From Planctomycetia bacterium (GTDB lineage Bacteria > Planctomycetota > Planctomycetia > Gemmatales > Gemmataceae), in contig SXID01000169.1 in NCBI GenBank assembly GCA_005772955.1, positions 1 through 39,452 of the forward strand: a stretch of 39,452 nucleotides of DNA, read 5' to 3'. A program made the position numbers and the translations under genes. Under the pieces are notes generated by a model. That model was not told the origin of the DNA, did no database searches, and worked only from the letters and a program-made list of their open reading frames with translations. Shown here in pieces: positions 1-39,452 of this stretch (positions are counted from its first letter, which is position 1; each line of letters begins with the position of its first letter).

Positions 1-259
1 CTGGGGTAAAAATCACGAAATGTCATCGACCAGACAAGATAAACCGCTTGAACACCAATGAGGACTGGGGTAACGCGATTTGACCACCGCCACCGACGCC
101 TGAAAATCCTGGCGCACGCCGAACGCGCAAGAACCTCCTTCGTTGTCGTAGCCCCTCGACAAGCGTTCGCGTGGCGCGGTACACTTCTTCTCACCATTCG
201 CGCCTCGCTCCGCACTTTCTCCCGTTTCCGACGTGCGACCGCGTGGCGTCTAGCCAAAC

Positions 260-448
260 ATGAGGTTCGTCGTGAACCACAGCGCGAAGAAACAACAACA
301 CGAACAGACCCGCAAGAAACACAAGCATGAGAGGCAGGAGCATGCCCGCGACGCGGCCCGACGCGGTTCATCGAATTTACCGCGGACGTTCCTCGTTGGC
401 GGAATCGTACTCATCATCGCGTTCGTGGTGTTTATGGCCACGCGGTGA
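260..448 (+). CDS. Small basic single-pass membrane protein, hypothetical
   Basis: This is a 62-residue ORF. The first 35 residues are very rich in Lys, Arg, His and Gln. A hydrophobic stretch at about residues 44-59 (FLVGGIVLIIAFVVFMA) follows and looks like one membrane span, leaving almost nothing after it. The charge-then-anchor pattern is what a small tail-anchored or N-in membrane protein looks like. The ATG has no clear Shine-Dalgarno sequence. The stop lies 18 bp from the convergent hydrolase stop. I recognise no family. The main doubt is that a GC-rich genome gives many chance ORFs, but a clean transmembrane segment is unusual for a chance frame. Confidence 0.45.
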   Translation: MRFVVNHSAKKQQHEQTRKKHKHERQEHARDAARRGSSNLPRTFLVGGIVLIIAFVVFMATR

Positions 449-466
449 GTGCGAGACAGAGCAACA

Positions 467-1399
467 CTACACCCGCGATTCGATCCAGCGCACCACGTCT
501 CCCAACCAGGGGTGATCTGCACGCTCGAACTCGAGCGTGTGGTGTGTGCCCGGGTACGTCACCATTTCTGGCGTCTTGGAGAACCGCGCCACAAAGGCAA
601 CTGTGCGCGCGTTGTCGATGATCCGGTCGTGTTCGGCGAGCGCGAGGAAAGTCGGCACGGTCACACGCTTCGCTGCGCGCTTCAGGTAAATGTCGAGCGA
701 GAAACTGCTGAACAGGAACCGCGCCGTGGCCTCGCGCAGCCCGTGCGGGTCGGTGTCGATGTATCGCTGCCACTCCGGGGACGCGGTGAACAGGTCCGGT
801 TCGTTCAGGGGGATCGGAAAGAACTTCCACGGCCGAGACACCCGCGCAACCGCAATCCTCGCTCTCTGGGGTAGCGACGGACTGACCTTCGGCACCAGTC
901 CTGGGCAGAGCAGAACCAGCCCATCGACGAGTTGCGGACAGCGATACGGTAGTGCGACCGCGAGTTTCCCACCCCACGAAATGCCGCACACGAACACCGG
1001 CAACTTCGCGTGCTCGACGCGGAGGTGCTGCACGAGCTGCGCCACGTCATCGATCAGTCGGCGGAAGCTGGGCGTGTCCCCGCGATACGCGGTGTTCAGC
1101 CCGGACCCGCGGCGATCGAGGAAATACACATCGAAACCCGCTTCCGCGAACGCGGCACAGGAACGCGTGTACCAACCGCCGTGACTGCGGATGCCGTGGA
1201 CGAACACAAGGCGCGCGCGGGGGACACCGGTGGGAGGGTAGTGGCGTAAGTAAAACGAGTAGCCGTCGGAGGCGCGGAAGGCGGAAAGACAACCTCCCCC
1301 CCCAACCCCCTCCCCTAAGAAGGGAGGGGGAGTAGATCCGGCTCCCCCTCCCTTCTTAGGGGAGGGGGTTGGGGGGAGAGGTTCTTCGTGCTCAGCCAA
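467..1399 (-). CDS. Alpha/beta hydrolase (lysophospholipase-like) with repeat-encoded N-terminus
   Basis: This 310-residue protein has the serine alpha/beta-hydrolase fold. The visible parts are an oxyanion strand VFVHG (65-69), the nucleophile elbow GISWGG with Ser141, the acid Asp258 in AEHDRII, and His286/287 in GTHHTLEF. It resembles the monoacylglycerol lipase / lysophospholipase group; the substrate is unknown. The start is the TTG at 1399, which overlaps the stop of the upstream enolase-family gene by 8 bp. An AAGGAG sits 7 nt before it, so the two genes are probably translationally coupled. No ATG, GTG or TTG lies between this TTG and the hydrolase fold, so residues about 6-36 must come from the palindromic repeat at 1292-1382. 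They form a Pro/Gly-rich leader with no family counterpart that I know. Confidence 0.88.
   Translation of the reverse strand: MAEHEEPLPPTPSPKKGGGAGSTPPPFLGEGVGGGGCLSAFRASDGYSFYLRHYPPTGVPRARLVFVHGIRSHGGWYTRSCAAFAEAGFDVYFLDRRGSGLNTAYRGDTPSFRRLIDDVAQLVQHLRVEHAKLPVFVCGISWGGKLAVALPYRCPQLVDGLVLLCPGLVPKVSPSLPQRARIAVARVSRPWKFFPIPLNEPDLFTASPEWQRYIDTDPHGLREATARFLFSSFSLDIYLKRAAKRVTVPTFLALAEHDRIIDNARTVAFVARFSKTPEMVTYPGTHHTLEFERADHPWLGDVVRWIESRV
1292..1382. repeat. G/C-tract palindromic repeat, translated in frame
   Basis: The arms at 1292-1332 and 1342-1382 are 41 nt each and differ at one position, with a 9-nt loop. Each arm contains runs of C or G (core CCAACCCCCTCCCCTAAG) and a smaller palindrome of its own. 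The same core occurs at 5113-5144 and at 16341-16471, so this is an interspersed family. The G-rich strand has several tracts of four to six G and could form a G-quadruplex. Here the repeat lies inside the hydrolase reading frame just after its start codon. Confidence 0.85.
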
Positions 1400-2564
1400 G
1401 CAGCGTCTCCTTGCGCTTTGTGACCCAGTCGAGCCGGGCTTGGTCGAGCTTGAAGCCGAGACCGCTGCCGATCAGCGCGGGCGCCCAACCGCTGCGCCGG
1501 AATGTCAGGTCTTCGACCGCGAGCGATTCCCACACCAGATGCCGGTCGTAGCTGCCTTCGAGGTAGCGGATGTCGGCCACGCTCGTCGCGAAGTGCCGAC
1601 CCGCGGCGCTGAGAATCGCCGTCTCGCCGACCTGACAGCCGAGTTGATACCCGAGGTTGTGACGCTTCGCGAATTGCGCGAGCCGCAAACTCGGAATGAA
1701 CCCACCGCACTTCGAGAGCCGCAGGTTGAACAGATCGCACCACCCGCCCTGCACCGCTCGCTCCGCATCTACCGCGCCACACAGCGATTCGTCCAGCATG
1801 ATTGGCGTCTTCACCTGTTTGCGCACAGCCGCAAGGCATGCCACGTCTTCGTGCCGCACCGGTTGCTCGACACTCGTGATGCCCAACGGCTCCAACTCTT
1901 GAATGCGTGCGGTCACTTCCGTCGGGGACCAGGCTTCGTTGGCGTCGATGCGCAGGTCGATCTTGCGGCCCAACCAGCGGCGCATGATCTTCGTGCGTTT
2001 CACGTCGTCCTGACCTTCGATGCCGACCTTGAGCTTCACCTGGGAGAACCCCGCGAGCCGGTACACCAGTGGGTACAGGCGTTTCTTCCAGCCACGCGGG
2101 TTGCCGATCACGCCGCTGTACTGAACGCGGTCGCGGAACTTGTACAGTTCCGGGGCGACCAGTTCCGTGACCCGTGTGAGCGGTTCGCCGAACGCGCGGC
2201 CGAACGCATCGAGCACCGCGAGTTCCATCGCGCAGCGGGCCGCGTTGCCGAGAATCTTGCGATCGTCTTCGGGCGAGGCCGCGAGTTTGATCCGCTCCGC
2301 GAGGTGAACCGCCTGAACGAAGTTCTCGGTGTCGGTGTTGAGTTGCTTCGCAAGGTCAGAGCGTTTCAGCAGGTCGAGGGCGAAGTCGATCGTCTCGCCG
2401 GTGACGTAGTCTCGCGGCACGCCCTCGCCGTAGCCGGTGGTGCCATCGCTGAGCTTACATCGCACGACGACGTTATCCGTCTCCGTGCGAACGTGGCTCG
2501 CGTGTGTGACCTTCCGCCGCAGTGCGACGCGAACGTGCCGGGCTTCGAGTTCAACAACCCGCAT
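1392..2564 (-). CDS. Enolase-superfamily enzyme (muconate cycloisomerase / dipeptide epimerase subgroup)
   Basis: This is a 390-residue member of the mandelate racemase / muconate lactonizing enzyme group. Family members abstract a proton alpha to a carboxylate with the help of a metal ion. The catalytic landmarks are all present. They are the KxK pair Lys177 and Lys179 (QVKLKVG), metal ligands Asp207 (RIDANEAW), Glu233 (SVEQP) and Asp258 (MLDES), and the second-side Lys285 (LRLSKCGG). The two-lysine layout fits o-succinylbenzoate synthase, muconate cycloisomerase or dipeptide epimerase rather than mandelate racemase; the substrate cannot be read from sequence. The start is ATG. The 3' end overlaps the start of the hydrolase gene, so the two are probably co-transcribed. 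Confidence 0.9.
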   Translation of the reverse strand: MRVVELEARHVRVALRRKVTHASHVRTETDNVVVRCKLSDGTTGYGEGVPRDYVTGETIDFALDLLKRSDLAKQLNTDTENFVQAVHLAERIKLAASPEDDRKILGNAARCAMELAVLDAFGRAFGEPLTRVTELVAPELYKFRDRVQYSGVIGNPRGWKKRLYPLVYRLAGFSQVKLKVGIEGQDDVKRTKIMRRWLGRKIDLRIDANEAWSPTEVTARIQELEPLGITSVEQPVRHEDVACLAAVRKQVKTPIMLDESLCGAVDAERAVQGGWCDLFNLRLSKCGGFIPSLRLAQFAKRHNLGYQLGCQVGETAILSAAGRHFATSVADIRYLEGSYDRHLVWESLAVEDLTFRRSGWAPALIGSGLGFKLDQARLDWVTKRKETLLG

Positions 2565-2665
2565 GCGTGCTTTGGGTTTGTGGAGATTCGTCGTCGCGGC
2601 CCCGTTGGGTCCGACGCTAAACGGCGCTGGGCGCGATTGACTTGTTGTATCTGTTGAAGGGAGCT

Positions 2666-3010
2666 TTACACCACTTCAAGCACGATCGTCGGCGCGCTTG
2701 CGCCGGCGAGGTGCGCCGCCATTGCATCCCAGAACGCATCGATCACAAGTCCCAGGTACGCGGGGCGAAACGGTTCCATGTAGCGGCGCCCGGAGTGGTA
2801 CAACCGCGATGCGCCGGTCGCGTTCCCGCGCGAATAGTGGTACGCCGCGACCGCGGCCTGAATCAGCGACTGGTAGAACCTGCGATCCGCTGACCCGCAC
2901 TCGTGCCACAGATCTTCCCAAACCTCGTGCGCGTCGAAGAACTCGCCGCGGTTGAACAGGTCCACTCCGGCGAGGAAGCGCGGATCGGGTATGTCGGGCG
3001 CGTCGGGCAT
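2666..3010 (-). CDS. DUF309 domain protein
   Basis: This 114-residue protein matches the DUF309 helical family along its length. The hallmark is FNRGEFFDAHEVWEDLW at residues 20-36, followed by RRFYQSLIQ and a helix with YHYSRGN. In solved relatives this family forms a small helical bundle with conserved acidic and His residues; its biochemical role is not established. It starts at an ATG and is divergent from the GspF-like gene, whose start lies about 100 bp away. A leftward partner downstream is the enolase-family gene, about 100 bp on. Confidence 0.85.
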   Translation of the reverse strand: MPDAPDIPDPRFLAGVDLFNRGEFFDAHEVWEDLWHECGSADRRFYQSLIQAAVAAYHYSRGNATGASRLYHSGRRYMEPFRPAYLGLVIDAFWDAMAAHLAGASAPTIVLEVV

Positions 3011-3106
3011 CGGGTATATCGGAAGGTAGTGGCGCGAGATCGAAAGCGTTCGTCTCCGTCTACTTCACAATACGCGAAACTCCATCCCCAACACACCCGG
3101 TCCAAG

Positions 3107-4156
3107 ATGCTCTTCTCGTCCTCGAAATGCCCGTTGCCCGCGCTCGTGGAGTGGTGCCGGACCCTGCGGTTCAGCCTCAGCGCGGGCCTCGACCCAATCA
3201 AAATCTTCAAGCAACAGGGGAAGTCCGGGCCGCGCGCTCTCCGCGCACTGGCGAAGGAATTCTCTGAAAAGCTCAGCAAGGGTTCATCACTGGAAGACGC
3301 GCTCGAACCGCACCGCGACAAGTTCCCGCCGCTGTTCGTGGAACTGGTCGCGGTGGGCGAGCAAACCGGGCGGCTCGAAGACACGTTTCAGGAACTCGAA
3401 GAGTACTACTCGTCCGCACTCACCACGCAACGGAACTTCCGCTCGGCGATGATGTACCCCGCGATCCAGTACTGCGCGGCCGTCCTCATCATCAGCGGTT
3501 TGATATTCGTCCTCGGAATGCTTGAATCGAAGGACTCAAGCGGCAAGGAGATGGACCCGATCGGCCTCGGGTTGACAGGCACTTCGGGAGCGCTCACGTT
3601 CCTCTTCTGCGGAGCCGCGTTCGCGGGCGGGATCCTGTTCGTTCTGAAAGTGGCCGCCGAGAACGTGCGCTTCCGGGCGCGGCTCGAAGGGATGTTCCTG
3701 ATTGTGCCGGGTTGGGGTCCGGCGCTGCTCGCGTTCGCGGTGTTGCGGTTCGCGGTCGCGCTGCGGATGTGCGCCGAAGCCGGTCTGCGGGCCGAGACGA
3801 CGCTGCACTACTGCTTCCGCGCAACGTGTAACGCGCGGTTCCAGTCCGGCGAAGCGCGTGCGGTGGAGGTCGCAAAACGCGGCGGCGAGTTGCTCGAAGC
3901 GATCGATGCTTCGCGCGCGCCGTTCCCGGCGGAGTTCCGCGAAACGCTCATGGTCGGCGAAGAGACTGGGAACACGTCCGAGACGATGGAACGGCTCGCG
4001 AACCGCTACCGCGAAGATGCCGAGCGTAAGATGAAGGTCGCGGCACAGTTCACGGGCTACGCCGTTTACGCGATGGTTGCGATCATGATCATCTTCTTCA
4101 TCTTCCGCATCGCGAGCGTCTACATCGGCGCTGTCAGCAACGCGGCCGGTGGGTAA
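3107..4156 (+). CDS. Type II secretion / type IV pilus inner-membrane platform protein (GspF/PilC family)
   Basis: This 349-residue protein has the two tandem T2SSF domains expected of GspF/PilC. The first is at about residues 8-115, with LVAVGEQTGRLEDTFQELEEYY before an RSAMMYP-type entry into the membrane. A second copy at about 215-325 carries the parallel MVGEETGNTSETMERLANRY. Hydrophobic spans follow each domain (about 125-145, 170-195 and 325-345). In the family this protein anchors the assembly ATPase at the inner membrane. I chose the ATG at 3107 because the upstream extension is poor in family features and runs antisense through the DUF309 gene. No GspE, GspD or pseudopilin lies beside it; the nearest pseudopilin gene is at 10494. 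It is therefore an orphan platform gene here. Confidence 0.85.
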   Translation: MLFSSSKCPLPALVEWCRTLRFSLSAGLDPIKIFKQQGKSGPRALRALAKEFSEKLSKGSSLEDALEPHRDKFPPLFVELVAVGEQTGRLEDTFQELEEYYSSALTTQRNFRSAMMYPAIQYCAAVLIISGLIFVLGMLESKDSSGKEMDPIGLGLTGTSGALTFLFCGAAFAGGILFVLKVAAENVRFRARLEGMFLIVPGWGPALLAFAVLRFAVALRMCAEAGLRAETTLHYCFRATCNARFQSGEARAVEVAKRGGELLEAIDASRAPFPAEFRETLMVGEETGNTSETMERLANRYREDAERKMKVAAQFTGYAVYAMVAIMIIFFIFRIASVYIGAVSNAAGG

Positions 4157-4208
4157 GCACGAAATCCGAAGAGTGGTCACCGCGGAGAACGCAGAGAACA
4201 CTCTACTC

Positions 4209-5828
4209 TTACTCTGCGCCATCCTTCGGCGGGACGTGGTACTTCGGCACCACCACCGCCACGTCACACAATCCCCACGGCGTCGAACCCGCGAACTTGT
4301 CGAGCAGCGACCCACTCCCCTTCCGCTTGAACGTGGTCGTTTCCACGATCTCCAGGCTCGGGGGCAGCGTGTTCTTGAAGCCGGTGAACGAGTCGCGGTG
4401 CGTGAACAGAATCACCGTTCGCGGGCGGTGGTGACAGTCCATCATGAGTTGGTTCACGTTCTTGGTGCGCACGTACCGCATATCGGACCGGTCGTGGTAG
4501 AACGCGAGCGAGTCACAGTGCCGCGGGAAACACACCACCGCCACATTGTGATCGCTGACGAACCGCCCCACCATCTCCGGGTTGCCATACGGTGACCGCT
4601 CACGCGCGTACCACGGCACCGCGACGTGATGCGCCATGAGCATGATCGCGGCCATTGCGCCGATCATCGCGCGTGTGCGGAGCGCGGTGTTCCACTTGGT
4701 ACGCGCAACGAACTCGCCCACCGCGAGGCACAGGAACGGGTACGCCGGGAGGATGTACGTCGGGAGTTTGCTGCCCGAGCAACTGAAGAAGAACACGCAC
4801 CACACGCCGGTGAGTAGCCAGAACCCGCCCGCGGACGACCGACTCGCGCTGTCTTCTGCCGATCCTCGCAGGAGCTTCCAGAAGTAAGCCGCGAGCAGGA
4901 GCGTCCCGGGCAGCAACCCACCGAGCAAGAGGGGCACGTAGTACCAGATCGGTTGCAGGTGGTCGAACGGCTGGAGGAACCGCATCACGTTGTGTTCCCA
5001 GAAGAAGTGCTTCAGGAACTGCGGCTCGCGGAGGTACATCGCGACGTACCACGGCAGATTCACCGCGAACACCACGCCGAAGAACACGAGGTACCAGCGG
5101 AAACCTACCCCCCCAACCCCCCTCCCTGAAGGGAGGGGGGTTGGTTCTTCTCTTCGCATCAAGAACCCATACGCCCACAGCGGCACGAACAACAGTACTT
5201 CCGAGATCGGGCCTTTCGTGAGGAACCCCAGCCCGGACGCGAGCGCCGCTGCGAGCCACCACCCGCGCTTCAGCGTGCCAGTCCGCACTGCCTCGAAGCC
5301 GCACAGCACGGATGTCGTCACACAGAATACGAGAAGGCCATCGAGTAAGAGCAGACGTGCGACGCTCACGAACCCCGGCGCAACAGAGAGCAGCAGCGCG
5401 GCCCAGAGCGCGCCACGCTCACCGACACTTCGTCGGCCAATGAGGTACACCGCGAGAATCGTGAGATGCACACACAACGCGGGCACGAGCCGGGCCGCTT
5501 CCGGTGTGACGCCAAACACTTTGTAGCTCAGAGCTGTCAGCCAGTACATCAGCGGCGGTTTGTCGAGATACGGTTCGCCTTGAAGCGTGGGCACGACCCA
5601 CGAACCGTTTTGCAGCATCTCTTTCGGAATCTGCGCGTAGCGACCCTCGTCCGGTTCCAGCAGGTGAAACCCGCGAGTCGGGTAGAGCAGCACCGCGGGG
5701 AGAAGCAGTACGAGGAGAAGCGAAAGCCGACGAACGCGAGTGTCCGCGTCAGCGGTTCCGGGAAAGAGGATGCCAGTAAAGAGAAACCGGCACCACGCGA
5801 CCACGCCCTTGTGTTTCGCCGCATCCAT
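4209..5828 (-). CDS. ArnT-like glycosyltransferase, GT39/GT83 superfamily
   Basis: This 539-residue polytopic membrane protein is of the ArnT / dolichyl-phosphate-mannose mannosyltransferase type. It uses polyprenyl-phosphate sugars to glycosylate envelope lipids or proteins on the outer face of the inner membrane. The signature EPDEGRYA (58-65) holds the catalytic acidic residues in the first periplasmic loop, and YLDKPPLMYW (87-96) follows as in ArnT. About eleven hydrophobic spans precede a soluble C-terminal domain from about residue 400. Residues 229-240 (PTPLPSGRGVGG) are encoded by a palindromic repeat, in a loop between two membrane spans. This looks like a tolerated in-frame insertion. 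The acceptor is unknown. It converges with the GspF gene. Confidence 0.88.
   Translation of the reverse strand: MDAAKHKGVVAWCRFLFTGILFPGTADADTRVRRLSLLLVLLLPAVLLYPTRGFHLLEPDEGRYAQIPKEMLQNGSWVVPTLQGEPYLDKPPLMYWLTALSYKVFGVTPEAARLVPALCVHLTILAVYLIGRRSVGERGALWAALLLSVAPGFVSVARLLLLDGLLVFCVTTSVLCGFEAVRTGTLKRGWWLAAALASGLGFLTKGPISEVLLFVPLWAYGFLMRREEPTPLPSGRGVGGVGFRWYLVFFGVVFAVNLPWYVAMYLREPQFLKHFFWEHNVMRFLQPFDHLQPIWYYVPLLLGGLLPGTLLLAAYFWKLLRGSAEDSASRSSAGGFWLLTGVWCVFFFSCSGSKLPTYILPAYPFLCLAVGEFVARTKWNTALRTRAMIGAMAAIMLMAHHVAVPWYARERSPYGNPEMVGRFVSDHNVAVVCFPRHCDSLAFYHDRSDMRYVRTKNVNQLMMDCHHRPRTVILFTHRDSFTGFKNTLPPSLEIVETTTFKRKGSGSLLDKFAGSTPWGLCDVAVVVPKYHVPPKDGAE
5113..5144. repeat. G/C-tract palindromic repeat inside the glycosyltransferase gene
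   Basis: The arms at 5113-5127 and 5130-5144 are exact 15-nt inverted copies with a 2-nt loop. The core (CCAACCCCCCTCCCT) matches the longer palindromes at 1292 and 16341. It is in frame with the glycosyltransferase and encodes part of a Gly/Pro-rich loop. Confidence 0.75.
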
Positions 5829-5899
5829 GCGTTCCGCCTCCGCGAAGGTGCGGCGTTATCGCATAGAAGCCGAACGGCGGTCAACCTGCGTTCTCTCGC

Positions 5900-7246
5900 T
5901 CAAAACAGTTCGCGGATCGGCTCGCCGGAATCGACGAACCGCACTGGGCGGCTCTGCTTGTCCGGTAGCGAATCGGCGTGGTCGATGCCGAGGTGATGGT
6001 AGATGGTCGCGAGCATGTCGCCCGGTCCGTAGCGGTGCGTGGCCGGTTCGCCGCCGTCGGCGGTCGTCGCGCCGACCACATGGCCGCCCTTCACCCCGCC
6101 GCCGCTCAGCAGCACGCTCATCGCCTTCGCCCAGTGCCCGCGACCGGCGAGCGAATCGATTCGCGGCCCTCGCCCGAACTCACCCATCGCGACAATCAAC
6201 ACGCGTTCCGCCAAGCCGCGGTCGTGGATGTCCTCGATGAGCGCCGCGAGCGCCCGGTCAAACGGTGGTAGCCGCTTCTTGAGATTCGCTTCGATGGTGT
6301 AGTGATCGTCCCACCAGTCCACATCGGCTTCGTAGTGGTTCACGGTCACGAACGTCACGCCCGCTTCAACGAGTCGCCGCGCGAGCAGCGCCGAGCGGCC
6401 CCACGGGTTCGTGCCGTACTTCTCGCGGAGCTTCTGCGGCTCACGCGACACGTCGAACGCCTCCTTCGCGGCGCGGCTCGTCACGAGTTCAAACGCTTTC
6501 TGGTTGGCCGCGTCCAGCCCGCCGACCGCGGGTTCCGCGCGCTTGCTCGCGGCGTCGAGGCGTCGGAGCAACTCCTTGCGGTCTTCGGCGCGTTCGACGG
6601 TGATGCCGGCGGGAAGCGAGAACGACGGCCCCGGACCGGTGAACCGGAACGTCGGCTCGCTGCCGCTGTTCACCGGGTCGAACTGCTGCCCGAGGTACGT
6701 TGCGAGTTGGTAGAACCCCTGGCGAGCGAAGTACGCGTCCGGGATGCACACATACGGCGGGATGCCCGGTGCGTTCGCGCCTCGGACCTTCGCAACCACA
6801 GACCCTTGAGCCGGGTAGAACTGCCCGCGGAACTGCACGTTCTTTTCGTGGTAGCCGGTCTGAACGAGGTGCGCCGCGTCGGGGTGGTTGTGGTCGTAGT
6901 GGGACATCGAGCGGAGAATCGCGACCTTGTCCGCGACCTTCGCCTGAAGCGGCAGCAGTTCGCTGAACCGCACGCCCGGCGCGGCGGTTTGCACGGACCC
7001 ATACGGCCCACGAACTTCGGCCGGCGCGTTCGGCTTGGGATCGTAAGTGTCGTTCTGGCTCGGCCCGCCACCCATCCACCAGAGGATAACCGCGGTGTCT
7101 TTCCGCGCCGTAGAAGTTTGCGACTCTTTCGCGCGCAGCACGTCGGCGAGCGTGAACGCGGAGCCGAGCGCGCCAAGGCGGATGAAGCCGCGCCGCGTGA
7201 CACCACCGCAGAGGCTGCTCGAAGCCGGACCGAGGACTGTGAGCAT
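5900..7246 (-). CDS. DUF1501 protein, Tat-exported
   Basis: This 448-residue DUF1501 protein belongs to a family that is abundant in Planctomycetes and distantly related to alkaline phosphatase and sulfatase folds. Near the N-terminus, VTRRGFIRLGALGSAFTLA (16-34) is a twin-arginine signal. The family landmarks VILWWMGGGPSQNDTYDPK, LRSMSHYDHNHPDAAH and VAMGEFGRGPR are all present. The ATG at 7246 is chosen because it puts the twin Arg at residues 18-19; the longer ORF would prepend sequence that comes from the palindrome at 7325-7443. These genes often stand next to a DUF1549/DUF1553 partner in this phylum, but none is adjacent here. Substrate and role are unknown. Confidence 0.9.
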   Translation of the reverse strand: MLTVLGPASSSLCGGVTRRGFIRLGALGSAFTLADVLRAKESQTSTARKDTAVILWWMGGGPSQNDTYDPKPNAPAEVRGPYGSVQTAAPGVRFSELLPLQAKVADKVAILRSMSHYDHNHPDAAHLVQTGYHEKNVQFRGQFYPAQGSVVAKVRGANAPGIPPYVCIPDAYFARQGFYQLATYLGQQFDPVNSGSEPTFRFTGPGPSFSLPAGITVERAEDRKELLRRLDAASKRAEPAVGGLDAANQKAFELVTSRAAKEAFDVSREPQKLREKYGTNPWGRSALLARRLVEAGVTFVTVNHYEADVDWWDDHYTIEANLKKRLPPFDRALAALIEDIHDRGLAERVLIVAMGEFGRGPRIDSLAGRGHWAKAMSVLLSGGGVKGGHVVGATTADGGEPATHRYGPGDMLATIYHHLGIDHADSLPDKQSRPVRFVDSGEPIRELF

Positions 7247-7324
7247 GAGGCGGGACTCACGTAAAGGGATGAGATGAGTGTACCGCGTGCGCACGGTCGC
7301 GGTCGAGCGCATTCCGCAACGGAA

Positions 7325-7443
7325 CACAGGGCTTCCACCCTGTGCTACGTCAGACGGCCCCTCTGGGGCGAAGAGAAGAACCGGGTGTCGTGGTTTTCGC
7401 CCCGGAGGGGCCGTCTGACGTAACACAGGGCGGAAGCACTGTG
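7325..7443. repeat. Long palindromic repeat between divergent genes
   Basis: The arms at 7325-7372 and 7396-7443 are 48 nt each with 4 mismatches and a 23-nt loop. The inner part (GCTACGTCAGACGGCCCCTC) resembles the inner arm of the element at 30358-30474, so both probably belong to one interspersed family. It lies between the DUF1501 gene and metG, which point away from each other. Confidence 0.85.
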
Positions 7444-7528
7444 CTCACGCGGGTGCGCTGAACCTGCTCCACCCGTGCCGCGTCTGTAGAAAGGCTACAT
7501 CGTTTAGCGAAGACGAAGGAGCAAGACC

Positions 7529-9088
7529 GTGACGGACAAACCCCGCTGGTTCCAGACGACCGCCATCGACTACCCGAACAGCCGGCCGCACATCGGGACC
7601 GCGTTCGAGAAACTCGGCGCCGACGTGCAAGCCCGCTATCGCCGTATGGAGGGGTTCGACGTCTACTTCTTGATGGGCAACGACGAGAACACGCTCAAGG
7701 TCGCGGACCGCGCGCGGGAACTGGGGGAGGAGCCGCAGGCGTACTGCGACGACATGGCCAGGCAGTTCCAGCACGTCTGGCGCGCCCTCGACATCAGTTT
7801 CGACACCTTCGTGCAGACGAGCGGGGAGCGCCACAAACAGTGCTGCCAGAAGTTCGTTCAGAAGGTTCACGACAGCGGCTACATCTACAAGGGGAGTTAC
7901 GAGGGGTGGTACTGTCCGGGGTGCGAGGAGTTCAAGAGCGACAAGGCGCATACGGAACACGCGGGTCAGTGCCCGGCGCACAAACGCCCGCTCGTCCGGC
8001 GCTCGGAACCGTGCTGGTACTTCAAGCTCTCCGCTTTTCAGGACCGGCTGTTGCAGCACCTGAAGGAGAACCCAGATTTCGTGCAGCCGGAAAGCCGGCG
8101 GAACGAGATGATCGGGTTCATCGAGGCCGAAGGGCTGCAAGACCTGAACATCTCGCGGCACGGCGAGCAGTGGGGCATCAAGCTGCCGTTCGACCCAGAG
8201 TTCACCATTTACGTCTGGTTCGACGCGCTACTCACGTACATCACCGGTATCGGGTACGGCGACGACGAGGCGACGTTTCGCAAGCACTGGCCCGCGGACA
8301 TCCACTTCATCGGGAAGGACATCACGCGATTTCACACGCACATCTGGCCCGCGATGTTATGGGCGGCGGGCGAAGAGGCGCCGCGCAAGGTGTTCTCGCA
8401 TGGGTTCGTGAACAACAACGGCGAGAAAATGGGCAAGACGCTCGGTAACGTCGTTGATCCGCTGGAGATCATCAGCAAGTCGAGTACCGACGCGTACCGC
8501 TATTACTTCATGCGCGAGTGCCCGTTTCCCAACGATGGAGACTACAGCGGGCAGCGATTCGAGGAGGTCTACAACTCGGAGTTGGCGAACAACCTCGGCA
8601 ACATGCTGAGTCGCGGGCTGACGCTCATCACGAAGAACTACGAGGCGAAACTCGACGGTACCGCGAACAAGGTGCCGGAGTCCGTCGTGCCGGGGTTGGA
8701 CCTTATGCTGTTCGTGGACGAGGTGCGCGAACACGTTGAAGCGTGCCGCTACAACCTCGCGCTCCAGAAGATCGTGCAAGACTTCCTCACGCCGACCAAC
8801 CAGTACCTTGAGGCGAACGCCCCGTGGAAGTTGGTGAAAACCGACAAGGACGCGGCCAAGCGGGTGCTGTTTAATGCCGTCCAGTCGCTGCGAATCGCGA
8901 GCATCCTACTGAAGCCGTTCATCCCCAAGAGCGCGGAGACGATCTACACCAGCTTCAACTTCCCGACGCCGTGGCTGGAGGTGAAGTACGCGGACGCAAG
9001 CGAGTTGAAAGCCCAACCGGACGACCTTCGCGTTACCGCGGAGTTGGTCGAAGGTAAGGTGAAGCCGCTGTTCCCGCGCATTGGGTGA
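7529..9088 (+). CDS. metG: Methionyl-tRNA synthetase with variant class I motifs
   Basis: This 519-residue class I synthetase charges tRNA-Met in the cytosol. It has the Rossmann catalytic domain, a connective zinc knuckle with Cys129, Cys132, Cys148 and His151 (the single-knuckle layout seen in the Thermus type), and an all-helical anticodon-binding domain (from about 360 to the end). There is no C-terminal tRNA-binding EMAP/Trbp111 domain. The start is GTG with a GAAGGAG 7 nt upstream. Several signatures deviate from the norm. HIGH reads HIGT (21-24), the usual GTDEHG reads GNDENT (50-55), and KMSKS reads KMGKT (300-304). It is either the main enzyme in a divergent lineage or a second copy. 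The rest of the fold is intact. Confidence 0.93.
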   Translation: MTDKPRWFQTTAIDYPNSRPHIGTAFEKLGADVQARYRRMEGFDVYFLMGNDENTLKVADRARELGEEPQAYCDDMARQFQHVWRALDISFDTFVQTSGERHKQCCQKFVQKVHDSGYIYKGSYEGWYCPGCEEFKSDKAHTEHAGQCPAHKRPLVRRSEPCWYFKLSAFQDRLLQHLKENPDFVQPESRRNEMIGFIEAEGLQDLNISRHGEQWGIKLPFDPEFTIYVWFDALLTYITGIGYGDDEATFRKHWPADIHFIGKDITRFHTHIWPAMLWAAGEEAPRKVFSHGFVNNNGEKMGKTLGNVVDPLEIISKSSTDAYRYYFMRECPFPNDGDYSGQRFEEVYNSELANNLGNMLSRGLTLITKNYEAKLDGTANKVPESVVPGLDLMLFVDEVREHVEACRYNLALQKIVQDFLTPTNQYLEANAPWKLVKTDKDAAKRVLFNAVQSLRIASILLKPFIPKSAETIYTSFNFPTPWLEVKYADASELKAQPDDLRVTAELVEGKVKPLFPRIG

Positions 9089-9331
9089 GCGAGAAAAACA
9101 GCGTACATGCTGGCTGCGGTGCCAATTTCGCACAGTAGCCAGCGGGATATGAATCTACAACAACCGATATAACCATCCCAGACCGACGCATTTCGACCCC
9201 TCAGTCGTCGACGAGGGACGGCAACACCAGATCTCAAGATTAATCAGTCCGATGTACTCAGTACGGGCGCGGATTCGCCCTGTTGACGCGCGCCAACCGT
9301 GCCGCGCACGGATTCAACCCAAGGTTCAAGG

Positions 9332-10336
9332 ATGAACTCTCTCACCATAACCGCGTTGCTCGCGGTTGGCGCCGTCGGTGCCGAACCAGTACACAACAGT
9401 CCCGAGACGTATCAAACACTGCCCATTTCGGGGTACACTGCCCCGCCACCGGTCGCACTGCCCGCGGCTCCGGCGACACAACCCGTTCCACGACCTGCAC
9501 TGTGCGACCAGTGCGCCGCACCGGTTCGCGGGCTGTTCCAGAGCGACCGCGAGTTTGAAGGCTTCGTCGGGCCGATCTCGAACCCGGTGCTGAGCAAAGA
9601 CCCACGCTCGAACTCCCACGCCCGATTGCTGTTCATCAACAACAACATCCCGGCATCGCACCCGCTCGGCGGCGGCAATGTTCAGGTGTACGGGCTGCAA
9701 CTCAACCTCGCGCTCACGGAGCGGTTGAGCTTCATCGCGGACAAGGACGGGATCGGTCACCTCGCGCCGCGGAACGGGGCCACGCAGACCGGGTTCCTGA
9801 ACATCGCGGCCGGGCTGAAGTACACGTTCTACCGCAACGTCGAAACGCAGACGCTGGCCGCGGTCGGCTTCATGTACGAGGTTCCGACGGGCGAAGCGAA
9901 GGTGTTCCAGAACCACGGGTCCGGGTCGTTCGCCCCGTTCGTGACCTTCGGAAAAGAGTTCGGCGACAAGTGGCACTACCTGCAAACAACCGGATACTAC
10001 TTCCCAGTGAAGAGTTCGCAGGGGTCGAGCTTCCTCTACAACAGCGTTCACGTGGACCGACAGTTGTTCGGGTGGCTGTACCCGCTCGCGGAAGTGAACT
10101 GGTTCTGGTACACCGCAGGCGGAAACCGGTTGCCGGCCGAGATCGGGGAAGGGGACGGACTGCTCAACCTCGGCACCCGAGGTCAGTCTGGCGCTCACCT
10201 GATGACAGCCGCGTTCGGCGCAAAGGCGCTCCTCTCGAAGAACTTCACACTCGGTGCGGCATTTGAAGTGCCACTGTCGAACCGACACGACATCCTGAAC
10301 CAGCGACTCTTGGTGGAACTCATCGCCCGGTATTGA
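9332..10336 (+). CDS. Predicted outer-membrane beta-barrel / transporter-like protein
   Basis: This 334-residue protein has a signal peptide ([19 protein letters not shown]). A Pro-rich linker to about residue 60 contains a CDQC pair. The remainder is rich in alternating aromatic and polar strands (for example [30 protein letters not shown] and [12 protein letters not shown]) and ends in an aromatic residue (LIARY), as barrel proteins often do. It resembles the loosely defined Phenol_MetA_deg/transporter barrel group, but I assign only the architecture. The internal ATG at 9332 is preferred over that at 9299 because it begins directly with the signal peptide. It stands alone between metG and the DUF1559 gene. 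Confidence 0.75.
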
Positions 10337-10400
10337 TTCCGGTCGCGGACCGCGCCGAACTCGGCGCGGTCGTTCGACCCGGTTGGATCGCAACTTTCGC

Positions 10401-10428
10401 TTGCACATCCCAACGAGTCGGGTAGACT
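10401..10428 (+). promoter_or_regulatory. Possible sigma70-type promoter of the DUF1559 gene
   Basis: TTGCAC at 10401-10406 and TAGACT at 10423-10428 are separated by 16 bp. The pair lies about 65 nt before the ATG at 10494, which has a good GGGAGG ribosome site. This is seen by eye only; planctomycete promoter consensus is not well enough known for a firm call. Confidence 0.35.
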
Positions 10429-10493
10429 CATCTTTCAGAACACATTTCCTCTTTCCGTTCGTTCCCGGTTCATTTCATGCTGGGAGGTTCGTT

Positions 10494-11408
10494 ATGGTCT
10501 CTTCACATCTGCGGCGTGGTTTCACGCTGATCGAGTTGTTGGTGGTAATCGCGATCATCGCGATCCTGATAGGGTTGTTATTGCCCGCTGTGCAGAAGGT
10601 GCGCGAAGCCGCCGCACGCATGAGTTGTTCGAACAACCTGAAGCAACTCGGCATCGCGACCCACAGTCTGCAAGACTCCATTCAGACACTGCCGCCGCTG
10701 TGCGCGCCGTCGGCAACAACCGCGACCGGCGCAAGCCCGTTTGGCGTTCACAAACTCACCGGGTTCCACTTCCTGCTCTCGCACGTGGAGCAGGACAACG
10801 TCTACAAGTTGGTCAACCCCACAGTCGATTACAACCACCAATACGACAAGGTTGTCAAAACGTTTGTGTGTCCCACCGACACGTCACACACGCAAGGCAA
10901 GAGCCTCACCACACGGGGGGGGGCGAACAACTGGGGAGTCTCCAACTACGGCATGAACAACTACGTGTTCGGAGACCCGGCGAACGGCCGAACGTGGTCG
11001 CCCGGCCGCAAGGAGATGATGACGACCGCACTCGACGGGTTGTCGAACACGGTGTTCTTCGCGGAGATGTATGGGACGTGCGGGGACACAGCCGTTGTTA
11101 CGAATCTGTCCGGCAGCTTGTGGGCTGACGCCAACCAGGAGTGGCGCCCGGGTTTCAACCTCGGACCGGGCGGCGTCGGGGCAGGAAAGGGCAACGTGAC
11201 GGGCTACCCGGCAGCACGGAAATTCCAGGTCCAACCGCACTTCGCCAACAACTGCCAGATGGACCGGCCCCAGGGCATCCACACCGGCGGGATCCTGGTC
11301 GGCCTCGGGGACGGCAGCGTTCGGTTCGTGAGCGCCGGCGTCTCCGACCTCACCTGGCAACGAGCCACCGACCCGCGTGACGGGAATCCTCTGGCGAACG
11401 ACTGGTAA
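10494..11408 (+). CDS. DUF1559 pseudopilin (prepilin cleavage signal, H-X9-DG motif)
   Basis: This 304-residue protein belongs to the hugely expanded planctomycete DUF1559 family. A type IV prepilin leader [12 protein letters not shown] (7-18), with the Glu at +5 after the cleavage Gly, is followed by a long hydrophobic N-terminal helix. The globular C-terminal domain ends with the family's H-X9-DG motif (His263, Asp273-Gly274, then SVRFVS). The ATG at 10494 is preferred because it sits 4 nt after GGGAGGTTC and starts just before the prepilin leader. The lipoprotein gene begins 5 bp after its stop, an arrangement typical of the phylum. Function is unknown; export by a pseudopilus-like system is inferred. 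Confidence 0.93.
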
Positions 11409-11413
11409 CCCCA

Positions 11414-11833
11414 ATGAAAACCCGAACCAAAGCCGCAGTTTTCGCGCTCGCACTTCTCGCGAGCGCGGGATGTGGCACCGAGGCCAAACAACCGGACTTC
11501 CCCGATCTGAACCCGGTAAAAGGCGTGGTCACACGGAGCGGGCGATCCGTCAGTGGCGGGAGCGTCCGCTTCACACCCGACCCGGCCCAGTCGGATTTCG
11601 TCGTCAATTCCGAGGTCGGAACCGACGGCACGTTCTCGCTCACCACCGTGCGCACCACGGACTCGAAGGGCGAACGCAAGCCTGGCGCGCCGGCGGGCAA
11701 GTACAAGATGACCTACACCCCACCACTCGGTGATCAGGCCACTGGCGGGCCAACCGGCCCCGTCGAACTGCCGACGCCAGTCATGGTGAAAGTGGGCGAC
11801 AACAACGTGACGGTCGACTTGCCGAAGAAGTGA
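11414..11833 (+). CDS. Small lipoprotein with transthyretin-like fold
   Basis: This 139-residue protein has a lipoprotein signal ending in the lipobox LASAGC (Cys about 20). The mature part begins VKGVVTRSGRSVSGGSVRF and contains VGTDGTFSLTT and APAGKYKMTYTPP. This is the pattern of the carboxypeptidase regulatory / transthyretin-like beta domain that planctomycetes often encode just downstream of DUF1559 genes. It starts 5 bp after the DUF1559 stop, so the two are an operon. The last codons and stop lie inside the palindrome at 11825-11887. Role unknown; likely envelope-attached. Confidence 0.85.
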   Translation: MKTRTKAAVFALALLASAGCGTEAKQPDFPDLNPVKGVVTRSGRSVSGGSVRFTPDPAQSDFVVNSEVGTDGTFSLTTVRTTDSKGERKPGAPAGKYKMTYTPPLGDQATGGPTGPVELPTPVMVKVGDNNVTVDLPKK

Positions 11834-11887
11834 GTGTTTGGGTAGGTACCGCTCGGCAAGCGGCACCTACCCAAACACTCACTTCTT
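11825..11887. terminator. Perfect palindrome holding both convergent stop codons
   Basis: The arms at 11825-11847 and 11865-11887 are 23-nt exact inverted copies. After one mismatch a 5-bp inner stem (CCGCT/AGCGG) closes a 5-nt loop. The lipoprotein stop (11831-11833) and the yidC stop (11879-11881) both lie in the arms, along with an AAGAAG before each. It is likely to act as a two-way terminator or mRNA 3' end, although there is no U-tract on either side. Confidence 0.7.
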
Positions 11888-14395
11888 GCGCTTTTTCTTC
11901 TTGTCGCGGCGTGGGTTGTTCGGTGGCTGACCGTCGGGGCCATTGCTGTCGGGGCGGGTCGGGTCGTTACGGATCTGCCGCTTCGATTGCTCGTCGGCCT
12001 TCTTCTGCATCTCCTCCATCTTCTCCTGCAACTTCTCACGCAAGCGACCGAGCAACCCCTTGCTCCTTTTCCGCGCTTCCGCCACCGCAGATTCCGCCGT
12101 GGGCGAGAGTTTGCCGTTGGTCGAGACCGCTTTGGTCGTGCCGTTGGTTTTGTCGTCGTCGGAGCCGAAGCCGTCAATCTTCGGCTTCGGTATGAACTGA
12201 CGCTCGATGATCGCCCACCCGGTACTCACGATGAAGTACAGCGCCAGCCCCGCCGCGACCTTGTAGAAGAACACCGCCATCATGATCATCATCAACTTCA
12301 TCATCATCCGCTGCTGTTCCGCCTGCGGGTCGGTCGAGGGCGGCATCATCTTCGCTTGTTGGTAGAGCATCAGCCCCACCGCCAGAATCGGGAGCAGGTT
12401 GAAGTACGGTCCCAGGTAGATGAAGCTGCCGATGTCTTCCGTCGTGCTGATGAACGGGATGCTCTCGCTCCACCAAACGAGCATATCCGGCGCGGCGAGG
12501 TTGTCGCACCACAGGAACGAGTCGAGCCGGAAGAACACGCTCTCTTGAAGACAGAAGTACAGCCCCATCATGACGGGCATCTGGGCGAACAGCAACAGGC
12601 ACCCGCCCATCATCGCGAACGGGTTGGCCCCGTGCTGCATCATCAACCGTGTCTTCTCGCGGTTGTACGACGACATGTCGTCCTTGTATTTTTCCTGCAG
12701 TTTGTCGAACTCCGGCTTCAACTGCTTCTGTACCTCCATCATCTTCATGCTCATCGCGGTCTGCTTGCGGCTGGGCATCAGCAGCACGAGGCGCACGCAC
12801 ATGGTCAGCACGACGATGGAGAGCGCCCAACTCCCGAACACCCAGTGGATCTTCGCGAGAAGGAAGTGCATCAGGTTGGTCATCGCGATGACGAGATCGG
12901 CCCAGTAGATGGAACTGGCGAACCGACCGATCCACGTCTCGGAGCGGAAGTCGGTGATGGTGGAGAGCGTCAAGTCGTCCTTGTAGCGGTCCACCAAGGC
13001 ATCGCTGACCTTGCGATCCTTCGGCATGAGTTTCAACAGTCCGACCTTCGCTGGCCCGTTGTAGATCAGGTAACTGTGCGTCCTCTTTTCGCCCGGAGCG
13101 AGGTCGAGCGGTTCGGACGCGGCCCGCACGGTGATGTCGTCGAACTGCGTTTGCTGCGGGTCTTGTTTCTTGTCGAACGGGAGTTCCGTGGTGGCGCGGA
13201 CGTGGGACCACGGGTTCTTCATCCCGTTCTCGACCGTGTCGTCGGCTCGGTCGTCGACGGCGACACCACTCGCGAAGAACTGGTTGGCGACCACCATGTA
13301 CTTGAAAGTGTTGTCGTCGAGTTTGGCCTTCTCACCGCCGCGTTTGTTACCGATCGAGACGGAATCTTCGTACTGGCGCCGGGGCGTGCCGCTCTTGTCG
13401 CGCCAGCCGACGATCGCGACGCGGTAGATGCTGGTGTACCACTCGCCCTCGATGGGCAGCCCACGCGGGCCGGAGAGCTGATAGCGGAGTTTGCCCTCGT
13501 CGCCTTTCTTCCCTCCCGGCAGCCGCTCGATCTCGATCCGCAACCCGACGTGGTAATCCGTCGGTGCGAGCGTGTAGATCTTGCGGAACTTGACGTAGTA
13601 CGGCTTGCCCAGTTCCTTCTCGAACACGACCTTGTGGGCGCCGCCCTCTGGACGCTCTTCGGACGCGATCGTCCAGTTCGTCTCGCCCAAGAACGGGTCG
13701 GGATTCTGGTCATCTGTCGTTGGGTAGTGGAAGAGGGCGTAGCTCGGCTCCGCGAGTTCTGACAGGTCCGCCACCTTGCCCGGGCGCAGGCCCGGGACGG
13801 TGTACTCTTCTTTCAGCTTCTTCGACCGCGAGTACGGGGTGCCGGGGAGCAGGTGCAGCGAGAGCGCATCCTTCGTGGAGTTGCCGTCGTTGTCCTTCTG
13901 TTTGACTTCGCGCCCGAGCCGGTCGGCCTGGCCGAACTTCGGCAGCACGACCTGCTGCACAGCGCCGCCGCGAGTGGTGAGCAGTACGCGGTTGTAGAAA
14001 TCATTGGTGCCGAGTGCGACAAGTGTCGGCCGGTTGACGATATCGAAGATGCCGTTGGTGATTGCGGTGTGAACCGCGAGGGGATCAATGCCGCCAAGCA
14101 ACGGCACACCAACCTTCGGCGGTTCCGGAGGCTTGGGCTTGGGCAGGTCGAGTGCGACTGCCAAGCCGCCGCCGGCCGCGCCAATCGCTTGCTGCGCCAT
14201 CCGTTTCTTCTCGTCCGCTTCCGCGACCCGCTTCGCGTCCTCTTCGGCCCGCTTCTTGGCGTCCTCAAGGAGTGCATCGGCGGGATCAATCTTCTTGGGG
14301 GGCTTCGGCATGTTCTCGTTTGCGTACTGCCAGAGGAAGAACATCCCCCCCGCGAGAAACAGGAAGACGACGAAATTGAGAGCGTTCTTACGCAT
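11879..14395 (-). CDS. yidC: Membrane protein insertase YidC, long form
   Basis: This 838-residue YidC/Oxa1 family insertase places proteins in the inner membrane, alone or with SecYEG. It has an N-terminal anchor (about 6-24), a charged coiled linker (EEDAKRVAEADEKKRM), a large periplasmic beta domain (about 90-470), and the conserved five-helix core from about 500 to 740. The hydrophilic-groove arginine lies in CVRLVLLMPSRKQ, and the core contains a Met-rich cytoplasmic hairpin. A basic C-terminal tail of about 95 residues ends RRDKKKKRKK. E. coli YidC is 548 residues; the extra length is in the periplasmic domain, linker and tail. Extended basic tails that bind ribosomes have been described for the planctomycete Rhodopirellula baltica. 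No rpmH, rnpA or mnmE lies beside it. Confidence 0.95.
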   Translation of the reverse strand: MRKNALNFVVFLFLAGGMFFLWQYANENMPKPPKKIDPADALLEDAKKRAEEDAKRVAEADEKKRMAQQAIGAAGGGLAVALDLPKPKPPEPPKVGVPLLGGIDPLAVHTAITNGIFDIVNRPTLVALGTNDFYNRVLLTTRGGAVQQVVLPKFGQADRLGREVKQKDNDGNSTKDALSLHLLPGTPYSRSKKLKEEYTVPGLRPGKVADLSELAEPSYALFHYPTTDDQNPDPFLGETNWTIASEERPEGGAHKVVFEKELGKPYYVKFRKIYTLAPTDYHVGLRIEIERLPGGKKGDEGKLRYQLSGPRGLPIEGEWYTSIYRVAIVGWRDKSGTPRRQYEDSVSIGNKRGGEKAKLDDNTFKYMVVANQFFASGVAVDDRADDTVENGMKNPWSHVRATTELPFDKKQDPQQTQFDDITVRAASEPLDLAPGEKRTHSYLIYNGPAKVGLLKLMPKDRKVSDALVDRYKDDLTLSTITDFRSETWIGRFASSIYWADLVIAMTNLMHFLLAKIHWVFGSWALSIVVLTMCVRLVLLMPSRKQTAMSMKMMEVQKQLKPEFDKLQEKYKDDMSSYNREKTRLMMQHGANPFAMMGGCLLLFAQMPVMMGLYFCLQESVFFRLDSFLWCDNLAAPDMLVWWSESIPFISTTEDIGSFIYLGPYFNLLPILAVGLMLYQQAKMMPPSTDPQAEQQRMMMKLMMIMMAVFFYKVAAGLALYFIVSTGWAIIERQFIPKPKIDGFGSDDDKTNGTTKAVSTNGKLSPTAESAVAEARKRSKGLLGRLREKLQEKMEEMQKKADEQSKRQIRNDPTRPDSNGPDGQPPNNPRRDKKKKRKK

Positions 14396-14511
14396 GTGTG
14401 GAGTCGATAGGTGCGCGATCGGGAGCGGACGCGGTGTATCTTACGAAACCGCACAGTCCTCGGACGACCGTCCGCAAGCTGATGTGTTATTCGCAGGAGA
14501 ATCCGAGAGAT

Positions 14512-15270
14512 TTACCGCCCTTCGCCGAGGCGGTCACCGAGGAAGTTGTCGAGGTCCGGGATGTCGTAGATCTTATCGCGGGTCTTCTGCCAGTCGTACT
14601 CAACTCGCCGGAACTTGATCACGTCGTTATCGAGGACGACATAGCAGGCGCGCCAGTTGCCGTCGCGCGGTTGCCCCACGCTACCCACGTTGCAGAGCGT
14701 CTTGCGTCCGTCGAGTTTGTACGCGTAATCGACTTCTTCCGGGCTGAGGAACTGCATGTTCTCGGTGAAGACGCCGGGGATGTGTGTATGGCCCTGGAAG
14801 CAGTAGCGGTCCACGAGGGCGAAGATGCGTTCCATCTTGCGCTGGTTGTACACATCCTCAGGGAACACGTACTCGTTGAGCGGGTTGCGGGCGGAACCGT
14901 GAACGAACAGGTAGCCGTTTTCGCGGTGGCTGCGGGGCCGCTCCGAAAGGAACTCCCACCGCTTCTCTCGTGACGGTCGCGGTTCGCTGGACGATTCAAG
15001 TTGGCCACGGGTCCAGAAAATCGCCCGTTCGGCGGACTGGTTGAACCCGTCCGGGTCGAACATCGCGCCTTGATCGTGATTGCCCAAGAGGACGAGTTTA
15101 CTCTCCATCACCAGGTCGATGCACTCGCGCGGATTCGGTCCATAGCCGACCACGTCACCGAGACAGTAGAGTTCGCTGATGCCCTGCGCCTGGATGTCGG
15201 ACAGTACAGCCTGGAGGGCTTCCATATTGCCGTGGATATCGCTGATAATTGCCTTCACGCGGAATCTCAT
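14512..15270 (-). CDS. Calcineurin-like metallophosphoesterase (YfcE/ApaH-like)
   Basis: This 252-residue protein has the full metallophosphoesterase motif series. These are SDIHGN (metal ligands Asp and His), [15 protein letters not shown] (catalytic His), a later FVHGSA and GHTHIPG. It binds two metal ions and would hydrolyse a phosphomono- or diester; the group includes small cytosolic phosphodiesterases and protein phosphatases, so the substrate is open. I place the start at the ATG at 15270; a GTG at 15258 directly before [10 protein letters not shown] is an alternative. It sits between yidC and the neuraminate lyase gene, all leftward, with gaps of more than 100 bp. Confidence 0.85.
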
Positions 15271-15410
15271 GAACACGCGGGTTGTGTTGCGACCCGCGTT
15301 AATTGTAAATCATTACTCACGCACTCGCAGTGGAAAACAGCGGAACATTGGAGGAATGCTAATCGGGGGCGTCAGCGCCCTGCGAATTTGAACGCGCAAA
15401 ACGTCGTGGG

Positions 15411-16340
15411 TTAGTTTAACAGTGGGCTTACGCCCCGCTCTCCAAGAAATTGTTCGTACTCACGTCGGAAGTTCGCGATCTGCTCAGCGGTCAGCGCGGC
15501 GTGCGGCAATCGCACCGACCCAAGATCGACGCCCCGCAAGCGCATCACTTCTTTTGCCGCCGGAAGGTATCCGTGGCGCATGAGGAGAGCGACCAGTTCC
15601 ACACCGCGATACTGCTCCGTTCGCGCCGTCTCGAAGTCGTTCGCGCGAGCCGCGGCGAGCAACCGGTTGTAGATCGGCGACGCGAAGTTGTACCCGCTGC
15701 CAACCGCGCCACGCGCGCCTAAAACAACCGCCGCGAGCAATTGCTCGTCCATTCCGAACAGCACGTCGAACCGCCCGCCGTTCACGCGGATCATTCGCTG
15801 GAAGGTCATCAGGTCCGGGTTGGTGAACTTCACCCCCGCGAGCGTCGGGATTCGCGCCGGGGCTTGTTCGAGGAAATCCACCATCGAGAACGCGACCCCG
15901 GTCAGCACCGGGATGTCGTAGAAGTAGAACGGCGTGTCCGGTGCCGCAGACGCCAGTTCCGCGCACCACTGAATGAGCACATCGAGCGACTTCGGCTTGA
16001 AGTAACTCGGCGCGACGGCGGCTATCGCAGCGGCGCCGAGCGTGTTCGCCTGTGTGGCGAGTTGCTTCGCGTCCACGAGGCAGTTCGCGCCAACGTGTAC
16101 GACCAAGCGAGTGGGCGTGCCCCGCACGACCGCGGCCCAGCGCGTTGTTAGTTTGAGCCGCTCTTCTTGCGTGAGCGAACTGAACTCGCCAGTCGTGCCG
16201 CCGACGAACACGCCGGCCACGCCATCACGCGTGAGCAGCGCCGCATGCGGTTCAACGGCTGAAAGATTTAACGCGCCAGCCGCGTCGAACGGCGTGAGTA
16301 CGGCCGGAACAAGCCCAACAAACGGTGTGTGTGCAGGCAA
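15411..16340 (-). CDS. nanA: N-acetylneuraminate lyase (DHDPS/NAL superfamily)
   Basis: This TIM-barrel class I aldolase is 309 residues from the chosen start. The lyase splits N-acetylneuraminate to N-acetylmannosamine and pyruvate through a Schiff base. The visible motifs are GGTTGE (47-52), Tyr141 in FYFYDIPVLTGV and the Schiff-base Lys171 in LAGVKFTNPDL. The YxIPxxTGV and GVKFTN forms point to NAL rather than dihydrodipicolinate synthase. Two TTG starts are possible, at 16355 and 16340. I prefer 16340 because it gives the usual 6 or so residues before the first strand. Both lie in or beside a G-rich repeat arm that also supplies the GGAGAGG ribosome-site-like sequence. The C-terminus (RGVSPLLN) is also repeat-like, from GGGCGTAAGCCCA. 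No other sialic-acid gene is nearby. Confidence 0.82.
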   Translation of the reverse strand: MPAHTPFVGLVPAVLTPFDAAGALNLSAVEPHAALLTRDGVAGVFVGGTTGEFSSLTQEERLKLTTRWAAVVRGTPTRLVVHVGANCLVDAKQLATQANTLGAAAIAAVAPSYFKPKSLDVLIQWCAELASAAPDTPFYFYDIPVLTGVAFSMVDFLEQAPARIPTLAGVKFTNPDLMTFQRMIRVNGGRFDVLFGMDEQLLAAVVLGARGAVGSGYNFASPIYNRLLAAARANDFETARTEQYRGVELVALLMRHGYLPAAKEVMRLRGVDLGSVRLPHAALTAEQIANFRREYEQFLGERGVSPLLN

Positions 16341-16471
16341 GACCTCTCCCCCCAACCCCCTCCCCTAATAAAGAGGGTGAACAAAACAAAATCACTCGTT
16401 GGCAATGGCATTTCATCGGCGCGACGCTCCCCCTCCCTTCTCAGGGGAGGGGGTTGGGGGAGAGGTTCTTC
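16341..16471. repeat. G/C-tract palindromic repeat with split arms
   Basis: The left arm is at about 16341-16372 and the right arm at about 16432-16471. They are inverted copies of the same core as at 1292 (CTCCCCCCAACCCCCTCCCC), separated by some 60 bp of unrelated sequence. It fills the space between the neuraminate lyase start and the GH3 stop, touching both. Confidence 0.75.
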
Positions 16472-18037
16472 TCACCACCCGTTTGCATCAAACCACGTCG
16501 CCATGTCCTTTGTCATCGTGCCGCTATTGTCCATGCGCGGCACCTTGTTCTGCCCGCCGTACTTGCCGCGAGCCTTCATCCACTCGTCGAATCCGCCGCG
16601 CTTTACGACGCGCACTTCCGGCATCAGCATCGCGAGATCGCCGAGGCGGTGCGGTGCGTAGTCCTCGTTGATGCAGCTCAGTTCCTCGTCGATTGCTTTC
16701 GCGAAGCGTGCGGTGTCCGGCGATCCGTCCGCGAACTCGATGAGGTACAGGTGGTGCCCCGGTTTGCCCGGTTGCGACGGGAACACCGGCCCGACGTGGA
16801 AGTCGAGTTGGTGAACGCCGCACACCTCGCACGCGTGCGCGACGGCCTTCTCGACTTCCTCGCTGATCAAGTGTTCGCCGAACGCGGAGAGGAAGTACTT
16901 CGTGCGGCCCGTGAACCGAATCAGCGGCGGGTCGCGGCGCTCGAACGCCACCGTGTCACCCACCAGATACGACCACACACCGGCGCATGACGTGAGGACC
17001 ACCGCGTACTGCACCCCGACTTCCACGTTCGCGAGCGTGTGTCGCGTCGGCTTTTCTTTACCCAAGTCTTCGACCGGGACGAACTCGAAGAAGATGTTGT
17101 GATCGGGCACGATGCGGAGCAGGTTGTATCGCGGGTCTTCAGTCGCGATGAAACCCTCCGAACACGGGTACACCTCGCAAAACTTCACGAGGTCGCAGCC
17201 TATCTCCTTCTTGAACAGGTCGCGGTACGGGTCGAACTTCGTGCCGCCATGAACGATCAGCCGCAGGTCCGGCCACGCCTCCGCGACCGTCTTCTTCCCG
17301 GTTGCTTCTTTCAGTCGCGCAAACAGCACGTACATCCACGCCGGTATGCCGCTCAGCGCGGTGATCGGTTCGCGCGCGCTCAACTCCGCGAACTTCCTTA
17401 CTTTCTCTTCCCAGTTGGTGATGAGCGTCATCTCACCGGGCGGGAACGTGTACGGGCGCAAGAACTCGAACAGCTCCTTCGCCGCGATGCCGCTCAGGTC
17501 ACCCGCGAGGCTGCCGTCGTCTTGCTTGCGAAGGTCGGTGCTGCCGCCGAGGAAGAAGAACTTGCCGGTGAACAACTTTGCGCTTGGGTTTGCGTGCCGG
17601 AACAGCGCGGTTGTTGTGAACCCCGCCTTCTTGTTGGACGCAACCATCTCCCACGAAACGGGAATATACTTCGTCGCGCCGCTCGTCGTGCCGGACGACA
17701 GCGCGTAGTACGGGATCTTCCCCGGCCAAGTGATGTTGTCGAGTCGCGGGTACGCGTCCTTCCAGTACGTATCCCAGAACCACCCGTACTCGCGAACGCG
17801 TGTGCGCGCCTGGTAATCCGCCACCGACGCGATACGCGAGAAGTCGTGATCGCGCCCGAACCGCGTACGCCTGGCCTTCCGCACCAGACGCATGAGCGTC
17901 CGACTCTGCACGGCGGCCACGTCCATCTGATCGAGTTGAACGGTGCGGTGGTGAGCGTATCGCAACAAAACTGCGTCGGCCACACGACGGACAAGGCGAC
18001 TGTTTGCGAGCGGCGCGAGGAACTTGGTGCTGGCCAT
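16472..18037 (-). CDS. GH3 family acyl-amido synthetase-like protein
   Basis: This 521-residue member of the GH3 family belongs to the acyl-adenylate/thioester superfamily that in plants joins hormones such as auxin or jasmonate to amino acids. The ATP-binding motif SSGTTSGATKYIP is at 114-126. EVYPCSEGFIATED, a second nucleotide motif YLVGDTVAF and the hinge region FSAFGEHLISEEVEKAV follow in family order. Bacterial GH3 homologues are widespread in planctomycetes, but their substrates are unknown. The ATG at 18037 has AGGAG 7 nt upstream; the longer ORF would include the palindrome at 18047-18138. It lies downstream of the methyltransferase gene, separated by a hairpin terminator. Confidence 0.9.
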   Translation of the reverse strand: MASTKFLAPLANSRLVRRVADAVLLRYAHHRTVQLDQMDVAAVQSRTLMRLVRKARRTRFGRDHDFSRIASVADYQARTRVREYGWFWDTYWKDAYPRLDNITWPGKIPYYALSSGTTSGATKYIPVSWEMVASNKKAGFTTTALFRHANPSAKLFTGKFFFLGGSTDLRKQDDGSLAGDLSGIAAKELFEFLRPYTFPPGEMTLITNWEEKVRKFAELSAREPITALSGIPAWMYVLFARLKEATGKKTVAEAWPDLRLIVHGGTKFDPYRDLFKKEIGCDLVKFCEVYPCSEGFIATEDPRYNLLRIVPDHNIFFEFVPVEDLGKEKPTRHTLANVEVGVQYAVVLTSCAGVWSYLVGDTVAFERRDPPLIRFTGRTKYFLSAFGEHLISEEVEKAVAHACEVCGVHQLDFHVGPVFPSQPGKPGHHLYLIEFADGSPDTARFAKAIDEELSCINEDYAPHRLGDLAMLMPEVRVVKRGGFDEWMKARGKYGGQNKVPRMDNSGTMTKDMATWFDANGW

Positions 18038-18046
18038 GGTGTCTCC

Positions 18047-18138
18047 TGGCGAGCGGCCGGTGTCAGCCGGCCGGTAAGCCCTGAGAACCCGCCGATGCCC
18101 CTGCGTCTCACCGGCCGGCTGACACCGGCCGTTCGCCA
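18047..18138. repeat. Palindromic repeat upstream of the GH3 ribosome site
   Basis: The arms at 18047-18075 and 18110-18138 are 29 nt each with one mismatch and a 34-nt loop. The core (GGCCGGTGTCAGCCGGCCGG) is itself partly palindromic. One end touches the AGGAG ribosome site of the GH3 gene (complement of 18043-18047), so a transcript crossing it would fold directly 5' of the start region. Confidence 0.8.
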
Positions 18139-18143
18139 AAACC

Positions 18144-18171
18144 GAGAGCCTACCCAAGTGGGTAGGCTCTC
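18144..18171 (-). terminator. Hairpin terminator after the methyltransferase gene
   Basis: This is a 12-bp perfect stem (GAGAGCCTACCC with its complement) and a 4-nt loop, 22 bp past the methyltransferase stop. In the leftward direction it is followed by GGTTTTGG, a weak U-tract. The position and form fit an intrinsic terminator for the hydrolase-methyltransferase operon. Confidence 0.6.
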
Positions 18172-18193
18172 ATTCTACGCCACTGGACTGCCG

Positions 18194-18913
18194 TCACTTC
18201 GCGGGTGCGTCGCGGAACCCGCGGCACACGTACACGCCACCGGGCGGCAGGTTGAACGGCACGAACCGAAACCGCACATCCTCGAAATACCGGCGGTACA
18301 TCTTGTAGTAGATCAGCGGCATCACGGTCAGTTGGCGGAACGTGCCGCCGTCCGCGACCGTTCGTGCGGCCGTCGCCAGGATCGCGTCGCGGGTCTCCGC
18401 CGGGAATGACGGAAGCGGCAGACCGGACAGCACGTGGTCGACCTTCGGAATACCGCGTTCCACGAGCAATTCGCCGAACTTCGTCGCATCGCCCAAAATC
18501 ACTTCGACGTTGGGCGTGTCGCGGAACCGGTCGCGAAGCCGACCGCATAGCGTGGGGTCGAGTTCGATCACCACGAGTTTCGTCTTCGGGTTCGCCTTCT
18601 TGACCATCTCGGCTGTAATCGGCCCGGTGCCGGCGCCAAGTTCGACGATAGAACCGGCTTTCGCCCAGTCGATGCCGTCGAGAATCTTTCGGGCCATGAA
18701 CCGCGAACTCGGCGCGAACGACGCGATCCGCTTCCCCTGTGTGAGGAACGCTCGCATCATGAGCCACCAGTCCGGCCCCTTGGGGGTCTGTGCGCCCGCG
18801 GGCGAGTTCGGGTTGCTCTTCGAGTCGCTGGTCGGAGCGGGCGGAGCGTGCGGCGCCGCAAGGGACGCAGCGGGCGAGGTGGCTACCGGCTGCGACGTCA
18901 CGGTTGGTTGCAT
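18194..18913 (-). CDS. Phospholipid N-methyltransferase-like (PmtA type) SAM methyltransferase
   Basis: This 239-residue class I SAM-dependent methyltransferase has motif I VELGAGTGPI (90-99) and an acidic IELD after the second strand. Family-specific segments HVLSGLPLPSFP, GGTFRQLTVMP and a closing FVPFNLPPGGVY resemble bacterial PmtA, which methylates phosphatidylethanolamine toward phosphatidylcholine. The lipid substrate is inferred. The first 45 residues are Ala/Pro/Ser-rich and low in complexity. Two ATGs are possible (18958 and 18913). I chose 18913 because it forms a TAATG overlap with the stop of the upstream hydrolase, a normal coupled start. A hairpin terminator follows. Confidence 0.8.
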   Translation of the reverse strand: MQPTVTSQPVATSPAASLAAPHAPPAPTSDSKSNPNSPAGAQTPKGPDWWLMMRAFLTQGKRIASFAPSSRFMARKILDGIDWAKAGSIVELGAGTGPITAEMVKKANPKTKLVVIELDPTLCGRLRDRFRDTPNVEVILGDATKFGELLVERGIPKVDHVLSGLPLPSFPAETRDAILATAARTVADGGTFRQLTVMPLIYYKMYRRYFEDVRFRFVPFNLPPGGVYVCRGFRDAPAK

Positions 18914-19758
18914 TATTTGCTCGCTCGGGTTTGCTTCGTCAGGATGAGTTTGGTCCATGATGGGTGTGCGGTCGGCCGTGTTGAACTGAGGAAGTCTACG
19001 ACCAGTCGGTTGATCAGCCAGTGCTTCTCGATCTGCGGAGCGTGGCCGCACCGCTCGATCTTGCGGAAGTGACCGTTGGGAAGTTCCCGCGCCGCTTCCT
19101 CGGCGATCTTCGGGTCGCACACCTTGTCCCCGGAAGCGGTGACGAGCAGGGTCGGCGCCTTGATGTCCTTCATCTTGTCGCGCACGGTGTGTTCGAGCGT
19201 GCCCCGCACGGTGCGCAGGAACCCTTTCTGCCACTTCCGGTTCGCGAACCGCGCCCGGTAGTAGCGCAGCACCTCGCCGTCAGCGCGCTTTGGCTTGTGG
19301 AACACGCTCTCGACCATCGCCCTCGCGTTCCGACCGACTACGCCCTCCATGATTGGCAACTGCTCCTTGTCGCCCATGCCCGACGGGCACAGGAGCACGA
19401 CGCGGTTCACCATTTCCGGGTAGCGTGCGGCAAACTCGACGGCAACTTTCCCGCCCAGACTGCTCGCAACGATGTGGTACGGCGGGGTCTGCACGAACTG
19501 GTCGAGGTACGTGTGAAGCTGGTTCACGAGGTACTCGACCGTGATCGGCTCTTTGGCCGCGATCAGGCGGTGGATCGCCTCACCCTCGTACGCGAGGATG
19601 TTCGGCGTCAGAACCTCGAAGTACCGCGACCAGAATTTTCGGTTGCGGTACCACGACTCGGCTTGTTCGGCTAACCCGTTGAGGAGAACGAGCGGCTGGC
19701 GCCGGCCGTACGACCGGGGCCGCAGTCGTTCGATTAGCCCCTTGAGGGGGGAACGCAT
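18913..19758 (-). CDS. Alpha/beta hydrolase coupled to the methyltransferase
   Basis: This 281-residue alpha/beta hydrolase has a nucleophile elbow VASSLGG (Ser100; the first Gly of GxSxG is Ala), an acid Asp211 in TASGDKVCD and His239 in CGHAPQIEK. The oxyanion region is VLLNGLAE. It groups by eye with the haloperoxidase/esterase-like hydrolases; the substrate is unknown. The ATG at 19758 drops a low-complexity upstream extension that shows no domain. The stop overlaps the methyltransferase ATG (TAATG), so both proteins are probably made together. With a PmtA-like partner, a lipid-ester substrate is a reasonable guess. Confidence 0.83.
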   Translation of the reverse strand: MRSPLKGLIERLRPRSYGRRQPLVLLNGLAEQAESWYRNRKFWSRYFEVLTPNILAYEGEAIHRLIAAKEPITVEYLVNQLHTYLDQFVQTPPYHIVASSLGGKVAVEFAARYPEMVNRVVLLCPSGMGDKEQLPIMEGVVGRNARAMVESVFHKPKRADGEVLRYYRARFANRKWQKGFLRTVRGTLEHTVRDKMKDIKAPTLLVTASGDKVCDPKIAEEAARELPNGHFRKIERCGHAPQIEKHWLINRLVVDFLSSTRPTAHPSWTKLILTKQTRASK

Positions 19759-20060
19759 GGCGGGTAACTCCGCGACGCCGACGGTTGGGGACGTGCCGAC
19801 GAATGATGTTACAGGATATTGTGACCCGTCCCGGTGTGAAGGGAAAAAGTACAACGCGCGCGAGTTTCCGTGTCGCGCCCCGGCCGAGGCGCTACAATCG
19901 GAAGGGTCAAGTGCGGCTGAGGCTTCAGGGTCAGCCACATCGCTTGAGGGGTTGTCGGGTGTGGGCGTACTGATCGAACCGGAGCACAGGATTTCCGGCC
20001 GCGCCTGAAGAACCGGCACGACCGGGCAAGAAGCCGGAGGGCGACTACGGCTTGGCGCAG
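19759..20060. other. Intergenic region, no gene recognised
   Basis: About 300 bp lie between the hydrolase start and the decayed gene remnant. Short ORFs here have no recognisable features. A possible leftward promoter lies at 19813-19840: TTCACA and TATCCT 16 bp apart, about 55 nt before the hydrolase ATG. I see no RNA gene or repeat. Confidence 0.4.
19813..19840 (-). promoter_or_regulatory. Possible promoter of the hydrolase-methyltransferase pair
   Basis: Read leftward, TTCACA (19835-19840) and TATCCT (19813-19818) are 16 bp apart and 54 nt from the start codon at 19758. Both boxes are imperfect matches to the sigma70 consensus. Confidence 0.25.
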
Positions 20061-20274
20061 TTACTTTCGTTTAATGTCGAGCAGGATGTACTGTTCCAGC
20101 TTCATTGGTGTCAGCCCGAACTCAGTTTCAAGAACCGATTTGGGATGAACTTCGTAGCATTAACAGAGTTCGTAACGACCCGGCTTGATTTTGGCGTAAG
20201 GAAGTCGGTAATTCAGCACAACGGATTCTCCCGGTTTTAGCGTCTTAATTTGCTTTTTGTTAAGCGGTGCGGGA
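20061..20274 (-). pseudogene. C-terminal remnant of an unknown gene, truncated by the IS
   Basis: Leftward from the IS end, one frame reads PAPLNKKQIKTLKPGESVV and continues to KIKPGRYELC. It then meets a TAA at 20160-20162 and goes on in the same frame with YEVHPKSVLETEFGLTPM to a natural-looking end ILLDIKRK before the stop at 20061-20063. Both halves look like genuine protein (a beta-rich end with LKPGES and KPGRYEL, as in secreted beta-sandwich domains). The gene has therefore lost its 5' part at the insertion sequence and also gained an in-frame stop. The missing N-terminal part is not found on the far side of the IS, where only about 70 bp precede the next gene. Confidence 0.6.
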
Positions 20275-20296
20275 GGGTGTAGGACCGGCTTTGTAA

Positions 20297-21454
20297 TCAA
20301 GCAGCGGTTCGGCGCTGGAACGGAGAACCGGGTCTTGCGGCGAGATACGTGTCGAGTCGTTCGTCGTCGCCGAGTACGGCGGCGCGCACCGCCAACACGC
20401 TTTCGGCACCGTCTTGGTTCCAGAACTTCTCGGTGCCCTTGACCCGGTAGTTGACCTCCTTGATCAACGACTCGACCCACGAACTGGTCACCGGCAGACC
20501 CGCCTTCCGAAACTCCGGGTACTTCATCCGCTCAACGTTGTTCCGCAAGTACCCACGCGCACGACCCAGCACCACGCGCACGTCCGTTTCCTCCGCGCCC
20601 TCCGGCGCCTCACCGATCCGTTCCTGCTCGCGGTCCATCTCCGCGAGTGCCTCCGACACACGACCCTGCCAGCAACTCCGCATCCACCTCGCGTACCGAT
20701 CCCACTGTTCCGGGTCGGTGCCCCCGCTCGCACGCGCCGCTTGCCACACGTAACCCAGCACGTGGATGAAGTCCACCACCGCCACGTAACCCGCGAACCA
20801 GCGCTTCTGGATCGACCAGTTGTACGCCTGACCGTCACCCACGAACGCGCGACGGCTCGCGGTCTCGAAGTTCCGCGCCTTCGCCTCCGCGCCGACCAAC
20901 CGACCGAACTCCTCGCTGTCACGAGTCGTCACCACACACGTTCGTACCCGTCGCTCCGGTTGCCAGTCGATCTGTTTCGGGGACGGCACGAGCGACGGAT
21001 CTGCGCCGACGCCTGCGATTTCAGGCTCTTTCGCAACGGAGCATTGGGTCATGTTCCCGACGTGCTTGCGGTCCAAGAAGCACGCCGGCGGTTCGGGTTG
21101 CGGGTCGGTGGCGTGCGTCCTGCTGACCAGCGTGACCAGGCACGCGACCTTGTCCTCACGCCACTGCGGGGACCACGCCCCGCACCCCGGTGCCTCGGCG
21201 CGACACTGGTACCGTCCGCCATCGACTTCGACGACCACCACGTCCGGCGCGTTGAGAACTTGTGCCTCCAACTTGCGGAGTCGGTGGGCTTCCGCATGCT
21301 CGTCGCGTCGGCTCACCAACTCGGCGGCGATCCTTTCGGTTAGTCGCCCGACGTGGCGACCGCTGATCGAGATGTCGGCCAGGAGCCGGAGCGTTCGAGC
21401 GGCCAAGTCGAACGACGGGAGTACGGCGCCGGCGTGGACGATCTTGGCAAGCAC
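20297..21454 (-). CDS. ISKra4-like transposase, catalytic part (ORF2)
   Basis: This 385-residue protein carries the conserved core of ISKra4-family DDE transposases. The visible pieces are VVEVDGGRYQCR (Asp78), FVGDGQAYNW (Asp207), VVDFIHVLGYVWQAA (Asp228) and SSWVESLIKEVNYRVKGTEK (Glu328). Which Asp residues are catalytic is inference. A GTG at 21454 could start it, but the open frame extends upstream into the end of ORF1. The product is therefore probably made as a fusion by a +1-type frame change at the T6C6 run (complement of 21499-21510). Confidence 0.88.
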   Translation of the reverse strand: MLAKIVHAGAVLPSFDLAARTLRLLADISISGRHVGRLTERIAAELVSRRDEHAEAHRLRKLEAQVLNAPDVVVVEVDGGRYQCRAEAPGCGAWSPQWREDKVACLVTLVSRTHATDPQPEPPACFLDRKHVGNMTQCSVAKEPEIAGVGADPSLVPSPKQIDWQPERRVRTCVVTTRDSEEFGRLVGAEAKARNFETASRRAFVGDGQAYNWSIQKRWFAGYVAVVDFIHVLGYVWQAARASGGTDPEQWDRYARWMRSCWQGRVSEALAEMDREQERIGEAPEGAEETDVRVVLGRARGYLRNNVERMKYPEFRKAGLPVTSSWVESLIKEVNYRVKGTEKFWNQDGAESVLAVRAAVLGDDERLDTYLAARPGSPFQRRTAA

Positions 21455-21476
21455 CGAAGGGCTGTACCCGTGGGCA

Positions 21477-21854
21477 TCAAGTTTGAGGTTGGTTCGTTGG
21501 GGGGAAAAAATCCCGGCGACAGACGGGACAGTGAGCGACCGGTTCTTGGAGCGTGAGCGTAGCCCCGCGTGCGACCAGTTCGCGTGGTCGCGTCTGGACT
21601 GAACAGACCCGCTGGCAGGTTGGACAGGGCAACTCGTCGGGGAGTTTTTGAGCTTGTGTGTGTGTGAGTTGTTCGAGGGTGCCTTCGACGAGCCCGGCGC
21701 TTGCGGCAGCCGCGATCTGCTCCATCTGGTCGAAGTCTACGTCGAGTTCGGGGCCACCTTCGCCGTAGGCTCGTCGGGCAACGATTTTGCCCCACTGTTT
21801 GGCGAGTTCCTTCACGCTCGTCAGTTGTTCAGGCGTTAGTTTGCGTTTCGCCAT
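21477..21854 (-). CDS. ISKra4-like transposase, N-terminal zinc-finger part (ORF1)
   Basis: This 125-residue ORF opens with MAKRKLTPEQ and carries a likely zinc-binding pair CPTC...CPVC (LPCPTCQRVC and HCPVCRRDFF). That pair precedes the catalytic part in related transposases. Its frame stops at ACT TGA just after the run TTTTTTCCCCCC, and ORF2 continues in the frame one nucleotide on. Ribosomal or transcriptional slippage at that run would join the two. Start ATG with a purine-rich GGCAGGA upstream. Confidence 0.8.
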   Translation of the reverse strand: MAKRKLTPEQLTSVKELAKQWGKIVARRAYGEGGPELDVDFDQMEQIAAAASAGLVEGTLEQLTHTQAQKLPDELPCPTCQRVCSVQTRPRELVARGATLTLQEPVAHCPVCRRDFFPPTNQPQT

Positions 21855-21979
21855 CGGCCGTCCTGCCTTGCACTTGGGGCGAACGTCGAGAGTGATTTGC
21901 TACCAAACATTGTAGACCGACTCAATACGCTCGCAAAGCCGGTCCTACACCCGCTTGCGGCTCTCTTCGCAAAAAGCCT

Positions 21980-22009
21980 TTGCACCCCGCGCGCCCGCCC
22001 CGCTACTAT
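21980..22009 (+). promoter_or_regulatory. Possible promoter of the MJ0042-DUF1559 gene
   Basis: TTGCAC (21980-21985) and TACTAT (22004-22009) are 18 bp apart, about 50 nt before the ATG at 22058. The -35 box starts only 27 bp outside the insertion sequence, so the IS has replaced whatever lay further upstream. Confidence 0.4.
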
Positions 22010-22057
22010 GATACACACCACATCACGCCCCTCATGACGGCACCGCCGGAGCGTTTC

Positions 22058-24658
22058 ATGGCGAGTTTCAAGGTTCCCTGCCCCAGTTGCGAGGCGCCGG
22101 TTCTGATCAAGAACCCGGACCTCGTGGGCACCAAGGTGGAATGCCCCAAATGCAAGTACCGCTTCAAGGTGGAGGAACCGGCACCTGACGCTGGCGGCGC
22201 GACCAAGGACAAGAAGTCCGACAAGAAGGAAAAGAAAGCGAATGCGGTCAAGGCTCCGGGCGGGAAGAACAAGAAACTCGTGCCCATCGTCGTGGGCGTG
22301 CTCGCGATTCTGGTTCTCGGCGGTGTCGGCTACGCTGTCCTCGGTGGCAGCAAGGGCCCGAAGAAGAACCCGTTCGCTCAGACTCCGAATCCGAACCCCA
22401 ATCCGAACCCGAACCCCGACGACAAGAAACCCGACGACAAGAAACCCGACGACCCAGTGAAGCCGGTTCTTGGCGGGAGCGACAAGGTCACCACGAACCT
22501 GCTCCCTGGTCAGACGGTGGCCGTGTACCGCTTCAACGTGGAGTCGTTGCGCGCAAGCCCCGCTTACTCAGCACTTGTTGATCAGACGACCGGGCAGATG
22601 TTCAATGGTACGTTCGGGTTTGCGCCCGACGAGGTGGAAACCTACCTCCACTGCTTCGCGGGCGACGGTCGCGACCCGTTCGGCGTCATCAAACTGAAAG
22701 TGCCCGCGAAGGCGCCGGACCTGCTCGCGAAGATGCCGGTGCAACCCAAGCCCAAGGCGGTGAAGAGTCGCGATCTCTACTCCTTCCGCGCCGCGCCGTT
22801 CCTGAAGGCGGTTTCCAACGCGCTCGCGATGCGTGCCCTATTCGGCGACCTCTATGCGACTGTTCCGATGCCTCCCACCGCCGCGCAGAAGGAGCAACCG
22901 TTTGGCCTGTGCGTGTACGACACGCAGCACATCCTGATTGGTGACTACGCGCTCCTTGAGCGGTTCCTAGGCGAACTCGATGCCAATGGGTATCCGCCGT
23001 TCAAGAGCGAGATGAGCGACGCGAAGGCACCATCGCCCAACACGACGATCACCCCGGTTCCGCCCAAGGTCGATCCGAAGGCACCCCCGCCCGTCGTGCC
23101 GCCCCCCGCGGGCGACAAGACGTACACCTCAATCGATGCGTACCGCACGATCGAGTTCCCATTGAAGCGCGCGATGGACGACCTCGAAGCCGACCGGACC
23201 GCGACCCCGCTCCTCGTGTACGCCGAGAAGTTCGACCCGCGCCAGTATGACCCCAAGATGATGCGGAAGGACTACCAGATTCTCGCGAGTGCGATCGACC
23301 CGATCGCGAATCGCACGAAATACCTGAGTGGCAACGTGACGACCTTCAGCCCGAGGCAGTTGGTCGCGAACCTCCGGCTCACATTCGCTTCGCCCGACCA
23401 TTCGCGCGAGATCGCGAAGGAGCAACTGAGTCCCGGTCTGGCGCTCGTCGCCGAGGTTCTTAAACTCTACCTGACCACAGCGATCGATTTCCGCGACTAC
23501 ACCGTTCCGGGACTCATGCCCCCGGAAATGGGCATGCCGCCGACTATGCCACCGACGATGCCGCCGACGATGCCGCCGCGCGGATCTCCCGATGGCGGAC
23601 AGCCAATCGACCCCAAGAAGGGTCCAGAAATGGGCGATCCGAAGGAACCGGTCCCGACTGCGTCGCACATCGACCTCGCGATGGTCGATAACCATCTGCT
23701 CATCACCATCGACATCTCCTGGGCAGAGAGCGTGTTCCGCACCGCGATCGCGCCGCGTCTAATGGGCGTGGCGAACCAGATCAAGGGAAAGATGGCAGTG
23801 TTCTCAGCCGAGTCCAGTCAACACGTGATCGCGGCGACCGCCCCGAAGGTGCTGGCCACGAAGCAGCCGTTCCCACGCGGGACGTGGGACCGGGCGAAGG
23901 TCGACCCCAACCGGTTGGGCCTCGAGTACCCGCCTGTCCAACGCGTCAGTTTCTTCGTCGAACTCCTGCCGTACCTTGGTCGCGGTCAGTTGCACGACTC
24001 GGTGAGCAAGAATCTGGCGTGGTACGACGAGAAGAACTTGTCTGCCGGCGGTGCGTGGGTGCCCGAACTGCTCGTGCCGACCTACCCGCAGTCGGCGTGG
24101 CGGGCGAACTCGCCCTACGCTCCCGACACCGTATTCGGCGCGACCAACTACGTCGCGCTCTCCGGCACCGGTCTCGATTCCGCTCGTTACAACCCGAAAA
24201 CGACCGACCCGGAAACGAAGAAGAAGATGGGCATGACCGGGTACAACTGGGGATCGAAGGCCGAGGACGTGCCTGACGGGCTGGCGAACACGATCTACCT
24301 CTTGCAGACCCCGCCTGGGCTTCAGCAACCGTGGATCGCGGGCGGCGGGGCAACGGTTCGCGGGTTCGACGAGAACGACCCGATGAATGGGTTCAAGCAC
24401 AACCACGGCGGCAAGCAGGGCACCTACGCACTCATGGGCGACGGCTCTGTACGCTTCATCCCCGCGAACATCGACAAGAAGGTGTTGCTCGCGATGGGCA
24501 CCCGCGCCGGCGGTGAGTCGCTAGCCGACGTGGACACACATGCACCGAAGGTGGAACTGCCCAAGCCCGTGAAGCCCGAACCTGTGCCACCGAAGCCAGA
24601 TCCGAAGGCGGAGCCCGACCCGAAACTCGCTCCGCCGCCGCGCGAGAAGAAGTCCTGA
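22058..24658 (+). CDS. MJ0042 zinc finger - transmembrane - DUF1559 protein
   Basis: This 866-residue multidomain protein begins with an MJ0042-type zinc finger (Cys8, Cys11, Cys29, Cys32). A Lys-rich stretch and one membrane span (about 73-96) follow, then an Asn-Pro and DDKKP repeat linker (109-135). The long extracytoplasmic part has a DUF1559-like end, with FVELLPYLGRGQLHD, YVALSGTG, DGLANTIYL and GDGSVRFIP near the C-terminus. The expected H-X9-DG is H-X11-DG here. It has no prepilin leader, so it is tethered by a single span rather than processed as a pseudopilin. The ATG at 22058 has GGAG before it and starts right at the finger. It ends in Pro/Lys-rich repeats. Role unknown; the layout suggests an inside sensor joined to an outside domain. 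Confidence 0.85.
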   Translation: MASFKVPCPSCEAPVLIKNPDLVGTKVECPKCKYRFKVEEPAPDAGGATKDKKSDKKEKKANAVKAPGGKNKKLVPIVVGVLAILVLGGVGYAVLGGSKGPKKNPFAQTPNPNPNPNPNPDDKKPDDKKPDDPVKPVLGGSDKVTTNLLPGQTVAVYRFNVESLRASPAYSALVDQTTGQMFNGTFGFAPDEVETYLHCFAGDGRDPFGVIKLKVPAKAPDLLAKMPVQPKPKAVKSRDLYSFRAAPFLKAVSNALAMRALFGDLYATVPMPPTAAQKEQPFGLCVYDTQHILIGDYALLERFLGELDANGYPPFKSEMSDAKAPSPNTTITPVPPKVDPKAPPPVVPPPAGDKTYTSIDAYRTIEFPLKRAMDDLEADRTATPLLVYAEKFDPRQYDPKMMRKDYQILASAIDPIANRTKYLSGNVTTFSPRQLVANLRLTFASPDHSREIAKEQLSPGLALVAEVLKLYLTTAIDFRDYTVPGLMPPEMGMPPTMPPTMPPTMPPRGSPDGGQPIDPKKGPEMGDPKEPVPTASHIDLAMVDNHLLITIDISWAESVFRTAIAPRLMGVANQIKGKMAVFSAESSQHVIAATAPKVLATKQPFPRGTWDRAKVDPNRLGLEYPPVQRVSFFVELLPYLGRGQLHDSVSKNLAWYDEKNLSAGGAWVPELLVPTYPQSAWRANSPYAPDTVFGATNYVALSGTGLDSARYNPKTTDPETKKKMGMTGYNWGSKAEDVPDGLANTIYLLQTPPGLQQPWIAGGGATVRGFDENDPMNGFKHNHGGKQGTYALMGDGSVRFIPANIDKKVLLAMGTRAGGESLADVDTHAPKVELPKPVKPEPVPPKPDPKAEPDPKLAPPPREKKS

Positions 24659-24663
24659 ACCAG

Positions 24664-24738
24664 TGGGCCGTAGAAAGTGGGCGGTGAAAGACAAAGGAGG
24701 TTTGCTCCCGTCTTTCACCGCCCACTTTCTACGGCCCA
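24664..24738. terminator. Perfect palindrome between convergent genes
   Basis: The arms at 24664-24692 and 24710-24738 are 29-nt exact inverted copies with a small inner stem (GGAG/CTCC). The palindrome fills most of the gap between the DUF1559 stop and the oxidoreductase stop. It probably serves as a two-way terminator, or is a remnant of a small mobile element. Confidence 0.65.
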
Positions 24739-24746
24739 TTACTCCA

Positions 24747-25877
24747 TCACCACATCGGGATCTTCACCCGGTCGCCGCTCAGCGCGCTCTCGTGGGCGCA
24801 GATGCCGACCAGAGTCCAGTTCGCGCTCGTGGGTGCGTCCGGGAACGCCGGTTGCGTGCCCAACACCGCCATCAGGAAGTTGTGCGCGAGGTGCGGGTGG
24901 CTGCCGCCGTGGCCCCCGCCCTGAACGAAACTCAGATGTGTCGCGTCGTGAATCGCGCCCGTGAACTTGCGGATCGGGTCCGGCAGGCGCGCCGCGAAGT
25001 CCGGCACACTCACGCGCCGCGGAATCTGATGTTCCGGCAAGCCGCGCATGTGCAGCACCGGCGATTCGCCTTCGAGTTGCTGCCACTCGAAACTCACGTT
25101 GCTCGCGGTCACGTCGAAGCTCTCGCGGTACTGACGCGCGGTGTCGTAGAGGCTGCGAGTTACTTCCGCGCACACGTCCGAGCCTGCAATCTTGAACGTC
25201 GCAGACTGGACCGCGAACGACGAACCGTAGATCGGGATGAACTCTTCGCGGATGCGCCCGGACCCGTGGCACACCACGCTCTCGGCCATCGCAATTTTCC
25301 CCTTCGCCGCGTCGGAGAGGATCGCGAGACACGGACTAACGCAGTGTGTCGCGTACCACATCGGCGGCAGACCCGGCCAGTAGCCCGGCCAGCCGTCCAT
25401 GTCCTGTTGGTGACTCCCGCGAAGGAACTGGATGCGCCCGAGCACGCCGCGGTCATATAGGTCTTTCGCGAACAGGTACTCGCGAGCGTACACCACCGTC
25501 TCCATCATCATGTACACCTTCCCGACCTTGCGCTGAAGCTCGATGATCTCCTTGATCTCTTCCTTCTTGGTCGCCATCGGCACGGTGCAAGCGACGTGTT
25601 TACCGGCTTTGAGTGCCGCGATGGTCTGCGCCCCGTGTTCCGGGATCGGGCTGTTGATGTGGACCGCGTCGATGTTCGGGTCTTTGAGCATTGCCCCGTA
25701 ATCGGTGAACCGGCGCTCTTTTGGAATGCCAAACTTCGCGCCGCACGCATCGAGTTCGGCGCGGTTGCGCCGACAGATGGCGTACATCTCGGCATCCGGG
25801 TGCGCCTGGTAGATGGGGATGAACTCAGCCCCGAAACCGAGGCCGACGATCGCGACGTTCACGCGTTTGTGGCTCAT
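24747..25877 (-). CDS. Gfo/Idh/MocA family oxidoreductase
   Basis: This 376-residue NAD(P)-dependent dehydrogenase family member has an N-terminal Rossmann fold with VAIVGLGFGAEFI (8-20) and the second half folded as the alpha/beta substrate domain. Families of this type oxidise or epimerise sugars and inositols and are numerous in planctomycetes. The usual EKP motif, whose Lys contacts nicotinamide and substrate, reads TVPMATKK here (98-105), so catalysis may use another residue or differ in kind. A YATHCVSP segment supplies possible active-site His residues. The ATG at 25877 is chosen since it precedes the Rossmann fold directly; the ORF upstream lacks features. Confidence 0.88.
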   Translation of the reverse strand: MSHKRVNVAIVGLGFGAEFIPIYQAHPDAEMYAICRRNRAELDACGAKFGIPKERRFTDYGAMLKDPNIDAVHINSPIPEHGAQTIAALKAGKHVACTVPMATKKEEIKEIIELQRKVGKVYMMMETVVYAREYLFAKDLYDRGVLGRIQFLRGSHQQDMDGWPGYWPGLPPMWYATHCVSPCLAILSDAAKGKIAMAESVVCHGSGRIREEFIPIYGSSFAVQSATFKIAGSDVCAEVTRSLYDTARQYRESFDVTASNVSFEWQQLEGESPVLHMRGLPEHQIPRRVSVPDFAARLPDPIRKFTGAIHDATHLSFVQGGGHGGSHPHLAHNFLMAVLGTQPAFPDAPTSANWTLVGICAHESALSGDRVKIPMW

Positions 25878-26124
25878 GGAAAGACCCGTGGAATGCGAGT
25901 GGGAGAATCTGCACGTGAGATTACGAGAGCGGGAAAGCGTGGGCAATGAGAAAGGAGAGGAGTGTTCGCGTGACGCGCGATTGGCCGCTGGCCGACGTCC
26001 CAGATTCCTTCGTGCCACGCGCGAACCAAATATTATCCGACGCTCTCTTCCCGGTTGAACGTCCAATTCTGCGGCTCAGTTCGGGTTGCACGTCTAGTCG
26101 GACGCATAGCAGGGAAGTCACACC

Positions 26125-26712
26125 ATGAAGAAGTTCATTGCACTCGCGAGCCTGGGCGTCGGAGCGGCGGTCGGCACGGTCTACGTCACGCACCCCGAAG
26201 AGTTCGCGCAGTTCGTCGTCACCGCGACGAGAGCTGCGGAACGGTTGTGGGTTAGCATCGAGACAAGCCCAACTCCGGTACTCGTCGCGCTCGGCACGTT
26301 CATGTTGACGATCGTGTACCACAAGGCGAGAGGCAAGTCGCTGCGCGAATCGGTCGAAGTGGCCGCGACGCGAGTGCAGGTGGTCGCGGTGCAGGCGCCC
26401 GCGACCGGTGAACCTGAGACCGCAGTCGTGCGGCGTGCCCAGGCGCGTGCGACGCGCACGCAACTGATCGCCGACCAGATCGCGCTGGAAAACCGCATCC
26501 GCGCGCTGCCGAGCACCGTGAAGCAAGCGGAGAAGGACGCGTGCTACACCGAGCAAGCGGTCGTGGACTCCGAAAAGTCTCTGGCAACGAAGCGTCAGAC
26601 TAACGAGGATGCTGTCGCGAAGTTGGAGTCGCTCCGTAAGGAGTTGGCCGTGGGCCGCGCGGAACTGTCCGCGATCGCGTCCGAACTGAAGCGGTTGGCC
26701 GAAGTGGTGTAA
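26125..26712 (+). CDS. Membrane protein with two spans and a C-terminal coiled coil
   Basis: This 195-residue protein has a hydrophobic N-terminus (KKFIALASLGVGAAVGTVYV), a second span at about 51-66 (PTPVLVALGTFMLTIVYHK), and then an alpha-helical, charged C-terminal half with heptad-like spacing (IALENRIRALPSTVKQAEKD, KLESLRKELAVGRAELSAI). I recognise no family. A homologue search would show whether the coiled coil resembles phage-shock or LemA-type proteins. The ATG lies 11 nt after AGGGAAG. It converges with the aminoacyltransferase gene; a palindrome lies between. Confidence 0.7.
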   Translation: MKKFIALASLGVGAAVGTVYVTHPEEFAQFVVTATRAAERLWVSIETSPTPVLVALGTFMLTIVYHKARGKSLRESVEVAATRVQVVAVQAPATGEPETAVVRRAQARATRTQLIADQIALENRIRALPSTVKQAEKDACYTEQAVVDSEKSLATKRQTNEDAVAKLESLRKELAVGRAELSAIASELKRLAEVV

Positions 26713-26724
26713 GACGCGACGCAC

Positions 26725-26770
26725 GCGACGCCGCAAGCGACGAACACATGCTCGCCGCTTGCGGCGTCGC
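26725..26770. terminator. Palindrome between convergent genes
   Basis: The arms at 26725-26743 and 26752-26770 are 19 nt each with one mismatch and an 8-nt loop (core GCGACGCCGCAAGCG). It sits 13 bp after one stop and 10 bp from the other, a likely two-way terminator. Confidence 0.6.
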
Positions 26771-26779
26771 GGGCACCAA

Positions 26780-27496
26780 TTACCTTCCTTCAAACGCCCG
26801 CCACTCGTCGTCGCTTCCGAGCACCTCGTTAGGACGAAAGCGGGCCTTGTATTCCAGCGAGCGGCAGCCTTCAACGTAGTAGCCCAGATACACATGCGGC
26901 AGCTTCCACTCAGCCGCTTGCCGGATCACCGAGAGGACGTTGAACGTGCCCAGCGACCGGTGCCGCTCATCGGGGTCGTGGAAAAAGTAGATCGCGGATA
27001 ACCCCTCCGGCACCCGGTCCACATACCCCACGCCGACCAGTTTCTCGCCCAGATAGTAACACCACTCCTGCGGTGCGAATGGGTTATCCACGAACGACTC
27101 CGCGTAGTCGCTCGCGCTCTTCGGGCCGTGATCCGACCAGCCGACCGTTTCACTCTGGTGCGAGTGAAACCGGTCGTACAGGTCGAGCTTCGCGTCCGTC
27201 ACTTCGGGTAGCCCGATCACGAGCTTCGCGTCGCCGTCGTTCCCGGCCATGCATCTTCGCTGCGAACGGTCTGGCTTGAAGGTCGCGACAGGCACGCGAA
27301 CCGACTGGCATGCGGCGCAGGTCGGGCATGTCGGCATAAACAGCGAGAACCCGAACCGCCGCCAGCCGGCCTTCAGGCGATCCTGGTACTCCGCTGCCGT
27401 GAGACGCGAGACCATCTCGTACGTGAGCGATGACTTCCGGTCCGGCAAATAACTGCACACGCTCGGCGAACTGGTGAAGACGAACAGTGATTGCAT
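26780..27496 (-). CDS. bpt: Bacterial Ate1-like aminoacyl-tRNA-protein transferase (Bpt)
   Basis: This 238-residue transferase moves leucine (or arginine in some members) from its tRNA onto the N-terminus of proteins with acidic or oxidised first residues, marking them for ClpS/ClpAP in the N-degron pathway. The family signatures are present. They are CSYLPDR (14-20), GWRRFGFSLFMP, the cysteine cluster CPTCAAC (57-63), RVPVATFKPDRSQRR and the C-terminal YLGYYVEGCRSLEYKARFRP. Cys14 with the later cysteines are the residues linked to an Fe-S cluster in eukaryotic ATE1. The ATG at 27496 has GGGAGGGA before it. No aat (leucyl/phenylalanyl transferase) or clpS is adjacent. Confidence 0.9.
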   Translation of the reverse strand: MQSLFVFTSSPSVCSYLPDRKSSLTYEMVSRLTAAEYQDRLKAGWRRFGFSLFMPTCPTCAACQSVRVPVATFKPDRSQRRCMAGNDGDAKLVIGLPEVTDAKLDLYDRFHSHQSETVGWSDHGPKSASDYAESFVDNPFAPQEWCYYLGEKLVGVGYVDRVPEGLSAIYFFHDPDERHRSLGTFNVLSVIRQAAEWKLPHVYLGYYVEGCRSLEYKARFRPNEVLGSDDEWRAFEGR

Positions 27497-27545
27497 GTTC
27501 GGTCCCTCCCCGGGCGGTGTCTGGACGGCGCGCCCGTGCCACAGC

Positions 27546-27554
27546 ATATTACCA
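27546..27554 (-). promoter_or_regulatory. Possible extended -10 promoter of bpt
   Basis: Read leftward the site is TGGTAATAT, an extended -10 type match, 49 nt before the bpt ATG. No matching -35 box is seen. Confidence 0.25.
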
Positions 27555-27779
27555 CAGTCCACCACACCGCGGGGAAGTACACACGGCGACCACGGCGAGC
27601 GTGAATCGAACTCGAAACATGGGCGTCCTTCTGTGGTAAGATGTGCCGCGACATTATCGCGCGTGACGTGGCCGGGCGCAACGCAGCCTGAGAGAATTTT
27701 CAGTGCGGGTCGAACCGGGCCGACGTCTACTTTCCGTAGCCGCGCGGACCGCGTGAGTGTAGCTCATTGAGGGTGTGTC

Positions 27780-30215
27780 ATGGTTGCCAGTCGTGGGTCG
27801 TGGGTGTTCGCCAGCGCGTTGACGTGCTGTCTGGTCGGCCTCGCGGGCGCGCAGAAGCAACACGACCCGCTGCCACCCGCGAAGGACATGCCTGCGGTGC
27901 AACCGGGCGGACTGCCCGAAGGCGCGGTCGCGCGGCTCGGCGAAACGCGACTGCGCCACGCTGAGCCGCCGACGTGCGTCGCGTTCTCCCCGGACAGCAA
28001 GACTTTCGTCACCGGCGGTCAGGACGGGAGCGTTCGCGTCTGGTCGGTCGCGACCGGTGAACTCGTCAACATCACCCAAAAGCCAGCAATGGGCGTGGCT
28101 GTGTTGCGGTTCACGCATGGCGGCACCAAACTCGCGGTCCACCACGGCACGGAAAGCGTGATTCGCTTCTTGGACCCAAAGACACTGCGAGAGGTTGGTT
28201 CCACGCCCTTCATCAACAAGCACCGGTTCGGGTTCAGCACCGATGGCAAGATGTTGCTAACGAACGACGCCATCGGCAATGCGGTGGTAACCGAAGTCGA
28301 AAGCGACCTTCCGAAACTGGAACTCGCTGGTGCCGATCGGTTCGACTTCCGGCCCGACGGCAAAGCGGTCGCGGTGGGCGACAAAGGCACCGTCACGGTT
28401 CACCTCGTCACGGGCGGAAAACCGACGTTCGCGCTGAAGGAATTGGGCACCGTACACGGTCTCGCGTACAGCGCGGACGGGAAGCGTCTGGCCGTGGGCG
28501 CGCGCAGTCCCGAAGGCAACGACACCGTGCGAGTCTACGAGGACAAAAACGAGAAGCCGGTCGCCGAGATCGCGGGGATGAACCTGCCGCGAATGTGGAT
28601 CGACAGCGACACAATCGCCGTCGGCAACGGGACCGACGTGGGGGTGTACGACCTCAAGAAGAAGGACTGGGTGGGTCGTGTGCGCGGTGCCCGGGGAGAG
28701 TTCGCAGTGTCGCCCGACGGCACGAAACTCGTCGCGACCGGCACCGGCGGGTTACGCGTACGCCTCTGGGACTTCGCCTCCGGCAAGCAGATGCACGCGG
28801 AGAACGACAGCTTCCCGGACCCGTCGCTGATGGTTGGTTCTGCCGATGGCAAGTCGCTGTTTCTGCTCGCAACGGATACCGCGGTTCTGTGGCCGATCGG
28901 CGCCGAGAGTGCGAAGACGGTCGGCACGCTGCCCGGTCTCGCGGTTTCCGCTGCGGTGGGGAACGGGAAGCTCGTCGTCGCCACAGCCGAAGCCGTGATC
29001 GTGTACGCGGACTTCGACCCGCGCAAACCGCTGCCCGCGCGCCCGACGTCCACGTTCGCGAAGAGCGATGGGGCGAAGGTCGTTGCCGTGTCGCCCGACG
29101 GCAAGCGGGTCGCGTGGGCGATTGAAGGCGGAAAGGTGACCGTCGCGGACGCCGCCGACAAGAAGCCGCGTGCGGAACTACCCATCACGACAACAACCGT
29201 AATGGCGATCGCGTTCAACCCAACCGGTGACGGCCTCGCGGTGATCGGGCGCGACACGTTCCTCCGGCTCTGGGGTCTGAACGACAAGGACGCGGAGGTG
29301 AAAGAACTCTGGAAGGCGCGAGTCGGTCGCGGGCAGCGTGCCGCGATCGCGTTCAGCCCGGACGGGAAGTACGTCGTCTCCGCATCACTCGCGCAGGTGC
29401 CGGTGTTCAACACCGCGGACGGCACCGAGGTCTTCAAAGTCGACCGCTACAGCGACGACGGGTACGCACAGCACGCGATCTTCAGCCCCGACAGCCGCTT
29501 GCTCATCTTCGGTTCCAGCGGCACGTCGGGTCGCGTCGAGGTGTGGGAGATGGCGACGCGCGGTCTGGTGCGGAAGTTCACGACCGGCTACGGCGGCATC
29601 TCGCGACTGTGTATTTTCCCCGACGGCAAGCGGCTCGCATCGGCCGGCGCGGAAGAAGCCGTCACGGTCTGGGATCTGACGTCCCGCTCTGAAAAAATCG
29701 TGCCGAAAGCCGACGAACTCCTCATCGCATGGACCGGCCTGGAATCGCTCGAAGCGTCCGTTGGCTACCCCGCAATCAAGCTTCTCGCGAGTGCCGGCGA
29801 TCGCGGCACCGACACCATTTCTCGCGGTACGAAAGAGGTGCTCGTCACACATCGGAAGATCAAGGAGTGGGTCGAAGACCTCAGCTCCGAGACGTTCACG
29901 ATCCGCGAAGTGGCATCGAAAGAGTTGCTCTCGCTCGGCATCCGCGCGATGCCGGCGGTGGCGGCGGCGACGCGGTCCGAAGACCCGGAGGTGCGTGACC
30001 GCGCACTGGCAGTGCTGCGGAAGATGGAGGCGAAGGGCTTGGCCACGCCCGCCCACGGCTTGACCGGTGACACGCTTCGCCTCGTGCGTGCGGTACAGGC
30101 GCTCGAAGAGATCGGTACCGCGCGAGCGAAGTCGCTGCTCGGCGAGATTGCGACCGCCGGTGGCGCGCCTGGCGACGAGGCGAAAGCCGCACTCTCGCGA
30201 TTCAAGAAGAAGTAG
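27780..30215 (+). CDS. Secreted WD40-repeat protein with C-terminal helical repeats
   Basis: This 811-residue protein opens with a signal peptide (MVASRGSWVFASALTC, cleavage near AGAQ). About a dozen WD40-like blades follow, seen as recurring VAFSPDSKTF..GG.DGSVRVWSV, LAYSADGKRLAVGA, VAVSPDGKRVAW, IAFSPDGKYVVSAS and FPDGKRLASAG...VTVWDL units. The last 150 residues are helical and HEAT-like (FTIREVASKELLSLGIRAMP, EDPEVRDRALAVLRKME). The pattern is very typical of planctomycete periplasmic WD40 proteins; it should be a protein- or ligand-binding scaffold, not an enzyme. The ATG has GAGGG before it. It ends KKK. The next gene lies past two palindromic repeats. Confidence 0.9.
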   Translation: MVASRGSWVFASALTCCLVGLAGAQKQHDPLPPAKDMPAVQPGGLPEGAVARLGETRLRHAEPPTCVAFSPDSKTFVTGGQDGSVRVWSVATGELVNITQKPAMGVAVLRFTHGGTKLAVHHGTESVIRFLDPKTLREVGSTPFINKHRFGFSTDGKMLLTNDAIGNAVVTEVESDLPKLELAGADRFDFRPDGKAVAVGDKGTVTVHLVTGGKPTFALKELGTVHGLAYSADGKRLAVGARSPEGNDTVRVYEDKNEKPVAEIAGMNLPRMWIDSDTIAVGNGTDVGVYDLKKKDWVGRVRGARGEFAVSPDGTKLVATGTGGLRVRLWDFASGKQMHAENDSFPDPSLMVGSADGKSLFLLATDTAVLWPIGAESAKTVGTLPGLAVSAAVGNGKLVVATAEAVIVYADFDPRKPLPARPTSTFAKSDGAKVVAVSPDGKRVAWAIEGGKVTVADAADKKPRAELPITTTTVMAIAFNPTGDGLAVIGRDTFLRLWGLNDKDAEVKELWKARVGRGQRAAIAFSPDGKYVVSASLAQVPVFNTADGTEVFKVDRYSDDGYAQHAIFSPDSRLLIFGSSGTSGRVEVWEMATRGLVRKFTTGYGGISRLCIFPDGKRLASAGAEEAVTVWDLTSRSEKIVPKADELLIAWTGLESLEASVGYPAIKLLASAGDRGTDTISRGTKEVLVTHRKIKEWVEDLSSETFTIREVASKELLSLGIRAMPAVAAATRSEDPEVRDRALAVLRKMEAKGLATPAHGLTGDTLRLVRAVQALEEIGTARAKSLLGEIATAGGAPGDEAKAALSRFKKK

Positions 30216-30216
30216 G

Positions 30217-30344
30217 CTAGAGCGCTTTCAGGAAATGCGTAGCACCTCAACGAACCGCGATCGCAAGGGAGCGGCAAAGCTCAACCACTCCCTTGCGGTC
30301 GCGGCTCGTTAAACAACGCTACACCGTTCCCAAACGCGCTCTAG
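30217..30344. repeat. MITE-like palindromic element with CTAGAGCGC ends
   Basis: The outer ends CTAGAGCGC and GCGCTCTAG are exact inverted copies. Inner arms at 30249-30274 and 30285-30310 are 26 nt each with 3 mismatches. It is 128 bp with no coding capacity and lies 1 bp past the WD40 stop. The form fits a miniature non-autonomous element. Confidence 0.65.
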
Positions 30345-30357
30345 TACGCGGTCGGCG

Positions 30358-30474
30358 CCTGGGGCTTACGCCCATAGGCTACGAACGGCCGCCCTTCCAG
30401 GGCTGAAGACAAACTGCCAGTTCTTAGCCCCGGATGGGGCGACTGTTCGCAGCCGTGTGGGCGTAAGCCCCAGG
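30358..30474. repeat. Palindromic repeat upstream of the sulfatase gene
   Basis: The outer 17-nt arms (CCTGGGGCTTACGCCCA, 30358-30374 and 30458-30474) are exact; the inner arms are imperfect and resemble the element at 7325-7443. The GGGCTTACGCCC core recurs at the end of the neuraminate lyase gene (15424-15435). The element ends 17 bp before the sulfatase ATG. Confidence 0.7.
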
Positions 30475-30490
30475 TTTTGAGGATGCCGCG

Positions 30491-31846
30491 ATGCGTTATC
30501 TCTTTGCCACATTGTTCGTGATGGCGTTCGTCACCACGACGCACGCTGCGCCGCCGAACATCGTGTTCATCCTCGCGGACGATCTCGGGTACGGCGACCT
30601 CGGCTGCTACGGCCAGAAGAAGATCAAGACGCCGAACCTCGACCGGCTCGCGGTCGAAGGCATACGGTTCACGCAGGTGTACTCCGGGAGCACCGTCTGC
30701 GCACCGTCGCGGTGTTCGCTCATGACGGGGTTGCACACCGGGCACTGTCGCGTTCGCGGGAACGGCGGGTTCTTCCTCGCGCCCGAAGACGTCACGATCG
30801 CGGCCGTGCTGAAGAAAGCCGGGTACGCGACCGCGTGCGTCGGCAAGTGGGGTCTTGGCGATGCGAGTAGCACTGGAGTTCCATCCAAGCAAGGCTTCGA
30901 CCACTTCTTCGGCTTCCTCAACCACACGCACGCGCACAACTACTACCCCGATCACCTGTGGCGCCACGAAGTAAAGGTGCCGCTGAAGAACGTGCAGGAG
31001 AAAGGCGTCGCGACCAAGAGCATCGAGTACGCACCGGACCTGTGTACTGCGGACGCGCTGAAGTTCATCGAGACGAACAAGGCGAAGCCGTTCTTCCTGT
31101 ACTTCGCATCCACGCTCCCGCACGCGAACAACGAGAAGAATCGCGCCGACGGGAACGGCAACGAGGTTCCGTCCGACGAGCCATACACGAAGGAAGAGTG
31201 GCCGCAGCCGGAGAAGAACAAGGCCGCGATGATTACCCGGCTCGACGCGGACGTGGGTAGGCTCCTTGCCAAACTTAAGGAACTGAGTCTGGACAAGAAC
31301 ACGGTGGTGATCTTCAGCAGCGATAACGGACCGCACAAGGAAGGCGGCAACACGATCGAGTTCTTCAATAGCAGTGGGCCGTATCGCGGGTTCAAGCGGA
31401 GCCTCACCGACGGCGGTATCCGCGTACCCGCGATCGTACGCTGGCCGGGCATCGTGAAGCCCGGCACCGAATCGGCGCACGTGTGGGCGTTCTGGGACGT
31501 GTTCCCGACATTGTGCGAAATCGCGGGTGTGGACACACCGAAGGGACTCGATGGGCTTTCGTTCGCTCCGACGCTCACTGCTAAGGGCACGCAGAAAACG
31601 CACGACTTCTTCTACTGGGAGTTCCACGAAGGCGGTACGAAGCAGGCGGTGTTGTACGGTACCTGGAAGGCGATTCGGCTCGCGCCCAACACGCTGCTGG
31701 AGCTGTACGACCTAACGAAAGACGTGGGCGAGAAAGTGAACGTCGCGAAGGACAACCCGAAGGTTGTGGAACAGATCGAAACGTATCTGAAGGCGGCACG
31801 CACGGAGTCGAAAGACTGGCCGATTCGCGAACCCAAGAAGAAGTAA
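30491..31846 (+). CDS. Secreted arylsulfatase (sulfatase S1 family)
   Basis: This 451-residue sulfatase hydrolyses sulfate esters, probably of polysaccharides; planctomycetes carry many such enzymes. It has a signal peptide (MRYLFATLFVMAFVTTTHA). The metal-binding Asp pair is in ILADDLGYGDLGCYG (Asp30-31). The formylglycine site CAPSRCSLMTG has Cys70, which would need the maturase (not in the window). GKWGLGD and FSSDNGPHKEGG follow in family order. The length is normal for the family. It starts at the first ATG. The preceding palindrome leaves little space for a promoter, so transcription may come from upstream. Confidence 0.95.
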   Translation: MRYLFATLFVMAFVTTTHAAPPNIVFILADDLGYGDLGCYGQKKIKTPNLDRLAVEGIRFTQVYSGSTVCAPSRCSLMTGLHTGHCRVRGNGGFFLAPEDVTIAAVLKKAGYATACVGKWGLGDASSTGVPSKQGFDHFFGFLNHTHAHNYYPDHLWRHEVKVPLKNVQEKGVATKSIEYAPDLCTADALKFIETNKAKPFFLYFASTLPHANNEKNRADGNGNEVPSDEPYTKEEWPQPEKNKAAMITRLDADVGRLLAKLKELSLDKNTVVIFSSDNGPHKEGGNTIEFFNSSGPYRGFKRSLTDGGIRVPAIVRWPGIVKPGTESAHVWAFWDVFPTLCEIAGVDTPKGLDGLSFAPTLTAKGTQKTHDFFYWEFHEGGTKQAVLYGTWKAIRLAPNTLLELYDLTKDVGEKVNVAKDNPKVVEQIETYLKAARTESKDWPIREPKKK

Positions 31847-31927
31847 CAATCAGCAGCCGGCGCTCGCCCTCAGCGCTACCCCGCGTGTATCATCGGAGTG
31901 CCCAGTCTACGCGGAGCGAGCGCTAGC

Positions 31928-32923
31928 ATGACCACACTCACCTGCCCAAAGTGCCGACAGCGGATGACTGACGCCGCGCTCGATGTCGGGCAGTGCCCCG
32001 CGTGCGGCTTCCCCATCGACGGCCCGCTCGTTTTCAACGGCACCGCGAAGCGGCGTTCCCCGGCGCTGCTGTTGGCGGTCACGGGCGTACTGGTCGCCGG
32101 TGCCGGCGCCGCGGGGTACGCTTACTACACGCAGGCGAAACCTTCATCGCCTGAAGTAGCCGACGCGAGGAACGATGGATCGCCCGGCACGCCGGTGAAG
32201 CACATCGCGCCGTTCCCACACACACCGAAACCACGCGACCCATCAGGCACGGATCAGCCCATACCGCCAAAGCCCGCTGATCCAAAGGACATGACCGGCA
32301 CCAAGGATCCGCCGCCAGTCGTGGAACCCAAGCGAGTCGGGCCGCGACCGCTTGGAGTCGTGATGAAAGTCGATCCTAAGATCGCGCCAAAACGCCACTT
32401 CGACCACCCCGACGACACGGCCGCGATTCCCGACCTCAACAGCGGCGACCGCGTCGTTCTCACAGGGAAAGTGCGTGCCCTCCGCATCGGCTCCGTGAAC
32501 GGCAAAGGCTCTATCGATGCGTCGGGACTGATCGCGGAGGAGATCGTGATTACTGGCGACCTGAACGCCGAAGCGGTCGTCACGCTGAACTGCCCACGCG
32601 GAAAGGTAACGATCGGCGGCTACGTCGGCGGAATCTCGAAGCTCACCGTGCTCGCGCCCGGCGGCGAGGTCATTGTGCTCGCGGACTCCGGCCGGTTGAC
32701 CGGCAGCGCGGTAACGACCGTGACTGCGAAGCGCCTGGAGGTTGCAGGGAAACTGCTCGGCGCCGCACGGCTCAACGCCGCGCTCACCACCGGCGGTTCG
32801 CTGAAACTGACTTCGACAGAAGAAGGCGCGATCGTCACTTACAAGAAGGCCGCGGCAAGCGACCCGGCCCTGATCGTGGAACGCGGCATCATCCGCGGCG
32901 GGGCGAAGGTTCTCGCGGAGTGA
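31928..32923 (+). CDS. Zinc-ribbon, single-span protein with beta-solenoid-like C-terminus
   Basis: This 331-residue protein has an N-terminal zinc ribbon (Cys6, Cys9, Cys23, Cys26 in LTCPKC and GQCPACGFP), one membrane span (about 47-64), a Pro/Asp-rich linker (to about 150), then a region of short repeating strands. VNGKGSIDASGLIAEEIVIT, LNAEAVVTLNCPRGKVTIGG and VTAKRLEVAGKLLGAARLNA are examples, and they read like a right-handed beta-helix or bactofilin-like fold. I recognise no named family. The ATG at 31928 is preferred to 31898 because it leads straight into the ribbon. It converges with plsC across a 35-nt palindrome. The plan (cytoplasmic ribbon, span, outside domain) matches that of the protein at 22058. 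Confidence 0.75.
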   Translation: MTTLTCPKCRQRMTDAALDVGQCPACGFPIDGPLVFNGTAKRRSPALLLAVTGVLVAGAGAAGYAYYTQAKPSSPEVADARNDGSPGTPVKHIAPFPHTPKPRDPSGTDQPIPPKPADPKDMTGTKDPPPVVEPKRVGPRPLGVVMKVDPKIAPKRHFDHPDDTAAIPDLNSGDRVVLTGKVRALRIGSVNGKGSIDASGLIAEEIVITGDLNAEAVVTLNCPRGKVTIGGYVGGISKLTVLAPGGEVIVLADSGRLTGSAVTTVTAKRLEVAGKLLGAARLNAALTTGGSLKLTSTEEGAIVTYKKAAASDPALIVERGIIRGGAKVLAE

Positions 32924-32928
32924 GCCCT

Positions 32929-33043
32929 CGCCTTGAAAGTAGTAGGCACACTCCGTGTGCCGTCGCTTCGCAACTCGATTCCGAATCGCGGGTCTGAAGT
33001 GCAGAACAACGGCACACGGAGTGTGCCTACTACTTTCAAGGCG
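32929..33043. terminator. Perfect 35-nt palindrome between convergent genes
   Basis: The arms at 32929-32963 and 33009-33043 are exact inverted copies of 35 nt. Inside each arm GGCACAC and GTGTGCC form a further small hairpin. The palindrome fills the space between the zinc-ribbon gene stop and plsC stop. It is likely to be a two-way terminator or a nested repeat element. Confidence 0.65.
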
Positions 33044-33048
33044 GGCTG

Positions 33049-33717
33049 TCACTTCCGCCGCAGGCGCACGGCTTCCGCGTGTTGCGCCACAATCGCCCGG
33101 AACAAGTCGCCTAGCATCGGCTCGCGTTTCATGCTCGCGTAGCGTGCTGGGTCGATCGGTTCCCCGATCGAGATCGCGATCGAACTCGGTTCGGGCGGCA
33201 GCAACAGCGGCGAGAACTTCGGCCACTTCATGAACCGCGACCACGCGGCGAACGCGCCCGCGATTCCCACGGGCACGATCGGACACTTCACACGCTTGAT
33301 GAGCAGCGACACGCCCGGTTTCAGCGGTTGAACCTCGCCGTCGTGCGTGCGTTCGCCCTCCGGGAACATCAGCACAGCTTGCCCCTGACCAAGCGCATCG
33401 AGTACCGCCTGGATGCCGTCTTTCCCCATGTTGCGGTCAATCGGGATCGCGTTGAGGCTCCTGATGAGTGGTGCCAAACCGCGTTGCTCGAAGAGGGTCT
33501 TGCGTGCGAGGTACGAGAGGTAGCGGCGGGACGCGAGGCCGACCATCACCGGGTCGAACATCGACTGGTGGTTCGCGAGGAGCAGCACCGGACCGGTGCG
33601 AGGCATGTTCTTCCAGCCCGCCCGCCTGATGCTGAACCCGAACGTGAAGAACGTAAACGAGGACCAGAAGACGGTGTCGTACCACATGCGGCCGACGAAG
33701 TTCGGGCGGTCAGCCAT
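33049..33717 (-). CDS. plsC: 1-acyl-sn-glycerol-3-phosphate acyltransferase
   Basis: This 222-residue acyltransferase makes phosphatidic acid from lysophosphatidic acid at the inner membrane. The catalytic NHQSMFDP gives the HX4D motif (His50, Asp55), and the glycerophosphate site FPEGERTHDG is at 118-127. A hydrophobic N-terminal stretch (about 15-30) likely binds the membrane. The length is usual for short PlsC. It lies 31 bp after cmk on the same strand and is probably co-transcribed; the cmk-plsC order is found in other bacteria too. The start is ATG. Confidence 0.92.
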   Translation of the reverse strand: MADRPNFVGRMWYDTVFWSSFTFFTFGFSIRRAGWKNMPRTGPVLLLANHQSMFDPVMVGLASRRYLSYLARKTLFEQRGLAPLIRSLNAIPIDRNMGKDGIQAVLDALGQGQAVLMFPEGERTHDGEVQPLKPGVSLLIKRVKCPIVPVGIAGAFAAWSRFMKWPKFSPLLLPPEPSSIAISIGEPIDPARYASMKREPMLGDLFRAIVAQHAEAVRLRRK

Positions 33718-33748
33718 AGCCTGAAGTGCTTTCTGACGGTCGTCGTGC

Positions 33749-34414
33749 TCACCGTCTGCGTGGGCACGCGCGCAGGTCGCGGACGACGTTCTCTAAACGT
33801 TCGATGACTTCTTTCGAGGTGAGGTGTGTTGTATCGAGTATCACCGCGTCCGAGGCGGCGGCCATTGGGGCGAGGGCGCGAGCCGCGTCGCGCCGGTCGC
33901 GGTCGTCCTGGTCGCGCATCACGTCCTCGACGCTCACCTGCTGTCCAGCCGCCGCGAGTTCGGCCGCTCGTCGTTCGGCGCGAACGCGGGCGTCGGCGGT
34001 GAGGAAGAACTTGCACTCCGCGAGCGGGAACACAAACGATCCCTGGTCGCGTCCGTCGCAGATCATGTCGCGCCCGGTCGCGGCGGTGCGCTGTGCGGCG
34101 GCGAGCATCTGGCGTACTGCGCCGTGAACACCTACCTCGCTTGCACCGCGCGACAGTTCCGGTGTGCGGATCAGATGGGCAACGTGTTCGCCGTTGAGCA
34201 GCACGCACCCCGGCGGCATCTCGACGTGCACCCCCGAGAGCGCAGCCGTGACTGCGGCTTCATCGTTGAAGCGGATGCCCGCGCGCTGCACCGCGAGCGC
34301 GACGGCGCGGTACATCGCGCCGGTGTTGAGGTACTCGAACCCCAATCGCGCCGCGAGTTCCTTCGTGACCGTGCTTTTACCGACCCCCGAGGGGCCGTCG
34401 ATGGTGACAATCAT
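33749..34414 (-). CDS. cmk: Cytidylate kinase
   Basis: This 221-residue enzyme phosphorylates CMP and dCMP with ATP. The P-loop GPSGVGKST is at 7-15. The CMP-binding segment FEYLNTGAMYRAVALA and the later ATGRDMICDGRDQGSFVFP with the conserved Arg-Asp series follow in family order. The lid region DRDRRDAARALAP is present. Length is normal. It is first of a cmk-plsC pair. In many bacteria the gene is near rpsA, which is not here. Confidence 0.95.
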   Translation of the reverse strand: MIVTIDGPSGVGKSTVTKELAARLGFEYLNTGAMYRAVALAVQRAGIRFNDEAAVTAALSGVHVEMPPGCVLLNGEHVAHLIRTPELSRGASEVGVHGAVRQMLAAAQRTAATGRDMICDGRDQGSFVFPLAECKFFLTADARVRAERRAAELAAAGQQVSVEDVMRDQDDRDRRDAARALAPMAAASDAVILDTTHLTSKEVIERLENVVRDLRACPRRR

Positions 34415-34448
34415 AATCCCGTGTGACGAGGAGCGAGTGACGAGTAGA

Positions 34449-34475
34449 GAGCAAAGACCCGCGGAGTCTTTGCTC
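34449..34475 (-). terminator. Hairpin after the Pro-rich/coiled-coil gene
   Basis: A 10-bp exact stem (GAGCAAAGAC with its complement) around a 7-nt loop lies 21 bp past the stop of the leftward gene. Flanking GACGAGGAGCGAG copies add a longer broken stem. There is no clear U-tract. Confidence 0.5.
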
Positions 34476-34496
34476 GCTCCTCGTCGCTGATGTGGG

Positions 34497-36035
34497 TTAC
34501 TTGATCCGCAGCGTGACGGTTTCTTTATCTTTGATGACGCTGCGCGTGGCGGCGGCGCCGGACTGAAGCAGTTGGTAGCTGAAGTCGCCGACCGGAACCT
34601 CGACCTCGATCTTGGTGTTGGGCGGAATGCGGTGCGACTTGTCGTTGATCACCATCGAGATTTCGACCGGGTACTCGTTCACCACCTTCACGATGCCCTT
34701 CGGCTTCACCTCGGGAACGATTGCTGGCTTCAGTGCGGTCTGCGTTTTGAGCGCTTTCAGTTCCGTGTCGAGTGCCTTCACTTGATCGGTAAGGCGTTTG
34801 ATCTCCGCAACCGCGCCGGGATCGCTGGGCACGGCAATACCGAGTTCGTCCTTCTTGCCGGTCAACAACTCGGTCAACTTCGCGACCTGCTTCTCGAGCG
34901 CCTTGATCTTGTCGTTGGCGGTTTCCAGATCCTTCTTGAGTTTGTCCGTCACATCCTTGTCGTCGGCCCGCACCGGCGTGGCCGGGACCGTCGGGACGAT
35001 CGGCGGGAACAGGGCGGCCGCTCGGGCGTTCTCGGCGGTGAGCATCGCCCCGCCGATGACCGCGAGCGCGGCCGTGTGTTTCAGGTTGAGCATGGCTGTC
35101 TCTCGTGGTGTCAAACTCGGTGGATCGTTGGCCCCTGGAACCGGGAACACGAACTTGTCGGTTGACCCAAACGCCGGATCAGTCGGCTTCGCACGTTCGA
35201 CCGGAATCCCCGGGACGTCACGCCCGCCCGGACTGGTGAACGGGAACGGTGTTGCGGGCGCGACCGGTGACGGTGGATAGAGCGTATTCCCTGGAATGAT
35301 CGGGTTCAAGCCAGAATCCGGTTTCACCGGCGGAGGCGTCTGCACCGGATTGGCAGGGTTGTATGGCGGCAGCGACGGCGCGATTCCCACAGGTTGGGGT
35401 GGAACGGGCGTCCCTGGCATCACCGGCGGTGGGGGCACAGGAACCACAGGCGCCCTCGGCGGCTCAGCGGTGTTCCCCGGCAGCGGCGGCAGTCCAGCCA
35501 GTTGGGTTGGCACCACCGGCGGCATCGGGAGCATCGCGGGCGGAGCCGGCAACTTGGGTTGCTGGTCCCCCGGCGGCACGACCAGCTTCACGTCCCCCGG
35601 TGCCGCGGGCACCTTCGGCAATTCGAGTGCTGGAAGCGGGGGCACCGTGGGCAACATCTTCTTGTCGCCCCCGATCAGCGCCGCGTCGGGTATGCGCGGT
35701 CTGGCCGCGTCCAGTTCGAGGCCAGTCGGAACCGGGATGAGGGGCACAACGGGCAGCCCTGGCGCAACCGCCACACCATCGGGCGTGGGAATCGGCAGTG
35801 TGCCGCTCACCTGAAAAACGCCGCTCGTTGGAGTGCCGATCCTTTCGACCTCCGCGACCGACGGCGCGCTCGGCGTCGGAGTCGCTGGGCGAATCCAGGC
35901 GGTGTTATCGACGACGGGCGATTTCTCCGGCCGCTCGATCGCCCGGGCGATGCCGAGTAGCCCACCCGTGACAACGCTCCCCCCGACCGCGACCGCCACG
36001 ACCTTCCGCCACCACTGCTTGCGTTCCGTTGTCAT
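34497..36035 (-). CDS. Pro-rich membrane-anchored protein fused to a signal-peptide/coiled-coil protein
   Basis: This 512-residue ORF looks like two proteins in one frame. Residues 9-32 are a membrane anchor (RKVVAVAVGGSVVTGG). Residues 33-314 are a Pro-rich, low-complexity wall-type linker. At residue 315 (ATG at 35093, with GAGAGAC upstream) a second signal-peptide-like segment begins (MLNLKHTAALAVIGGAM..AENARA). A coiled coil with heptads (LKKDLETANDKIKALEKQ, about 365-435) follows, then a small beta domain GIVKVVNEYPVEISMVIND ending ETVTLRIK. The start at 36035 has GGGAGGA 6 nt before it. The C-terminal domain type is common in planctomycete envelope proteins. Either the internal ATG is used as well, or a fusion has left a buried signal sequence. 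Confidence 0.72.
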   Translation of the reverse strand: MTTERKQWWRKVVAVAVGGSVVTGGLLGIARAIERPEKSPVVDNTAWIRPATPTPSAPSVAEVERIGTPTSGVFQVSGTLPIPTPDGVAVAPGLPVVPLIPVPTGLELDAARPRIPDAALIGGDKKMLPTVPPLPALELPKVPAAPGDVKLVVPPGDQQPKLPAPPAMLPMPPVVPTQLAGLPPLPGNTAEPPRAPVVPVPPPPVMPGTPVPPQPVGIAPSLPPYNPANPVQTPPPVKPDSGLNPIIPGNTLYPPSPVAPATPFPFTSPGGRDVPGIPVERAKPTDPAFGSTDKFVFPVPGANDPPSLTPRETAMLNLKHTAALAVIGGAMLTAENARAAALFPPIVPTVPATPVRADDKDVTDKLKKDLETANDKIKALEKQVAKLTELLTGKKDELGIAVPSDPGAVAEIKRLTDQVKALDTELKALKTQTALKPAIVPEVKPKGIVKVVNEYPVEISMVINDKSHRIPPNTKIEVEVPVGDFSYQLLQSGAAATRSVIKDKETVTLRIK

Positions 36036-36142
36036 CGGGCGTCCTCCCACGTTAAACGTGATGCCTGTTCTCTTCCTTCTGGGTGCAGGCATCCTGCCTG
36101 CTCTTCGCGATGTGGGCCAGAAGCCCGCATCACAACAACCGC

Positions 36143-36697
36143 TTACTCAAACATCGCGACACGGTTCACCGGTTCGCCGCCGAACTCGGCCCACTCCTCG
36201 ACCGCCGGGCGGTACTCCATCTGGTACGCGTCCTCGCCGCTGTCCTCGTAGTAGTTGCGCAGGACGCGAGCCGCTTTGAAACGGTGCGCCCGGAAGAACA
36301 GTTGCGCGGCCGTGTTCCCTTCGCGCACCGCGAGGCTCAGATTCTGCCGGCGGTGACTGCACAACTTGTAGATCAACTTGTTGACCAGCAGCCCGCCGAC
36401 CCCGCTGCGGCGCACCGCTGGCGCGACTGCGAAGTTCAGCAGTTGGAGCCGCGTGCGGTGCAACTCGTAGATCATGAACCCGATGATCGTGTCGCTCCGC
36501 TCGGCGACCATCCCGATGCAATTCCGCTGGCGTAGACACCGGAGGAAGTCATCCTCGGTCCAGGCGTATTCGAAACTCTTTTGTTCGATACCCATCACAT
36601 CGGGCATGTCCCGCCGGATCATCCAACGGATGTGGGTAGCGTTTGCGTCGGTCGCGACCCGATCCCGGTTCCAGCGCGTCGTGCGACTAATGCTCAT
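36143..36697 (-). CDS. rimI: Ribosomal protein S18-alanine N-acetyltransferase (GNAT)
   Basis: This 184-residue GNAT-fold acetyltransferase is of the RimI type. In the family it acetylates the N-terminal Ala of ribosomal protein S18, though other targets exist. The fold markers are IRWMIRRDMPDVMGIEQKSF (strand/helix 1), LLNFAVAPAVRRSGVGGLLV (acetyl-CoA pyrophosphate loop, R-R-S-G-V-G) and LAVREGNTAAQLFFRAHRF. The RimI-like ending NYYEDSGEDAYQMEY is clear. The ATG at 36697 has GGGAG before it. About 20 N-terminal residues precede the fold. No tsaB or tsaD is adjacent. Confidence 0.85.
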   Translation of the reverse strand: MSISRTTRWNRDRVATDANATHIRWMIRRDMPDVMGIEQKSFEYAWTEDDFLRCLRQRNCIGMVAERSDTIIGFMIYELHRTRLQLLNFAVAPAVRRSGVGGLLVNKLIYKLCSHRRQNLSLAVREGNTAAQLFFRAHRFKAARVLRNYYEDSGEDAYQMEYRPAVEEWAEFGGEPVNRVAMFE

Positions 36698-36763
36698 GAA
36701 CGGACTCCCTCCCCTATTCCGGTGTGCGTCTCGCAATGCGACCGCACCCGGTATGAAGCCGTC

Positions 36764-36878
36764 GGACTGTAGCAACCCCCGTCCTTCCCTGCCACCGCAC
36801 CTTGGCCGTGCCCCCGCACGGCCAACGCGGTTTTTTTGGCGAACCCTGCCCACAAGGGCAGGGGGTTGTAACCGCACC
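36764..36878. repeat. Nested hairpins between the DUF11 gene and rimI
   Basis: Two perfect short hairpins lie here: TTGGCCGTGC with its complement (36802-36825, 4-nt loop) and CCCTGCCC with its complement (36844-36863). They are enclosed by partial outer arms with CAACCCCC. A seven-T tract (36831-36837) stands between them. It lies past the stop of the leftward DUF11 gene and may help end its transcript. Confidence 0.45.
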
Positions 36879-36905
36879 CACCGCCCCTTCACGGGTTCGC
36901 CGGTA

Positions 36906-39005
36906 TCACTCCTTGCGGAACTGCGTGCTCTCTTCTTTCACTATCGGCGTACGAACCTGGTCGAACGTGAGCTGCACGCGGAACCGCTGATCGCCGGCCA
37001 CGGCCCCGCGTACACGGACGCGGTACACCGTCTCGCCCTTCACCGCGAGCGTCGCGATCGGCTCGAACACCAGCGTCTGACCGGTGGCCTTGCCCTGCGT
37101 CGGGCCATTCGAGCTGGTGAACGTGGTCCCGTCGGCGAGTACAGCCATGATCTGCACGTTGGTGCAGGCACCGGTGCCCTGGTTCACGATCCGAATCTCG
37201 TAGATCGCTTCCTTGCCGACTTCGACCGGGTTCTCGAGACCGGCCACGTCGAACCGCAGCGCGGCCACACCTTCGGCCTTGATCACAGTCTCGGTCTTCG
37301 CCTCGATCGCGCGACCGGCCCGTACCACGACCACGCCACCGGCCGGAGCCAGCCCAACCGGAACTTCCGGTGCGGCGACCGCCACCGTACGAAGCACCAC
37401 GTCGCCCGCGGCAGCGGCGCGTAGCTTGATCCCGACCACCTTCGTGCCACCAGCCGGAAGCCCGGTCAGTTTCCAGGTCACGGCACGATTGGTCGCGTTA
37501 TATGTGCCGCTGTCACTCGACTGCACGAAGTCGAATCCGTCCGGAAGGGCCGCATGAACCGTGATGGAGTCCGTCGAAGCGGTCCCGGGGTTCGAGAGCG
37601 TGATTTCGTACGTCGGCTCGGCGCGAACGAGGCACTTCGCCGGACCACTCTGGGCGATTTGGAGCAGTGGCTCGACCACGTTGACGCTCGCCTTCGCGGT
37701 GGCTTCCGGGCCGCCCGCGGTGGTTACCGTAACCTGACACGATTGCAAGCCCGACTTCAGCGCGCTCAGCGGAAGGTCGACCGTGCGCGACTCACCTGCG
37801 GGCAGGTTCGCGAGCTTCGTTTCGAGCCGCGTGCCCTGGTTGCGGTAGTCCAGCCCGTCGGTCAGCACGGCCTGGAATACCATTTGCTGCGCCGGGCCGG
37901 TGCCACTGTTCGTGACCTTGATCTTGAAGACCGGTTCTTCGCCAGCGCGGGCCACTTCGGGAGCCGTCACAGTGACCACGACGCGGGGCCGGGTCACTTT
38001 GGTCTTCGCTTCCACGGACGCCGAGAAGTTCACAGTCGCGCGGCTGCGGAGTTCGCCCTCTTCGGTCGGGCGTACACGGATCACGATCCGCTTCTCGCTG
38101 TTGCCGTCCATCGAGCCGATCGCCCAGATGAGTTTGTTGCCGTTCATTTCGCCCGGCGGTTCGCTGCTGACGTACTTGGCACCAACCGGGATCTCGTCTT
38201 CCACGCGCACGTTCTGGACCGCGACGTTCCCCGCGTTGCGAACGTGGATCACATATTCGCAGTTGGTGTTGAACACGACGGACTCGGGGCACACCGCGTC
38301 CACGGTCACACTCTGCGAAACGCGACTCGGAAGGTTGCCGCCCACCATCGACGCGGTGGGCAAATCGACAGCCAGCGGTTTCACGGTGCCGCCCGGCGAC
38401 ACTACCGGGGTAGACGGAAACGCGGGCGGCGGTGGCGGGAACGTTGGCGGCGCGACCCCGCTCGGCGGTGGCAGCACCGGAACGAACGGTGGCGGCGTAA
38501 CTCCGCCGATCGCAGGCGCGAACTTGCTGTCTGGCTCAACGCTCAGGCTCGGTGGCGGAAGCAGGCGGGGGGCGGGTTGCACACCACTGTCTGGCGCCGG
38601 GAACTTACCGGGCAGGTCCATGCTTGGCGGCGGGATATCGAACCCGCCCGCGGGGCGAATCGGATCGGCGGCCGCGACACCGGGCCGCGGACGATCGGTC
38701 GGGGTGCCGCCAACGGGCGGGTAGCCCGCGTTCTGCGGTTGTCCACTCGGTGGCGGGAGATAACTGCCGCCCGCGGCTCGCGTGGGCAGGACGGTCCCCT
38801 TCCCGAGTCCCGCGACCGGCGATGTGCCCGGCTTAGGAGTAGTCGGGGGCCAGTCGCTGTACGGGCGCACGGTCGTCGCTGGCAACGTGACGCTCGATTT
38901 CGGTTGCCCGAAGGCTCCGCCCGGAGGCTGGGCAACCACCGTTCCCAGAGCGGCCAGACCCGCGATCGCAATGGCGGCCGCAATCACAATCGGTCGTTTA
39001 CGCAC
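36906..39005 (-). CDS. Secreted DUF11-repeat envelope protein
   Basis: This 699-residue protein has a signal peptide (MRKRPIVIAAAIAIAGLAA). A long Pro/Gly-rich region extends to about residue 235. About four DUF11/CARDB-type immunoglobulin-like repeats then follow, recognised by repeating CEYVIHVRNAGNVAVQNVRV, VFKIKVTNSGTGPAQQMVF, TYEITLSNPGTASTDSITV and IYEIRIVNQGTGACTNVQIM, each followed by a LPxGxxF/Y strand. Such repeats build surface or outer-envelope structures; planctomycete DUF11 proteins are often very long. The GTG start has GGGGGAG 7 nt upstream. It lies near another Pro-rich anchored protein (34497-36035), with rimI between them. Confidence 0.88.
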   Translation of the reverse strand: MRKRPIVIAAAIAIAGLAALGTVVAQPPGGAFGQPKSSVTLPATTVRPYSDWPPTTPKPGTSPVAGLGKGTVLPTRAAGGSYLPPPSGQPQNAGYPPVGGTPTDRPRPGVAAADPIRPAGGFDIPPPSMDLPGKFPAPDSGVQPAPRLLPPPSLSVEPDSKFAPAIGGVTPPPFVPVLPPPSGVAPPTFPPPPPAFPSTPVVSPGGTVKPLAVDLPTASMVGGNLPSRVSQSVTVDAVCPESVVFNTNCEYVIHVRNAGNVAVQNVRVEDEIPVGAKYVSSEPPGEMNGNKLIWAIGSMDGNSEKRIVIRVRPTEEGELRSRATVNFSASVEAKTKVTRPRVVVTVTAPEVARAGEEPVFKIKVTNSGTGPAQQMVFQAVLTDGLDYRNQGTRLETKLANLPAGESRTVDLPLSALKSGLQSCQVTVTTAGGPEATAKASVNVVEPLLQIAQSGPAKCLVRAEPTYEITLSNPGTASTDSITVHAALPDGFDFVQSSDSGTYNATNRAVTWKLTGLPAGGTKVVGIKLRAAAAGDVVLRTVAVAAPEVPVGLAPAGGVVVVRAGRAIEAKTETVIKAEGVAALRFDVAGLENPVEVGKEAIYEIRIVNQGTGACTNVQIMAVLADGTTFTSSNGPTQGKATGQTLVFEPIATLAVKGETVYRVRVRGAVAGDQRFRVQLTFDQVRTPIVKEESTQFRKE

Positions 39006-39107
39006 GGCCTACTCCCCCTCGACAAGTCGAACCGTTTCCAGATCGGATCAGCGTTCTGACTTCCCCAAGTCAGGGCTCGCTCGCGAACCTTGTCCTACGG
39101 CACCGGT

Positions 39108-39437
39108 CTACGCCGGTGGCGGGTACTTGATCGCGTTCTTCGTCATCTTCGCCGCGACCGCTTCGGACAGATCGATCCCGGTGTGAACACTCAGCAAGAA
39201 CACGATGTTCGCGATGTCCGCGAGTTCGTCCGCGAGTGCCACACGCGTCGCCGGGTCGGTCGTAACCGTGACTGACTCTTCCGGCGTCAGCCAGCGGAGG
39301 ATGTCGCACAACTCACCGACCTCGCTGGCCAGCGCCATCGCGAGGTTCTTCGGCGTGTGGTAAGGCTCCCACCCGCGAGCGGCGGCGAACCGGCGAATGC
39401 CGTCCTTGAGCGACTCCACCGGGGTGGTCGCGTCCAT
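39108..39437 (-). CDS. MazG-like nucleotide pyrophosphohydrolase
   Basis: This 109-residue all-helical MazG/dUTPase-superfamily protein resembles the short dCTP pyrophosphatase (DCTPP1/RS21-C6) type. It would split (d)NTPs to monophosphate and pyrophosphate, cleaning the nucleotide pool. The metal-binding motif LASEVGELCDILRW and the DELADIANIVFLL motif with their acidic residues are both present. Start ATG; the whole gene fits in the window. About 100 bp separate it from the DUF11 gene downstream. Confidence 0.88.
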   Translation of the reverse strand: MDATTPVESLKDGIRRFAAARGWEPYHTPKNLAMALASEVGELCDILRWLTPEESVTVTTDPATRVALADELADIANIVFLLSVHTGIDLSEAVAAKMTKNAIKYPPPA

Positions 39438-39452
39438 CGTCTCACTTGTTTC

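Follow-up and report, generated by a model that had tools for sequence, protein, structure and literature searches.

A REP-type palindrome containing the stop codons of two convergent genes in a Planctomycetia bacterium

Two convergent genes of a Planctomycetia bacterium (family Gemmataceae) end within one and the same palindrome, and both of the encoded proteins finish on Lys-Lys-stop. The question raised by this locus is whether the palindrome made the two protein ends alike, or whether it was assembled around ends that were already there. The locus lies on contig SXID01000169.1, in a stretch of 39,452 nt that was analysed as a whole and is called the window below. The features at the junction are as follows (positions in the window).

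11414..11833, + strand: lipoprotein-like gene, an ORF of 139 aa ending ...VDLPKK-TGA
11825..11853, + strand: left arm of the palindrome, comprising the lipoprotein gene's two final Lys codons and its TGA, an 8-bp spacer, GTAG and one half of the REP stem
11834..11841, + strand: spacer GTGTTTGG, from the lipoprotein stop to GTAG, mirrored at 11871-11878 (read off the sequence)
11842..11870, - strand: two-headed core derived from a GTAG REP, GTAGGTGCCGCTTGCCGAGCGG on the - strand
11859..11887, - strand: right arm of the palindrome, comprising the two final Lys codons and the TGA of yidC, an identical 8-bp spacer, GTAG and the other half of the REP stem
11888..11903, + strand: T-rich tail GCGCTTTTTCTTCTTG, downstream of the hairpin for the lipoprotein transcript and antisense of the Lys-rich end of YidC
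11879..14395, - strand: yidC, membrane insertase, an ORF of 838 aa ending ...KKKKRKK-TGA (PF02096, E 1.1e-35; PF14849, E 9.1e-6)

The original prediction described a single palindrome holding both stops, and this description was borne out. The two arms are 29 nt each, 97% complementary and 5 nt apart; there is one mismatch (11848/11864), the outer 23 nt are perfect, and the AAGAAG-TGA of both genes lies inside. From the outside inwards, the left arm consists of AAGAAG (11825-11830), TGA (11831-11833), GTGTTTGG (11834-11841), GTAG (11842-11845), GT, the mismatch, and CCGCT. The loop is CGGCA (11854-11858), beyond which the left arm is repeated as its mirror image, and the gap between the two stops is 45 bp. 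The RNA predicted from one strand of the junction folds at -55.3 kcal/mol (z -8.7) and that from the other at -61.1 kcal/mol (z -9.9), and 0 of 200 shuffles do as well. Since these folds are far better than those of shuffles, the palindrome is not due to chance, yet equally strong ones occur about 25 times per Mb in this genome. Across 1,156,152 bases of it, 80 hairpins score at least 15 and 29 score at least 26, the latter being the score of the junction palindrome, compared with none in one block-shuffled copy.

The identity of YidC is backed by the Pfam family 60KD_IMP (E 1.1e-35), while the lipoprotein-like protein has no Pfam family at E 0.001. Strong matches to the latter (51-73% identity, at least 117 bits) are present in 7 of the 18 other genomes of the genus; these were taken as orthologues and weaker ones as paralogues. 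Of 8 orthologues, counting the present gene, 6 have the gene end AAGAAGTGA; two more distant matches, L062 and L063, are excluded from this count. Among the 18 genomes with a readable YidC C-terminus, again including the present one, YidC ends in Lys in all 18 and in Lys-Lys in 8, and the Lys ends of relatives are followed by differing hairpins or by none.

The closest genome searched, G016, has a YidC that is 81% identical. (A scan of genome contigs gave 7 loci, the closest of which, L215 at 80%, is apparently G016 again, as contig number and match coordinate agree.) Here the two genes likewise converge, their stops lying 47 bp apart; YidC ends AAGAAG-TAG and the lipoprotein gene AAGAAG-TGA, so that both proteins end in Lys-Lys-stop. 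The inner hairpin of the G016 junction is unrelated, however, and the outer flanks are not complementary past AAGAAGT. It had been proposed that both proteins received their Lys-Lys-stop from an inverted copy, and that relatives with unrelated arms and the same protein ends would speak against this; G016 is such a relative. Because both Lys-Lys ends exist in G016 without the palindrome, and because of the ends seen in the orthologues, the likeness of the two ends does not come from the palindrome. On this comparison, the Lys-Lys-stop ends are older than the palindrome and are present without it in relatives. As for the related proposal, that the two 3' ends change in step, the one close genome pair compared shows no joint change of both ends. 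Copying across the junction within the 8-bp spacer may still have taken place. The G016 junction was also considered as the site of an older REP, an idea that was dropped since the GTAG-tagged hairpin there has one exact-pattern match in G016, namely itself.

The core of the palindrome is of REP type and is derived from a GTAG-tagged REP. The core GTAG-GTGCCGCTTGCCGAGCGGCAC recurs in the same genome and in 4 of the 18 other genomes of the genus. The one-sided pattern GTAGGTRCCGCTYGNCRAGCGGYAC (at most 2 mismatches) has 12 matches at 9 sites of the genome, where a reversed-pattern control has 2; in the congeners G008, G011, G016 and G017 it has 76, 151, 86 and 150 matches, respectively (controls 0-2). 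A stricter, two-sided pattern identifies 3 sites in the genome, compared with 0 for its reversed control, and is found, with at most 3 mismatches, in 5 of 19 genus genomes, this one included. Among the matches listed, the - strand reading GTAGGTGCCGCTTGCCGAGCGG is the commonest REP orientation, and facing REP pairs roughly 75-85 bp apart are frequent among the G008 matches listed. When the genome was searched with the junction sequence itself, partial copies were obtained at other places. These contain the core and only part of the flanks, and the 63-bp palindrome was therefore rejected as a mobile unit in its entirety.

Between convergent genes lie 17 of 48 placed REP sites and inside predicted genes 6, and 25 of the 42 non-intragenic sites are no more than 15 nt from a stop; these counts depend on a rough gene caller and on loci partly fetched with the two-sided pattern, and hence are biased. 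According to PMC3733652, the GTAG REP superfamily extends to Planctomycetes, is located for the most part in gaps between genes that run in the same direction or converge, and often provides with its ends the TAG stop of the adjacent gene. The junction core agrees with such elements in that GTAG adjoins a palindrome of 20-40 bp (11842-11870), in that many dispersed copies exist in the genome and its close relatives (few of them in the genome itself), and in that the copies are mostly extragenic and downstream of genes. It differs in that GTAG should be unpaired at one end, and is here found at both ends and paired. GTAG REPs are expected to have an associated Y1 (RAYT) transposase. Y1 transposases (PF01797) are encoded in 16 of 19 genus genomes; the matches in the present genome are short or weak. 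None of 10 Y1-transposase loci, each read for at most about 1.5 kb per side and only 3 of them from REP-rich genomes (G008, G011, G017), contained a copy of this REP.

A GTAG at both ends was observed in 8 of 108 distinct REP sites read (116 contexts, two-headed sites being counted from each end), a share biased upwards as these are sites in fetched loci, some of them fetched with the two-sided pattern; the other 100 have no CTAC on the far side. In 114 contexts the run length beyond the 8-bp stem is 0-2 for one-headed sites and 4-8 or 21 for two-headed sites, the junction being the one with 21. In 6 of the 8 two-headed sites only 0-4 further flank bases match. Two-headed sites make up 6 of the 17 REP sites classed as convergent, and all six have one or both stops no more than 10 nt away. 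A GTAG at both ends would be expected if the cores of a facing pair, which are palindromic themselves, recombined with each other.

Stop codons inside inverted repeats are also found at other gene ends. In 1.16 Mb of the genome there are 132 convergent pairs with a gap of at most 200 nt, 36 of which hold an inverted repeat scoring at least 14; at least one stop lies in an arm in 10 and both stops in 4, these counts being approximate because they come from a simple gene caller and from unshuffled sequence alone. Beside the junction, three convergent pairs have both predicted stops in inverted repeats (L225, ~4997-5085; L112, ~4960-5096; L247, ~4775-4792). In 12 of 18 genomes of the genus (own included; loci L026-L045), the yidC stop is followed by a hairpin that scores at least 10 and whose sequence varies by genome; among the six genomes that lack it are two whose contigs end within 100 nt. 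Random windows of the genome contain such a hairpin in 22 of 400 cases; since they were not matched for gene ends, the comparison demonstrates a hairpin at a gene end and nothing special to yidC. The hairpin after yidC is thus kept in place and not in sequence, which argues for use of a hairpin and not of a particular sequence.

Related structures were noted elsewhere. The window contains a second convergent pair (31898-32923 on the + strand and 33049-33717, an acyltransferase, on the - strand), and a 54-nt inverted repeat at 32919-33053, 85% complementary, reaches both of its TGA stops. Its basis is a different GTAG repeat (GTAGGCACACTCCGTGTGCC), present as a facing pair and with many matches in G016 and G008. 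In L280 (G008), on the reverse complement and past a gene match ending at ~2545, there are perfect 41-nt arms that apparently start at the gene's stop (GTGAGCGAGCGGCGCG...). Yet another GTAG..CTAC repeat (GTAGGACAGGCT...) is found at L101 (12135-12192), L114 (1472-1525) and L248 (12278-12332), with a predicted stop codon inside an arm at L101 and L114. For L253 (16500-16680), further copies of a 74-nt stretch next to a REP pair occur in G005 and G016, and a related inverted sequence lies on the far side.

The spacer GTGTTTGG is the sole part of the arms that is explained neither by the REP nor by the protein ends. Together with the adjoining GTAG it has only two other 3-mismatch matches in the 1.16-Mb sample. 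Immediately upstream of its GTAG, this REP prefers a purine at -1 and a pyrimidine at -4. From REP base frequencies, the chance of an 8-bp spacer match was estimated by hand as ~6e-5 per site, or ~5e-4 over the 8 two-headed sites, and with so low a value the mirrored spacer is not accounted for by the REP. When the 13 post-stop bases are compared with G016 without gaps, 8 match on the yidC side and 2 on the lipoprotein side (counted by eye); the lipoprotein side of G016 also has GTAGG if a 3-nt gap is allowed. On the yidC side, AAGAAGTGAGTG is common to G002 and G004, which do not have the junction's palindrome. Taken together with the commonest REP orientation among the matches listed, these comparisons point on balance to a small copy from the yidC side into the spacer, as template switching would give, although in G016 the junction hairpin has its GTAG on the lipoprotein side. 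With one relative compared, such a copy is possible but unproven.

The account that we consider probable is that of a REP-based palindrome combined with older protein ends and a partly copied or selected spacer, working as a 3' hairpin. A GTAG-tagged REP, with the tag on both ends, occupies the 45-bp gap between the convergent genes. Probably, its two-headed form is what recombination between the cores of two head-to-head REPs has left, and each ancestral GTAG tag would have been located a few bases past one stop codon. In each arm, the outer 9 bp (AAGAAGTGA) are the older Lys-Lys-stop ends, which are alike by chance and lengthen the palindrome into both genes. The 8-bp spacers may owe their likeness in part to the sequence that the REP prefers before its tag, and in part to a small inverted copy or to selection favouring a longer stem. 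What the sequences show is the REP-type core and, in relatives, the protein ends without the palindrome; the collapse of the REP pair, the spacer copying and the role of the hairpin are steps that we infer. The junction is therefore real, made of known parts, and neat but mostly ordinary. What is unusual is the 17-bp pairing beyond the GTAG tags, 9 bp of which are old protein ends and 8 bp of which may be a small inverted copy. The result is a striking shared gene end without a shared history, one long palindrome having been put together from a dispersed repeat and the older ends of two proteins.

Other origins of the palindrome can be weighed against this account. Inversion or gene conversion might have made both protein ends alike, as the identical outer 23 nt of the arms would suggest, but this is very improbable: G016 has both Lys-Lys ends without the palindrome, and the ends occur separately, in 6 of 8 lipoprotein orthologues and in 8 of 18 YidC proteins. 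The inverted copy was ruled out on these grounds as the source of both ends. That the palindrome is an artefact of assembly or amplification is hardly credible, even in a draft genome of 278 contigs, with the same two genes converging in G016 and the core recurring in other genomes. It is unlikely, if less so, that an older terminator hairpin took up a REP in its loop and that the stem of this hairpin now forms the outer arms. Hairpins after yidC are indeed frequent in the genus (12 of 18), and PMC3733652 describes REP dimers within longer palindromes from A. variabilis and H. neapolitanus; among the relatives read, however, none has AAGAAGTGAGTGTTTGG paired without the REP, and the G016 hairpin is unrelated.

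A REP-seeded template switch would bear on the spacer in particular. The replicating strand would fold back at the REP, copy the yidC-side flank (GTAG and GTGTTTGG) onto the lipoprotein side, and rejoin at the shared AAGAAGTGA. Consistent with this are the ungapped alignment of the spacer with the yidC side of G016 (8 of 13 bases), the occurrence of AAGAAGTGAGTG in G002 and G004, and the fact that none of the 5 other lipoprotein orthologues ending AAGAAGTGA has GTG after the stop. The commonest REP orientation among the matches listed also puts the original GTAG on the yidC side. At a two-headed site in the same genome (L010, contig C124) the flanks match at 9 of 10 bases, and one flank lies inside a predicted gene to which the repeat supplies the TAG; a GTAG..CTAC repeat at L104 (5027-5063) has 15 matching flank bases and only weak matches elsewhere in the sample. 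Perfect hairpin stems are known products of template switching (PMC8794818). By contrast, there is only one close relative, its junction hairpin carries GTAG on the lipoprotein side, and that side also matches GTAGG once a 3-nt gap is allowed; the spacer is partly explained by the GTAG context preference, and 6 of 8 two-headed sites have only the 0-4 further matching bases given above. We regard such a switch as possible, but less likely than not.

Were this template switch to hold, gene ends could acquire new, locus-specific hairpins from REPs. A wider version, in which REPs in these planctomycetes seed directional palindrome growth, is speculative and rather unlikely: fold-back copying would mirror one gene's flank onto the other and halt at chance microhomology (e.g., a shared Lys-Lys-stop), whereby one hairpin gains the stops of two genes. 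Flank extension as a general REP law was rejected, since in several of the longest-extension GTAG..CTAC pairs in the 1.16 Mb the flanks stem from other repeats (L098 and L240, L258, L261; also L253, by its many matches). Ten control tetramers are also found within long hairpins. The long-extension pair L234 is not repeated, and L104 remains a locus-specific case of flank extension. No clean orthologous empty site was found in G016 for the C124 site, the L253 site or the second junction of the window. For C124, G005 has a similar gene end (TGCCTTCCCCGTTAG), and a coding-side origin is weakly supported there.

Under the account of a REP-based palindrome with older protein ends, its most likely role is to provide both mRNAs with a 3' hairpin that protects their ends and acts as a barrier to convergent read-through. 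So strong a stem would be expected to withstand 3' exonucleases and to impede convergent read-through, and it may also slow the ribosome or termination at both stops. A consensus terminator scan called no intrinsic terminator at the junction, and overall the scan gave no excess over shuffles (5 vs 5.6). An intrinsic terminator would have a GC-rich stem with an immediate T-run; here the T-rich stretch starts 4 nt past the full stem and, for the + transcript, is the antisense of the Lys-rich tail of YidC.

Bidirectional intrinsic terminators provide a strong stem common to convergent genes. The junction resembles them in its shared strong stem and in the T-rich tail for the + transcript, but it fails the consensus scan and is without a clear T-run for the yidC transcript. 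In E. coli, REPs at most 15 nt from a stop are reported to stall ribosomes (PMC12306157). The likeness to these lies in a hairpin right at the stop, with a predicted effect on termination and mRNA decay; by contrast, the junction stem contains the stop and would serve two genes. Template switching (PMC8794818, PMC7202029) creates or corrects hairpins and can make or perfect inverted arms locally, whereas at the junction such an event is suggested. The junction also shares several features with the GTAG REP superfamily (PMC3733652): a GTAG tag by a short palindrome, dispersed copies, facing pairs, a position downstream of genes or between convergent genes, and overlap with stop codons. The canonical REP form, however, does not have GTAG paired at both ends, whereas the junction is tagged at both ends and its pairing runs 17 bp beyond, into both genes. 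It is thus a two-headed derivative rather than a canonical member.
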